This document shows positions 1 to 50,383 of a stretch of DNA of 50,383 bases, piece after piece. Origin of the DNA: an uncultured Anaerolineaceae bacterium (GTDB taxonomy: Bacteria > Chloroflexota > Anaerolineae > Anaerolineales > Anaerolineaceae); NCBI GenBank assembly GCA_927443345.1, contig CAKMKJ010000054.1:1-50383 (forward strand), in the 5' to 3' direction. Every line of letters begins with the position of its first letter. Position 1 is the stretch's first letter. The notes under the pieces were generated by a model. That model was not told the DNA's origin. It was given only the letters and a program-made list of their open reading frames with translations, and did no database searches. The position numbers and the translations under genes were made by a program.

Positions 1-116
1 GAAAAGTATTAGAAGTCGGTATCAAGAACTGCGTATTGCTTGATGAACCGCCGGATGCGGACCCGCATGTCCGGTGGTGTGAGAGGGGGCGGTTAATCGC
101 CGCTCCCTACTCGATT
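1..116 (+). mobile_element. Group II intron 3' end (domains V and VI), cut by window start
   Basis: Positions 46-79 fold as a domain V-like hairpin: a nine-base proximal stem (47-55 with 70-78, one G-U pair) and a distal helix with a short loop around 56-69. It is followed at about 81-110 by a second hairpin with a TTAA loop that fits domain VI, and by the CTACTCGAT-type 3' terminus typical of many bacterial group II introns. The intron reverse transcriptase would lie upstream, outside the window. The 3' exon begins near 117, about 25 bases before the permease start at 141. Multicopy introns often end assembly contigs, which may explain why the window starts here. Confidence 0.75.
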
Positions 117-140
117 AATTTATCACTCTAGGGATTACAC

Positions 141-947
141 ATGGAAAAGGTAGAAGACAAAAGAAACAAGGTCTTTGGCGGCAAATATTTTGACCGCTGG
201 TGGATTATGGTTTTGGCCGTTGTTGGCCTTATTTTACTTCTTATTTTTACACAACCTGATCCATACAAACGCATATTTTTATTTGTCCGAGAAGGCATTT
301 GGACCACAGTATACATAACCTGCATCTCTTTTTTGCTGGTTTTGGTTTTTGGATTATTTGTGGCTTTGGGAAGGTTATCCAAAGTTGCTTTCATAAGGGG
401 ATTGGCCACTGTTTATGTTGAAGTAATCCGCGGCATTCCCATGCTGGTTCAATTAATTTTTTGGTACTTTGCATTTCCATCGGTCATGCAGCAATTAGGA
501 CATTATTTTAATATACAATCCATGATTAATTATCGTGCGGATGCACTCTCGATGGCCATTTTAGGTTTGACTTTTGGCTACAGTGCTTATTTGAGTGAAG
601 TCTATCGTGCCGGAATTCAAAGTATATCCAAAGGTCAAATGGAGGCTGCCCGAAGTTTGGGAATGACTTACTTCCAGGCAATGCGTTATGTTATTTTGCC
701 ACAGGCTATCAGGGTGATTCTTCCGCCTGTAGGGAACGAATTCATCACATTGCTAAAAGATTCCTCTCTTGTATCAGTTGTGGCTGTTGCGGATATGACT
801 CGCCGAGGAAGGGAGTTCATGGCAGCTAATTTTATTCCCATCCAAACATGGGTTATGGTGGCGCTTCTTTATTTGGTCTTAACGCTGTTGGCAGCCAGGG
901 CGGTCACCTGGTTGGAAAGAAAATTACAAATGGAGAAATCTTCATGA
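141..947 (+). CDS. Amino-acid ABC transporter permease (HisM/GlnP family)
   Basis: This is the inner-membrane permease of a polar amino-acid ABC importer, 268 residues. It has about five to six hydrophobic segments and the family coupling motif [22 protein letters not shown] (about residues 170-191), which contacts the ATPase. The N-terminus is hydrophilic and Lys/Asp-rich. The start at 141 has only a weak upstream ribosome site (GGGATTAC). Its stop overlaps the start of the ATPase gene (ATGA, 944-947), so the two are translationally coupled. The substrate-binding protein expected for this family is not in the window and probably lies upstream of the group II intron end. The specific amino acid cannot be told from sequence alone. 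Confidence 0.9.
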
Positions 948-1672
948 CGCCAATCATTCACATTAATGATGTGCATAAACGTTTTGGCGCCGTACATGCC
1001 CTTAAAGGCGTCAGTCTGGACATAAATCGTGGGGAAGTGGTTGTCATCATTGGCCCATCAGGATCGGGCAAATCGACTTTGCTTCGCTGCATCAACCGGC
1101 TCGAAGAGTTTAATGATGGCCAGATTGTGGTGGATGGAATTCCACTCGACACTGCCGAAAACATTAATACCGTTCGAACTGAAGTTGGCATGGTCTTCCA
1201 ACAGTTCAATCTGTTTCCGCATTTATCGGTAATTGATAACATTACTCTGGCTCAAAAAATAGTTCGCAAACGAAGTTATTCTGAAGCTGTTAAAGTTGCA
1301 CGCGAGCTCTTGGAAAAGGTGGGTATCCCTGAAAAGGCAGATTATTTTCCGGGTCAATTATCAGGCGGGCAGCAACAGCGTGTAGCCATAGCACGGGCGC
1401 TTGCAATGAATCCAAAGATCATGCTGTTTGATGAACCAACCTCCGCGCTGGACCCAGAAATGATCCAGGAGGTACTGGACGTCATGATGAATTTGGCAAA
1501 AGAAGGAATGACCATGGTTGTGGTTTCTCACGAAATTGGTTTTGCCAAAGCGGCTGCTGATCGAGTGATACTCATGGATGAAGGGTTGATTATCGAAGAA
1601 GCTCCGCCCGAAATTCTGTTCACACAACCCAAGGAAGAACGCACAAAGATCTTCCTAAGTAAAGTGCTATAA
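944..1672 (+). CDS. Amino-acid ABC transporter ATP-binding protein (GlnQ/HisP family)
   Basis: A 242-residue cytoplasmic ATPase that powers the importer formed with the preceding permease. It has Walker [10 protein letters not shown], the Q-loop in [14 protein letters not shown], signature LSGGQQQR, Walker [14 protein letters not shown]-like (here [13 protein letters not shown]) and the switch His in VVSHEIGF. The FNLFPHL block is characteristic of the polar amino-acid subfamily. The start at 944 overlaps the permease stop and gives the normal family length. A longer in-frame opening upstream only extends into the permease gene. An imperfect hairpin lies downstream at 1705-1737. Confidence 0.93.
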
Positions 1673-1704
1673 GCACATCTAAATCAAACTTCAGTGATTA
1701 TTTT

Positions 1705-1742
1705 CCTCAATATTAGTTAGTAAAATCAATATTGGGGATTTT
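1705..1742 (+). terminator. Putative rho-independent terminator after the amino-acid transporter
   Basis: Ten-base arms (1705-1714 and 1728-1737, one G-U pair) enclose a 13-base loop and are followed by a short T-rich stretch (ATTTTCG). It lies 33 bases after the ATPase stop. The stem is AT-rich, so strength is uncertain. Confidence 0.5.
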
Positions 1743-2032
1743 CGTTTATAGGTAAACTACCTTTTTGGGCAGAAATTGTTGGTGAAAGAATAGGATTTGG
1801 TAGGAACAAATCGATTCCAAATTATGTATACTATTTCAATACGCGATTCTCTGACACTTATTTAGTGTTATCTAAGCATTGGTTCAGATAAATGAGAATA
1901 TTAAAAAATTGATTTCATCATTCATAATACATGTTGAATAGTGAATATCATCAGGAGGTTTACGCGGAAGTTGACTGAAATTGCACCTTGGACATAACAC
2001 CCAAAATAATTCATTTAAACAGGAGATGCCCA
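1743..2032. other. Intergenic region before DUF485/symporter genes
   Basis: About 290 bases with no convincing gene. It contains a small inverted repeat ACACT-N5-AGTGT at 1854-1868 that could be an operator, and a TATACT -10-like hexamer near 1827-1832 without a good -35. The region should carry the promoter for the symporter genes. A ribosome site AGGAG at 2021-2025 fixes the start at 2033. Confidence 0.35.
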
Positions 2033-2326
2033 ATGCTTCATGAACCAGCCACACCCGCAGCAAAAGATCCATCCGGCCCCTATAAGATCAAATTGGGGGT
2101 AAGAATGTTCATTGTTTACATGGTTTTTTATGCAATATTTGTGGCAATAAATCTGATTTTCCCAAAAGCCATGGGAATGATCGTCTTTGCAGGATTAAAC
2201 CTGGTTACAGTGTATGGTTTTGCCCTCATTATTTTTGCCCTGATTGAAGCCTTAATTTACGATTTCTTATGTCATAAAAAAGAAACTTTCTATAAGAAAC
2301 AAGAAGAATCCACCGGAGAGGCATAA
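2033..2326 (+). CDS. DUF485 family small membrane protein
   Basis: A 97-residue protein with two transmembrane segments (around residues 25-47 and 56-80). It matches the DUF485 family (YjcH-like), which is typically encoded immediately upstream of acetate-type sodium:solute symporters. The start at 2033 is chosen because AGGAG at 2021-2025 is correctly spaced; an upstream in-frame start at 1988 lacks a site. Three bases separate it from the symporter, so the two are co-transcribed. Its biochemical role is unknown; it is presumed to support the symporter. Confidence 0.85.
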   Translation: MLHEPATPAAKDPSGPYKIKLGVRMFIVYMVFYAIFVAINLIFPKAMGMIVFAGLNLVTVYGFALIIFALIEALIYDFLCHKKETFYKKQEESTGEA

Positions 2327-2329
2327 CCC

Positions 2330-4222
2330 ATGGCGATCACGATTTTCCTTGTTTTTGTATTTTTTGTTATCGGTCTTTCTCTGTTTTTGGGTAATAAAAC
2401 CAAAACCTCAAAGGCATATTACGCTGCTGGTGGAAACATCCATTGGGGCGTGAATGGTATTGCCTTTGCGGGTGATTATTTATCTGCTGCATCCTTCCTC
2501 GGTATCTGTGGAATGATTGCCACCCTGGGGTTTGACGGCTTTCTTTATTCAATCGGTTACCTGGCAGGCTGGATCGTGGCTTTGTTTGTAGTGGCTGAAC
2601 CACTAAAACGTCTCGGTAAATATACCTTTACCGATGCCGTGGATGCAAATTACAACTCCCGCGGAATCAAACTTACTGCCGCGATCAGCACCCTCGTGGT
2701 CTCGATATGCTACCTCATCCCACAAATGGTTGGTGCTGGTGTCTTGGTGCAGCCGCTATTAGGTTTGCCTCACGCATGGGGAGTAATCATGGTGGGTGCG
2801 ATTGTGATTACGATCGTTGCCACCGCAGGCATGGCATCTACAACTTACGTGCAATTTATTAAGGGATTGCTTTTAATAGTTTTCTCATCAATCCTTGTAG
2901 GGGCTGTGGTCGTTAGAGGTTTATCGACACAACCCGACCAGGGCGGAACGGTAGAGTTTCATCGCTATGCAGATCTTTCAGCACAAATCAGCGGTGATCA
3001 AATAGTGGTTGATGATCCTAAATATACTGTTTTAGACCAACAAGAGATCAAGGGAGGCTATAAATTTGTTAACCTCTCTTCTGAAGGCCTGGAGACCTGG
3101 TGGTACGTTTCAGAAACTGGATCAGGAATCGTCCTTCACGAAACGCAATCAACCGTCCTTAAGGCTGATGGCAAGTGGATTAACGGCGCCATCGAATCTG
3201 ATTCCAATACGCTGAGAATGGTTGGAAACCTCGAGAAAATCGATGGAGAAGGAAACGTAGAAACCGGAAAACTCAACGTATTCAGTTTTCTGGCCAAGTT
3301 AAGTGATAAAGATACTATTTTTAGAACATGGAAAACCGCTAATTTTGTCGATAGTGCAAACCAAAAAGTAACGGTCTACTATCCCCAACTTGTGACCGGA
3401 GACCAGTTTATGCGGCCCGGGCTCAAGTTTAAGGTTGAAGGAACCGGTCTCGAAAAGCTTGATTTTCTATCACTTATGATCGCCCTCTTCCTTGGAACGG
3501 CAGCGTTACCCCATATTCTGATCCGCTACTATACGGTACCCAACCCTGCCAGTGCCAGAAAATCGACCATCATTGCCATTGCGGCCATTGGATTTTTCTA
3601 TATCCTTACCTTGTTTATGGGTCTTGGCGCAGCAATTAATGGCAGTATAAATCCGGCAGACAGCAATATGTCTGCGCCCTTACTGGCCAGGTCATTCAGT
3701 GAGATCTTGTTTGCGATTATATCTGCCATTGCCTTTGCCACCGTCCTCGGTACTGTCAGTGGATTAATTGTGGCTGCTTCTGGCGCAGTTGCCCACGACC
3801 TTTTTGATCGCTACTTGAAGATAAAAATGACCGATCAACAAAAAGTGCGGGCAGGTAAAATTACCGCTTTTGTGATTGGTGGAATTGCAATCTTGCTGGG
3901 TATCCTTTTCAAGGGAATTAATGTTTCATTCCTGGTTGGATTGGCCTTCGCGGTTGCAGCTTCAGCCAACTTGCCGGCCATTATCATGCTGTTGTTTTGG
4001 AAGAAGACTACTGCAAAGGGTATCGCGGCTTCAATCACGATTGGTATCTTGTCCTCACTGATCCTGATTGCATTATCACCGGAACTCTATACACTCTATG
4101 GAAGAAATCCGTTGGATGCACCTGTGCCCCTCAACAATCCGGGCATTATATCCATCCCGTTGAGCTTCATCACCCTTGTTGTTGTCTCACTGTTAACACA
4201 GAAGAAAAAAGAAATCGAATAA
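2330..4222 (+). CDS. Sodium:solute symporter, acetate permease (ActP-like) with a large soluble insertion
   Basis: A 630-residue secondary transporter of the SSS family, ActP-like branch, probably importing acetate or another short monocarboxylate with a cation. Family landmarks include GDYLSAASFLGICG near residues 50-60, LVSICYLIPQMVGAG near 120-140 and LPHILIRYYTVPN near 390-405. E. coli ActP is about 549 residues. Here roughly 160 mostly polar residues (about 200-375) are inserted between two membrane segments, including a tryptophan-rich patch (LETWWYVSET). That segment probably forms a soluble domain on one membrane face. A GGAGAG site lies just upstream of the start. A strong terminator follows the gene. 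Confidence 0.88.
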   Translation: MAITIFLVFVFFVIGLSLFLGNKTKTSKAYYAAGGNIHWGVNGIAFAGDYLSAASFLGICGMIATLGFDGFLYSIGYLAGWIVALFVVAEPLKRLGKYTFTDAVDANYNSRGIKLTAAISTLVVSICYLIPQMVGAGVLVQPLLGLPHAWGVIMVGAIVITIVATAGMASTTYVQFIKGLLLIVFSSILVGAVVVRGLSTQPDQGGTVEFHRYADLSAQISGDQIVVDDPKYTVLDQQEIKGGYKFVNLSSEGLETWWYVSETGSGIVLHETQSTVLKADGKWINGAIESDSNTLRMVGNLEKIDGEGNVETGKLNVFSFLAKLSDKDTIFRTWKTANFVDSANQKVTVYYPQLVTGDQFMRPGLKFKVEGTGLEKLDFLSLMIALFLGTAALPHILIRYYTVPNPASARKSTIIAIAAIGFFYILTLFMGLGAAINGSINPADSNMSAPLLARSFSEILFAIISAIAFATVLGTVSGLIVAASGAVAHDLFDRYLKIKMTDQQKVRAGKITAFVIGGIAILLGILFKGINVSFLVGLAFAVAASANLPAIIMLLFWKKTTAKGIAASITIGILSSLILIALSPELYTLYGRNPLDAPVPLNNPGIISIPLSFITLVVVSLLTQKKKEIE

Positions 4223-4231
4223 TTATTAATT

Positions 4232-4274
4232 GAGACTGAATGTTCGTGAACAGGAACATTCAGTCTCTTTTTTT
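4232..4274 (+). terminator. Strong rho-independent terminator
   Basis: Perfect 14-base arms (4232-4245 and 4254-4267) with an eight-base loop are followed by seven T residues (4268-4274), ten bases after the symporter stop. Confidence 0.92.
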
Positions 4275-4345
4275 ATATGATATATGCTGCGCTTAGTTTT
4301 TGCCTTATTGCTGTTTATCTCACAAAAGAGTTGTAAACTTAACCC

Positions 4346-7300
4346 ATGACGCAAAATATTCTGGTCAATTTGCATTGTCACTCAATGTTTAGCGATGGCG
4401 AGTTCACGCCTGAGGCTTTGGCTGAAATGTTGGCTGCTAATAATGTGCGTTATGCCTCGCTCACAGACCATGACACCATTGAAGGCCAGCAAAGATTCCA
4501 AGCTGCACTAAAAAAAGTGGGGGTCGAGTATATTCCAGGCGTTGAACTTACCACCTTCCTCGAAGGACAGGAAGTCCATCTTCTGGGATATGGATTTAAT
4601 GTTGATGACCCTGATTTGAACAGTACCATGCTCTCCATCCGCCAGCACAAGGTGCTTGATAATGTGAGCATCGCCGGATCAATGCGCAAAAGAAGCACCA
4701 ATCAAATTGACGCAGACAAACTCAGCCATCGCAACAGCGTCCAATCGGGGACAATCGAAACCAGTGATGGCATCAGACTCATCCACAATGCGGGTGGTTG
4801 TGTCTTTCTGGCACACCCTTTAACACTTGATAATCAACCTGAAAAACTAATTCCGTTAATCAAGAAACTCAAAGCCCTGGGTCTGGATGGCATTGAAGCA
4901 ATCTATGCTGAACACTCACAGGCCGATCAAAATATGATGCTGGCTTGTGCCGACGATGAAGAAATGCTGGTGTGTTCAGGCACAGACTTTCACTCTAAAA
5001 TGCACAACCCCTCAATTGAGATAGAGCGTGAGCGGTGGGTGAAACTGCGCTCAAAGATATTTTCGAGTCAGGGATTTTTTGGAGCCACAAAATTAAATTC
5101 AGCCAATCAGCCTGGACAACAATCTGCACCCTTCAAACCGCCAGAGCGGCATCACCATTTTCAAAAACGAACCTTCATCTTAAGAATATTTTTGCCTACA
5201 TTTTTTGCCATTGCGCTTTTTCTGGCTGCCATATGGGTTTTTGTCATTCCATCATTTGAAAACACGCTGCTTGATCGAAAGCGGGAACTTATTCGTGAAT
5301 TAACGAATTCAGCCATCAGTATTCTCACTTCTTACCATAAAGAAGAGCTGTCTGGCAGCATGTCTCGTGCAGATGCTCAAGCCTTTGCCATAGACCGGGT
5401 TCAATCATTGCGTTATGGTGTTGAAGATAAAGATTATTTTTGGATTCAGGATCTCAAGCCCACTATGATTATGCATCCATATCGGCCAGAATTGAATGGC
5501 GAAGACTTGCTGGATTTCAAAGATGCCCGGGGCGTGAGAATTTTTGTTGAGTTTTCTAACCTGGTTCAGCGCCAGAGTGAAGGTTACATCGACTATGTGT
5601 GGCAGTGGAAGGATGATCCTGACCGTTTGGAACCCAAAGAATCTTTTGTAAAACTTTTTGAACCCTGGGGATGGATCATTGGCACGGGACTCTACATTGA
5701 TGATGTAAACCTGGAAATTGCCAAAATCGAAAAAAATATCACAACAACCTCTGTTATTGTTTCTGTCATCATCATCTTGCTACTGCTTTATGTGCTTCAA
5801 CAATCTTTGCAGATAGAAAAAGGCCGTCAAGACGTGTTGGATGAATTAAAAGAATCGACTGAACGTTATCATTCCGTAATTGAAACAATGACCGAGGGAA
5901 CCTTATTGGTGATTGATAACAGATGCCGGTATGCGAATTCTACTTTTATCAATATGATCGGATATTCTGAATCTCAACTTCCGTTTTTGGATTTGGAAGA
6001 CATATTGCCCCGGTCTGTTGAAAATCAGGGAATTTGGGAAAATGTCACCCAAACAGACCCAAAGAAAATTACCTTTGGTAAAGCTGTGGATGGCTTTTTG
6101 CAGAATAAAGATGGACAGCTTGTCGATTGCATCCTGATGCTCAATCCCATCCAATATATCAATCAAAATGGTTTCATTCTTCTCGCCAGAGATATAGCCC
6201 ACCAATCAATTTTGCTCGCCAGCGATGGGTTATCTAAAGCAGTGAATAGTATTGATGTCGGTGTGTTCAGGGCCAGGGCAGTGCGGAGAGGCGTCTTTTT
6301 GGAGATTAACCCTGCTGGTTATTCGCTGCTGCCTGATGAATGTAAAACCGATGGCGCACAGCCGGCTTTGGCGGATCTTTTTCATGATGCGGTAGAGTAT
6401 GATCAGTTCATTAATAACCTACGTCAAAACGGGCAAGTAAATGACTTGATTCTGAAACTGGACCCCGGAAATTTTGAAAGTTTGAACGTTGCGCTTTCGG
6501 CAAACCTTGAGCTGGATGAAGCCGGCCAACCCTATATAATTACCGGGCTGCTCAAAGATGTTACTCAAACCCAGAAACTGCTAACAGATCGAGAAGGGTT
6601 AATCAATAAACTGCAGGCTTCGCTTTTGTTTTTCCATGAACCCTTGTCGAAACTTGAAAGAGCCATTGTAACTTGCGAAATTAATACGACTATTCATCAG
6701 GTTTCAAGTCTGATGAGTAAGAAAAACATGTCGGCGGCTTTGATCACCGCGGACAATGGTGATACCCTGGGCATCATCACCGACCACGATTTGCGTGAAC
6801 GTGTCATTTCTCAAAAATTGGATTTTAACAAGCCTGCATATTCTGTAATGACTTCGCCAATTGTGAGTATTAATGAGAGTGCGATGATCTATGAAGCCAT
6901 GATAAAAATGGAGGAAAAAGGTGTTCGTCATCTGGCAGTAGAGGATGACAGCGGGCAGGTTGTAAACCTTGTGGACTCAAAGATGCTTGCTCAATTCCCC
7001 CGGTATGGCGCTTACATTCTGACACAAGAAATCGCAAAAACCACAACCATAGAAGAATTAGCCAGCACCAACCAGCGCAAACAAAAAGTGGTGAAGGTGT
7101 TATTAGAAAGCAGTCACAATGTCAGCCATGCCACCAGGTTGCTTTCATCCATTTTTGATTCTTCAACTGAACGGATCATTCAATTGGTGATCGATGAAAT
7201 AGGCCCTCCACCCACTGCATTTGCGTTTATTGGTATGGGCAGTCAGGGCAGGCAGGAGCCGACCTTGGTTACCGATCAAGATAACGGCATTATTTATTTT

Positions 7301-8041
7301 GACAAAGGTGAAAATCAATCCTATTTTCTTGAATTAGGTCAAAAAGTCTCACAGGGATTAAACGCGATTGGCATTAATTATTGTGAGGGCAAGGTGATGT
7401 CGAGCAACCCTGCCTGGTGCAAACCACTTGAAAGTTGGAAAAAGGACTTTAACCGTTGGATCACCACCCCTGCGTCTCAAGAAATGCTTGACCTTTCGAT
7501 ATTTTTTGATTTCAGGTTGGTATACGGCGAAACACAATTAGTTCAGGCGCTGCGAAATCACGTTAGTGCTTCACTGCAAGACCGGAGTGATTTCTTCCAT
7601 TTGTTCGCCAAACAAGCCCAAAAATACAAACCGCCTTCGCGTGGATTCAGCAGTGGTTTATTAGGCATGGGTTCGGGTGAATCAAGTGAACGTGAAATAA
7701 ACTTGAAAGACTTAACCATGCCGATTGTCAATTTTGCACGCCTTTATTCTTTAAAGTATAATATTTTTCAGACCAACACCATTGAACGGTTGAACATGCT
7801 TGCCAATCGGGGAATCATCTCTGCCACTACTTATGAAGAATTGTCAACAACGTATGAGTATGTGATGCTGATGCGAGTAAAAAATCAAATTTGGCAAATT
7901 GATTCAGGCCAACAAGCTGATAATAGTGTTCAGTTTGGCAAAATGGCTGACCTTCATCAAACCCGGCTGCGTGAAACCCTCGCACTCATTTCAATTCTTC
8001 AAAAAAGAATTTCTTTTGATTTTCTGGGCGGGATTCAATGA
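4346..8041 (+). CDS. PHP phosphoesterase - Cache sensor - PAS - CBS - DUF294 nucleotidyltransferase fusion receptor
   Basis: A 1231-residue membrane protein with a rare domain order. Residues 1-240 form a PHP metal-dependent phosphoesterase with its ligand residues in place: H10, H12, D17, D41-H42, E67, H78, H157, D214 and H216. A transmembrane helix (277-302), an extracytoplasmic Cache sensor (about 310-455, with YFWIQD and GWIIGTGLYIDD) and a second helix (467-487) follow. PAS (498-620), a second PAS-like segment (625-745), a CBS pair (765-885) and a DUF294 nucleotidyltransferase (905-1055; GSQGRQE at 965-971, D977, D979) with its C-terminal domain (1085-1225) complete it. The start at 4346 lacks a good ribosome site. 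It follows the symporter, as CBS-DUF294 genes often do, so it may sense or control uptake. The enzymatic substrate is unknown. Confidence 0.85.
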   Translation: MTQNILVNLHCHSMFSDGEFTPEALAEMLAANNVRYASLTDHDTIEGQQRFQAALKKVGVEYIPGVELTTFLEGQEVHLLGYGFNVDDPDLNSTMLSIRQHKVLDNVSIAGSMRKRSTNQIDADKLSHRNSVQSGTIETSDGIRLIHNAGGCVFLAHPLTLDNQPEKLIPLIKKLKALGLDGIEAIYAEHSQADQNMMLACADDEEMLVCSGTDFHSKMHNPSIEIERERWVKLRSKIFSSQGFFGATKLNSANQPGQQSAPFKPPERHHHFQKRTFILRIFLPTFFAIALFLAAIWVFVIPSFENTLLDRKRELIRELTNSAISILTSYHKEELSGSMSRADAQAFAIDRVQSLRYGVEDKDYFWIQDLKPTMIMHPYRPELNGEDLLDFKDARGVRIFVEFSNLVQRQSEGYIDYVWQWKDDPDRLEPKESFVKLFEPWGWIIGTGLYIDDVNLEIAKIEKNITTTSVIVSVIIILLLLYVLQQSLQIEKGRQDVLDELKESTERYHSVIETMTEGTLLVIDNRCRYANSTFINMIGYSESQLPFLDLEDILPRSVENQGIWENVTQTDPKKITFGKAVDGFLQNKDGQLVDCILMLNPIQYINQNGFILLARDIAHQSILLASDGLSKAVNSIDVGVFRARAVRRGVFLEINPAGYSLLPDECKTDGAQPALADLFHDAVEYDQFINNLRQNGQVNDLILKLDPGNFESLNVALSANLELDEAGQPYIITGLLKDVTQTQKLLTDREGLINKLQASLLFFHEPLSKLERAIVTCEINTTIHQVSSLMSKKNMSAALITADNGDTLGIITDHDLRERVISQKLDFNKPAYSVMTSPIVSINESAMIYEAMIKMEEKGVRHLAVEDDSGQVVNLVDSKMLAQFPRYGAYILTQEIAKTTTIEELASTNQRKQKVVKVLLESSHNVSHATRLLSSIFDSSTERIIQLVIDEIGPPPTAFAFIGMGSQGRQEPTLVTDQDNGIIYFDKGENQSYFLELGQKVSQGLNAIGINYCEGKVMSSNPAWCKPLESWKKDFNRWITTPASQEMLDLSIFFDFRLVYGETQLVQALRNHVSASLQDRSDFFHLFAKQAQKYKPPSRGFSSGLLGMGSGESSEREINLKDLTMPIVNFARLYSLKYNIFQTNTIERLNMLANRGIISATTYEELSTTYEYVMLMRVKNQIWQIDSGQQADNSVQFGKMADLHQTRLRETLALISILQKRISFDFLGGIQ

Positions 8042-8107
8042 TACAGCGTTAGATTTAGAGAATTCGGGGCTCATTATTTTCGCAAACTTGTCTATACATC
8101 TTCTTTC

Positions 8108-8136
8108 TTGACTGATCCTTTCGGCTGATCTATAAT
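8108..8136 (+). promoter_or_regulatory. Sigma-70-type promoter for the SAM hydrolase/ECF operon
   Basis: TTGACT at 8108-8113, a 17-base spacer and a perfect TATAAT at 8131-8136. It sits 33 bases before the operon's first start codon, a near-consensus vegetative promoter. Confidence 0.8.
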
Positions 8137-8169
8137 TCACTTTTCACCATTTCACATTAAAGGGTTGTA

Positions 8170-8973
8170 ATGCCTATCATTACTTTATTAACTGATTTCG
8201 GTTTACGCGATACCTTCATCGGTGTGATGAAGGGTGTCATCTGGTCAATTTCACCTAATAAACATATCGTTGACTTAACGCATGAGATTCCGGCTCAGCG
8301 CGTGGTGGATGGCGCACTTGCCATTGCCGGTGCAGCGCCTTACTTCCCGGCTGGTACGATTCATGTCTGTGTGGTTGACCCCGGCGTGGGAACCGCCCGC
8401 CGCCCCATGCTGGCGGCGATTGGCGATCAATATTTTATAGGACCCGATAACGGGCTGTTCAGCCTGCTCATTAAAAAGGCTGAAGATCTGACCATTCCGC
8501 CCGTGTATATTGCGCTCAACAAGACTCATTATTGGCTGCCGCAGGTTTCGAACAGCTTTCACGGACGCGATATTTTTGCACCCGTGGCGGCTCATTTGGC
8601 AAATGGTGTGAAACTAGAAGAGTTGGGCGATCCGTTTAACAACCCTGTCTTAATCACCATCCCCGTGCCGCAAAAAAATGAAGACGGCTGGCTCGGTCAG
8701 GTGATGCAGGTGGACCATTTTGGCAACCTGGTGACCAACATCACCCGCGAACAACTCAAACCCGATACCGGGGTTACTATTTCTGTGAAAAATACGACGA
8801 TTAATGAAGTGGTGGCTACTTTTGGCAGCAAACCGGCTGGCGAACTGATCGCGATGTTTGATTCAAGTGGATATCTGGCCATTTCAGTAGTCAATGGCAG
8901 CGCAGCAGAACAGCTCTGCGTGCGAGCTGATGAGATTGTGCGCCTCACACTATCATCGGAGCAAGCCTCATGA
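8170..8973 (+). CDS. SAM hydroxide adenosyltransferase (DUF62/SAM hydrolase family)
   Basis: A 267-residue enzyme of the DUF62 family, related to fluorinase and chlorinase, whose usual members split S-adenosylmethionine to adenosine and methionine with water. It has the N-terminal LLTDFGLRDTFIGVMKG, the VDPGVGTARR loop, GPDNGLFSLL and NSFHGRDIFAPVAAHLA, all typical of the hydrolase branch. The C-terminal domain has DHFGNLVTNI. It is the first gene of an operon: its stop overlaps the start of the ECF ATPase (ATGA, 8970-8973) and a near-consensus promoter lies upstream. The context suggests adenosine, methionine or SAM turnover linked to ECF uptake, which is inference. Confidence 0.9.
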   Translation: MPIITLLTDFGLRDTFIGVMKGVIWSISPNKHIVDLTHEIPAQRVVDGALAIAGAAPYFPAGTIHVCVVDPGVGTARRPMLAAIGDQYFIGPDNGLFSLLIKKAEDLTIPPVYIALNKTHYWLPQVSNSFHGRDIFAPVAAHLANGVKLEELGDPFNNPVLITIPVPQKNEDGWLGQVMQVDHFGNLVTNITREQLKPDTGVTISVKNTTINEVVATFGSKPAGELIAMFDSSGYLAISVVNGSAAEQLCVRADEIVRLTLSSEQAS

Positions 8974-10604
8974 CCAGCGTAAAACCACTGTTAATTGATA
9001 ACCTTAACTTTCGCTATCACAGCCGTGAGACGTTGGCAATTAAAAATATCTCCCTTAGCGTGGATGCCGGCCAGGTGCTGCTGATTGCCGGTGCCAGCGG
9101 CTGCGGCAAGACCACCCTGGCGCGCTGCATCAACGGACTCATTCCGCGCAGTTACAAGGGCGAACTCACCGGCGAGATACTGCTCAACGGCAAGGATGTG
9201 ACCAAGCTCAGTCTAGCGCAGGTCTCACAAATTGTAGGCACCGTGCTGCAAGACCCAGAACGTCAGATCCTCGGCACCAAGGTAGCCAATGAAGTGGCAT
9301 TCGGGCTTGAAAACCTGAGCCTGCCGCGCGAAGAGATCATCGAACGGGTGGCCGAAGCGCTTGACCATCTCAAAATTCCCCAACTCTTGAACCGCGAGAC
9401 CTTTCATCTCTCGGGCGGCGAAAAACAAAAGGTTGCCCTGGCTGGCGTGCTTGCCATGCGCCCCTCCATTTTGCTGCTCGATGAACCGCTGGCTTCACTT
9501 GACCCTGCCTCTGCCCAAGATGCGCTGGATATCATCCGCAGTCTGGCGGATGAGGGCATGACTGTGCTCATGGTTGAGCACCGCGTTGAAGATGTGTTGA
9601 GAATCCACCCCGAAAACGCCATTTTTATGATGGACGGCGAAATCAAGTATTACGGCCCCACCAGTGGATTTGATAAAACGGTCGATTATCACGAAGTTAA
9701 ACTGCCCGCCGAGATGATCATCGAACGCGCCAAAGTTGACCCAGCCCCACAACGCCTGACAACACTGCGCAAAGAAACAGTGGTTGGCAGGGGCAAACAG
9801 ATGGGCGAACCGTTGGTGATGTTTGAAGACATTGCCTTTTGGTACGAAGAAGGCCGCCCGGTGCTTCACAATGTCAATTTCACCATCAACCGCGGCGATG
9901 TGATTGCCGTCCTCGGACCGAACGGCGCAGGCAAAACTACTTTGGTGAAGCACGCTATCGGCCTGCTCAAACCTAAATCGGGGCGCATGACCATTGATGG
10001 CAAAGACAGCAGCCAAACCAGCGTGGCGCAGATCGCCCAGACGCTCGGCTATGTTTTTCAAAGCCCCAGCCATATGCTCTTCGCTCCCACCGTCGAAGAG
10101 GAGCTGGCTTTTGGGCCGACCAACCTGAAGCATTCCAAAGAAGTGATTCCGCAAGAAGTGGCCAATGCACTTGAGATTGTAAACTTGAGTGGACACGAAA
10201 AATATCCACCTCTGGCGCTCTCGTTCGGTCAGCAAAAACGGGTCAGTATTGCGGCTATTCTGGCGATGCAATCCAGGATTCTGGTGATGGATGAGCCCAC
10301 TGCCGGTCAGGACTACAAGAATTACCTGGGCTTTATGGATTCCATTTTGCAAATGCCCGGTTTTGATGCCATCCTGTTTATCACACATGATATTGATATG
10401 GCTGTGATCTACGCCAACCGCGTGATCATGGTCAACGACGGCACCCTGGTTTGTGATGCTGCACCTCCTGAAGCGCTCAAAAAATTTGATTTTCTGCGCA
10501 AGAATCGGCTGGTGCCTACATCGCTGCTCAAAACCAATCTTGACCTGTTACCTAAAACCGGTCGGTTTTACAGCGCCGAAGAGTTGGCGCATGTGGTACA
10601 TTAA
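8970..10604 (+). CDS. ecfA: ECF transporter ATPase, two ABC domains fused (EcfA)
   Basis: A 544-residue cytoplasmic protein holding both ATPase halves of an energy-coupling factor importer. The first domain has Walker A GASGCGKTT (41-49), LSGGEKQK and LLLDEPLASLDP. The second has GPNGAGKTT, LSFGQQKR and LVMDEPTAGQDY. In many bacteria the two ATPases are separate genes (ecfA1 and ecfA2); here they are one chain joined by a linker of about 50 residues. The start overlaps the DUF62 stop by four bases. EcfS and EcfT follow, so the whole importer is in this operon. GC content here is higher than in the flanking regions. Confidence 0.92.
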   Translation: MTSVKPLLIDNLNFRYHSRETLAIKNISLSVDAGQVLLIAGASGCGKTTLARCINGLIPRSYKGELTGEILLNGKDVTKLSLAQVSQIVGTVLQDPERQILGTKVANEVAFGLENLSLPREEIIERVAEALDHLKIPQLLNRETFHLSGGEKQKVALAGVLAMRPSILLLDEPLASLDPASAQDALDIIRSLADEGMTVLMVEHRVEDVLRIHPENAIFMMDGEIKYYGPTSGFDKTVDYHEVKLPAEMIIERAKVDPAPQRLTTLRKETVVGRGKQMGEPLVMFEDIAFWYEEGRPVLHNVNFTINRGDVIAVLGPNGAGKTTLVKHAIGLLKPKSGRMTIDGKDSSQTSVAQIAQTLGYVFQSPSHMLFAPTVEEELAFGPTNLKHSKEVIPQEVANALEIVNLSGHEKYPPLALSFGQQKRVSIAAILAMQSRILVMDEPTAGQDYKNYLGFMDSILQMPGFDAILFITHDIDMAVIYANRVIMVNDGTLVCDAAPPEALKKFDFLRKNRLVPTSLLKTNLDLLPKTGRFYSAEELAHVVH

Positions 10605-10675
10605 TAATTGGCAACACAACCTTTATTAAGGTTTTAAATTGGTTCCAACCGTCATAATTTCTAAAGGAGGATAGT

Positions 10676-11605
10676 ATGCAAAAGTGGTTAAAAGTTGTAC
10701 TTTCGTTGCTGGCCGTATTGGCCTTCTTCCTGGGTGTTTGGCTGATCGGACGTATGATCAACCCCAACCTCAACCTGGATGAAACCGCACTGCTGCGCTT
10801 TGTGTTCGTGGGCATTGGCTTGCTCATCGTGCTGGTGGTTTACCTGTTGACCAGCAAGAATAAAATGTGGGAAGTCGGCACCCGACAGGTCGTTTACATG
10901 GCCATTGGCGCTGCACTCTTCGCTATTTTCTCCTACCTGTTTAATGGAACAGTCTTCGTTGTGCCTTCCGTAAGCCAGGTTGCATTGCGCCCCGCCATCG
11001 CCATCCCCATGTTCTTTGGCTATGCCTTTGGGCCTGTGGTGGGCTTTTTCACCGGTGCAGTCGGCAATATGTTCGGCGATGCCCTCACCGGTTTCGGCCT
11101 CTCTCCGCAGTGGAGTGTGGGTAATGGTCTTGTGGGTCTCATCAGTGGTATGGTCTGGCTCTTCGCAGACAAGAAGAAAAGCATCAATGTTGTGTTATTA
11201 GTCAGCGCTGTTTTGGCCGCTGCAATAACCGTATATTACTTCTTGAACCCGTCAACCTCCAACGCCATGTTCTTTGATGTTGATAATGGCATTTTCGGCG
11301 ACGCCCAAATTTCGATGTTTGCCGGCGTTTCTGTCTTAATCGGTCTGGCCATCGTCTTGATCGTGCGCTTTGTGTTTGGCAAGAACATTGATGTCGCTGC
11401 TGCAGTCACCTGGGCTATGCTTGGTAACCTGGTAGGCATTGGCTTTGCCGCCATTTCAGATATCTGGATCAATGGCTATCCCCCAGTGGTCGCTCTGGTG
11501 GGTGAGTTTCTGCCTGCTGCCGGCCCGAACTTGATCTTTGCTGCTATCCTGGTTCCCATCCTTGTGGCAGCTTATGCTGCAGTTCAGAAACAAACCGGAC
11601 GCTAG
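10676..11605 (+). CDS. ECF transporter substrate-binding S component
   Basis: A 309-residue integral membrane protein, long for an S component (usually about 180-200). The core motif region, with RPAIAIPMFFGYAFGPVVG, TGAVGNMFGDALTG and a GNGLVGLISG block, is typical of ECF S components that bind the substrate in the membrane. Two extra N-terminal helices (about residues 5-27 and 40-60) precede the core, and a long loop-plus-helix segment follows. AAAGGAGG at the end of the 71-base gap gives a strong ribosome site. The substrate cannot be named from sequence. Linkage to SAM hydrolase makes a nucleoside, methionine-like or cofactor-related ligand worth testing. Confidence 0.82.
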   Translation: MQKWLKVVLSLLAVLAFFLGVWLIGRMINPNLNLDETALLRFVFVGIGLLIVLVVYLLTSKNKMWEVGTRQVVYMAIGAALFAIFSYLFNGTVFVVPSVSQVALRPAIAIPMFFGYAFGPVVGFFTGAVGNMFGDALTGFGLSPQWSVGNGLVGLISGMVWLFADKKKSINVVLLVSAVLAAAITVYYFLNPSTSNAMFFDVDNGIFGDAQISMFAGVSVLIGLAIVLIVRFVFGKNIDVAAAVTWAMLGNLVGIGFAAISDIWINGYPPVVALVGEFLPAAGPNLIFAAILVPILVAAYAAVQKQTGR

Positions 11606-11661
11606 ATTTAGTAAAAAGTGGACCTTTTTCGTAGCTAGTACTGAAAAGCTAGTAAATTTTG

Positions 11662-11713
11662 CCTCACCCCCAACCCCCTCTCCATCCATGGATGGAGAGG
11701 GGCAGGGGAGAGG
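11662..11713. repeat. C-rich/G-rich palindromic intergenic repeat
   Basis: A near-perfect palindrome of about 52 bases: C-rich blocks (CCTC, CCCCC, CCCCCTCTCC) are mirrored by G-rich blocks around a central CCATGG. It lies between ecfS and ecfT. The motif resembles dispersed REP-like elements I know from Chloroflexota and other genomes. It would form a strong hairpin in the mRNA and could stabilise the upstream message or lower ecfT expression. Confidence 0.7.
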
Positions 11714-11778
11714 TCGGAGTTAAAGAGTTTAATATTATTAAATGATTTTTGAGATTTGATAGTTTAGAGAGAGAAACC

Positions 11779-12639
11779 ATGCTGGTTGCCTGGCGCTATA
11801 AACAACGCAATTCATTGCTGCAGAGTTTTGACCCAAGAGCCTGGATCATCTTTTTTAGCTGTTTTCTGGCTGGAACAGTGGTCTTTTGGGATTTTCGCTA
11901 CCTGCTTTTCTTTTTCGCTATCGCGCTGCTCTTCGTGTTTACCTCCCGCATCCCATGGAAGGATATGTCGCGCGCCTGGCTCTTTATCATTGGCTTTATT
12001 CTATTTTTTTCTGTTTTAACCTTTTTTACAGGTCGCGGCGGCATGGAACTTTATACGACGGAACACACGCTGACCAAGCTGGTGGCCACTTTTCAAATCT
12101 TTGGTTGGACGCCCACGCTCAACATCACCGCGGAAAAAACCATGTATGCTGTCAGTATGTTGATCCGCGTGTTCAGCATCGCCAGTATGACCATTTTGAT
12201 CCCCTATTCATTCAACCCGGCACATTACGGCATCATCTTCCGCGGACTCGGGCTGCCAGACAAAGTGGCCTACGGTATGGATCTGACCATGCGCTTTATC
12301 CCCACCTTTGGACGCGACTTTAGTCTGACCATGGATGCCCAAAAAGCGCGTGGGTATGAGATCGAAAAACTGGGCGGCGGCCTTTTTGCACAGGTGAGAA
12401 AACTGGCACCTTTGATCGTGCCGGTTACCATCCATGCCATTGCGGGCAGTGAAGACATCATTGACGCCATGGATTTACGTGCCTTTGGCGTCGGTCCGCG
12501 CACGTGGCTGGAGAAGTTGACTTACCGCAAGCGCGACTACATGCTGATCGGGTTCGGTGTTGTGATCTTGCTCGTCTCGGTGGCGTTGTCGCTGCTGGGC
12601 TTCGGCAAGTTTTGGGTGCCTGCGTTTTTAATCGGTTAA
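11779..12639 (+). CDS. ecfT: ECF transporter transmembrane component EcfT
   Basis: A 286-residue membrane protein that couples the ECF ATPase to the S component. It has an N-terminal helix cluster, then cytoplasmic coupling motifs: the Ala-Arg-Gly signature in MDAQKARGYE (around residue 190) and the second in AMDLRAFGVG (about 230-240). ATG at 11779 is preferred over an upstream TTG at 11749 because it follows AGAGAGAGAAACC and gives a typical N-terminus. It is separated from ecfS by a palindromic repeat but belongs to the same importer. Confidence 0.88.
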   Translation: MLVAWRYKQRNSLLQSFDPRAWIIFFSCFLAGTVVFWDFRYLLFFFAIALLFVFTSRIPWKDMSRAWLFIIGFILFFSVLTFFTGRGGMELYTTEHTLTKLVATFQIFGWTPTLNITAEKTMYAVSMLIRVFSIASMTILIPYSFNPAHYGIIFRGLGLPDKVAYGMDLTMRFIPTFGRDFSLTMDAQKARGYEIEKLGGGLFAQVRKLAPLIVPVTIHAIAGSEDIIDAMDLRAFGVGPRTWLEKLTYRKRDYMLIGFGVVILLVSVALSLLGFGKFWVPAFLIG

Positions 12640-12770
12640 AATTTTTTTATTCACTACGATCGACATTTACAGCATAATAAAATTAATCAAAAAATCAAGA
12701 AATTTTCATAGTACCTTACTTGTTAGGACGACTTGCCAGTTGCCCTCTATTTTTGTTTATTATTCAGGTA

Positions 12771-13973
12771 TTAGTACACGGTGGTTGTCACAATGAAAAA
12801 GCAGGAATAAAACGATTTTCCACCTGGAAAAGCCCAGGTGCCAGTAAAGGGGGTTACATTCTCTTCGTTTCTTGTTTCCACCAGAACTTCAAATTCACCG
12901 GGGGTGAGATCGTAAGTGCCAATGGGTCCTTGTTCTGGGCAATATATCGGACCAACAGCATAATAATCCATACATGTTTCACACGCCGGTAAGTTTTCAA
13001 TTCGTGAATCTGGACCTGAAAACACAATTCGTAAATCGTGGGGCGAATCATTTTGAATGACCACTCTGGCAATCCCCTCAGGTGCCCAACCAGTTTCATT
13101 CGGACGTTCAATTGTGCCTGAACCTGATGCTCGAGCCGCTTTAATCAGTAAATCTGGAAGAAGAAGATTTACATTTTCGACATCGGGATGTTCTGGAAAG
13201 GTAACCAGGAAAGCAGTATATATGTCGGCAGCCAAAGCAAACTCGTTTTGGTTTGTATAATTTTCGGCACAATCCAAAAATATATTTGCCAGATTATTCA
13301 TATCCTTGTTAAAAAGTGAAGATTCACTCATTTGTTGGGTCAAAGAACAAAAGCTAGTTTCCCACGTAATTGATTTCCTCAATTGGTCAGCAACTGGATG
13401 ATTTGGAAAATTTTCGAGTATGCCTGCCAGATGTTCAAATGCGGCTTCAGGCTCATCCAGCTCAAGTAGATACTTGCCACAATTTAACTTAAACAAAGGT
13501 TGAGTACTATCTGCAACCAACAAACCTGCGTTCACATATTCACTCTCTTTGCTGCATTCTTCAGCAGACAAAATTGCAGCATAATCCTTGGTTTTGGCGA
13601 GATTCTCCAACATCTGGGCTGTTTTTTCATCAACAAATTCAACCAGTGGATTTTCGGGGTGTTCAATTGTCAATAGATAGAGTGGATTCAACCCTCCGTT
13701 TATCGCGAAGGTAAAATCATAGCAAAAATCATTTTCGAGTTTTGAATTAGCCTTGAACTTTCCATAATCAAAAAAATGGACCTTATGGATAATTTTGTCA
13801 TAGATAGGCTCGGCTGTGACGCAATCCCCCTGCAAAAATGCTGAATGTGCTTCATTATAGAGTGGTTTATCAATGAAATAGCGGATAAGACTATATCCCA
13901 GGATAACAATTATCACGATACCAATAAGAACAAAGCATCCGGTTCCGCTGGTTTTTTCAGAGGATGAGCGCAT
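12771..13973 (-). CDS. Membrane-anchored TPR-like protein of unknown function
   Basis: A 400-residue protein with one N-terminal transmembrane helix (about residues 10-35), then a helical region that looks like degenerate tetratricopeptide repeats (for example AAFEHLAGILENFPNHP and ALAADIYTAFLVTFPEHP, both ending in a Pro-containing turn). The C-terminal 100 residues are beta-rich and contain a CETC motif and aromatic residues. The ATG at 13973 follows GGGAGG closely; an in-frame ATG four codons upstream is possible. It faces ecfT and is divergent from the nuclease gene. Such proteins often scaffold envelope complexes, but no function can be assigned. Confidence 0.6.
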   Translation of the reverse strand: MRSSSEKTSGTGCFVLIGIVIIVILGYSLIRYFIDKPLYNEAHSAFLQGDCVTAEPIYDKIIHKVHFFDYGKFKANSKLENDFCYDFTFAINGGLNPLYLLTIEHPENPLVEFVDEKTAQMLENLAKTKDYAAILSAEECSKESEYVNAGLLVADSTQPLFKLNCGKYLLELDEPEAAFEHLAGILENFPNHPVADQLRKSITWETSFCSLTQQMSESSLFNKDMNNLANIFLDCAENYTNQNEFALAADIYTAFLVTFPEHPDVENVNLLLPDLLIKAARASGSGTIERPNETGWAPEGIARVVIQNDSPHDLRIVFSGPDSRIENLPACETCMDYYAVGPIYCPEQGPIGTYDLTPGEFEVLVETRNEENVTPFTGTWAFPGGKSFYSCFFIVTTTVY

Positions 13974-14002
13974 ATTGCCTCCCATTAGCTTTCTAAAGAT
14001 TA

Positions 14003-14018
14003 ATGTGTATGATTACAT
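14003..14018. promoter_or_regulatory. ATGT-N8-ACAT inverted repeat, PadR-like operator candidate
   Basis: Between two divergent genes. The pattern equals the classic PadR site. It is extended by one base on each side (AATGT...ACATT). The match is short and could be chance. Confidence 0.25.
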
Positions 14019-14072
14019 TAGCACTTATTAAATCGAGTGTAAATGGGCAATTTCTAAAAGGAGACCAAAATT

Positions 14073-14753
14073 ATGCCCCTCTACAAGCTCAGCCCGTCAC
14101 AACTTACTTTCGCCTGGGATGAATGTCCGCGCTGCTTCTATCTGGATGTAGTGCTCGGCATCAAGCGCCCTTCAATGGCTTTCCCCAAAGTGTTCAGCCG
14201 TATCGACAGCCTGATGAAGCATCTTTTTGCCGAAAAACCTACCTCTGCGCTGTCGCTAGACTTGCCGCCTGGCAGGGTGGGGCCGCAGGGCAAGTGGATC
14301 AACTCCGCGCCGATCACCTTTGACGGTCTTGACGCCTCTTGCTACCTCAAGGGCGCTTTCGATTCCGTGCTGGATTTTAAAGATGGCACGCACGCGGTAA
14401 TCGACTTCAAGACATCCTCTCCAAGCGCGGCGCATGTAGCTTTTTACGGACGCCAGTTGAGCGCATACGCCTACGCGCTGGAGCATCCGAGTGAGAAAGG
14501 GCTGCGTATCAGTCCCATCAGCAAATTGGGGTTACTCTATCTCGACCCGGTGGATATCGCTCATGGCGAAGATTACAAGCGCATCACCTACGGCGGAGAG
14601 GTCACCTGGCAGGAGATCCCCAAAGACGAAGCCGGTTTTCTGGCATTCCTGCACGGCGTGCTGACTTTGCTTTCACTGCCTGAGCCGCCATCCGCGCCTG
14701 AGAGTTGTGGGTTTTGCGCCTACCGTGCAGAATCTCGGCAACACGGATTGTAA
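14073..14753 (+). CDS. PD-(D/E)XK nuclease superfamily protein with four terminal cysteines
   Basis: A 226-residue RecB/Cas4-type nuclease domain. The catalytic pattern is D97 (GAFD), D111-F-K113 and the downstream QLSAYAYALE box (Q128, Y132), as in RecB-family nucleases. Cysteines C18 and C21 (ECPRC) near the N-terminus and C212 and C215 (SCGFC) near the C-terminus suggest a metal or iron-sulfur site holding the ends together. Cas4 and AddB use a one-plus-three arrangement; here it is two-plus-two. AAAGGAGACC precedes the start. No cas genes or CRISPR array are nearby, so a general DNA-repair role is more likely than adaptation. Confidence 0.75.
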   Translation: MPLYKLSPSQLTFAWDECPRCFYLDVVLGIKRPSMAFPKVFSRIDSLMKHLFAEKPTSALSLDLPPGRVGPQGKWINSAPITFDGLDASCYLKGAFDSVLDFKDGTHAVIDFKTSSPSAAHVAFYGRQLSAYAYALEHPSEKGLRISPISKLGLLYLDPVDIAHGEDYKRITYGGEVTWQEIPKDEAGFLAFLHGVLTLLSLPEPPSAPESCGFCAYRAESRQHGL

Positions 14754-14761
14754 TTATTGTG

Positions 14762-14788
14762 TATAATGCTAATTAGCATATGCTAATT
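14762..14788 (+). promoter_or_regulatory. Promoter -10 overlapped by palindromic operator upstream of ZIP transporter
   Basis: TATAAT at 14762-14767 overlaps the first bases of a perfect 14-base palindrome (ATGCTAATTAGCAT, 14766-14779). A further direct copy of its left half, ATGCTAATT, follows at 14780-14788. Placement over the -10 suits repression, plausibly by a metal-sensing repressor given the gene downstream. The regulator is not identified. Confidence 0.6.
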
Positions 14789-14805
14789 CAGTAAAGGAAT
14801 TTTTA

Positions 14806-15618
14806 ATGATTGCATTTTTTCAACAGTTTTCTCCTGTTATTCAGGCTTTGTTTGCTACACTTTTCACCTGGGCAGTGACTGCCCTGGGGTCGGCATTTGT
14901 GTTTTTCGGAAAAACCGTAACACGCAAACTATTGGTCGCAATGCTTGGTTTTGCAGCCGGCGTGATGATCGCTGCCAGCTTTTTCTCTTTACTGCTTCCA
15001 GCCATCGATATGGCAGAAGCTTCAGGTGTTCCTGGATGGCTGCCAGCGGTGGTCGGTTTTCTGGCTGGCGGCGCTTTTTTGTGGGGAGTGGATAAATTAT
15101 TACCTCACCTGCATCAAGGGCTGGCAATGAACCAGGCGGAAGGCATCAAAACAAAATGGCAGCGGTCTGTGTTATTAGTTTTAGCCATCACCCTTCACAA
15201 TATTCCTGAAGGGCTGGCTGTAGGCGTGGCTTTTGGTGCAGTCGCTGCCGGGGTTCCATCTGCTTCGTTAACCAGTGCTCTCGCTCTGGCTCTGGGAATC
15301 GGGTTGCAAAACTTCCCTGAAGGGATGGCTGTTTCTTTGCCATTAAGGGGTGAAGGTTTATCAAAAGGTAAGGCCTTCTTCATGGGGCAGCTTTCGGGGG
15401 TTGTCGAGCCTATTGCGGGTGTTTTGGGTGCCCTGGCGGTGATCGCCATGCGTCCGATTTTGCCATATGCATTGAGTTTCGCTGCTGGCGCCATGATCTA
15501 TGTGGTGGTTGAAGAGCTCATCCCCGAAGCCCAGCGCGGTGAAAGCACGGATATTGCCACCATAGGCGTCATGATCGGTTTTGCCTTGATGACCTTTTTG
15601 GATGTGGCATTGGGGTAA
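14806..15618 (+). CDS. ZIP family divalent metal transporter (GufA-like)
   Basis: A 270-residue inner-membrane protein with about eight hydrophobic helices, likely importing zinc or another divalent metal. Helix 4 carries [14 protein letters not shown] and helix 5 carries [16 protein letters not shown], the paired metal-binding motifs of the ZIP family. The second motif has Asn where other ZIPs have His, as in the GufA/ZIP11 branch. AAAGGAAT precedes the start. A palindromic operator over the promoter (14762-14788) suggests metal-dependent control. It appears to be a single-gene unit. Confidence 0.9.
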
Positions 15619-15640
15619 ACTAGCAATAAACCGGATTTAT

Positions 15641-15683
15641 AATAACTTGTGGGATGATCAACAAGAGAATCCAACAAGTTATT
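15641..15683 (+). terminator. Long hairpin after the ZIP gene
   Basis: Fourteen-base arms (15641-15654 and 15670-15683, one mismatch) with a 15-base loop, 22 bases after the ZIP stop. There is no T run, so it may be a mobile or stability hairpin instead of a classical terminator. Confidence 0.4.
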
Positions 15684-15761
15684 TAGTGGCTGCAAAGAGA
15701 GTATTGATAAGTTATTAGATTACAAAATGTAGACATAACAACATATATAACAATAAAATAA

Positions 15762-15778
15762 TTAGTTAATATACTAAC
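15762..15778. promoter_or_regulatory. Imperfect palindrome upstream of toxin-antitoxin genes
   Basis: TTAGT...ACTAA arms lie in a very AT-rich stretch (about 15720-15849) some 70 bases before the antitoxin start. Antitoxins of this type commonly repress their own promoter, so it is a candidate operator only. Confidence 0.25.
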
Positions 15779-15849
15779 AAATATGATGCTATATGTTACA
15801 ATAATAATTCCAAATAAAAAATATTTTCCACATAATAAAGAGGTGCAAA

Positions 15850-16185
15850 ATGGGACTTAATAATATATCAATGAAAAATATAATGAATCAAATCGTTCCC
15901 ATTTCTCGTTTTAATAAGGGTGAAGCCAGTAAAATTTGCGAAGAAGTAAAAGAAACGGGTGTAAAAGCCGTTTTAAAAAACAATGTTAGGGTGATGATGC
16001 TGGTAGAACCCAACCAATATGATGAAATGGTCGAATTATTGGAAGATTATGCCTTGCTCTTTGAAGCTGAAGAACGAATGAAAACGGCTGAAAAAGAAGG
16101 GTTTTTAACCCAGGAACAAGTTATGAAAAATCATAATATTACTCAATCTGACATTGATAAAGCAGAAAATGTGGAATTAGAATAA
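15850..16185 (+). CDS. Phd/YefM-like antitoxin
   Basis: A 111-residue protein. The N-terminal half (IVPISRFNKGEASKICEEV and VKAVLKNNVRVMMLVEP) resembles Phd/YefM-type DNA-binding antitoxin domains, including the typical 'LKNNxRVxMLVEP' strand. The C-terminal half is charged and helical, as expected of a toxin-wrapping segment. AGAGGTG precedes the start. Its stop codon overlaps the toxin start (TAATG, 16183-16187), a hallmark of coupled toxin-antitoxin pairs. Composition is more AT-rich than the neighbouring genes, which fits horizontal acquisition. Confidence 0.8.
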   Translation: MGLNNISMKNIMNQIVPISRFNKGEASKICEEVKETGVKAVLKNNVRVMMLVEPNQYDEMVELLEDYALLFEAEERMKTAEKEGFLTQEQVMKNHNITQSDIDKAENVELE

Positions 16186-16502
16186 TGGCTTGGACTATTG
16201 AGTACACCAAACAAGCCGATACAGATTTATATGAACTTGATAATTCTCAAAAGACACAGGTATTAAAAGCAATTTTGAAGGTGTCAATTAATCCACTTCC
16301 AAGTACAAAGGGTGGGTACGGAAAGTCGCTCGGAAATAATCTGACTGGCTTTCTAAAAATCAAGTTGAAGAAACAGGGTATCCGTATTTGTTATCGAATT
16401 GTATATGATAATGAAATTATGAGAGTTGTTATTATTTCTATTCGTGCAGATGAGCAGGTCTACAAGTTATTGCAGGAACGAATTAAAAAGGGGCAACTTT
16501 AA
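16185..16502 (+). CDS. RelE/ParE-type toxin
   Basis: A 105-residue basic protein with the RelE fold pattern: an N-terminal strand (WTIEYTKQADTDLYELD), a helical hairpin, then GYGKSLGNNLTGFLKIKLKKQGIRICYRIVYD, and a terminal strand with VVIISIRADEQVYKLLQER. RelE toxins are usually ribosome-dependent mRNA endonucleases and ParE members target gyrase; the Arg/Tyr pattern slightly favours the RelE type. It overlaps the antitoxin by one base. About 230 bases of featureless AT-rich DNA follow it (16503-16729). Confidence 0.85.
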   Translation: MAWTIEYTKQADTDLYELDNSQKTQVLKAILKVSINPLPSTKGGYGKSLGNNLTGFLKIKLKKQGIRICYRIVYDNEIMRVVIISIRADEQVYKLLQERIKKGQL

Positions 16503-16729
16503 ACTCAATAATTGATGTCAGGGGCGAGCATCCATTACAAGTTGATAAACTCAAAAAGATTAATTCGTTTTGGAAAAATTTCAAATCATTTGATTTATTT
16601 GTGGTTATCTGTAAAACTTGAAGAAATTTGTAGATAGGCATGACATCTTTCATTTCAATTAAAGGATTTTATAAATCGATCAATCAATATTATTCTTCAA
16701 TGTCGCCTATTTAAAAAAGGAATTAATCC

Positions 16730-17563
16730 ATGTCTGCAAATTGCGGTTTGTTTTTCAAGGCATATCATATTGACGCCAGGATCACATTACTGTTTCTGCA
16801 TGGCGGCGGCGCGGCAGGCTGGATGTGGCAGCCAGTGGTGGAGCGCTTATCCGAATTCCACTGTCTGGTGCCTGATCTGCCCGAACACGGCGGCAGCATG
16901 CAGATCAAACCGTTTTCGATGGAACTCGCTGCTAATAAAGCTGCCGAGTTGATCCGCGAGCAAGCGCACGGCGGCAAAGCCGTGGTAATTGGGCTGTCAG
17001 AAGGAGCCCAGGTGGCCGTGCAGATGTTGGCAACTTGCCCTGAGGTAATGGAGAAAGCCATTATTTCCTCAGCATTGTTGCTGCCCATGCCGGGAGCGAA
17101 GATGTACTCCTCACGCGGGTTGATCTCGGGGCTCTTCAAAATGTCCGTACCACCTTTTCGCAACAGCGACTGGTGGATCAAGCTGAACATGAAATACGCG
17201 GCGGGTATCCCCGACGCGTTCTATCCGCAGTTCAAAGAAGGTTTTCAAGAGATGACAGAAAGCCAATTCGTAAACCTGATGGTGGCGAATCAGACCTTCC
17301 GCATGCCTGAAGGGATTGAAAACGCCAAAGTGCCTGCGCTGATCCTCTGCGGCAGCCATGAATACAAAGCCATGAAAGACAGCGCCCAAGCCCTTGCTAC
17401 AAAGCTAAGCGGCAGTCAGGTTTATCAGATCAACCTGGGCAAGGGTTCCAGTCTGGCAAGCGAGCACAACTGGGCCATGACCGCTCCACAGGCTTTTGCG
17501 GATACAATCCGCAACTGGCTGAGCGGGCAGCCATTGCCAGAGGAACTTTCAGGTTTGGTATAA
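16730..17563 (+). CDS. Alpha/beta hydrolase, possible thioesterase of an acyl-carrier cassette
   Basis: A 277-residue cytoplasmic hydrolase with the oxyanion motif FLHGGGAAGW near residue 25, nucleophile elbow GLSEG (Ser about 89) and a late catalytic His in SEHNWAM. The usual third acid is not obvious in the CGSHEYKAM strand, where Glu may serve. AAAAAAGGAATTAATCC lies before the start. It is followed 31 bases later by an acyl carrier protein and then an acyl-AMP ligase, so release of an acyl group from the carrier protein is a reasonable inference. Its substrate is unknown. Confidence 0.82.
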   Translation: MSANCGLFFKAYHIDARITLLFLHGGGAAGWMWQPVVERLSEFHCLVPDLPEHGGSMQIKPFSMELAANKAAELIREQAHGGKAVVIGLSEGAQVAVQMLATCPEVMEKAIISSALLLPMPGAKMYSSRGLISGLFKMSVPPFRNSDWWIKLNMKYAAGIPDAFYPQFKEGFQEMTESQFVNLMVANQTFRMPEGIENAKVPALILCGSHEYKAMKDSAQALATKLSGSQVYQINLGKGSSLASEHNWAMTAPQAFADTIRNWLSGQPLPEELSGLV

Positions 17564-17594
17564 TTTGCTCACATTCTTATCACTTGGAGCCTCC

Positions 17595-17843
17595 ATGAAA
17601 GACGAAATCATTCAAAAAACCGGTGCTTATATCGCCTCAACTGTTCTCAAACAACCCAACCGTGTGATTAAAGCGGACCAATTGCTCATCTCTAGCGGAT
17701 TGATCGACTCGTTCAGTTTGGTGGACCTGGCGCTTTTCGTGGAAGACACCTTCAACGTCCATTTGGATGATTCTGAATTGAACAAAGACGTTTTCGATAC
17801 GCTTGAACAACTGGCCGAACTGGTCGCCTCCCGCGCTGCCTAA
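17595..17843 (+). CDS. Acyl carrier protein
   Basis: An 82-residue carrier protein. The phosphopantetheine attachment serine is in GLIDSFSLVDLALFVED (DSF, in place of the more common DSL), followed by the acidic helix and DTLEQLAELV. The ATG at 17595 follows TTGGAGCCTCC, a good ribosome site; a TTG at 17565 would add ten residues and is less likely. It lies between a hydrolase and a fatty-acyl-AMP ligase with four bases before the ligase start. The ligase probably loads it with an activated fatty acid. Confidence 0.9.
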   Translation: MKDEIIQKTGAYIASTVLKQPNRVIKADQLLISSGLIDSFSLVDLALFVEDTFNVHLDDSELNKDVFDTLEQLAELVASRAA

Positions 17844-17847
17844 TAAC

Positions 17848-19524
17848 ATGTCCACTTTTTCTGATCTGCTGCTTGACGCTTACCGTGACTGCCCTGATAA
17901 GGTTTCGATGACCGTTCTGTTGACCGGCCACGAAGACCTACAGGTGACCTATCGCCAATTGGTGGAAGGTGCTGCGGTTTGTGCAAACACCTATGAGCAG
18001 CAAGGGGTTCAACCCGGCGAAGTGGTGGTGCTCATCCTGCAGCACGGACTCGAATTGATCTTTGCCTATTGGGGCGCCATTCTGCACGGTGCCATCCCCT
18101 CCATCATGCCCTTCCTGACCGAAAAGCTGCAGCCTGACCGCTACCGTGCGGATCTTTCCGCACTGGTGGGCATCACCCGGCCAGAGTGCATTGTCACCTA
18201 CCGTGAGTTTGAAGCGGAAGTGAAGGCTGCATTGCCCGAGGCTTCATCCGTGCGCAAACTGATTGTTTCAGATGAACTGGTGCAGCCTGCCAAGATAGAT
18301 ACACAAACCTTCAAAGGGTTGCAGCGAACCGAAAAAGATATCGTGCTGCTGCAGCATTCCTCGGGCACCACCGGTTTGCAAAAGGGTGTGGCACTGGCGC
18401 ACGGCGCGGTGCTGAACCAGTTGGATAGTTACGCTCACGCGCTGCGAATCAACGACAAAGATGTGATCGTAAGCTGGCTGCCGCTCTATCATGACATGGG
18501 GCTGATAGCGGGCTTTTTATTACCCATCCTCAAACGTATTCCGCTGGTGCTGCTCTCTCCCTTTGAGTGGGTGCGATCCCCGGCGAAGTTGATGCAGGCG
18601 GTCAGTAAATACAAGGGTACACTCTCATGGCTGCCGAATTTTGCTTATAACTTCTGCGCCATGAAGACCCGAGACCGCGACCTTGAGGGGATTGATTTAT
18701 CCTCCTGGCGGGCGATTTCGAACTGTTCTGAGCCGATGCGCTACGAAAGCCATCGTGTTTTTCTTGACCGATTTCAGCCTTACGGTTTGCATGAATCCGC
18801 TTTATGTACCTGTTATGCCATGGCGGAAAACGTTTTTGCAGTCACTCAGGGCGGCATTGAAGCTGAAGTTATGATTGATGATATTAACCGCGACGCCATG
18901 CAGAGCAAAAAACTGGCTGTGCCTGCCAGCGTCGATGCGCCTTCTATTAAAATGGTTTCTGCTGGACGCCCCATCCGAAATGTGAAAGTCAAGATAGTGG
19001 ATGAAAGCGGCCTCGACTTGCCTGACCGTCATATTGGTGAGGTTGTCTTGCAATCTGACAGTATGCTGACAGAGTACTATCACCGCCCCGATGCCACTGA
19101 GAATGCGCTCAAGGGTGGTTGGTATTTCACCGGCGATTACGGCTACATGGTGGGCGAAGAAGTGTTTGTCGCCGGGCGCAAAAAAGAAATGATCATCGTG
19201 GCTGGAAAGAATGTGTATCCGATGGACCTGGAAGAACTGGCCATGGAAGTGACGGGGGTTCATGCCGGCAGGGTGGTGGCGTTTGGTATTTTTAATGAGA
19301 CCACGGGTACTGAAGACGTCATCCTTGTGGCTGAGGTGGATACCGAAGATCAGGATGAACGTGATGCGATTGGCGATGCCATCCGTCAGACTGTAACGCG
19401 AGGATCCGCGGTGGCGCTGCGGCACGTCTACCTTGTGGATTCGAAATGGCTGATCAAAACCAGCAGCGGCAAGAATGCCCGCACGGCTAATAAAGAGAAA
19501 TATCTCAGTGAGACTTCTAATTAA
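17848..19524 (+). CDS. Fatty-acyl-AMP ligase (FAAL-like)
   Basis: A 558-residue adenylate-forming enzyme that activates a fatty acid with ATP and passes it to a carrier protein. It has QHSSGTTGLQKGV (ATP loop), SWLPLYHDMGLIAGF (the FAAL/FACL landmark), YFTGDYGYM and GRKKEMIIVAGKNVYP, and the C-terminal catalytic Lys near IKTSSGKNAR. The YHDMGLI box and direct coupling to an acyl carrier protein point to FAAL instead of an acyl-CoA ligase. The start at 17848, four bases after the carrier stop, is preferred. No polyketide or peptide synthase follows, so the cassette may make a simple acylated product. Confidence 0.88.
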   Translation: MSTFSDLLLDAYRDCPDKVSMTVLLTGHEDLQVTYRQLVEGAAVCANTYEQQGVQPGEVVVLILQHGLELIFAYWGAILHGAIPSIMPFLTEKLQPDRYRADLSALVGITRPECIVTYREFEAEVKAALPEASSVRKLIVSDELVQPAKIDTQTFKGLQRTEKDIVLLQHSSGTTGLQKGVALAHGAVLNQLDSYAHALRINDKDVIVSWLPLYHDMGLIAGFLLPILKRIPLVLLSPFEWVRSPAKLMQAVSKYKGTLSWLPNFAYNFCAMKTRDRDLEGIDLSSWRAISNCSEPMRYESHRVFLDRFQPYGLHESALCTCYAMAENVFAVTQGGIEAEVMIDDINRDAMQSKKLAVPASVDAPSIKMVSAGRPIRNVKVKIVDESGLDLPDRHIGEVVLQSDSMLTEYYHRPDATENALKGGWYFTGDYGYMVGEEVFVAGRKKEMIIVAGKNVYPMDLEELAMEVTGVHAGRVVAFGIFNETTGTEDVILVAEVDTEDQDERDAIGDAIRQTVTRGSAVALRHVYLVDSKWLIKTSSGKNARTANKEKYLSETSN

Positions 19525-19752
19525 GAGTCATCAATTGATTATTGAAGATATTCAGGCAAAAGTTTAATTTGTTTGAATTTTTGTAAATTTTACTCTCAGG
19601 TTTCATTGAAATTACCACATTAATGAATTTCTAGCATGTTTTTTGGGGATTTTTCAATAATAATTTACGACACCTTTATATGTAAACCAATAAAGTCCTC
19701 TATAATTGACTAGACTGATGAAATTATAGGTTTATTTAATCGGGGATTATTC

Positions 19753-19771
19753 CATCACAATTGTTGTGATG
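19753..19771. promoter_or_regulatory. Perfect inverted repeat upstream of diguanylate cyclase
   Basis: Eight-base arms CATCACAA/TTGTGATG with a three-base spacer, 26 bases before the start codon. Candidate operator or translational hairpin. The rest of 19525-19752 is AT-rich, with a TATAAT at 19701-19706 but no good -35. Confidence 0.45.
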
Positions 19772-19797
19772 AAAATATCTCAATAAGGCTGCTTTGT

Positions 19798-20814
19798 ATG
19801 AGTATCTATAAAAGTAAAGAAGCTAAAACAGAATTTGCTTCGGCTGAAAGGTTAGATCGGGAAGGCCTGCTTCACCAGTATCATCTTTGGGCTGAACAAC
19901 TTCCGACCTTGCTCATCAGTAATTCAATCCCTGGTTTAATATTAATTTTAAATGAGCAAAGACAAATTGTTTTTTCCAACGATCAATTTACCCAGCTCGG
20001 AAATTATTCCACTTATGAAGATTACCTTGGGTTAAGACCTGGTGAACTTGTAAAATGTGGTCATGCTTTTGAAAATGATCTTGGGTGTGGTACTACTCGT
20101 TTTTGTGCGACTTGCGGCGCGGTTAACGCAATTCTTTCAAGTATCAACGGCAAAAAAGATGTTCAAGAATGCCATATCGAACGCGGAAACGGACAATCAC
20201 CTCTAAATCTTCGAGTGTGGACAACACCAGTGGAATTGAGTGATCAAAATTTTGTGATTTTTTCCGTTCAAGATATTTCCCTTGAAAAAGAAAACGCCAG
20301 GTTATTAGAGCAAGTTCAAAAATTAGCCATCATGGATCCATTAACCGAAATTTTCAATCGCAGAATATTTTTTGATGTAGCCAACCGTGAAATTGTCCGT
20401 TCAATCCGGTACCATAATCCATTCTCAATCTTGATGATTGATCTAGATCATCTCAAACAGATAAACGATACCTACGGACATCCTGCAGGAGATGCAGTGC
20501 TCAAGGAAGCAGTAAAAATTATCAAATCCAATTTACGTGAAATTGATACTTTTGCTCGTTACGGTGGTGATGAGTTTATCGTCATGTTACCCGAAACCGG
20601 GCTGGTTGGGGGACAAAAAGTGGCAGATCGTATTATGGCTGCTGGAGATACATCCATGTATACCTTCAAAGATTTTGAAATTCCAGTAGCGTTTTCTGCC
20701 GGTGTCGCTGAGTTTGAGTTTGATGGTGATCATGATATTGATGATGTCATTTCGCGAGCTGATAAAGAGTTATACATCACTAAAAGTCGAAGAAAACAAG
20801 TTCAATTAGATTAA
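19798..20814 (+). CDS. Diguanylate cyclase with a cysteine-rich PAS domain
   Basis: A 338-residue soluble protein. An N-terminal PAS domain (about 30-160) carries four cysteines (C87, C97, C103, C106) in the pattern C-x9-C-x5-C-x2-C. This suggests a metal, Fe-S, heme or thiol switch. The GGDEF domain (about 175-335) has the intact GGDEF signature at 256-260 and the inhibitory I-site RxxD at 247-250, so it should make cyclic di-GMP and be product-inhibited. It faces a bacteriohemerythrin gene, with a shared hairpin between. Oxygen or redox sensing is a plausible inference. Confidence 0.9.
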   Translation: MSIYKSKEAKTEFASAERLDREGLLHQYHLWAEQLPTLLISNSIPGLILILNEQRQIVFSNDQFTQLGNYSTYEDYLGLRPGELVKCGHAFENDLGCGTTRFCATCGAVNAILSSINGKKDVQECHIERGNGQSPLNLRVWTTPVELSDQNFVIFSVQDISLEKENARLLEQVQKLAIMDPLTEIFNRRIFFDVANREIVRSIRYHNPFSILMIDLDHLKQINDTYGHPAGDAVLKEAVKIIKSNLREIDTFARYGGDEFIVMLPETGLVGGQKVADRIMAAGDTSMYTFKDFEIPVAFSAGVAEFEFDGDHDIDDVISRADKELYITKSRRKQVQLD

Positions 20815-20869
20815 ATGGTAGTTTTCTAATGCCATAGTTGTAATTAACGAATAGTTAATATCAAAAAGT

Positions 20870-20896
20870 TTGCTCTGGGATATCCGGAGCAATTTT
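20870..20896. terminator. Terminator between convergent genes
   Basis: Nine-base stem (20870-20878 with 20884-20892, one G-U pair), five-base loop, followed by TTTT on the plus strand. It sits between the cyclase and hemerythrin 3' ends and may serve both. Confidence 0.6.
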
Positions 20897-20952
20897 GCGG
20901 ATTATTTCACAAATGTGGAAATTCATCTTCAATAGCAATAATTGAGTAATTA

Positions 20953-21360
20953 TTAAAAAACACCATTATTGTTTAAAAAGCGCTTGTACTCTTTGTCCGT
21001 ACCCTGAATGTGTCCCATTAACCAGTCAGCAAGGAACTCTAAAACCTCAGTATTAACTTTTTCATCTGAGGCATGGAATTTTGTTCGAAAATCGTTAATT
21101 TTTTTCTCATATAATCGATGTTCTTGATTATGGATTTCTGAGCCGTAGTACTTAAATTTTGTAAATATTTCTTCTTCTGACTTGAAATGGATCAAGGCGT
21201 ATTGTTCAAGATCTTCTAGTAGTTTCTCGACCTCTTCTTTTGATCCAGAGTCATTAAATATTCCAATTATCCTGTTCAGGTTAGATAATAAATTCTTATG
21301 TTGATCGTCAAATAATTTCACGCCAACAGAATACTCCTCTTTCCATTCTAATTTGTACAT
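20953..21360 (-). CDS. Bacteriohemerythrin
   Basis: A 135-residue single-domain four-helix oxygen carrier with a di-iron site. Every ligand is present: H21, H58-x3-E62, H77-x3-H81 and H117-x4-D122. AGAAGGAG on the minus strand precedes the start. It probably binds oxygen or buffers it for oxygen-sensitive enzymes. It is convergent with the PAS-GGDEF gene and divergent from the aminopeptidase. Confidence 0.93.
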   Translation of the reverse strand: MYKLEWKEEYSVGVKLFDDQHKNLLSNLNRIIGIFNDSGSKEEVEKLLEDLEQYALIHFKSEEEIFTKFKYYGSEIHNQEHRLYEKKINDFRTKFHASDEKVNTEVLEFLADWLMGHIQGTDKEYKRFLNNNGVF

Positions 21361-21460
21361 TTTTTACTCCTTCTCAACTTGGGACCTGGTAAAAAAATGA
21401 ATTTATTTTTAATGAAAGCAAACAAACTCGATATTTTTCTTTAACGGTTATTCTAATCAT

Positions 21461-21489
21461 TTGCGTGACTTTAGGGAAGCTCTTATAAT
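21461..21489 (+). promoter_or_regulatory. Promoter for the M29 aminopeptidase
   Basis: TTGCGT at 21461-21466, a 17-base spacer, and a perfect TATAAT at 21484-21489, 38 bases before the start codon. The -35 is a weaker match. Confidence 0.6.
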
Positions 21490-21527
21490 TATGACATAAC
21501 TTATTCCAAACTGGGAGATAAAACTTC

Positions 21528-22634
21528 ATGGCCGATCAACGTGTTGAAAAACTGGCTGATTTAATGGTTAATTACTCATTGGGTGTCAAACAGAATGAGA
21601 AAGTTTTGATTCGTGCACATACTGTTGCTGAACCATTAATCAAAGAAATCAATAAAAAAATCCTCAAAGCCGGGGGGCACCCTTTTATACTGTTGGAATT
21701 CCCGGGTATTGAAGGCGATCTGGTAAGATTTGGTAATGATGACCAGATCGAATATATTCATGAACCGATGAAAGTGCTTTATGGCACATATGACTGCCTT
21801 ATCCGCATTATTGCAGATGACAACACCCGTGCTTTGGCCAATGTGGATGCTGACAAGATGACCCAATATGCCAAGGCGCGCGGTCCACTTATGAAAACCT
21901 ACATGGATCGTGCTGCGCGGGGCGATTTGCGTTGGGTGTTAACGGCTTTTCCGACCAAGGCATTTGCACAGGATGCCGACATGAGTCTGGAAGAGTACGA
22001 AGATTTTGTCTACGGTGCCTGTATGCCCGATCAAAACGACCCGGTAGGCTATTGGAAACGTTTCTCTGAGAAACAAGCTCGGTTGGTCAACTGGTTGAAG
22101 GGTAAGAAAAATGTCCATCTGATCAGCAAGGATACTGACTTACGCTTAAGTATTGAAGGGCGAACTTTCATTAATTGTGATGGCAGGATGAATGTGCCTG
22201 ACGGCGAAATCTTTACTGGTCCGGTGGAAGATAGCATGGAAGGTCATGTCAGCTTTTCTTATCCCACCATTTATAGCACTCGTGAAGTCACCGGCGTGCA
22301 GCTTGATTTTATCAAGGGCAAAGTCGTTAAAGCATCCGCCTCGAAAAATGAAGAGTTTTTACTCAAGACGCTCGATACTGATGAAGGCAGCCGCTATGTG
22401 GGTGAATTTGCTATTGGCACAAACGAAGGTATTCAAAAATTTACCCGTCAGATCCTCTTTGACGAAAAAATTGGCGGCTCCTTCCACATGGCGCTCGGCA
22501 AGGGCTATCCTGAATCGGGCAGCAAGGCCAATTCAGCCATCCACTGGGATATGATCTGCGACATGCGCGACGGCCAGATCTGGGTGGATGATGAATTGTT
22601 TTATGAGAATGGCAAGTTCATGATGGAAGGGTGA
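21528..22634 (+). CDS. M29 family aminopeptidase (AmpS/aminopeptidase T-like)
   Basis: A 368-residue cytoplasmic metallopeptidase of family M29, which removes N-terminal residues from peptides. The C-terminal active region includes FINCDGRMNVPDGEIFTGPVEDS with its metal-ligand Glu, EFAIGTNEGI, and HMALGKGYPESGSKANSAIHWDMI with the His, Tyr and His-x-Asp metal and catalytic residues. GGGAG about ten bases before the start serves as ribosome site. It appears to be monocistronic, with its own promoter, and is followed by a small hairpin at 22648-22678. Confidence 0.93.
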   Translation: MADQRVEKLADLMVNYSLGVKQNEKVLIRAHTVAEPLIKEINKKILKAGGHPFILLEFPGIEGDLVRFGNDDQIEYIHEPMKVLYGTYDCLIRIIADDNTRALANVDADKMTQYAKARGPLMKTYMDRAARGDLRWVLTAFPTKAFAQDADMSLEEYEDFVYGACMPDQNDPVGYWKRFSEKQARLVNWLKGKKNVHLISKDTDLRLSIEGRTFINCDGRMNVPDGEIFTGPVEDSMEGHVSFSYPTIYSTREVTGVQLDFIKGKVVKASASKNEEFLLKTLDTDEGSRYVGEFAIGTNEGIQKFTRQILFDEKIGGSFHMALGKGYPESGSKANSAIHWDMICDMRDGQIWVDDELFYENGKFMMEG

Positions 22635-22647
22635 TAAATAGCATTCG

Positions 22648-22678
22648 TTACCTGACTGCTATTGATCAATAGAGGTAA
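22648..22678. repeat. Nested palindrome after the aminopeptidase
   Basis: A perfect 14-base palindrome CTATTGATCAATAG (22659-22672) is flanked by TTACCT and AGGTAA arms (22648-22653 and 22673-22678). No T run follows. It may be an operator for the next gene or a weak terminator. Confidence 0.35.
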
Positions 22679-22798
22679 TATGGGAAAAGTTATTACTTTT
22701 TTACAGTATATTCTATTTTTGAAGGTACAATTAATTGATTGGTTAGCCGTTTTTTGTTTATAAAGGAAGAGTAAAAAATATTGGTTGTGGAGAAATGC

Positions 22799-25700
22799 AT
22801 GAAAATCAACTTTGTTTGGGTCTTGAAAGTATTATTGGCGATTGGTTTCATATTTGGCCTTTTGGCTCAAACATCTATTTCAATCGTAAAAGCCCAAGAC
22901 ACCTCCTTTCCTGCTCAGGTAAATAATTTCTTCACACCTACAACCATTGGTTCGGGTGGTACCTCTGTTTTTACAATTACTATTACCAATCCTAATGGTT
23001 TTCCATTAACACTTTCTACGATTCCAGCAGGGATTTCTAATACATTACCATCCGGTGTAACATTTGCCAGCCCGGCGAATGCGGCAACAACTTGTGTTGG
23101 TGGTTCTGTTAGTACTTTTGGAAACACCATTTCATTAATTGGCGGAACAGTTCCAGCGGCTGGCACTGGTTTCGGTATTTGTTCAATAACAGTAAATGTT
23201 ACATCAACGACCCCAAACACTTATTACAATACGATAGACGCACTTGCATTAAAAGCCACTGATCCGACTGGCACAATAAGTATTACCAATCAAACGCCCT
23301 CTTCATCAAATTTGGTAGTGAGTGCGATTACACCTCCAAGCCTCAGCAAAAGTTTTTCCAGTAACACACGTTGGGTGGGTCAGAATTCCACGTTAACCAT
23401 CCGAATTCGAAATAATGATCTTAATTATGACTTGACTCAAGTGAGTCTTACAGATAACTTGCCGACAAACGTGAAAATTGCTGGCACACCAACTGTTACA
23501 ATTTCTGCAAATTGCGGAGCGCCAACCATTACTGCTTCTGCAGGAAGTTCATTCATTACGGTTAGTAACGCAACAATCCCCAAGAACACTTTTTGTGATA
23601 TTGGTGTCAATGTTACTTCTGATACAGCCGGTGTTTATTTAAATTCGATTCCCGCAAGAGCGATCACGACGCAACAGGGTGTTACAAATAGTTCGGCTGC
23701 CTCTGCACCGATAAATTTTCAATCCATCGGAATGACAAAATCATTTGCAGTTGCTAATATGGTTGTGGGGGGCACAACAACCATGAGCATTTTAATGCAG
23801 AACCCCACCTCCTCACCTTATACTTCAGTTACTTTTACAGACACAATGCCTAGTGGACTAACCGTTGTTTCTTCAGATTCTTCACAATGCGGTGGAACAG
23901 TAACAATTGGTTCCGGTGGACAGTCACTATCTTTTAGTGGAGGAACAATTCCAGCCGGAAGTACTACAACTCCTGGGGCGTGTACCATCACCGCCACTGT
24001 AACAGGCTCCATTGCAGGGTCTTTCACCAACACGATTCCGGCTAATTCGATTACGACAGACACATCAGGTGTGACTAACGTGACTGATGTTTCATCAAAC
24101 ATCACAATATATAATCCTGGTGCTGGAATAACAAGCCGATCAAAGGCTTTTAGTCCAGCGACCATTAAAGTCGATGGAATTTCTACATTAACTATTAGAG
24201 TAAGAGCACCTGCAGATACTCAATTGACTGGTTTTTCAATAAGTGATTCTTTACCAATTGGGGTGCGAGTCGCAGATGTTCCCGCAGCATCAAAGGGGAC
24301 CAACTGCCAGGGAGGAGTTTTTAGTCCCTCGGCTGGAGACATACTTTTAACGTATTCTGGAGGTACTATTCCGGCTGGGCAGGAATGTGTACTGACGGTT
24401 AATGTGACTTCAAGTACTAAAGGTGTTTTTACCAACACAATTTCACCGGCAAATATCTCAAATGATCAAGGCAGGAATATTACCAGTAGTTTTTCTGCAA
24501 ACCTGACAGTAAGCGGTTTGTCAGTTAGTAAGGCGTTTTTTCCACCAACCGTTGATATCAATGGTATATCCACTTTTACTGTAACTCTAACAAACACGAA
24601 TAGTAATTATCTTGAAAATGTAAGTTTTCTTGATACATTACCAACTAATATCGTAGTTGCTTCGACCCCCAATGTTCGTTCTACATGTGGTTTGGGCGTT
24701 GATGTTTCCAGTGGGACTAGTGTCAGCTTAAGTGGAGGGATAATTCCAGCACAGGTGGGCAGTGTGCCAGGAGTATGCAGAATTGATGTGGATGTAAAGG
24801 GGGTGACAATTGGAGCAATGACAAATACTATTGCTTCAGGGGCTGTCACTGGCACGATTCACGGAACTTCACCTGAGGTAGTCGTCAGCAACCCATCAGC
24901 CGCAACAGCACCAATCACAGTGGCTGATCTTACCATAGGAGTGGTCAAAGAGTTTGCTGTGCCTGGCCAAGTCAACATGGGTTCTTCGTCAAAAATGACA
25001 GTGACTTTGACTAATCCAAATAATGCTCAATTGGTTGGAATTGGTTTCACAGACAACCTACCAACCATTTCCGAACCTACCGTTGGCCGCTTATTAGTGG
25101 CAGATCCGGCAAATGCTTCAACGGGCAATTGTGGTGGTGCTTTATCAATTGCACCTGACCGATTTTCTTTCACTTTTAGCGGCGGAAGTCTGGCCGCAAA
25201 TTCTACTTGTTCGCTTTCCATTGACATCACCTCCAATGTGAGGGATGGGTTAACCAACACAATCCCGGCTAACGCGGTGACTTCAACCAATGGTGCCTCA
25301 AATCCTTTATCTGCTGTTGCAACATTAAATAACATCCCAGGCGCGGTAGTGTTAAAAAAATTCCTGACGAATCCGATGGGTACCGGTTCTCAAACCACGA
25401 TGCAAATATCAATTCAAAATGTAGCGAATTTCGCGCTTACCCAGGTTGGTTTACTTGATATTCTGCCCTTAGGATTGGTGCCGGTGAATATTCCTTTAAG
25501 CCTTGGTGAGCAATCGCAATGCGGCGGCATAATGGCTTATGATGTAGACACTCGTAGGCTGACTCTTACAGGAGGCGCATTAGGCGCTGCATCTACTTGT
25601 ACTATCCAGATCGCAGTGACTTCTTCAAGTGCCGGGTCTTATCAAAACTGCATTCAAGCAGGGGCTTTGACCAACACTGAAGGGGCAACCAATGACCTTA

Positions 25701-28700
25701 CATGTGACACCTTAACAGTTGCAAATACGGTAAATCCTCCAACCATTTCAAAATCCTTTTTAACCGATCCCGTAATTATTGGTACAACTTCACCTCTAGA
25801 GTTTACAATTACCAATCCCAATTCAACCACTTTAACCGGTATCGGCTTTTCAGATCTGCTGCCGGTTGGTTTGGTGGTTGCCTCACCGCCAAACGCTACA
25901 CAATGTAATGGCACTTTGACTGCCACTGTTGATGTGGATACATCACGACATTTAATAACCCTGACGGGTGGCAGCATCGCGGCCAATAGTTCTTGCACCG
26001 TGACGGTTGGCACTAAAGCTGCTATCGGCGGTGTGTACGCAAACGTGACCGGTAATGTCACGTCAACTGAGGGGGGATCGGGGAATATCGCCTCTGATAA
26101 CCTTACAGTTATTGCTCCACCATTAATTTCTAAGGTGTTTAATTTATCAACAATTACTAGAGGTGCTACCAGCACGTTAACCTTTACCGTTACAAATCCT
26201 GCTGAAAACACGGTTGCATTAACAGGTGTCAGTTTTACCGATACTTTTCCTGCAGGGGTTAAGGTAATTGAACCCCCAAATGTGGTTATTTCTCCTAACT
26301 GCGGAAGCCCAACATTTGCACCCGCTGCAAACGACACCACTTTGAGTTTTACCAATGGAACTATTCAACCGGAATCTACTGGTAACAATGTTTGTACTGT
26401 TCAGGTTGATGTGACAGCAGTAAATGGTGGTGTCTATAACAACATTACTGGAAAAGTGAATTCAACCAATGGCGGTCAAGGGAGCACGGCGGCTGCCACA
26501 CTCACTGCGAATGGTGTTGGACTTTCACTATTAAAATCAACCTCAACTTCGTACTATACAGCCATTGGAAATACGATTGTATATAATTATCTTTTAACCA
26601 ACACGGGCACAGCGGTTTTATATGCTCCATTTACGGTCAGTGATAACAAAATAACAGGTACTATCGATTGCGGCAATGGTGGCACAGTAACTTCGCTTGC
26701 CCCTGCGGCCACCACAACCTGTTCAGCGAACTATGCCGTTGTTTCAGGCGATATTACGACAAAATCAGTGACTAATACAGCAACAGCAACGGCCAAAGAT
26801 GCCGAAACAGGGGGTGGAGATGTTTCTTCAAACAGCAGCAGCGTGACAGTCCCTTTTTCACGACTAACCCTTGATAAAACAACTGCAACAACGGGTTATC
26901 GTGCTGTCGGTGATCGGATTGATTACACCTATACCCTGACCAACACCGGTAACACAACCTTGTATTCCCCCTTTACCATTTTTGATGATCATTTTGCATC
27001 TTTTTCTTGTGGTAGTGCGACCGTTTTACCGCCGAGTGCTGTAACCTCATGTTCAAAAACCGGTACAAGCCGATACACCGTGACAGCAGGCGATGTGACC
27101 GCAGGGTCTGTTATAAATATTGCAACCGCCACAGCTAATGATGGCAGCACTGGCACAATCAATTCAAATTCTGATTCAGTTACGGTCTATGCAATCATCG
27201 GTCCGGTAATATCAAAATCTTTTTCGCCCAATCCTGTCGCGGTTGGCGGAACTTCTTTGTTAACATTTACTATTACTAATCCAAATTCAGTGTCTTCGTT
27301 AACAGGAGTAGCTTTTACTGATACCTTCCCGGAAGGAATGACGAAAGTTTCTGACCCTTCTGGAGCGCAATGTGGCGGCTCTGTCACCAGTACAGCCAAT
27401 TCAATTACGCTTGCCAATGGTTTCATCATCCCCAGCGGATCATGTACGGTGACTATTCTGGTGTCAGCGGATGTACCAAAACAATATCCTAATGTGAGTG
27501 GTACAGTCTCCTCGACCAATGGAGGCAATGGTAACACTGCATCTGCTACCTTAACTGTACTGGATGCACCAACGATTTCTAAATCATTTACACCAGACGC
27601 CATTATTGAAAATGGAACAAGCACGCTTACTATCACCATTTCCAATCCAACTGGAAACACAGGCACTTTAACTGGTGTTGGTTTCACAGACAGTTTCCCC
27701 ACCGGATTGAAGGTTAAAGACCCCCCAAATATTGTCTTTTCTGCCGGTTGTGGATCACCTACTTTTTCACCTGTTGCCAACGATGTTTCACTAACTTTTA
27801 GCGGCGGCACGATTGCTTCTGGTGGCACATGTGTGGTTTCTGTAGATGTGACGGCACCTTTTGGGGTTTATAACAACAACACTCAGGCAGTAACCTCTAC
27901 CAATGGTGGCACGGGTGTCCCATCCAATGTGGCGACATTAACTGTCAGCGAAGCAGTGGATCTTTCAATCACCAAAACTGATGGAAAAGTTGCCAAGAAC
28001 AAAGGGCAAGCAGTTATTTATACAATTGAAGTATTAAATGCAGGGCCAAGTGCTGCAAATGGTGCGACGGTTTATGACACTTTTCCATCGTCTTTAATTT
28101 CTCCCACCTGGACATGTGTGGCGGATACTGGTGCCACATGTGCCGCCAGTGGAAGCGGCAATATTCTGGATGTGGTCAATTTGCCTGCCGGGAAAAAAGT
28201 TACCTATACAGTCACGACCAGCATTGCTGCCAATGCAACCACGGATGTAAAAAATACTGCTTCGGTGGTTCCTCCATCTGGTTTGGTAGATTTAAATGAA
28301 GGGAATAATTCTAGTGTAGACGTAAATGGATTAAACGGATTAACCATTGCGAAAACGATCGATGAGGACGAAGGTTATTTTTTTGAAGAGGTTGGAGAGT
28401 TAGTTCACTATGCTTATAAGGTCACCAATTCTGGTACATCAACTTTAGTCGCTCCATTCATAGTTGTTGATGATAATGTTGATGCTGCAAATGGAGAAGT
28501 GGTGTGTGCTTCGGTTCCAACAACTTTAGCACCGGCAGGTTTCTTTACTTGTTCGGCAACCCATACTGTTACACAATCTGACCTGGATTCGAATTTTATT
28601 ACGAACAATGTAACCGCCACTGCAAAAGATGGTGATGGTGATACTGTAACTTCAAATACGGCAACTAAAACGGTCAGCGCAAATCAAGGGCCGTTAATTG

Positions 28701-30211
28701 GGATTGCCAAAGAAGTCACCAAGATTGAAAAAGTAAGTGCAGGCACACACGATGTGACTATGACTATTTTGATCAAAAACTATGGAAATGTTACCCTCCA
28801 TAACGTTTTGGTCACCGATAATTTGGCGAATACATTTCCGACGCCAACTACTTTTTCGGTTCAGTCTATTACTAGTACAGATACCACCTTGGTGTTAAAT
28901 AACAATTCTGATGGAACACCAATCTTTAATGGAAGTTCGAATATTAACCTTTTGGGAGTTGGTAATACTCTTGAGGTTGGGCAGAGTAAGTCGTTCACGC
29001 TGGTTGTCAGGGTAATTCCAACCTCTAGTGGACCGTATTTGAATTCAGCGATTGCTTATGGTACAAGTCCCGCTAATCAAGTCGTCAATGATTTATCGCA
29101 ATCCGGGTTAGATCCAGATCCCGCTCCACACGACTACGATCCAACGAATAATAATGAAGCTACGGGTGTTAATTTTGGTGCTCGCATCTTTGATCCTCCT
29201 TTTGGAATCAAAACACTGGATGCAAATCTACAACCGTATTTACAATGGACCATGGTTTGGATTAATGACACCAACATTGTTGGTGTTCATGCGGTTGTGC
29301 ACGACCCAATTCCGATTTTTACTGAATATGTACCAGGACTAATAGACAGCGGTTATGGTGTTCCAAGTGGCGCTCCTGCAGGTTCAACTTCTCTAGGCGT
29401 CTCGTGTACAGCTACTGCGGGTTCAACTGCCACGACCACTACCTTATGCTATTACGAAGGCCCAACGGACACGTATCCACGGGGACAGATCATTTGGCAG
29501 GGCATACTTGGGCCTGACCTTGGAGTGGTTGATCCAAAAGACGCCAGAAACGCCATTTCGATTACTTTTGGGGTTAGAGTAAACGATAGTTTAGTGGTAA
29601 GTAATAATGCCTTTATTGACAGTGATCTCAATGGAGATGGAGATGTCGATGATGCGGGTGAAAGGTCTGTTGCTCTTGCTAGTTACGTCTGGGACATAAC
29701 CCCTGCCAATTTGCCTGCTACAGGGTTCGCTCCAAATCAGGTTAGTCTTTTGCCAAAGCAAACCTCACTTTATAATGGGTTAGGGAATATTTGGCTTGAA
29801 GTTCCGAAATTGGGTCTGAAAATGCCCATTGTTGGTGTGCCAATGGAAGAAAATTTCTGGGACGTTTCATGGTTGGGGGATAAGGCAGGCTGGTTGGATG
29901 AAACGGCTTATCCAACGAGTTCTGGCAACTCGGTTATCACTGGCCATGTTTATCTCCCAAATGGCAAGCCAGGCCCATTTATTGATCTTAAAAAATTGGG
30001 TTGGAATGACATCATTACCATTCATGTCGGTGACAAGGAATTCAACTATCGTGTTCGGCAAGCCAAGCTGGTTAAACCAGATGATCTTACTGTACTGAAA
30101 AGTGAGTCTTCGAGTTGGATCACGCTTGTCACTTGCCAGGGTTATGATGAAGAGAGTGACAGCTATCTCTATCGGCAGGTGGTCAGGGCTGAATTGGTAG
30201 ATGTAAAATAA
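22799..30211 (+). CDS. Giant secreted repeat protein with LPATGF motif and C-terminal sortase domain
   Basis: A 2470-residue secreted protein. ATG at 22799 follows GGAG and begins a signal peptide (about 1-34, ending near VKAQ). About 17 immunoglobulin-like modules follow. Eleven are of one type (ISKSF...TNPN...TDTLP) carrying a conserved cysteine pair, probably a disulfide. Others resemble DUF11 (about 27955-28330) and TNTG-type repeats (around 26518, 26860 and 28336). A DLNGDGDVDD calcium-type loop comes before LPATGF (residues 2305-2310). The last 150 residues are a sortase domain with H2383, C2446 and R2459. There is no C-terminal membrane helix or basic tail. Likely a surface or matrix adhesin; attachment is unclear. 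Confidence 0.88.
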   Translation: MKINFVWVLKVLLAIGFIFGLLAQTSISIVKAQDTSFPAQVNNFFTPTTIGSGGTSVFTITITNPNGFPLTLSTIPAGISNTLPSGVTFASPANAATTCVGGSVSTFGNTISLIGGTVPAAGTGFGICSITVNVTSTTPNTYYNTIDALALKATDPTGTISITNQTPSSSNLVVSAITPPSLSKSFSSNTRWVGQNSTLTIRIRNNDLNYDLTQVSLTDNLPTNVKIAGTPTVTISANCGAPTITASAGSSFITVSNATIPKNTFCDIGVNVTSDTAGVYLNSIPARAITTQQGVTNSSAASAPINFQSIGMTKSFAVANMVVGGTTTMSILMQNPTSSPYTSVTFTDTMPSGLTVVSSDSSQCGGTVTIGSGGQSLSFSGGTIPAGSTTTPGACTITATVTGSIAGSFTNTIPANSITTDTSGVTNVTDVSSNITIYNPGAGITSRSKAFSPATIKVDGISTLTIRVRAPADTQLTGFSISDSLPIGVRVADVPAASKGTNCQGGVFSPSAGDILLTYSGGTIPAGQECVLTVNVTSSTKGVFTNTISPANISNDQGRNITSSFSANLTVSGLSVSKAFFPPTVDINGISTFTVTLTNTNSNYLENVSFLDTLPTNIVVASTPNVRSTCGLGVDVSSGTSVSLSGGIIPAQVGSVPGVCRIDVDVKGVTIGAMTNTIASGAVTGTIHGTSPEVVVSNPSAATAPITVADLTIGVVKEFAVPGQVNMGSSSKMTVTLTNPNNAQLVGIGFTDNLPTISEPTVGRLLVADPANASTGNCGGALSIAPDRFSFTFSGGSLAANSTCSLSIDITSNVRDGLTNTIPANAVTSTNGASNPLSAVATLNNIPGAVVLKKFLTNPMGTGSQTTMQISIQNVANFALTQVGLLDILPLGLVPVNIPLSLGEQSQCGGIMAYDVDTRRLTLTGGALGAASTCTIQIAVTSSSAGSYQNCIQAGALTNTEGATNDLTCDTLTVANTVNPPTISKSFLTDPVIIGTTSPLEFTITNPNSTTLTGIGFSDLLPVGLVVASPPNATQCNGTLTATVDVDTSRHLITLTGGSIAANSSCTVTVGTKAAIGGVYANVTGNVTSTEGGSGNIASDNLTVIAPPLISKVFNLSTITRGATSTLTFTVTNPAENTVALTGVSFTDTFPAGVKVIEPPNVVISPNCGSPTFAPAANDTTLSFTNGTIQPESTGNNVCTVQVDVTAVNGGVYNNITGKVNSTNGGQGSTAAATLTANGVGLSLLKSTSTSYYTAIGNTIVYNYLLTNTGTAVLYAPFTVSDNKITGTIDCGNGGTVTSLAPAATTTCSANYAVVSGDITTKSVTNTATATAKDAETGGGDVSSNSSSVTVPFSRLTLDKTTATTGYRAVGDRIDYTYTLTNTGNTTLYSPFTIFDDHFASFSCGSATVLPPSAVTSCSKTGTSRYTVTAGDVTAGSVINIATATANDGSTGTINSNSDSVTVYAIIGPVISKSFSPNPVAVGGTSLLTFTITNPNSVSSLTGVAFTDTFPEGMTKVSDPSGAQCGGSVTSTANSITLANGFIIPSGSCTVTILVSADVPKQYPNVSGTVSSTNGGNGNTASATLTVLDAPTISKSFTPDAIIENGTSTLTITISNPTGNTGTLTGVGFTDSFPTGLKVKDPPNIVFSAGCGSPTFSPVANDVSLTFSGGTIASGGTCVVSVDVTAPFGVYNNNTQAVTSTNGGTGVPSNVATLTVSEAVDLSITKTDGKVAKNKGQAVIYTIEVLNAGPSAANGATVYDTFPSSLISPTWTCVADTGATCAASGSGNILDVVNLPAGKKVTYTVTTSIAANATTDVKNTASVVPPSGLVDLNEGNNSSVDVNGLNGLTIAKTIDEDEGYFFEEVGELVHYAYKVTNSGTSTLVAPFIVVDDNVDAANGEVVCASVPTTLAPAGFFTCSATHTVTQSDLDSNFITNNVTATAKDGDGDTVTSNTATKTVSANQGPLIGIAKEVTKIEKVSAGTHDVTMTILIKNYGNVTLHNVLVTDNLANTFPTPTTFSVQSITSTDTTLVLNNNSDGTPIFNGSSNINLLGVGNTLEVGQSKSFTLVVRVIPTSSGPYLNSAIAYGTSPANQVVNDLSQSGLDPDPAPHDYDPTNNNEATGVNFGARIFDPPFGIKTLDANLQPYLQWTMVWINDTNIVGVHAVVHDPIPIFTEYVPGLIDSGYGVPSGAPAGSTSLGVSCTATAGSTATTTTLCYYEGPTDTYPRGQIIWQGILGPDLGVVDPKDARNAISITFGVRVNDSLVVSNNAFIDSDLNGDGDVDDAGERSVALASYVWDITPANLPATGFAPNQVSLLPKQTSLYNGLGNIWLEVPKLGLKMPIVGVPMEENFWDVSWLGDKAGWLDETAYPTSSGNSVITGHVYLPNGKPGPFIDLKKLGWNDIITIHVGDKEFNYRVRQAKLVKPDDLTVLKSESSSWITLVTCQGYDEESDSYLYRQVVRAELVDVK

Positions 30212-30223
30212 AAAATTGATCAC

Positions 30224-30260
30224 AAAAACTCCTCCTGTGCCACTTGCAGGAGGAGTTTTT
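30224..30260. terminator. Bidirectional rho-independent terminator
   Basis: Perfect 14-base arms (30224-30237 and 30247-30260) with A5 on one side and T5 on the other. It lies between the convergent ends of the giant gene and the ABC-2 operon. Confidence 0.92.
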
Positions 30261-30292
30261 GTCAATTTGATAACAGGTTTGATTGGCATCTT

Positions 30293-31417
30293 TTATCTAT
30301 AAAAAATTTGTTTATCATTTAAACGCCGATAAACCAGTACGCCAATGACAAAATAAAGCAGCGAAAGCAGCAGGGATGTTCCAGTGCGAAAGCCAACTTC
30401 AGCCAGATTGGCTCCACCTGAAAGCACTTGTTGAAGCGCGAGCATGCTGTGTGATGCGGGAATGAAGTCAAACAAGTTGATTGGATGGTCTAGCAACGTG
30501 AATAATACCGGGGTAGGCATGGCAAAGAATGCCCCAGAAAGAAAAACCTGAATCATTGAAACAGCACTTCCTGTGTTGAGGGCATCGGTGTCTGTACGCA
30601 TAAAACAACCCAGCAGCAATCCCATGCCCACCGAACTGAAAGCCAAAATGATGCCGATACCCAAGGCCAGAAGTAAGGAACCACGATTTTGAAAACCCAG
30701 CGCCAGCGCAGCACCAAACATCAACAAAACCTGGATTGCAGCAACGACTAATTGGGATAGGCAAAGACCGCCCAGAAACTCGGCAGGACGCAGCAGACTC
30801 AGATCCAGGCGGCGCAGTGTACCCCAACGACGCTCACGTCCAATTAACATGGCAGTTTGTGGGATGATCAGCAGAATGGCGAAGACCATCATGCCGGGCA
30901 CGTAGGCCTCAAATTCGCTCATCGGACGAGGGTGTGTCAAAGGTTTCACCTGAAGGATAAAACGATCGGGTTTACCTTGTTCCCTTTCCAACCAGGGGAG
31001 AATTACCGCTTCCAATTGTGTGCTGGCTTTAATGAAATTCATGTACAAAGCGTCACCGCGAATGGTGTAGTGCACCAACCCATCAGATTCTTCTTCCAAA
31101 ATCAATAAGGCGGCCGCTCTGCGATCTTTCAATGCATTTTCGGCTTCTTCACGGCTGTTAATGGTGATTACTTCGAAATTAGGGCGGCCATCACTATAGA
31201 CGGCAGTAGATACTTCCGCCAGAAGACCATCCGCTTTATTGGTATGAGAAAGTACTATGACAGGATACGTGGCAGTTTTTGGTGTGTGCCCATAACCTAT
31301 ATAGCATATCAGCATAAAGAAGGCGGGTAGTCCTAAAACAAAAACCAACAGAATCGGGTCTCGCATAGTTTCTACCAGGGTCTTCTTTGCAACCAGTAGA
31401 ATGCGTTTGAGGTTCAT
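30293..31417 (-). CDS. ABC-2 type transporter permease
   Basis: A 374-residue membrane protein of the DrrB/YhgE-like ABC-2 exporter family. It has an N-terminal helix (about 20-42), a large extracytoplasmic domain (about 45-170) and a C-terminal cluster of five to six helices starting with GMMVFAILLIIPQTAMLIGRE. The start overlaps the ATPase stop by four bases (31414-31417). It is the last gene of a four-gene tetR-permease-ATPase-permease operon. It probably forms a heterodimer with the other permease to export a drug, lipid or toxic hydrophobic compound. Confidence 0.9.
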   Translation of the reverse strand: MNLKRILLVAKKTLVETMRDPILLVFVLGLPAFFMLICYIGYGHTPKTATYPVIVLSHTNKADGLLAEVSTAVYSDGRPNFEVITINSREEAENALKDRRAAALLILEEESDGLVHYTIRGDALYMNFIKASTQLEAVILPWLEREQGKPDRFILQVKPLTHPRPMSEFEAYVPGMMVFAILLIIPQTAMLIGRERRWGTLRRLDLSLLRPAEFLGGLCLSQLVVAAIQVLLMFGAALALGFQNRGSLLLALGIGIILAFSSVGMGLLLGCFMRTDTDALNTGSAVSMIQVFLSGAFFAMPTPVLFTLLDHPINLFDFIPASHSMLALQQVLSGGANLAEVGFRTGTSLLLSLLYFVIGVLVYRRLNDKQIFYR

Positions 31418-32361
31418 TCGCGTAACCGCCTTCCGGTCAGTTGGATAAAGACATCTTCAAGTGTGTTCTGGCGGATTTTTACTTCTCCGGGGGCAAAACC
31501 GGCATTTATCAATCTTTCTAAAATGGAAGGCAGATGAGCAATTGAATTCAATGCACGTATATGCAGACTATGGCTGTTTTCTTCATATGTGACTTTATCT
31601 GCAAACCCAATCAATGCACGATTGGCAGTTTCAGCATCCGCGAGGCCGTTGGTCAAGCTGATTTCTAGAATATCACCATCACCCGTCTGAGCTTTGAGCG
31701 CCTGGGTGGTATCCAAGACTAACAATTGGCCGTGGTCAATTATTGCAACCCTGTCAGCCATCCGATCAGCTTCATCCATATTGTGGGTTGTGAGGATTAC
31801 TGTTTTCTTGCGCGACAGCGATTGAATATATTCGCGGACTGAGACTCTGCTTTGTGGGTCAAGTCCGGCTTCAGGTTCATCCAGAACAATTATTTGTGGA
31901 TCATGTACCAGTGCCATGGCGATATTTAAACGGCGCTGCATCCCACCCGAGAGTGTGCCGGCGCGTTTGTGGCTTTTTTCTTCAAGGTTAAGCTCTTGCA
32001 ACAGTCGTTTAGCATTTTCGCGGGCTTTGCGTTCGGGCAGGTTGTACATTTGAGCAACAAAAATTAACTGCTCAAGACAAGTTAACTTAGACCAGAGAAC
32101 AATATTTTGTGGGCAGACACCAACCATCGCCTTGGTTTCCGTACTGCCATTTGCAACTGCTTTTCCATGCAACAATACCAAACCTGAATCAGGCCGCAAT
32201 AAGCCGCACAGCATATTGATGGTGGTTGTTTTGCCGGCCCCATTGGGGCCAAGAAAACCAAAGACTTCGCCTTCTTCCACCTTTAGCGAAAGGTCTTTTA
32301 CAGCTTGAAGACCGTTATATGATTTAGAAAGATTTTGTGCTTCCAGAACGATGTTTGTCAT
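31414..32361 (-). CDS. ABC-2 transporter ATP-binding protein (DrrA-like)
   Basis: A 315-residue ATPase with Walker A GPNGAGKTT, signature LSGGMQRR, Walker B IIVLDEPEAGLDP and the switch His in LTTHNMDEADRMADR. A C-terminal extension of about 85 residues (IRQNTLEDVFIQLTGRRLRE) is typical of DrrA-type ATPases that bind their permease. It sits between two permease genes, 26 bases after the first and overlapping the second. Confidence 0.95.
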   Translation of the reverse strand: MTNIVLEAQNLSKSYNGLQAVKDLSLKVEEGEVFGFLGPNGAGKTTTINMLCGLLRPDSGLVLLHGKAVANGSTETKAMVGVCPQNIVLWSKLTCLEQLIFVAQMYNLPERKARENAKRLLQELNLEEKSHKRAGTLSGGMQRRLNIAMALVHDPQIIVLDEPEAGLDPQSRVSVREYIQSLSRKKTVILTTHNMDEADRMADRVAIIDHGQLLVLDTTQALKAQTGDGDILEISLTNGLADAETANRALIGFADKVTYEENSHSLHIRALNSIAHLPSILERLINAGFAPGEVKIRQNTLEDVFIQLTGRRLRE

Positions 32362-32387
32362 AATAGTTCCTTCATTGTTGTTATCAT

Positions 32388-33527
32388 TTAACGAGTTTCA
32401 CTTAACACATTTCGTTGATAAAGCCATATTCCGATCACGATTATTACTAAAGACAGCAGTATCATCATTATCAGTTCATACCCCAGGCTGTTGATTCCTT
32501 GTCCATAAAGGACTACTTTGCTCATGGCTCGGGCAGCGTGAGTGGATGGCATAATGTCGTAGGGTTGAACCGATTGTCCGAATATGCTAAACCATTCAGC
32601 GATGGGCATGGGAAATATAGAGCCTGAAAGAAATACTAAAGGAACCATAAGGGCAGTGCCATATCCAGTGGCTTCGCCTTCATTTTTTGAAAAGGCAGCA
32701 GCTATGAATCCAGCGCCGGTGGCGCTTAACCCGGCCAAAACACCAATGCCTATTGCAAGTGGCAGGCTGCCGACAGGTTTAAAACCGACCAAGGCTGCCA
32801 CCCCGAAGGTTATCGCCATTTGCACCAAAGAAAGGATCAATCCAGCCAGGGTAATTCCACCTAAATAATGGGCTGCACGGGCTTTGCTCAATCGAATGCG
32901 CTTTATTGTGCCGTCACTGCGTTCATGGGTAAGCAGCAATGCGTTTGTGATGACTCCGAATAAGACGCCGAAGATCACGATTCCTGGCATTCCAACCTGA
33001 AAATCATTCAACGTACCTGTATTTGGAAGAAACTCAATTTTTGTGGGGAGTTCTTGCTGCCATCCGGTGAGTTTGTCGGAGTAGATTTGCAGGAGTCCTC
33101 GTAAAAAACTCTGCGCAAAGGCATAGGTGTCATTTAATGGGTCACCCAACATTTCAATTTGCACTGGCTCAGGCTGATTTTTCAGAATGGCAGAACTGAA
33201 TTTAGATGGCAGTGTCACCAGCATAGCCGCCTTGCCCTCATTCAGCATTATTTCAGCCTGTCTTGGAGAAAACCCCTCCATGACTGTAAAAGCAGCTTTG
33301 CCGTCAAATTCTGCTTCTCGCATGGCTTCAATAAACCCTGCACCGAGTTGACCTTCATCCTGATTGACGACCAAAACGGTCAGATAGCTGGCCATGCCGC
33401 TGCTTTGTCCATATGCAAAAGAATACATTAGAACCATCATTGAGGGAAACAACAAGTAGATCAGAATGAGCTGCGGGCTGCGCCATAATTCAAGCAGGGT
33501 TTTTCGAATAAAAATCAATGTTTTCAT
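32388..33527 (-). CDS. ABC-2 type transporter permease
   Basis: A 379-residue permease with the same plan as its downstream partner: an N-terminal helix (about 15-36), an extracytoplasmic domain with LPNTGTLNDFQVGMPG just before the membrane region, then six helices including LVFLSGSIFPMPIAEW. The short PNTG string is in an ordinary loop and is not taken as a sortase motif. It starts three bases after the TetR stop, so it is under the same promoter and operator. Confidence 0.9.
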   Translation of the reverse strand: MKTLIFIRKTLLELWRSPQLILIYLLFPSMMVLMYSFAYGQSSGMASYLTVLVVNQDEGQLGAGFIEAMREAEFDGKAAFTVMEGFSPRQAEIMLNEGKAAMLVTLPSKFSSAILKNQPEPVQIEMLGDPLNDTYAFAQSFLRGLLQIYSDKLTGWQQELPTKIEFLPNTGTLNDFQVGMPGIVIFGVLFGVITNALLLTHERSDGTIKRIRLSKARAAHYLGGITLAGLILSLVQMAITFGVAALVGFKPVGSLPLAIGIGVLAGLSATGAGFIAAAFSKNEGEATGYGTALMVPLVFLSGSIFPMPIAEWFSIFGQSVQPYDIMPSTHAARAMSKVVLYGQGINSLGYELIMMILLSLVIIVIGIWLYQRNVLSETR

Positions 33528-33530
33528 TAA

Positions 33531-34229
33531 TTACCTCGAACAAAAAAAACCGTTTTCAAGAAAATCGAAAAAGCAGTTCAGGATGCGTTCTCTGCTCATT
33601 GTTACATCATGGAGTTGGTAGTATTCATTCAAATTTGGAAAAAGGACGGCATCACCAAGTGCGATCATGAGCGTATTAAGTAAGCGTGTTGCAGCTTCTA
33701 AATCTACTTCTGGATGAATCTCTCCTCGCTCACGAGCGGCCAGCAGAATCGCACGCATCATTCCTGTCAGGGCTGTGGCGATTGGGCGCACCACTTTTTC
33801 GCTTAGGCCTGGAGCATTTTGGTAGGCAGCTTGCCCGAACAGACGCACCATGCTTAGTTGTTCCTGTCCCCATTCGATACCGCCGCCCAGGTAGGCAGCC
33901 AGCCCTTCACGCAGCGGAATGGATGCGAGTTCAGCAGTGTAACTTTCGAAGAGGGCAACGGTTTGGCTGACCACCAGTTCCAGGGTAAATTCGAGCAGGT
34001 TTTCGCGGCTGCCAAAATACTGATAAAGTGAGCCAACGGCAACATTGCTGCGTGAAGCTACTTGTTTGATGTTCACATCTGCTGGCCCGTTTTCGGCGGC
34101 TTCATCCAGAATGGCAAGGATGATGGTTTGCTGCTTTTCCAGATCCAACCGGCGGAAAGTGCGTGTGATACAGCCTTTTTCTTCGGCTTCCTGTATAAAA
34201 GATGATAAATTAGTGAATATTATATTCAT
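33531..34229 (-). CDS. TetR family repressor of the ABC-2 operon
   Basis: A 232-residue regulator. The N-terminal helix-turn-helix is DVNIKQVASRSNVAVGSLYQYF (about 52-73), preceded by a long N-terminal extension of about 30 residues. The ligand-binding C-terminal half includes LVVSQTVALFESYTAELASI. It is the first gene of the exporter operon, and a perfect palindrome (34232-34254) ends two bases before its start codon. It is therefore likely to repress itself and the exporter until an effector binds. Confidence 0.9.
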   Translation of the reverse strand: MNIIFTNLSSFIQEAEEKGCITRTFRRLDLEKQQTIILAILDEAAENGPADVNIKQVASRSNVAVGSLYQYFGSRENLLEFTLELVVSQTVALFESYTAELASIPLREGLAAYLGGGIEWGQEQLSMVRLFGQAAYQNAPGLSEKVVRPIATALTGMMRAILLAARERGEIHPEVDLEAATRLLNTLMIALGDAVLFPNLNEYYQLHDVTMSRERILNCFFDFLENGFFCSR

Positions 34230-34231
34230 AA

Positions 34232-34254
34232 AATATGAACCTCAAGTTCATATT
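34232..34254. promoter_or_regulatory. TetR operator at the start of the exporter operon
   Basis: Perfect nine-base arms AATATGAAC/GTTCATATT with a five-base spacer, two bases upstream of the tetR start codon. The only ribosome-site-like bases (GAGG on the minus strand) lie inside it. Confidence 0.75.
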
Positions 34255-34405
34255 AAATCATAAAAATTATATTCTTGCAAGGGTTTTCCTTAAAAAATAA
34301 CTGAAAGTAAAACATTATTGATTGTCTAAATTAGGTGTTGTTATCAAATATTCCACTATAATTCCATCTTTGGTGCAAAAATATTATGAAAGCCGGGTTT
34401 GAAGG

Positions 34406-35068
34406 ATGACACAAAAGAGAACATTACAAGCGGTTTTATGGGATATGGACGGTGTGATCGTGGATACTTATGAAGGACATTTTGTTTCATGGAAACAAGC
34501 TTTGGATGAAGTGGGGCAATCTTATGATGAAGATACCTTTCGACATACCTTTGGCATGAACAATCGTTTGATCATGGCTACTGTGTTTGGCCGTGAGCTT
34601 GAAGAAGATTTAATCCAGAAGGTGAGTGATCGCAAAGAAGAGATTTTCAGGCGGGATATCAAGGGCAAGGTTCAAATGCTGCCCGGTGTGCCCCAATGGC
34701 TTGACCAATTCAAAGATATGAACTTGAAGCAGGCTGTGGCATCCTCAGCACCGCAAGCCAATATTGATGCATTACTGACTGAGCTAAAAATCAGAGATTA
34801 TTTTCAGGCAGAAGCAGAAGGCGCGACGCTCAAAGGCAAGCCTGACCCCGCGGTCTTTCTGCTGGCAGCCAAACTGCTGGGCGTGGACCCAATCAACTGC
34901 CTGGTGATCGAAGATTCCATCGCCGGGGTGCAGGCGGCCAAAAGCGCCAGCTGTCAGTGTGTGGCGGTGCTGACCACCAACCCGGCTAGTTCCCTGACTC
35001 TGGCGGATTTAATCGTCAAGGATTTATCTTGTTTAACTATTGAGCTGGTAAACGCACTTTTTGATTAA
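34406..35068 (+). CDS. HAD superfamily hydrolase, beta-phosphoglucomutase-like
   Basis: A 220-residue cytoplasmic phosphatase or mutase. It has motif I DMDGVIVDT, motif II SSAPQANI, the Lys of motif III in LKGKPDPAVF and motif IV VIEDSIAGVQAA. The helical cap between motifs I and II is of the C1 type. Members hydrolyse sugar phosphates or isomerise them; substrate is not predictable. The start has a poor ribosome site (GAAGG abutting ATG). A strong hairpin follows at 35111-35156. Confidence 0.9.
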   Translation: MTQKRTLQAVLWDMDGVIVDTYEGHFVSWKQALDEVGQSYDEDTFRHTFGMNNRLIMATVFGRELEEDLIQKVSDRKEEIFRRDIKGKVQMLPGVPQWLDQFKDMNLKQAVASSAPQANIDALLTELKIRDYFQAEAEGATLKGKPDPAVFLLAAKLLGVDPINCLVIEDSIAGVQAAKSASCQCVAVLTTNPASSLTLADLIVKDLSCLTIELVNALFD

Positions 35069-35110
35069 TCATTTGTATTTCTTATGTCTGTTGAAAACTA
35101 CCCATAAATG

Positions 35111-35156
35111 ACAAGCAGAGCCCCGCAGATTTTGAAATCCGCAGGGCTCTGCTTGT
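35111..35156. terminator. Long hairpin between convergent genes
   Basis: Arms of about 21 bases (35111-35131 with 35136-35156, G-U pairs and few mismatches) with a very short loop. It separates the HAD gene from the MetV-MetF gene. No T tract, so it may act as a bidirectional block. Confidence 0.6.
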
Positions 35157-35158
35157 AA

Positions 35159-36586
35159 CTATCTCAATCCGCTGTCTTTGATCAACCGCGGAACGATGGA
35201 TTCCCAGCCGACCGCCATGAAGTGGATACCGCGCACGCCGGGCAGGGCTTTGACTTTATCAATCAGCTCAAGTGTGATCTGCACGGATTCCTCTTTGGGG
35301 TCGGCGGATGCTTCCATACGTTGGATGAGCCAATCGGGAATCTTGACGCCAGGCACCTGGCGCATGGCATAAGCTGCTTTGATGCTGCGTATAGGTGAAA
35401 TACCTGCCAGGATGGGTACTCGCCGGGTGACCTCGCGGCGTTCAAGCGCTTCAAGATACTGTTGAAATCCATCATAATCATAGATCAAATTGGTCTGCAT
35501 GAACTGTGCACCCGCATTGACTTTTTTCTCTTCGCGCATCGCCTGGATGAGCGGGGTGGAGGCGTAAGGGCTGCCTGCCGCACCGATAAAGACCTGCGGC
35601 GCGCACTTGATCTCGCGGCAATCTAAAAATTGGGCTTCATCGCGCATGCGGCGGATGATCCACATCGCCTGGATGGCGTCTATGTCCCAAATGTCCATGC
35701 GTCCGTTGGGGCCGGGGCCGAGCCGGGGATGGTCACCGGTCAAGCACAATATATTGCGGATGCCCAGTGCGCTCGCGCCCAGCACTTCGCCTTGCAGCCC
35801 CATACGTGTTCGGTCGCGGGCCGCGATCTGCAGCACCGGTTCGACGCCATTTTGCAGCGCAATAAGAGAACAAGCCAGTGACGACATGCGCGGGGTGGAG
35901 GAGGGGTTGTCGGTGAAATTGACTGCATCCACACACTCTTTGAGCATCAGGATCTTCTTGACCAGATCATCCGGGCTGGCAGAAAGGGGTGGTGCAATCT
36001 CTGCTGTGATGGCGAATTTGCCGTCACTCAAAAGCTGCTCAAGATGGGATACAGGCACGTGCAGCGGCGCAGGGTGGGGCAGAGAATCACCCTGCCACCA
36101 ATCAGGCTGGCGGATTTCCTTGAAAAAATCATGCCATTTCTGTTTGCGGATTTCGGGAGTGCTGCGCATGTAGCGGCTAATGGCCTTGATGCCACCGTGT
36201 TTGCGCAGATTGTTCCACCCATCAGGCTGTGGGGAGGTGCCTACCTTATCCCAATCGAGGGGAGGGAGTACTTCCATTAATTCATCGAGGCGCCCGTACT
36301 TTTCGGCGCGTTCGTAGATCTTGTACCATACGCAGGGTCGGGTCTCGTCCACATAACAGTGTTCGGGGGTTGAGCCGCCGCAGGGTCCGTTGCGCAGCCC
36401 TTTGGGGCATTCCATGGGGCAGATCAGGGCGGTTTCTTGAAGGAGGCAGTTTCCACACATGCGGCAGCCAAAGAGGGCTCCCTTTATCGTCCGTTCGAGG
36501 GTCTCTTCAATTTTTTGGCCGACGGTGCGATTCTTGAATGGGTAATACGCCTGCTGCCAGCGTCTGGCGGGGGTAAAACCGGGCAT
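35159..36586 (-). CDS. Fused MetV-MetF methylenetetrahydrofolate reductase
   Basis: A 475-residue protein. The N-terminal part (about 1-130) matches the MetV/MTHFR C-terminal-like domain with eight cysteines (C41, C44, C47, C56, C60, C69, C77, C85), fit to bind zinc or iron-sulfur clusters. The rest (about 185-470) is a MetF-type TIM barrel with FAITAEIAPP, NFTDNPSS, LCLTGDHP and QTNLIYDYDGF. In acetogens MetV and MetF are separate partners; here they are one chain. It should reduce methylene- to methyl-tetrahydrofolate for methionine or C1 metabolism. ATG at 36586 follows GGAGG with ideal spacing; the upstream TTG is not preferred. Confidence 0.9.
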   Translation of the reverse strand: MPGFTPARRWQQAYYPFKNRTVGQKIEETLERTIKGALFGCRMCGNCLLQETALICPMECPKGLRNGPCGGSTPEHCYVDETRPCVWYKIYERAEKYGRLDELMEVLPPLDWDKVGTSPQPDGWNNLRKHGGIKAISRYMRSTPEIRKQKWHDFFKEIRQPDWWQGDSLPHPAPLHVPVSHLEQLLSDGKFAITAEIAPPLSASPDDLVKKILMLKECVDAVNFTDNPSSTPRMSSLACSLIALQNGVEPVLQIAARDRTRMGLQGEVLGASALGIRNILCLTGDHPRLGPGPNGRMDIWDIDAIQAMWIIRRMRDEAQFLDCREIKCAPQVFIGAAGSPYASTPLIQAMREEKKVNAGAQFMQTNLIYDYDGFQQYLEALERREVTRRVPILAGISPIRSIKAAYAMRQVPGVKIPDWLIQRMEASADPKEESVQITLELIDKVKALPGVRGIHFMAVGWESIVPRLIKDSGLR

Positions 36587-36648
36587 GTGCGTCCTCCAGG
36601 ATTCCGAATTGGACAATTATACAATACTTATCAATATGTCCGATTTTC

Positions 36649-37101
36649 TTAAATATCTTCTTGAAACCTTTCGCGGAGCCATTTCAAGGCATCTCCAGGG
36701 GTGCCGATTCGCAATCCGGCCCGAAGGGCGACTTGAGGGTTGTCTAGAAAATGTTTCGTGTTCAGAGTGACCAGAAATTCGGTTTTGGCATTCGCTGCTG
36801 CGACGAGAATGGGAACATCGGCAGGATGAGAAATCCAATCAAGGTGTTGCAAGACATCCATTTTTGATGGGTCGCGCACAATTTTGATTTGGGATTGCAG
36901 GATCATCTCTCGGGCATAATTCAAGATTTTAGGAATTTTTCGAGCGATGTTGCGCTCAATTTCAATGATGACCTGTTCTGAAATGGTGATCCTGATTTTT
37001 TTATCCTCTGACAAAAGTAAAAGTACCCTTGAAGAGCCTTGTGACGGGATAATACCTGCCATGAGGACACTGCTATCGAGAAATAGTTCAGGGATGGGCA
37101 T
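36649..37101 (-). CDS. PIN domain toxin (VapC-like)
   Basis: A 150-residue PIN domain ribonuclease. Acidic residues are in LFLDSSVLM near the N-terminus, EQVIIEIERN and HPADVPILVAAANAKTEFLVTLNTKHF near the C-terminus. The start at 37101 gives a normal PIN N-terminus and overlaps the AbrB-type antitoxin gene by 14 bases (37088-37101). An upstream alternative would add 25 unrelated residues. Paired with an AbrB antitoxin, it should cleave RNA when the antitoxin is degraded. Confidence 0.85.
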   Translation of the reverse strand: MPIPELFLDSSVLMAGIIPSQGSSRVLLLLSEDKKIRITISEQVIIEIERNIARKIPKILNYAREMILQSQIKIVRDPSKMDVLQHLDWISHPADVPILVAAANAKTEFLVTLNTKHFLDNPQVALRAGLRIGTPGDALKWLRERFQEDI

Positions 37102-37357
37102 AGCGGTCCTGGTAATAGCGTTCACGTTCCTCATCCAACCCATTAAGCAGTTCGTCAAGTGAGATGTTTTCTGCATCGAGAACCGTGGTTAATTTATCAC
37201 CAAGACGCTTGATTTCAGAACGTTTCGGTGTCAACAAGAAGGAGCCATCTCCCATGTCAATCAAAGAAAAAACATCTCCCTCGTTGAGATCATATTTGTT
37301 GCGAAGATTAACCGGCAGGGTAATGCTTCCCTTGCTGCGAATTTGAATATTTGCCAT
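37088..37357 (-). CDS. AbrB/SpoVT-type antitoxin
   Basis: An 89-residue protein with the swapped-hairpin AbrB motif IQIRSKGSITLPVNLRNKYDLNEGDVFSLIDMGDG in its first half and an acidic helical tail that would bind the toxin. AAGGAGAAT on the minus strand precedes the start. It overlaps the toxin gene. A small inverted repeat at 37373-37385 just upstream may be its operator. Confidence 0.88.
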   Translation of the reverse strand: MANIQIRSKGSITLPVNLRNKYDLNEGDVFSLIDMGDGSFLLTPKRSEIKRLGDKLTTVLDAENISLDELLNGLDEERERYYQDRYAHP

Positions 37358-37372
37358 CTGATATTCTCCTTA

Positions 37373-37385
37373 TCCGAAAATCGGA
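37373..37385. promoter_or_regulatory. Small inverted repeat upstream of AbrB antitoxin
   Basis: TCCGA-AAA-TCGGA, 15 bases before the antitoxin start. Possible autorepression site; the arms are only five bases. Confidence 0.3.
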
Positions 37386-37435
37386 AATGCAGAATAATTA
37401 TACTCCAGAAGTGACATTTTAGCCAAAAAAATCTC

Positions 37436-37463
37436 TTGACAATCCGCCATTTTGATTTATACT
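37436..37463 (+). promoter_or_regulatory. Sigma-70-type promoter for TetR/nitroreductase genes
   Basis: Consensus TTGACA at 37436-37441, a 16-base spacer and TATACT at 37458-37463, 36 bases before the TetR start. TACTG...CAGTA arms just downstream may be the repressor's own site. Confidence 0.75.
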
Positions 37464-37499
37464 AATACTGTAAGCTAACACCAGTAATTAAGAGGAAAT

Positions 37500-38123
37500 A
37501 TGTCACCAAGACCAAAAGGACGCACCATCAAGTCTGATTTACGCGAACGGATTATTGAGGCTGCCTGGGAACAGATTTCGCGAGAGGGTGCACCGGCACT
37601 CTCACTGCGTGCAATCGCGCGAGATTTAGACATTGCCGCTCCCTCCATCTATAACTACTTTGTCGACCGGGATGCACTGGTTACAGCATTGATCCTGGAA
37701 GCCTACGAATCGCTTGCTTTACACCAGAAAATGGCAAATGATGCGTTGCCAGTTCAAGACCTGCACGCCCGTCTGGTTTCAATTGGCAATGCTTATCGCG
37801 ATTGGGCGGTGACTTATCCACAGCGCTATCTGCTGATTTTTGGCACACCCATCCCTGGCTATGTCGCTCCGTTGGAAACTATCGCGCCAATCGCTGCAAG
37901 GTCGCTTCACGCATTGATCAGTGTAGTCGAAAGTTTCCACCTTGCAGGAAGATTAAAGGTCGCTAATCTCGACGATCAGACCATTGCTGTATTGATCTGG
38001 ACGCGAGTGCATGGGCTGGTTTTAGTAGAGATTACGAATAATTTGCCGCCGATCTCTCCAAGTGGCAGCCAACTATTTGAAATTGAGTTCAGGTTGATTG
38101 TTGATCAATTCTTTGTGGATTAA
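37500..38123 (+). CDS. TetR family regulator with WHG-type C-terminal domain
   Basis: A 207-residue repressor. The helix-turn-helix is LSLRAIARDLDIAAPSIYNYF (about 39-59). The C-terminal half contains RVHGLVLVEI, the hallmark of the WHG (TetR_C_13-like) subfamily. A consensus promoter lies 36 bases upstream and AGAGGA provides the ribosome site. The next gene is a nitroreductase-like lipoprotein 33 bases downstream, its probable target. Confidence 0.9.
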   Translation: MSPRPKGRTIKSDLRERIIEAAWEQISREGAPALSLRAIARDLDIAAPSIYNYFVDRDALVTALILEAYESLALHQKMANDALPVQDLHARLVSIGNAYRDWAVTYPQRYLLIFGTPIPGYVAPLETIAPIAARSLHALISVVESFHLAGRLKVANLDDQTIAVLIWTRVHGLVLVEITNNLPPISPSGSQLFEIEFRLIVDQFFVD

Positions 38124-38156
38124 TTTCTGTTTGGATGAAAAAAGGTTAGGAGAAAA

Positions 38157-39245
38157 ATGTTACACAAAGTAATTGCACGTCGAGATTTATTGAAATTAGG
38201 CCTGGTTGCAGGCGGGGCAGTCTTACTCTCTGGCTGTCAGAAAGCAGTAAACATGGATTTTAGCACTTCTCAACTTCGCAGCTTTGATGCGTCCAATTCA
38301 AAAATGGTCGAGCTGGTTCGACTTGCAACGCTCGCTGCAAATGGACACAATACCCAACCCTGGAAGTTCAAGATCATTGGCGAAACGATAGAAATATATC
38401 CTGATACTTCTCGGCATCTGGCTGTGGTGGACCCTCAAGATAGAGAACAGTGGATTAGCCTGGGTTGCGCGTTGGAAAATTTGGTCATCGCGGCCAGGGC
38501 TACAGGATTTTTCAGTGAAATAAGATATCCCGATGATAAACAGAATTTTATCACCGTCAACTTATTACCTGACATAGCTGCAATTTCACCCTTGTTTGAT
38601 GCCATTCAAGTGCGCCAGAGTACGCGTTCTGAGTATCGCCAAGTGCAATTATCCAGTGATCTAATTGACCAGATACATTCTGCATCAACAGAACAAGGTG
38701 TTAAGCTTAAATTCATTGAAGATATTGCAGAGACAGAACGTGTTATTGATTATCTCAATGCCGGAAACTTAACGCAATATTCAGACAAAGCATATATTGA
38801 TGAATTAATCGCCTGGTTGCGGTTTAATAAGAAAGAAGCCGATGCAACCAGAGATGGATTGTATTCTAAATGTTCTGGAAATCCGTCTGTACCGCGCTTT
38901 TTGGGAGAGATGTTCGTTTCAGGCACCAAACCCCAAAGTCAGGCAAAAGCGGATGCCAAAAAGCTTCGCAGTTCTTCAGGCTCAATTATTTTTGCAACCG
39001 AAAATGACTCTTCAGAAGCATGGGTTCGCTGCGGACAGGCCTATGAACGCTTGTCGCTTCAACTGACAAGCCTTGATCTTAAGTCTGCCCTGCTCAATCA
39101 ACCCATCGAAATCCCTGAACTGAGAGCTGAGTTCCAGACGGCAATGGGTTTGGGTGAAAATCACCCGCAGCTTCTTCTGCGATATGGCATTGCCGATGCA
39201 GTGCCTTATTCGCTGCGCAGGCCTGTGGATGAAGTATTAATTTGA
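38157..39245 (+). CDS. Acg-like nitroreductase family protein, Tat lipoprotein
   Basis: A 362-residue exported protein. The N-terminus has a twin-arginine motif (ARRDLLKLG) and a lipobox LLSGC, so it should be exported folded and lipid-anchored at Cys27. NGHNTQPWKFKI and IRQSTR-like motif (VRQSTRSEYR) match the FMN-dependent Acg/nitroreductase family. Enzymatic activity at the outer face of the membrane is unproven. TAGGAGAAAA precedes the start. It forms an operon with the WHG-type TetR and ends at a strong terminator. Confidence 0.85.
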   Translation: MLHKVIARRDLLKLGLVAGGAVLLSGCQKAVNMDFSTSQLRSFDASNSKMVELVRLATLAANGHNTQPWKFKIIGETIEIYPDTSRHLAVVDPQDREQWISLGCALENLVIAARATGFFSEIRYPDDKQNFITVNLLPDIAAISPLFDAIQVRQSTRSEYRQVQLSSDLIDQIHSASTEQGVKLKFIEDIAETERVIDYLNAGNLTQYSDKAYIDELIAWLRFNKKEADATRDGLYSKCSGNPSVPRFLGEMFVSGTKPQSQAKADAKKLRSSSGSIIFATENDSSEAWVRCGQAYERLSLQLTSLDLKSALLNQPIEIPELRAEFQTAMGLGENHPQLLLRYGIADAVPYSLRRPVDEVLI

Positions 39246-39280
39246 GATAGGAAACGTAATGCATTTGATCTAATAAAATC

Positions 39281-39312
39281 AAACAGCCTTCGCCGTATTG
39301 AAGGCTGTTTTT
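39281..39312 (+). terminator. Rho-independent terminator
   Basis: Eleven-base arms (39281-39291 and 39300-39310) with an eight-base loop and a T5 run, 35 bases after the nitroreductase stop. It also reads as a terminator for the opposite strand. Confidence 0.88.
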
Positions 39313-39344
39313 GATCGAAAAATTAGCAATTTTAAATGGGATGG

Positions 39345-40877
39345 TTATTTTTCCACATTATCCATTTTTTGTAGCTTCCGGGCTTTCTTCTCCAACCATC
39401 CGCTTCCAAAGGTAAAGAAGATCATCCCTGCCAAACCGATCCAACCAGTCCAATCACCAAGACGAGAATTGAGTGTTCCCAACCCATTTCCTAATTGCAC
39501 TTCTGCAACCAGGGTTGCCTCGCCGCCTTCTGGAAAACTGGACAATGCCAGAATGTGCCCAAATGGATCAATGATGGCTGAGTTATAACCGCCATCGGCT
39601 TTGATCATGGCAACACGATTTTCGATGGCACGAAAAACAACGTGGCTGTAGTGTTTGTCAGCGATTGAGCCCCAATCATTGGAAGGAACAGCAATCAGTT
39701 GGGCACCTTGTCGTACCATTTTTCGGGTGGTGTCAGTGTAATCCAAGTCGTAGCAGATGATGGTTGCAAGTTTGCCAATAGTAGTATCGTAAACCGGATA
39801 GGTTCCGCGGCTCAAGCTGGTTTCTCCGCCAAACGTTACAGGGTGATCTTTTCCAAACACTCCCAGGAAATTGCCTTGCGGATCTATCACCGTGGCTTCA
39901 TTGCGGAAACCATTGTCCATAATTACAACATACCCGATGGCTAAATAAGTGTTAGTCTCCTGAGCCAACATGGCAAAATCAATCTGGGAAGAATCGACCT
40001 GCGGATCCCACAATAAAGCACCTTCTGGCCAAACGATGACCTTTGCGCCATCATTTGCGGCAGATTGAGTCTGTTCCACCATTCTGCTGCGAATGGAGGC
40101 AGCTTTTTCAACCAGGCTCTGATTCGCAGTGATAATGGGTGACACAGCCGGTTGAATGGCAGCTACTTTAATTGTTGATGTAGTATTAGGCAGATTGTAT
40201 TGCACCAGGCTGACCGCTATCCAAACACTAAAGATTGCAGCGGCAGACAGCACCCATCGTTTTGCAAGTGGGAAAGACATGGATACTTCATCAATTGAAA
40301 ATGACCACTTCTTATCGAGAAGCGCAATCACGAGCATGGCAAGTGACAAATTGATGAGCATAATCAACATCCCTAGACCGATTATCCCAAAAATGCTGAC
40401 TGGCTGAATAAGCCATAGTTGTCGATAAAGTGGGTATGCAGCAAAAGCCCAGGTTCCCGCAATCGGGATAAAGAGACGAATCATTTCACTGCCTGCCCAA
40501 CTGACGATTCCAGATGGAACAAACCAACGAAAACCCGTGTTGTTGTGAAATTTTCGCAAGCTGGATTCTGTTAAGAAGCTAAGAATTCCAACCGCCAAAG
40601 GCAGCCAGACCATAAAGCTGCCTGTTGGTGCAAAGACGGGGCCAAGGTAGCCTTGCAGCCAGACAAATATCGCCACTGCGGAAGCTAACGACGAGAGTCG
40701 TTTTGGCATGATGCGAAATTGTGCCACCTGCAAGGGAATCCAGCCAAAGAAAATTAATGGCCAGATTTCATAGGGGGGAAAAGCTAAAACAAAAGCCAAG
40801 CCGCTCAAGATGCTCAATACTAAACCAATAAAAATTCGAAGCGGGGTTGTTAGCTTAACAGAATTAACATTTTTCAT
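39345..40877 (-). CDS. lnt: Apolipoprotein N-acyltransferase-like protein
   Basis: A 510-residue membrane enzyme. The N-terminal 220 residues form six or more helices beginning with the family motif GLAFVLAFPPYEIWPL. The C-terminal carbon-nitrogen hydrolase domain has the catalytic triad E285 (VWPEGALLW), K343 (GKDHPVTFGGE) and C375 (IICYDLDY). Lnt adds the third acyl chain to lipoproteins. The window encodes at least two lipoproteins (38157 and 41744). It starts 31 bases after the PadR stop. The last 30 residues are a single helix plus basic tail. Confidence 0.88.
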   Translation of the reverse strand: MKNVNSVKLTTPLRIFIGLVLSILSGLAFVLAFPPYEIWPLIFFGWIPLQVAQFRIMPKRLSSLASAVAIFVWLQGYLGPVFAPTGSFMVWLPLAVGILSFLTESSLRKFHNNTGFRWFVPSGIVSWAGSEMIRLFIPIAGTWAFAAYPLYRQLWLIQPVSIFGIIGLGMLIMLINLSLAMLVIALLDKKWSFSIDEVSMSFPLAKRWVLSAAAIFSVWIAVSLVQYNLPNTTSTIKVAAIQPAVSPIITANQSLVEKAASIRSRMVEQTQSAANDGAKVIVWPEGALLWDPQVDSSQIDFAMLAQETNTYLAIGYVVIMDNGFRNEATVIDPQGNFLGVFGKDHPVTFGGETSLSRGTYPVYDTTIGKLATIICYDLDYTDTTRKMVRQGAQLIAVPSNDWGSIADKHYSHVVFRAIENRVAMIKADGGYNSAIIDPFGHILALSSFPEGGEATLVAEVQLGNGLGTLNSRLGDWTGWIGLAGMIFFTFGSGWLEKKARKLQKMDNVEK

Positions 40878-40908
40878 TTTTTCTCCATCAATTTTAAATT
40901 GAATTTGT

Positions 40909-41484
40909 TTACTTAGAGGAGTCCCCTAAAGTAGGAAGTGTGTAATTGTGATTTTCTATGGCATGAATAACTTTTGTCAGCCATTGAACCTGGCCGATGG
41001 TTTGGGCGACCCCAAAATCAGCAGTCAACATCCAAAAAAATTGATCGCGTGGGTCATCTTCTTTCATTTTTTCGCGATTATCATCTGGGATTTCTGTAAA
41101 TGCCTGCAGGCGCTGCTGGTAACCAGCAAGAAGGGTTCTCAAGTTGGTCAGTATTTTTTCATCCGTCATTTGTCCAGCAAAAAATAGTTGAATCAACCAT
41201 GCTATTCTTGTTTCACTATGGGGTTGAGGGGTTTCCAACCACCCCAAGAATTCATTTTGACCTTTTACGGTAATGGTATAAACCTTCCTTGGCGGTCGAG
41301 TTTCCTGAGAAATGGTCTCAACGGACAGCCAGCCATCAGCTTCCATGCGAAATAGTGTTTTATATATTTGAGATTGAACCGCTGGCCAGAAATGATTGAT
41401 TGAAATATCGATCATTTTTTTTAATTCATATCCAGTCATTGGTTCATAATTTAACAAGCCAAGTATTGCATGCTCAAGCGACAT
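40909..41484 (-). CDS. PadR family transcriptional regulator
   Basis: A 191-residue regulator. The winged helix is in ILGLLNYEPMTGYELKKMIDISINHFWPAVQSQIYKTLFRMEADGWL, and the C-terminal Vir-like domain is helical. It is the first gene of a pair with the lnt-like gene. A perfect 12-base palindrome GTTATATATAAC (41500-41511) lies 15 bases upstream of its start and may be its operator. Confidence 0.92.
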   Translation of the reverse strand: MSLEHAILGLLNYEPMTGYELKKMIDISINHFWPAVQSQIYKTLFRMEADGWLSVETISQETRPPRKVYTITVKGQNEFLGWLETPQPHSETRIAWLIQLFFAGQMTDEKILTNLRTLLAGYQQRLQAFTEIPDDNREKMKEDDPRDQFFWMLTADFGVAQTIGQVQWLTKVIHAIENHNYTLPTLGDSSK

Positions 41485-41499
41485 ATCAATATCCTCATA

Positions 41500-41511
41500 G
41501 TTATATATAAC
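41500..41511. promoter_or_regulatory. Palindrome upstream of padR, candidate operator
   Basis: A perfect 12-base AT-rich palindrome 15 bases upstream of the start, near the expected promoter. The remaining intergenic stretch to 41743 is AT-rich and shows no gene. Confidence 0.4.
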
Positions 41512-41743
41512 ACAATAGATATATTACCATGAGATTATAATATGTCAATAGCTTTTATGAATTGAATAAATTGAAGAGTATAAAAATATTGAATATTGGT
41601 CCAAAGAGAAATTGATTGCAAATATTCTGATTCTGTGGGTACATATTATTTGAAGTAACCGATGTTCCTGCACTGGCGTAAAACCCAGACTACTTGTTAT
41701 CGAGAAAAACGTTAAAAGGTTAAAGATACTTTATTGGCTAATA

Positions 41744-42568
41744 TTATTGTTTGGAACATGTTTTGCGCCATGCATCCAGCTCAAGGTTCTTTTGCAGCAG
41801 TGTCATTGAAGAATCTCTGGCAGTGGAACAATAATCCTCAATCCTCGTATATTCAATCACAAAAACAGTTTTCTTGGCTTCTATAAAAGGCTTGGCTTGA
41901 TTGCACCATCCCTGGTTGAAACAACTTTCAAGGATCAAAAAATCATACCAGGGTTCAAGCTCGCCAATTTGATCAGGATTATTCTTGAGCCCAGCAGCCA
42001 GACTTCTTTTATGGGCGGCATCCGCCAGCCATCGGTTGAATTTCAATTGATCTGAGGCTGTCAAATCAAAACCTGTTTCATTCTGATAGCCATCCACATT
42101 GTCAAACTCAACACCGTTAAACCCTTTTGATTGACACAGGTCAAGCCGGGCTTCCAGGATGGGGGCAAGCGCTTCCAGATCGCGGATATCCAACCAGTTT
42201 TCGCCTGGCCATCCCTGATATGCTTTGCCAACGATATCAGGTGGATATAAATCAACATCCAGGCGCCAATCTTCAACGGCACCAGCATTGATGTAACAAA
42301 TCACATATTTACCTTTTTGATGCAGTTGTTGAACAACGGCAGACTCGGTATCAAAAGCATCCAGTTCAAAGACATCCGCTTCAACATCAAGGTCTAACTC
42401 GCCGCTAAATTGAATTTGAAAGCTCATACCGGGAAGCGGAATCCATAGGTCATTTTTTAACGCAGGAGTAACAATGATAGTTTGATTATTTTGGATGGTA
42501 TTAAATGAACAACCTACCAAAGAGAGTGAAAAAATCAGGATACATGCTAGAAGAATGAAATGTTTCAA
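41744..42568 (-). CDS. GH114 family endo-alpha-1,4-polygalactosaminidase, lipoprotein
   Basis: A 274-residue secreted TIM-barrel hydrolase. The signal peptide ends in a lipobox LVGC (Cys20), so it is lipid-anchored. Domain landmarks FELDAFDT, YVICYINAGAVEDWR and GVEFDNVDGY match GH114/TM1410-like enzymes, where the acidic residues on the barrel are catalytic. It may degrade a galactosaminoglycan in the envelope or in biofilm. The start is TTG (minus strand 42568-42566), overlapping the upstream gene's stop by four bases (TTGA). The two are translationally coupled. Confidence 0.88.
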   Translation of the reverse strand: MKHFILLACILIFSLSLVGCSFNTIQNNQTIIVTPALKNDLWIPLPGMSFQIQFSGELDLDVEADVFELDAFDTESAVVQQLHQKGKYVICYINAGAVEDWRLDVDLYPPDIVGKAYQGWPGENWLDIRDLEALAPILEARLDLCQSKGFNGVEFDNVDGYQNETGFDLTASDQLKFNRWLADAAHKRSLAAGLKNNPDQIGELEPWYDFLILESCFNQGWCNQAKPFIEAKKTVFVIEYTRIEDYCSTARDSSMTLLQKNLELDAWRKTCSKQ

Positions 42569-43014
42569 TTTTTAGGTTTCCGTTTTTTATGCAATCCGAC
42601 AAGGTTGAACATAAAGCTAAAAAAAGTAGTGAGGAAAGTTAAAAGAAAGAAGAGAATGAAGATGTAAAAGGGCAGGTTGACGAGAGCGGTATACCGTCCT
42701 TCCGGGTTTTCTTGGGCGAGGTAGAGCACCCAGATCCAACCCGCCAGAGACAATAGTATCTGAATGCCATGTAGGAACATAAAGAGACGATAAAACCAGG
42801 CATTAACCTTCAAAGGTTTTTGACTCAAAAAATTAAAAAGACCCGTAAAAATAACAAATGCTGGATAACACACCCAGGAGAATTTTGCTTGAGTACCAAA
42901 TATATAAATGGAAAGTCCCAAAAATCCAACAGCCATTAACCCTAACAAGATGCTGATTTTCTCACTTTTTCCGCGCAGGGCTTCAATCAGGTTGAGGCTG
43001 TTGTTAGTTACCAT
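42565..43014 (-). CDS. Four-helix membrane protein, unknown function
   Basis: A 149-residue protein with four predicted transmembrane helices and a basic C-terminus (HKKRKPKN). No recognised family. It is directly upstream of, and coupled to, the GH114 lipoprotein gene, so it may help in the same envelope polysaccharide task. AGGATGC on the minus strand lies before the start at 43014. Confidence 0.65.
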   Translation of the reverse strand: MVTNNSLNLIEALRGKSEKISILLGLMAVGFLGLSIYIFGTQAKFSWVCYPAFVIFTGLFNFLSQKPLKVNAWFYRLFMFLHGIQILLSLAGWIWVLYLAQENPEGRYTALVNLPFYIFILFFLLTFLTTFFSFMFNLVGLHKKRKPKN

Positions 43015-43121
43015 AAAAGCATCCTTTCAAGTGTGTTAACATAATTATATCCAGTACGAGTACATTCAAGTCGGTTGATAAGTTATACTTAACCAAATCA
43101 TCCTTTTTTGAGGAGTTCATT

Positions 43122-44435
43122 TTGACGACCCCTGAGCTTCAATCCAATAAACCGTTGCTAACACGTTCAGTTTGGGTAAGTTTATTACTATTAGGTCTGG
43201 CAGGTCAACTGGCCTGGGCTGTTGAAAACCAATACTTTAATACTTTTATGTATGACAATATCACACCTGATCCGCAGGCAGTTTCGTGGATGGTGGCAAT
43301 AACTGCAATTGTTTCAACCGTTGCAACCATCACGATGGGAACTTTAAGTGACCGCACCCGCACGCGCTGGGGAAGGCGCAGACCCTATATCTTTATCGGT
43401 TATATTGTTTGGGGTCTGCTAACTGCAGCATTCCCGTTGGCCGCCAAATTTGAACCTGTTGCGGTGGGAGTTTTCATTGCTATTTTATTTGACAGCGTAC
43501 TTTCGTTTTTTGCAGCCAGCGCTTCTGACGGGGCATTAAGCGCCTATATCACAGATGTAACCACTGAAACCAATCGAGGCAGGGTAGTGGGCGCTTTGGA
43601 AATAATGAAGTGGGTTGCTTTTTTGGTGATCTACGGGGGCGCCGGCATTATCATCCAGGCTGTGGGATATTACTGGTTCTTCTATATCATCGGCGGTATT
43701 GCTGCGCTGATTGGTTTGATCTGTACGCCTATGCTGAAAGAAAGTATCCTGCCCAATAAACCAGAAGGAAGGTTCTGGCAGAAAATTGCCGATACTTTTC
43801 AACTCTCCAGTCTGCGCCAGAATAAAGACTTCTTTAAATTAATGATTTCATTGACCTTGTTCATGATCGGGATTAATGTATTCTTTCCTTATTTGATGAT
43901 CTACTTGCAGCATCACATTCAGCTTTCAATCATGAATTCCTCTTTGGTAGTCGGCGTCTGCATCCTGGTAGGCGGCATAGGTGCAGCTTATCCAATCGGT
44001 TTGTTGGTGGACCGCTGGGGGCGAAAGCCGGTGGCGCTGCTTTCAGTCGTGTTGGAGGCAATCGGTTTAACAGTATTTTCAGTTTCTCAAACCGTACCCA
44101 TGTTGATCGTTGGCGGCATACTTTGGCTGGCACCATTTGCCGCCTGGACTATTGCAACCTCCACCTGGGCGCGGGATCTCTTTCCTGAAGAAAAACGTGG
44201 ACAATTTGCCGGTTATTATGTTTTATTCAATGTGGCGTTCACGATGATCCCTGGCCCTTTGCTTGGTGGTTGGCTGGCTTCCACTTTTGGCAACCCTATC
44301 ATGCTGGATGGCAAAGCTGGTTTTGTTCCTCCCCCGCTGCTTTTTCAGGTTGCCGGGCTGATGGTGCTGATGGCGATCATACCGATATTGACGATTAAAA
44401 CCCGTCCGCAAGTCACCGCCCTTCAGTGCGGGTGA
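43122..44435 (+). CDS. MFS sugar transporter, sucrose-type (SLC45-like), C-terminus altered by TnpB element
   Basis: A 437-residue twelve-helix transporter. The cytoplasmic loop SDRTRTRWGRRRPYIF is the hallmark of the plant sucrose transporter/SLC45 group, and the downstream GH32 enzyme supports sucrose. The start is TTG at 43122 with GAGGAG at 43110-43115. The last ten residues (RPQVTALQCG) are encoded by the inserted element. Without it the frame would run TIKT then KKSQ and stop at 45729-45731, nine bases before the GH32 start. The swap of the tail is probably tolerated. Confidence 0.88.
   Translation: MTTPELQSNKPLLTRSVWVSLLLLGLAGQLAWAVENQYFNTFMYDNITPDPQAVSWMVAITAIVSTVATITMGTLSDRTRTRWGRRRPYIFIGYIVWGLLTAAFPLAAKFEPVAVGVFIAILFDSVLSFFAASASDGALSAYITDVTTETNRGRVVGALEIMKWVAFLVIYGGAGIIIQAVGYYWFFYIIGGIAALIGLICTPMLKESILPNKPEGRFWQKIADTFQLSSLRQNKDFFKLMISLTLFMIGINVFFPYLMIYLQHHIQLSIMNSSLVVGVCILVGGIGAAYPIGLLVDRWGRKPVALLSVVLEAIGLTVFSVSQTVPMLIVGGILWLAPFAAWTIATSTWARDLFPEEKRGQFAGYYVLFNVAFTMIPGPLLGGWLASTFGNPIMLDGKAGFVPPPLLFQVAGLMVLMAIIPILTIKTRPQVTALQCG
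44391..44401. repeat. 11-bp direct repeat flanking the TnpB element (left copy)
   Basis: ACGATTAAAAC here is repeated at 45705-45715. Removing the DNA between the copies restores the permease C-terminus. Confidence 0.9.
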
Positions 44436-45715
44436 AAAGGCGGGTTTATCGGTTTTGGCTTTAGCCGAATTGTTCAATTTTGTTAAAGAGAACGTTTGTT
44501 CGTCTAAAGAGTGTAAAATTAGGCAAAAATGATAAAAACCTTTCAGTACCGCATTTACCCGTTCACTTCACAGCGCAAAACGATGGAATCCACCATCGAG
44601 ACTTGCAGGCGTTTCTATAACGACTGCCTTGCCGAGCGCAAAGAAGCGTATTATGAACGTGGCGAAAGCATTGGAAAGTTCTCCCAACTCCGCAAAGTCA
44701 AAACGTTAAAAGAAACCAACCCATACGCCACAAAAATCCATTCTCATGTTTTGCAGGTTGCTGTTGCCGATTTGGATAAGGCTTTTCAGGCTTTCTTCCG
44801 AAGGGCAAAAGCTGGTGAAAAAGCGGGTTATCCAAGATTCAAGGGGAAAGACCGTTTTGATTCTTTTGGATTCAAGGAATATGGCAACGGATTCAAGGTG
44901 GATGGCAGGCGACTAAAGCTGTCGGGTATCGGGCGGGTTGCGATTCGCTGGCACAGACCACTTGAAGGTGAAATTAAAACACTACGAATCGCCCGAAAAG
45001 CGGGTAAGTGGTACGCTTCATTCTCTTGCGAAATCGCTGAAAAGCCTTTGCCACCAACAGGGTGTGCAGTTGGTATTGATGTTGGAATCAGTTCTTTGAT
45101 TGCCACCAGCGATGGTGAGCTTGTTGAAAATCCAAAGTGGTATAGGGATGGACAGGCGAAACTGCGTGTTTTACAGCGAACCGTTTCCCGTAGAAAGAAA
45201 GGCGGAAGCAACCGCAGACAAGCCGTCCATGCACTCCAAGTCTACCATGAACGCATCGCCAATCAGCGCAACGACTTTTTGAACAAGTTGGCTAACGAAC
45301 TGGTCGTGAATAACGACCTTATCGCCATCGAAGATTTACAAATCACAAATATGGTCAAAAATCACTGCCTTTCCAAGAGCATCTTGGATGGTGGTTGGGG
45401 CTACTTTGCAAAAAGACTTTTCGACAAAGCGGTAGAAGCTGGTCGGGATGTCGTGCGGGTAAACCCTGCCTACACATCTAAAACCTGTTCTGGTTGTGGC
45501 ACAATTTTTGAAAATATGGATTTGTCGGTTCGTCGGATTGATTGTGATTGCGGGTTGTCGATGAACAGGGACGTGAACGCCGCAGTCAATATTTTAAAAA
45601 GAGCATTACAAAACCGGGTCGGACAGACCCGTTGGGAGTTAACGTGGGCGGTTGCGCCGTGCGTTTCCCAAGAAGCTCCCGCCCTTTAGGGCGTGGAGAG
45701 TGTCACGATTAAAAC
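44402..45715 (+). mobile_element. IS200/IS605-type TnpB-only element inserted between sucrose permease and GH32
   Basis: The left end has a hairpin (44414-44419 with 44428-44434) and the right end has a hairpin around 45676-45699 with a TTTAG loop that contains the tnpB stop codon. An 11-base identical string (ACGATTAAAAC) borders both sides (44391-44401 and 45705-45715). IS605 elements make no target duplication, so one copy is best read as the element's own right-end cleavage motif. There is no TnpA gene; TnpA in trans would be needed for movement. Confidence 0.8.
44529..45689 (+). CDS. tnpB: TnpB, RNA-guided transposon-associated nuclease
   Basis: A 386-residue protein of the TnpB/OrfB family. 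The RuvC-like catalytic residues are intact: D184 (GIDVG), E268 (IAIEDLQ) and D348 (MNRDVNAAVNIL). The zinc ribbon has C320, C323, C339 and C341, and the N-terminal wedge and helical region (about 1-175) includes ETCRRFYNDCLAER. It is full-length and looks active. TnpB proteins use an RNA made from the element's 3' end to cut DNA with a transposon-adjacent motif. Its stop is inside the right-end hairpin. It separates two sugar-utilisation genes but the operon direction is kept. Confidence 0.95.
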   Translation: MIKTFQYRIYPFTSQRKTMESTIETCRRFYNDCLAERKEAYYERGESIGKFSQLRKVKTLKETNPYATKIHSHVLQVAVADLDKAFQAFFRRAKAGEKAGYPRFKGKDRFDSFGFKEYGNGFKVDGRRLKLSGIGRVAIRWHRPLEGEIKTLRIARKAGKWYASFSCEIAEKPLPPTGCAVGIDVGISSLIATSDGELVENPKWYRDGQAKLRVLQRTVSRRKKGGSNRRQAVHALQVYHERIANQRNDFLNKLANELVVNNDLIAIEDLQITNMVKNHCLSKSILDGGWGYFAKRLFDKAVEAGRDVVRVNPAYTSKTCSGCGTIFENMDLSVRRIDCDCGLSMNRDVNAAVNILKRALQNRVGQTRWELTWAVAPCVSQEAPAL

Positions 45716-45735
45716 TAAGAAAAGTCAGTGAGGTG
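45560..45735 (+). ncRNA. Candidate omegaRNA (right end plus guide)
   Basis: By analogy with characterised IS200/IS605 elements, the guide RNA comes from the tnpB 3' end and right end, and its guide is the first flanking bases. Here the scaffold would end near 45715, and the guide would be about 45716-45735, covering the original permease stop and the start of the intergenic spacer. Boundaries are inferred. Confidence 0.4.
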
Positions 45736-45740
45736 ACTGG

Positions 45741-47549
45741 ATGCCTGCGATCCCTGAATTTGTTTTGCGCAAACTTTATGTGCCTGATAGTTTAACAAGT
45801 ACTGATGGTGGATTCACATTTGAGCTAAACAATACTTTTGCTCCTGTGACACTAACGGGTTTATCTCTGACTTTGGATGAAATCTTGTGTAATACAGGGT
45901 TGATCTCAATTTCTATCCCCGGACATGCTGAAATTGCGGTGGGTGGAATCAGTGACGATCATCCGTTCAATCTGGCGGTTAATGTGGTTGTAAAAGTGCA
46001 TGTAGCCTGCCAGGCGCCTCGAATACAAATGGTCATCAGGGTTGACACTCGTGAAGCCGGTACCCTTCAATTTGCTATCGCGCCTAAACACACCGAATCA
46101 GCTGTTTTGGACAATAAACAAAAAAAAGCAAGTCTATTTACTCGTTTAAATCGCAAAGTTAAGTATGTGAATCATGTTTTTCATGTTCAACAAGATGCAC
46201 AACACCCTCAATATCATTTTGCGCCTCCTGCCAATTGGATGAACGATCCCAATGGACTGATTTTCTGGAAGGGCAATGTGCACCTTTTTTATCAGTACAA
46301 TCCCTTTGAAGCAGAGTGGGGCAACATCCACTGGGGGCATGCTGTATCCAAAGATATGCTGCATTGGAAGCATCTGCCGATTGCTTTATGGCCGGATGCA
46401 AAAGGAGCAGATGCCGGCGGTTGTTACTCTGGCTGTATGGTAAATAATAATGGAACCCCCACCATCATATACACGGGGGTTTTTCCTGAAATGCAATGTT
46501 TAGCCACCAGTCCGGCAGATGATCTGTTGTATTGGCAAAAACGACCACAACCAGTGATCGATGCACCTCCATCAGATTTACAGTTGGAGGGTTTTCGTGA
46601 TCCCTGTGTTTGGCAGGGTACCGGCGGAGAATGGAGCATGGTGCTGGGCACCGGGGTGACTGGTGTCGGTGGGGCAGTGCTGCTTTATCGCTCTAAAGAT
46701 CTCATTGATTGGCAGTATATGGGCATTCTTTATAATGGCAACATGCACCAGCGTGAAGGGTTGTCAACGGGTACGATGTGGGAATGTCCATCTTTCTTTC
46801 CTTTGGGAGATAAATGGGTATTGATCATTTCGGTTTGTGGTCTGCAAGGCCCCATGTATACGATATATTACACAGGTCAGTATCTCGTTGATCGTTTCAT
46901 TCCAGATGGACCACCACGCTTGTTGGATAATGGTGAAGGGGGGTGTCTCTATGCACCACAAACATTTGTGGATCGGAAAAGCAGGCGTGTATTGATTGGC
47001 TGGCTGCGAGAAGCTCGCAGCGTCGCAGACCAGGTTAATGCCGGGTGGAGCGGCGCCATGTCACTGCCTCGTTTATTGTTTTTGTCGAAAAACGGTGAAT
47101 TGTGCAGTACCCCGATGATTGAAACGGAATCGCTGCGAGACCAGCATGAGATGCTTTTAAAGCCGAATCAGCTTTCTGAAGTGGTGCGCGGAGCGAGTAT
47201 GGAAATCGTTATTCGCATTCCACCGGATACTGAAAAATGGAGTGGTGTACATTTGGCTCTGCCTGGTGGACAGGATGAAGTCGAAGGTATCTTAATTGGA
47301 TATGATTGTATCAACAGCGCAGTGGTTGTGGATTGCCGGCATGCGGGTGGCGTGATCAGTGCCATGCCAATAAAGAGTTCTGGTTTTCAAGACCAACTGC
47401 TGCATGTATTTGTCGATGGATCAGTGATTGAAGTCTTTGTTGAAGATCAGTTGCCCATTTCTGCGCGTTTCTATGTCTCAAAGCCGCAAGCTATGCGAGT
47501 TCGTTTGGTGGGTGATGCTTCTGTGGAATTGTGGAAATTAAAATTGTAA
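45741..47549 (+). CDS. GH32 beta-fructofuranosidase with an extra N-terminal domain
   Basis: A 602-residue invertase/fructanase. The catalytic domain begins near residue 150. WMNDPNG carries nucleophile D169, FRDP carries D287 and WECPSFF carries acid/base E348. A beta-sandwich domain follows to the end. The first 140 residues are an unusual beta-rich domain (VLRKLYVPDSL..., TGLSLTLDEIL) that I do not recognise. There is no signal peptide, so it acts in the cytoplasm on imported sucrose or small fructans. It originally sat nine bases downstream of the permease stop, with GAGGTG as ribosome site. Confidence 0.92.
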   Translation: MPAIPEFVLRKLYVPDSLTSTDGGFTFELNNTFAPVTLTGLSLTLDEILCNTGLISISIPGHAEIAVGGISDDHPFNLAVNVVVKVHVACQAPRIQMVIRVDTREAGTLQFAIAPKHTESAVLDNKQKKASLFTRLNRKVKYVNHVFHVQQDAQHPQYHFAPPANWMNDPNGLIFWKGNVHLFYQYNPFEAEWGNIHWGHAVSKDMLHWKHLPIALWPDAKGADAGGCYSGCMVNNNGTPTIIYTGVFPEMQCLATSPADDLLYWQKRPQPVIDAPPSDLQLEGFRDPCVWQGTGGEWSMVLGTGVTGVGGAVLLYRSKDLIDWQYMGILYNGNMHQREGLSTGTMWECPSFFPLGDKWVLIISVCGLQGPMYTIYYTGQYLVDRFIPDGPPRLLDNGEGGCLYAPQTFVDRKSRRVLIGWLREARSVADQVNAGWSGAMSLPRLLFLSKNGELCSTPMIETESLRDQHEMLLKPNQLSEVVRGASMEIVIRIPPDTEKWSGVHLALPGGQDEVEGILIGYDCINSAVVVDCRHAGGVISAMPIKSSGFQDQLLHVFVDGSVIEVFVEDQLPISARFYVSKPQAMRVRLVGDASVELWKLKL

Positions 47550-47617
47550 TGAGCGTTTTGAGGTCATTATAACTTTAAGTTATTTCTCCATTCCTTTATG
47601 GATTGATTGAGGCAGAA

Positions 47618-48004
47618 CTACCAGATAATTTCAATTTCATATTGTTGAAATGATTCATCTCGTGTCACGATAGGCATGCATTCCGCTTGGCTTTGTGCTA
47701 TTAACATGTGGTCAAATGGATCATTATGGTATGGGAATAATTCATAGACGCGCAGAGCATGGCTAGTTTGAATTGGCAAATGACGAAAACGATACAGACT
47801 CAGACGATGCGTAATATATTGCGCTGGTGCCTCCGGCAAAACAAGTTTTCCTTTCGTAGTCTTAATGACTATTTCCCATACGCTAGCTGCGGAAAGAAAG
47901 ACCTCATTTTGCCCATCAGAGATGACCTCTCTGGCGCGTAACGACAATTGAGCATCATCGGTGTTCCACCAAAGAAAGGTATGGGTATCTATGAGTACTT
48001 TCAT
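47618..48004 (-). CDS. VapC-type PIN toxin
   Basis: A 128-residue PIN ribonuclease. Acidic residues are in LIDTHTFLWW, AASVWEIVIKTTKG, PYHNDPFDHMLIAQSQ and TRDESF. This is the canonical VapC pattern for the family paired with Phd/YefM antitoxins. Its start overlaps the antitoxin stop by four bases (48001-48004). It should be kept inactive by that antitoxin. Confidence 0.92.
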   Translation of the reverse strand: MKVLIDTHTFLWWNTDDAQLSLRAREVISDGQNEVFLSAASVWEIVIKTTKGKLVLPEAPAQYITHRLSLYRFRHLPIQTSHALRVYELFPYHNDPFDHMLIAQSQAECMPIVTRDESFQQYEIEIIW

Positions 48005-48222
48005 AAATCAAACTCGGGGAGTGGTTCATCGAAATCGGGCAGTATGATTACTTTGCCCTTGTCAATCCCCGGAACACGAGGGGATAGATCTTCTGCTACA
48101 AACGGCAAAATACGTGCCACGGGTTTTCCTGCTTTGGCAATCACAATATCTTCGCCTTTTAAAACGCGGTCAAGCAGATTTGAAAAATGGGTTTTTGCTT
48201 CATGGATATTATAAATTGTCAT
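48001..48222 (-). CDS. Phd/YefM-type antitoxin
   Basis: A 73-residue antitoxin with the DNA-binding motif YNIHEAKTHFSNLLDRVLKGEDIVIAKAGKPVARILP and an acidic C-terminal tail. ATG at 48222 follows GAGG with five-base spacing and is preferred over ATG at 48237. It precedes and overlaps the VapC gene. Confidence 0.9.
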   Translation of the reverse strand: MTIYNIHEAKTHFSNLLDRVLKGEDIVIAKAGKPVARILPFVAEDLSPRVPGIDKGKVIILPDFDEPLPEFDL

Positions 48223-48352
48223 TTTTACCTCATTCATAATTATAGACTAAGCAGTAGGCTAAGTCAAATAATAATTTATCAATAACAGCATAATAATTGG
48301 AATATTCCAATGTCAATAAAAATCAAAATAAACCGAGTTAGGGGGTAGATAC

Positions 48353-48398
48353 TATAACTGACATTTCCCTGCTTTAGGCATGGGGAGTGTCAGTTATA
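48353..48398. mobile_element. IS200/IS605 right-end-like hairpin, remnant
   Basis: Perfect 11-base outer arms (TATAACTGACA/TGTCAGTTATA, 48353-48363 and 48388-48398) and a nested stem with a TTTAG loop. The inner part (CCCTGCTTTAGGCATGGGGAGTG-like) closely resembles the right end of the TnpB element at 45676-45704. No transposase gene is next to it, so it is a solo end or a small non-autonomous element. Confidence 0.55.
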
Positions 48399-48471
48399 AC
48401 AATTTATAAATTTAAAATCCTGATGGAAGAATATCACTTATAATTTAATCATCCTTTACTATCGAGCGTGT

Positions 48472-49242
48472 ATGTTACCAAAAATCTCAATCATTATTCC
48501 GACGTTGAACCAGGCAAAATTTATCGAAGAAACGATACGTAGCGTACTAGACCAAAACTATCCAAATTTAGAACTTATCGTATTGGATGGCGGCTCAACA
48601 GATGGCACGCTGGAAATACTACAAAAATATGATGACTCGCTAACCTGGATCAGTGAACCTGATAAGGGTCAAGTGGATGCGATTAACAAAGGTTTGAGGA
48701 TGGTAACTGGTGATGTGGTTGCTTTTTTGAATTCTGATGATCTCTATACGCCAACTACATTAATGACTGTGGGCAAGTATTTTTCTGATCATCCACAGGC
48801 TAATATTGTAACCGGGAAATGCATAAATATTGATCAAAACGGGGTAGAAACGCGTTCTTTGATCAAGTTTTACAAGAATTTTTGGCTCAAGTTGGGAATT
48901 GATAGTTGTCTGACGGTTATGGATTATGTGTCGCAACCCTCAACCTTTTGGCGAACTGAGTTAATTCATTCGATTGGTTTCTTTGATGAACAATTCCACA
49001 ATGCAATGGATTATGATTATTGGCTGAGGGTTTCACAAAAATACAAGCTAAAGTATATTGATCAATACCTGTCCAAATTTCGGATTTACCCATCGTCTAT
49101 TACCAGCTCAAATTCTCGGGCACAGTATGATGATGAATTAAGGGTGGCATCTTGGTATTGCACCCCAGTTCAATTGTTTATTCACAAAATTCATGCTGAA
49201 ATTTCATGTTGGATCTATGAAAATATATTGAATCGAAAGTAA
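48472..49242 (+). CDS. Family 2 glycosyltransferase
   Basis: A 256-residue GT-A fold enzyme. N-terminal SIIIPTLNQAKFIEETIRSVLDQNYPNLELIVLDGGSTDGT is the nucleotide-sugar binding start of GT2, and FLNSDD is the metal-binding DXD-type site. The C-terminal half includes SQPSTFWRTELI and MDYDYWLRVSQKYKL, typical of surface polysaccharide glycosyltransferases. It is followed six bases later by a polytopic membrane protein, which suggests a surface-glycan locus continuing beyond the window. Confidence 0.92.
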   Translation: MLPKISIIIPTLNQAKFIEETIRSVLDQNYPNLELIVLDGGSTDGTLEILQKYDDSLTWISEPDKGQVDAINKGLRMVTGDVVAFLNSDDLYTPTTLMTVGKYFSDHPQANIVTGKCINIDQNGVETRSLIKFYKNFWLKLGIDSCLTVMDYVSQPSTFWRTELIHSIGFFDEQFHNAMDYDYWLRVSQKYKLKYIDQYLSKFRIYPSSITSSNSRAQYDDELRVASWYCTPVQLFIHKIHAEISCWIYENILNRK

Positions 49243-49248
49243 TTAGTC

Positions 49249-50229
49249 ATGAAACCAACAAATAAAACAACATTTTTTTATCCTGAAATCTTTTTCACAC
49301 TCATTATCTTGGTTACGGGTTTTATCCTGATTGTTATCACACCTATGGGGGCAAATAATGATGAAGAGACCTATACTGCTAGGATCTTTGAAATGTCGCT
49401 AGGCAATCTGATGCCCAATTCATTTCTTGGCGAAGGCCGCAACTATCCAACAGCACTAATTTCAAATTCCTATCGACAAGATGTCAATTTATGGCCTATC
49501 GACGTGGCTACGTGGGTTGAACAAGCTAAGGTAAGGATCAATTGGAATAATCGGGATTTTGACAGCCTGATAAATTATAAAACAAGAGCGGTGTACTTTC
49601 CAACCTTATTTCTATTTCAAGCTCCTGTCATGCGTATAATGGGACCTCGACTTGATATTCCTGTTGTCTTTATTTATTATGCAATTCGATTTTCATATCT
49701 ACTCATTTATATTTTGTTGGTTTATCTCGCTTTAAGAATAATTCCTTTTGGCAAATGGCTGCTCGGAGCGATTGCTGTTGCACCTATAAGCCTTATAACT
49801 GCATCTTCCATCTCTCCTGACCCGATTATTTTTGGGATTTGTTTTCTGTTCATAGCCTGGATTTTGTTCTTGACAAATCAACAGGCTATTCATTTATCCA
49901 CAAAGCAACTCGTTATAACCTGCGGGCTTATCCTTGCGGTTTGTACATTAAAACCCAACTATATTTTCTTATTATTCCTACTCTTCGTATTCCCATATAA
50001 AGGTTTTCTAATTAGAAGAGATGTTGTCATTTTGCTATTTGCCTGCCTAGTTGGGATAGGGATTTCCCTGGGGTGGAATTATCTGGCATCGCGGATTGTA
50101 ATCAGTCAGTTAGACTTGGCGAGTGATTCCACGACGCAATTCTGGTCTCTGTTTTCTGAGCCCCTGATTTTTATTAGGTCTTTAGGGTTACTGTATCAAA
50201 TTCCCCTAGAAAGGGAAAAGAGAGATTAG
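49249..50229 (+). CDS. DUF2142-like polytopic membrane protein, 3' end disrupted
   Basis: A 326-residue product with about seven or eight membrane helices. An N-terminal NNDEETYTARIFEM region and the SPDPIIFG motif resemble DUF2142 membrane proteins near polysaccharide genes. Those proteins are usually about 450 residues or more, so this one looks truncated. The last residues (about IPLEREKRD) lie in sequence that leads into a reversed copy of 49933-50055. The true C-terminus is therefore doubtful. It is co-transcribed with the glycosyltransferase. Confidence 0.65.
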   Translation: MKPTNKTTFFYPEIFFTLIILVTGFILIVITPMGANNDEETYTARIFEMSLGNLMPNSFLGEGRNYPTALISNSYRQDVNLWPIDVATWVEQAKVRINWNNRDFDSLINYKTRAVYFPTLFLFQAPVMRIMGPRLDIPVVFIYYAIRFSYLLIYILLVYLALRIIPFGKWLLGAIAVAPISLITASSISPDPIIFGICFLFIAWILFLTNQQAIHLSTKQLVITCGLILAVCTLKPNYIFLLFLLFVFPYKGFLIRRDVVILLFACLVGIGISLGWNYLASRIVISQLDLASDSTTQFWSLFSEPLIFIRSLGLLYQIPLEREKRD

Positions 50230-50383
50230 CGATCATGTATGTACCGGTGAAATAACCTAACCCAACTAGGCAGGCAAATAGCAAAATGACAACATCTCTT
50301 CTAATTAGAAAACCTTTATATGGGAATACGAAGAGTAGGAATAATAAGAAAATATAGTTGGGTTTTAATGTACAAACCGCAAG
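50174..50383 (-). CDS. Partial opposite-strand copy of the DUF2142-like gene
   Basis: On the minus strand an open frame of 69 codons enters at the window end and stops at 50174. Its first 41 codons are identical to part of the gene above (LKPNYIFLLFLLFVFPYK), then it diverges (LGYFTGTYMIAN). Either a reversed paralogue or an assembly fold-back. Confidence 0.25.
   Translation of the reverse strand, partial: LAVCTLKPNYIFLLFLLFVFPYKGFLIRRDVVILLFACLVGLGYFTGTYMIANLSFPFLGEFDTVTLKT
50261..50383. repeat. 123-bp perfect inverted repeat with 49933-50055
   Basis: The last 123 bases are the exact reverse complement of 49933-50055; identity stops abruptly on the inner side (50260 versus 50056). Confidence 0.95.

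What the first reader, a model, noticed from the sequence alone, without database searches (positions are those of the whole stretch)
4346..8041. Single receptor fusing PHP phosphoesterase, Cache sensor, PAS, CBS and DUF294 nucleotidyltransferase beside an acetate symporter
Seen: all PHP ligand residues (H10, H12, D17, D41-H42, E67, H78, H157, D214, H216) and the nucleotidyltransferase signature (GSQGRQE, D977, D979) are intact in one chain with two membrane helices flanking a Cache domain. Known: as I recall, in several Proteobacteria (for example around PA3232-PA3235) a DUF485-symporter pair sits beside a CBS-DUF294 gene and a separate 3'-5' exonuclease gene. Inference: here the phosphoesterase role is supplied by a fused PHP domain, giving one molecule that may both add and remove a nucleotide mark, or make and destroy a nucleotide signal, in response to an external ligand that tunes uptake.
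Basis: partly seen in the sequence, partly recalled or inferred. Interest (0 to 1): 0.82.

Follow-up and report, generated by a model that had tools for sequence, protein, structure and literature searches.

The report
One-chain carboxylate sensor, nucleotidyltransferase and phosphoesterase
A single membrane protein next to a probable acetate-type transporter joins an outside sensor for small acids to an enzyme domain that probably attaches a nucleotide and another that probably removes it; relatives keep the remover as one of several unrelated neighbouring proteins, which suggests a widespread but unrecognised on/off switch.

Summary
ORF 4346-8041 is one open frame of 1,231 residues with intact PHP, TM-Cache-TM, PAS, two CBS, DUF294 and DUF294_C, beside DUF485-like and SSF genes. 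It is no assembly error: 42 ORFs, this one included, carry PHP and transferase in one frame. In 159 non-redundant DUF294 loci PHP occurs only with Cache (46 rows); none of the 35 with enough flank has another candidate eraser, whereas 21 of 26 PHP-less Cache rows do: DEDD exonuclease, calcineurin-like phosphoesterase or DUF6915. The Cache has seven of the eight named pocket residues of a proven C2/C3-carboxylate sensor. The modelled DUF294 pair folds like GlnE and DrrA, which modify proteins. Published P. putida mutants fit "DUF294 inhibits, partner relieves" the transporter. Best reading: a membrane-bound, GlnD-like writer-eraser that reversibly nucleotidylates a partner, perhaps the transporter. 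Activities, target and direction are untested; the swaps are few in evolutionary terms; a terminator-like hairpin separates receptor from transporter genes here.

The parts
4346..8041 (+). Receptor gene: PHP-TM-Cache-TM-PAS-CBS-CBS-DUF294-DUF294_C, 1,231 aa, one frame
   Evidence: homologues
4346..5140 (+). PHP phosphoesterase domain (aa 1-265), predicted eraser; ligand residues intact; the stretch between its two matched parts is about half as long as in 2YB1
5168..5272 (+). First membrane helix region (about aa 275-309)
   Evidence: hydropathy
5273..5734 (+). sCache_2 extracytoplasmic sensor (aa 310-463) with pocket Y364 W366 H377 F400 F403 Y417 W419 K431 (F403 is Met129 in PscD)
5726..5818 (+). 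Second membrane helix region (about aa 461-491)
   Evidence: hydropathy
5861..6196 (+). PAS domain (aa 506-617); aa 622-745 after it conserved in close relatives but unassigned
6641..7000 (+). Two CBS motifs (about aa 766-885), possible adenylate sensor
7079..7477 (+). DUF294 nucleotidyltransferase (aa 912-1044): GSxGRxE and D977-Q-D979, predicted writer; GlnE-like modelled fold
7589..8023 (+). DUF294_C helical domain (aa 1082-1226)
   Evidence: modelled together with DUF294
2330..4222 (+). SSF symporter, MctC/ActP-like, 630 aa with an extra stretch of about 135 aa; probable monocarboxylate transporter
1988..2326 (+). DUF485-like small membrane protein; conserved residues after an internal MLHEP suggest the true start at ATG 2033
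4232..4267 (+). Intrinsic-terminator-like hairpin (14 pairs, then a T run) between the symporter and the receptor gene

Best explanation
The protein is a membrane-bound writer-eraser switch. Outside, the Cache domain binds a C2/C3 monocarboxylate such as acetate, glycolate, propionate or pyruvate (inferred from pocket identity). The signal passes through the second helix and PAS/CBS (CBS may add adenylate sensing) and sets the balance between two cytosolic enzymes in one chain: the C-terminal DUF294 nucleotidyltransferase attaches a nucleotide, most likely AMP, to a hydroxyl of a partner protein, and the N-terminal PHP phosphoesterase removes it by hydrolysis. The likeliest single partner is the neighbouring DUF485/SSF transporter, and the mark most likely lowers uptake. 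It is a functional counterpart of GlnD (transferase plus hydrolase in one chain), with PHP in place of HD and Cache/PAS/CBS in place of ACT (GlnD domains recalled). In relatives without PHP the eraser would be a separate DEDD exonuclease, a calcineurin-like phosphoesterase or perhaps DUF6915. Shown: domain content, conserved residues, gene association, exclusion pattern, a confident modelled fold. Inferred: both activities, AMP, target, direction, ligand. The confidence is for a reversible protein mark whatever its target; for the transporter as target it is about 0.3.
For: Catalytic residues are conserved in both enzymes. Among 159 non-redundant loci the families found as immediate same-strand neighbours in more than five loci are SSF (49), DEDD exonuclease (43) and DUF485 (12); the next has 5. 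With at least 1.2 kb known on both sides: adjacent DEDD in 0 of 35 PHP rows and 54 of 106 PHP-less rows; among Cache rows another candidate eraser, fused or within 6 kb, in 0 of 35 PHP and 21 of 26 PHP-less. Background: 26 RNase_T matches in about 39 Mb of nine genomes, roughly 0.3 expected in 106 such neighbourhoods (my arithmetic). Exonuclease and phosphoesterase motif residues are conserved in the partners. Cache: best solved relatives PscD (5g4y) and 4k08; the pocket residues named in passages of PMC5062169 are all present here except that Met129 is F403; seven of the eight positions are identical in 72 of 72 Cache sequences, F403 in 66. DUF294+DUF294_C model (pLDDT 91): Z 27.4 and 26.4 to the two GlnE halves, 25.2 to DrrA, 12.5 to a DrrA fragment, then 9.2 or less. 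P. putida: deleting exonuclease gene pp_0353, but not DUF294 gene pp_0354, slows growth on pyruvate, as does deleting actP-I (PMC9927547 section 8).
Against: No activity, target or ligand has been measured. 28 of 159 rows have no candidate eraser in reach. Phylogenetic weight is small: the eraser types need only 4 or 3 changes over 66 Cache rows, and there are only 1-3 independent pairs, with no significance. P. putida exonuclease and DUF294 mutants grow normally on 20 mM acetate, and the P. fluorescens DUF294, DUF485 and actP mutants show a negligible effect on acetate. 17 of 46 PHP rows lack the long SSF type nearby (7 have another SSF, 10 none), and 52 of 85 soluble DUF294 rows have no SSF nearby, so the target need not be this transporter. 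A terminator-like hairpin lies between symporter and receptor here. Ten of 160 aligned rows (the reference counted twice) lack one or both catalytic aspartates.
Confidence: 0.5

Rival explanations
1. The DUF294 domain makes a small nucleotide signal and the PHP domain destroys it; the signal then acts on the transporter or elsewhere.
For: PHP, DEDD and calcineurin-like families include enzymes that cut small nucleotides (recalled); the best NCBIfam match of PHP is 3',5'-nucleoside bisphosphate phosphatase (117.6 bits, under its cut-off of 400). CBS domains could read a nucleotide.
Against: The modelled writer resembles protein-modifying GlnE and DrrA (Z 25-27) far more than HalB (Z 6.7). No dedicated signal receptor recurs beside it; SSF, DEDD and DUF485 are the only immediate same-strand neighbours in more than five loci.
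Confidence: 0.2
2. RNA branch: the DUF294 domain adds nucleotides to an RNA end and PHP or DEDD trims RNA, tuning mRNA or tRNA.
For: PHP also matches RNase RNM under its cut-off and a 5'-3' exoribonuclease structure, 7ug9; two DEDD partners scanned are RNase_T family; the P. putida authors suggested mRNA decay.
Against: No nucleic-acid polymerase stands near the GlnE and DrrA matches in the 50 rows shown (a family not listed is not excluded). PHP, DEDD and calcineurin-like enzymes share phosphodiester cleavage rather than one RNA substrate (inference).
Confidence: 0.12
3. A variant within the best explanation (its share of the 0.5): the mark is on a soluble protein such as acetyl-CoA synthetase or a regulator, not on the transporter, which only shares the signal.
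For: Many soluble DUF294-DEDD pairs have no SSF nearby: 37 of 51 rows with adjacent DEDD. A Paracoccus plasmid has acs beside DUF485-symporter-DUF294.
Against: SSF is the commonest immediate neighbour (49 of 159 loci); the long SSF type with DUF485 accompanies all 6 DEDD-Cache and 28 of 46 PHP rows.
Confidence: 0.2
4. The fusion is a relic: PHP or DUF294 is only a structural or regulatory module.
For: A second DUF294 gene beside the receptor in four Myxococcota loci (L063, L067, L068, L069) has lost one or both catalytic aspartates, so inactive versions exist.
Against: PHP ligand positions are kept in 40-41 of 41 fused proteins and the two aspartates in 41 and 40.
Confidence: 0.08

Closest known systems
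GlnD, bifunctional uridylyltransferase / uridylyl-removing enzyme (its features recalled)
   Same: Pol-beta-type transferase with helical C-terminal domain plus a phosphohydrolase in one chain, under sensor domains
   Different: PHP instead of HD, Cache/PAS/CBS instead of ACT, membrane-bound, hydrolase at the N terminus; target unknown here
Soluble CBS-DUF294 plus 3'-5' exonuclease pair (PP_0354/PP_0353; PA3232-PA3235 region)
   Same: DUF294, CBS, association with DUF485 and ActP-type symporter
   Different: Receptor has Cache and PAS; PHP in cis stands where the separate exonuclease would be
GlnE adenylyltransferase and DrrA AMPylase
   Same: Nearest solved folds of the modelled DUF294 pair (Z 25-27)
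   Different: 12-14% identity only; different sensors and targets; GlnE removes its mark by a second transferase-like half (recalled)
PscD / Adeh_3718 sCache_2 chemoreceptor sensors
   Same: Seven of eight named pocket residues for acetate, glycolate, propionate, pyruvate
   Different: Output is a nucleotidyltransferase instead of a chemotaxis domain; Met129 of PscD is Phe403 here
PHP 3',5'-nucleoside bisphosphate phosphatase / RNase RNM
   Same: Metal-ligand motifs and best family matches
   Different: Far under family cut-offs; the stretch between the two matched parts is about 37 residues against about 74 in 2YB1; fused to a receptor

Membership tests
DUF294 nucleotidyltransferase family | PF03445 and PF10335 over curated cut-offs | tested here: met
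   143.3 (cut-off 21) and 103 (22.5) bits
DUF294 nucleotidyltransferase family | GSxGRxE and DxD catalytic motif | tested here: met
   both Asp in 150 of 160 aligned rows
Soluble CBS-DUF294 with separate exonuclease | DEDD exonuclease gene next door | tested here: not met
   none within 6 kb of the window gene; 0 of 35 PHP rows
GlnD | HD hydrolase and ACT domains in the same chain | tested here: not met
   absent from the Pfam list at E 0.001; PHP present instead
GlnD | uridylylates PII | not testable with these tools
   needs biochemistry
GlnE/DrrA-type protein adenylyltransferase | shared two-domain fold | tested here: met
   Z 27.4, 26.4, 25.2 over 301-312 residues, (predicted model, pLDDT 91)
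GlnE/DrrA-type protein adenylyltransferase | transfers AMP to a protein | not testable with these tools
   needs biochemistry
PHP phosphoesterase superfamily | PF02811 over cut-off and metal-ligand motifs | tested here: met
   36.9 bits (cut-off 26.4); residues
3',5'-nucleoside bisphosphate phosphatase (NF041577) / RNase RNM (NF047791) | curated equivalog cut-off | tested here: not met
   117.6 against 400 and 95.2 against 375 bits
sCache_2 C2/C3 carboxylate sensor | pocket residues named for PscD | tested here: met
   seven of eight identical, M129 is F403
sCache_2 C2/C3 carboxylate sensor | binds the ligand | not testable with these tools
   needs calorimetry
ActP / MctC symporter (neighbour) | NCBIfam equivalog cut-off | tested here: not met
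   433 against 670 (MctC), 320 against 1099 (ActP); SSF Pfam met

The most novel reading that the evidence does not exclude
DUF294 proteins form a widespread family of reversible protein-nucleotidylation switches for monocarboxylate uptake in which the eraser is exchangeable: PHP in cis, DEDD exonuclease or calcineurin-like phosphoesterase in trans, and DUF6915, in cis or trans, as a hydrolase family not yet recognised as such. The window protein is the one-chain, ligand-gated version, a membrane GlnD analogue.
Probability: 0.35. Interest if true: 0.87.

Novelty: new variant of a known kind. Interest (0 to 1): 0.72.

Why it matters
DUF294-type proteins are common in some phyla (for example 71 of 247 genomes of the phylum of L065) and in the papers seen here they appear as uncharacterised members of the acetate-utilisation regulon. 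The exchange of unrelated phosphoesterases beside one transferase gives a concrete hypothesis, would explain an odd published phenotype (an exonuclease mutant that behaves like a transporter mutant on pyruvate), and can be tested by one epistasis experiment in a laboratory strain. If right, it adds a post-translational layer to control of acetate and pyruvate uptake, a one-chain construct suited to biochemistry, and a predicted activity for DUF6915. No description of the PHP-DUF294 fusion showed up in searches of the held open-access library (mostly listings); most subscription papers and preprints are not held there.

Tried and rejected
Misassembly: rejected, since 42 ORFs (window included) carry PHP and the transferase in one frame. 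Chance neighbourhood: rejected by the neighbour tally and the background counts (for phosphoesterases 1-7 per genome in eight genomes). Viral relatives: none confirmed. A phylogenetic test of PHP/eraser exclusion: only 1-3 independent pairs, not significant; the one-clade test of PHP did not finish and was replaced by a tree of Cache rows only (LG+G4 without mixture), in which PHP needs 3 changes, starred branches force 1, and 0% of bootstrap trees have it as one side of a branch: a single origin is neither shown nor ruled out. Single-sequence model of DUF6915 (L093) was poor (pLDDT 52) and was not searched. AP_endonuc_2 beside L191 (L192 looks alike) was left out as an eraser because it is convergent. 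Paper searches for the PHP/CBS/Cache/transferase combination gave no paper, and the 15 of 31 listed papers on AMPylation with related terms do not name the PHP domain (listing only).

Counting notes: one search examined 178 DUF294 ORFs; 5 without a long enough region were dropped and 14 merged at 90% identity, leaving 159. The survey is not random: it started from relatives of the window protein and from phyla that hold them. My DEDD and phosphoesterase profiles were built partly from the neighbours they then found, which favours counts in PHP-less loci; 11 of 46 PHP rows had too little flank to count. L069's exonuclease lies in a divergent partner operon: labelled none on the trees, counted within 6 kb in the 21 of 26. 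Pfam supports DUF6915 over its cut-off only in L093 (31.1 bits, cut-off 27); L170 scores 22 and L169 none, and the fused cases are linked through my own profile. Fetched for the survey: 14 of 14 matching Myxococcota genomes, 4 of 4 Elusimicrobiota, 9 of 9 Armatimonadota, 22 of 32 of the phylum of L051 and 38 of 71 of the phylum of L065 (phylum names after the titles of the centre loci), and 40 regions of Chloroflexota matches. In one search two Cache rows with short matches were left out.
Full report
What is there. The window comes from a 3.67-Mb genome in 94 contigs; the nearest named relatives are Chloroflexota/Anaerolineaceae assemblies (L032, L033, L056; best-segment identity 79-85%). ORF 4346-8041 is a single frame of 1,231 residues. 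Pfam finds PHP, sCache_2, PAS, two CBS, DUF294 and DUF294_C, all over cut-off. Hydropathy gives two membrane stretches around the Cache domain, so PHP and the PAS-CBS-transferase part should both lie in the cytosol (inference). Upstream are a DUF485-like gene and an SSF symporter. A 14-pair terminator-like hairpin at 4232-4267 separates the symporter from the receptor (nine such sites in the region against 6.5 in shuffles, but this one has by far the longest stem). In several other loci the gap is only 6-34 bases (L034, L038, L039, L044, L046, L051, L052, L057), so co-transcription may hold there but is doubtful here.

Integrity. 42 ORFs, the window's included, carry PHP and DUF294 in one frame; in 41 aligned ones (L048, truncated, dropped; near-copies not removed) PHP ligands and transferase motif are nearly invariant. 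Record titles of such loci name Chloroflexota, Armatimonadota (Zipacnadia included), Lentisphaerae, Verrucomicrobia and Fermentibacteria. Four relatives have PHP in a separate frame (L033, L047, L083, L087).

The exchange pattern. From the search for related loci (67 loci) and genome searches I examined the surroundings of 178 DUF294 ORFs; 159 remain after merging at 90% identity. PHP appears only with Cache (46 rows). The others carry a DEDD exonuclease adjacent (57 rows; 51 soluble, 6 Cache) or 3-5.5 kb downstream (14, soluble, Chloroflexota), a calcineurin-like phosphoesterase (8), or DUF6915 (6: four fused in the PHP position, two as the next gene); 28 have none found. Pfam confirms RNase_T for L067 and L200 and Metallophos for L070, L199 and L225, and DUF6915 over cut-off for L093 alone (31.1 bits, cut-off 27); the remaining cases rest on my profiles. 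With at least 1.2 kb on both sides, adjacent DEDD is seen in 0 of 35 PHP rows and 54 of 106 others (Fisher p 2e-9, which ignores kinship); among Cache rows another candidate eraser, fused or within 6 kb, in 0 of 35 PHP and 21 of 26 PHP-less. SSF (49), DEDD (43) and DUF485 (12) are the only immediate same-strand neighbours found in more than five loci. RNase_T genes number 0-5 per genome in nine genomes. Limits: on trees the types need only 4 or 3 changes over 66 Cache rows, and independent pairs are too few for a test. So the exchange is clear as a pattern but rests on few events.

Sensor. The Cache domain's best solved relatives are PscD (5g4y) and 4k08. Passages of the PscD paper (PMC5062169) report binding of glycolate, acetate and propionate at 23-101 uM and weaker pyruvate, and name Tyr90, Trp92, His103, Phe126, Met129, Tyr143, Trp145 and Lys156. 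By the alignment these are Y364, W366, H377, F400, F403, Y417, W419 and K431; seven are identical in all 72 Cache sequences compared and F403 in 66. The Cache also matches the sensor kinase MctS model, under its cut-off. The ligand is therefore predicted with fair confidence; the same paper warns that affinities differ even between identical pockets, and binding is untested here.

Writer. The DUF294-DUF294_C region was modelled from 55 sequences (pLDDT 91). Nearest solved folds are both halves of GlnE (Z 27.4, 26.4) and DrrA (25.2); small-molecule nucleotidyltransferases follow at 9.2 and below and HalB at 6.7 (Foldseek's first four are the same proteins). GlnE and DrrA modify proteins. A shared fold does not prove function.

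Eraser. PHP is nearest to 3',5'-nucleoside bisphosphate phosphatase and RNase RNM but far under their cut-offs; the stretch between its two matched parts is about 37 residues against 74 in 2YB1, which may leave the site more open (inference).

Published genetics. In P. putida the exonuclease gene pp_0353 forms an operon with DUF294-type gene pp_0354; the exonuclease deletion, but not the pp_0354 deletion, delays growth on pyruvate, and deletion of actP-I impairs it too; none of these affects growth on 20 mM acetate (PMC9927547 sections 7 and 8). The same paper reports, from another group's transposon data, similar low-acetate behaviour of actP-I and pp_0353. The authors propose mRNA decay. My reading is that without the eraser the writer keeps the transporter off, while loss of the writer is silent; the double mutant decides. 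Against it: in P. fluorescens deletions of the DUF294, DUF485 and actP genes had a negligible effect on acetate (passages of PMC5715377); in P. aeruginosa PA3232-PA3235 rise during growth on propionate but PA3233-PA3235 fall after propionate is added, and deletion of PA3234 has no effect on propionate growth (passages of PMC9765439). That pp_0354 is the DUF294 protein follows from its description as the homologue of Pflu5625, a cAMP-binding, CBS and nucleotidyltransferase protein; I did not fetch its sequence.

Mechanism. Most likely a reversible protein nucleotidylation switch gated by an external C2/C3 acid (0.5). Whether the target is the transporter (about 0.3) or another protein (about 0.2) is less certain, and the nucleotide is a guess from the fold. 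Rivals are a small nucleotide signal and RNA processing. In checking I lowered the separate figure for 'another target' from 0.3 to 0.2, since it is a share of the 0.5.

Comparison. It works like GlnD but is not GlnD: HD and ACT are absent. It is a DUF294 family member of unusual architecture. No paper found describes the fusion or the exchange (searches; for most hits only the listing was seen; passages of the HEPN paper PMC3710099, group DUF294_C with GlnD/GlnE-type domains).

Verdict: confirmed observation, partly supported interpretation, a new variant of a known kind, interest 0.72.

Noticed in passing
L172:5414-8020, L174, L175, L181, L093:7665-8642 (fused); L169:6650-6985, L170:9026-9361 (separate): DUF6915, a domain of unknown function, takes the PHP position before Cache or is the gene next to a PHP-less DUF294; candidate new hydrolase family (Pfam over cut-off only for L093).
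   Followed up: partly
L070:15174-15869, L075, L081, L086, L161, L162; L199:10921-11679, L206, L225:4631-5422: Calcineurin-like phosphoesterase beside PHP-less Cache-DUF294, after SSF in Elusimicrobiota and 33-67 bases upstream in three relatives from the phylum of L065.
   Followed up: partly
L063:9428-11380, L067:9023-11347, L068:2136-3956, L069:8045-9970: Second, soluble DUF294 gene beside the receptor and exonuclease (divergent in L069), lacking one or both catalytic aspartates; may be an inactive regulator.
   Followed up: partly
window 2330-4222: The symporter has about 135 residues more than the VC_2705 family model over the matched stretch; SSF genes of this long type go with Cache-DUF294 and may pair with the sensor.
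   Followed up: no
window 2258-2260: A DUF485 tyrosine at the end of the second hydrophobic stretch is invariant in 51 of 51 aligned homologues; a speculative modification site.
   Followed up: no
window 8170-12639: SAM hydroxide adenosyltransferase next to ECF-type transporter genes (double ATPase, S component, CbiQ-like T component); the same genes follow the receptor in L032, L033 and L056.
   Followed up: no
G000:C62:6568-7176: Second Cache domain in the same genome, 33% identical, in a match with one TAA inside.
   Followed up: no
L191:9444-10280, L192:3262-4092: A gene lies convergent to PHP-less Cache-DUF294 in both, alike by eye; L191's is AP_endonuc_2 by Pfam; possibly another partner or chance.
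   Followed up: no
L232 (Paracoccus alcaliphilus plasmid) 7557-9219: The exonuclease gene of an acs-DUF485-symporter-DUF294 cluster is annotated in two pieces with an IS5-like transposase between.
   Followed up: no
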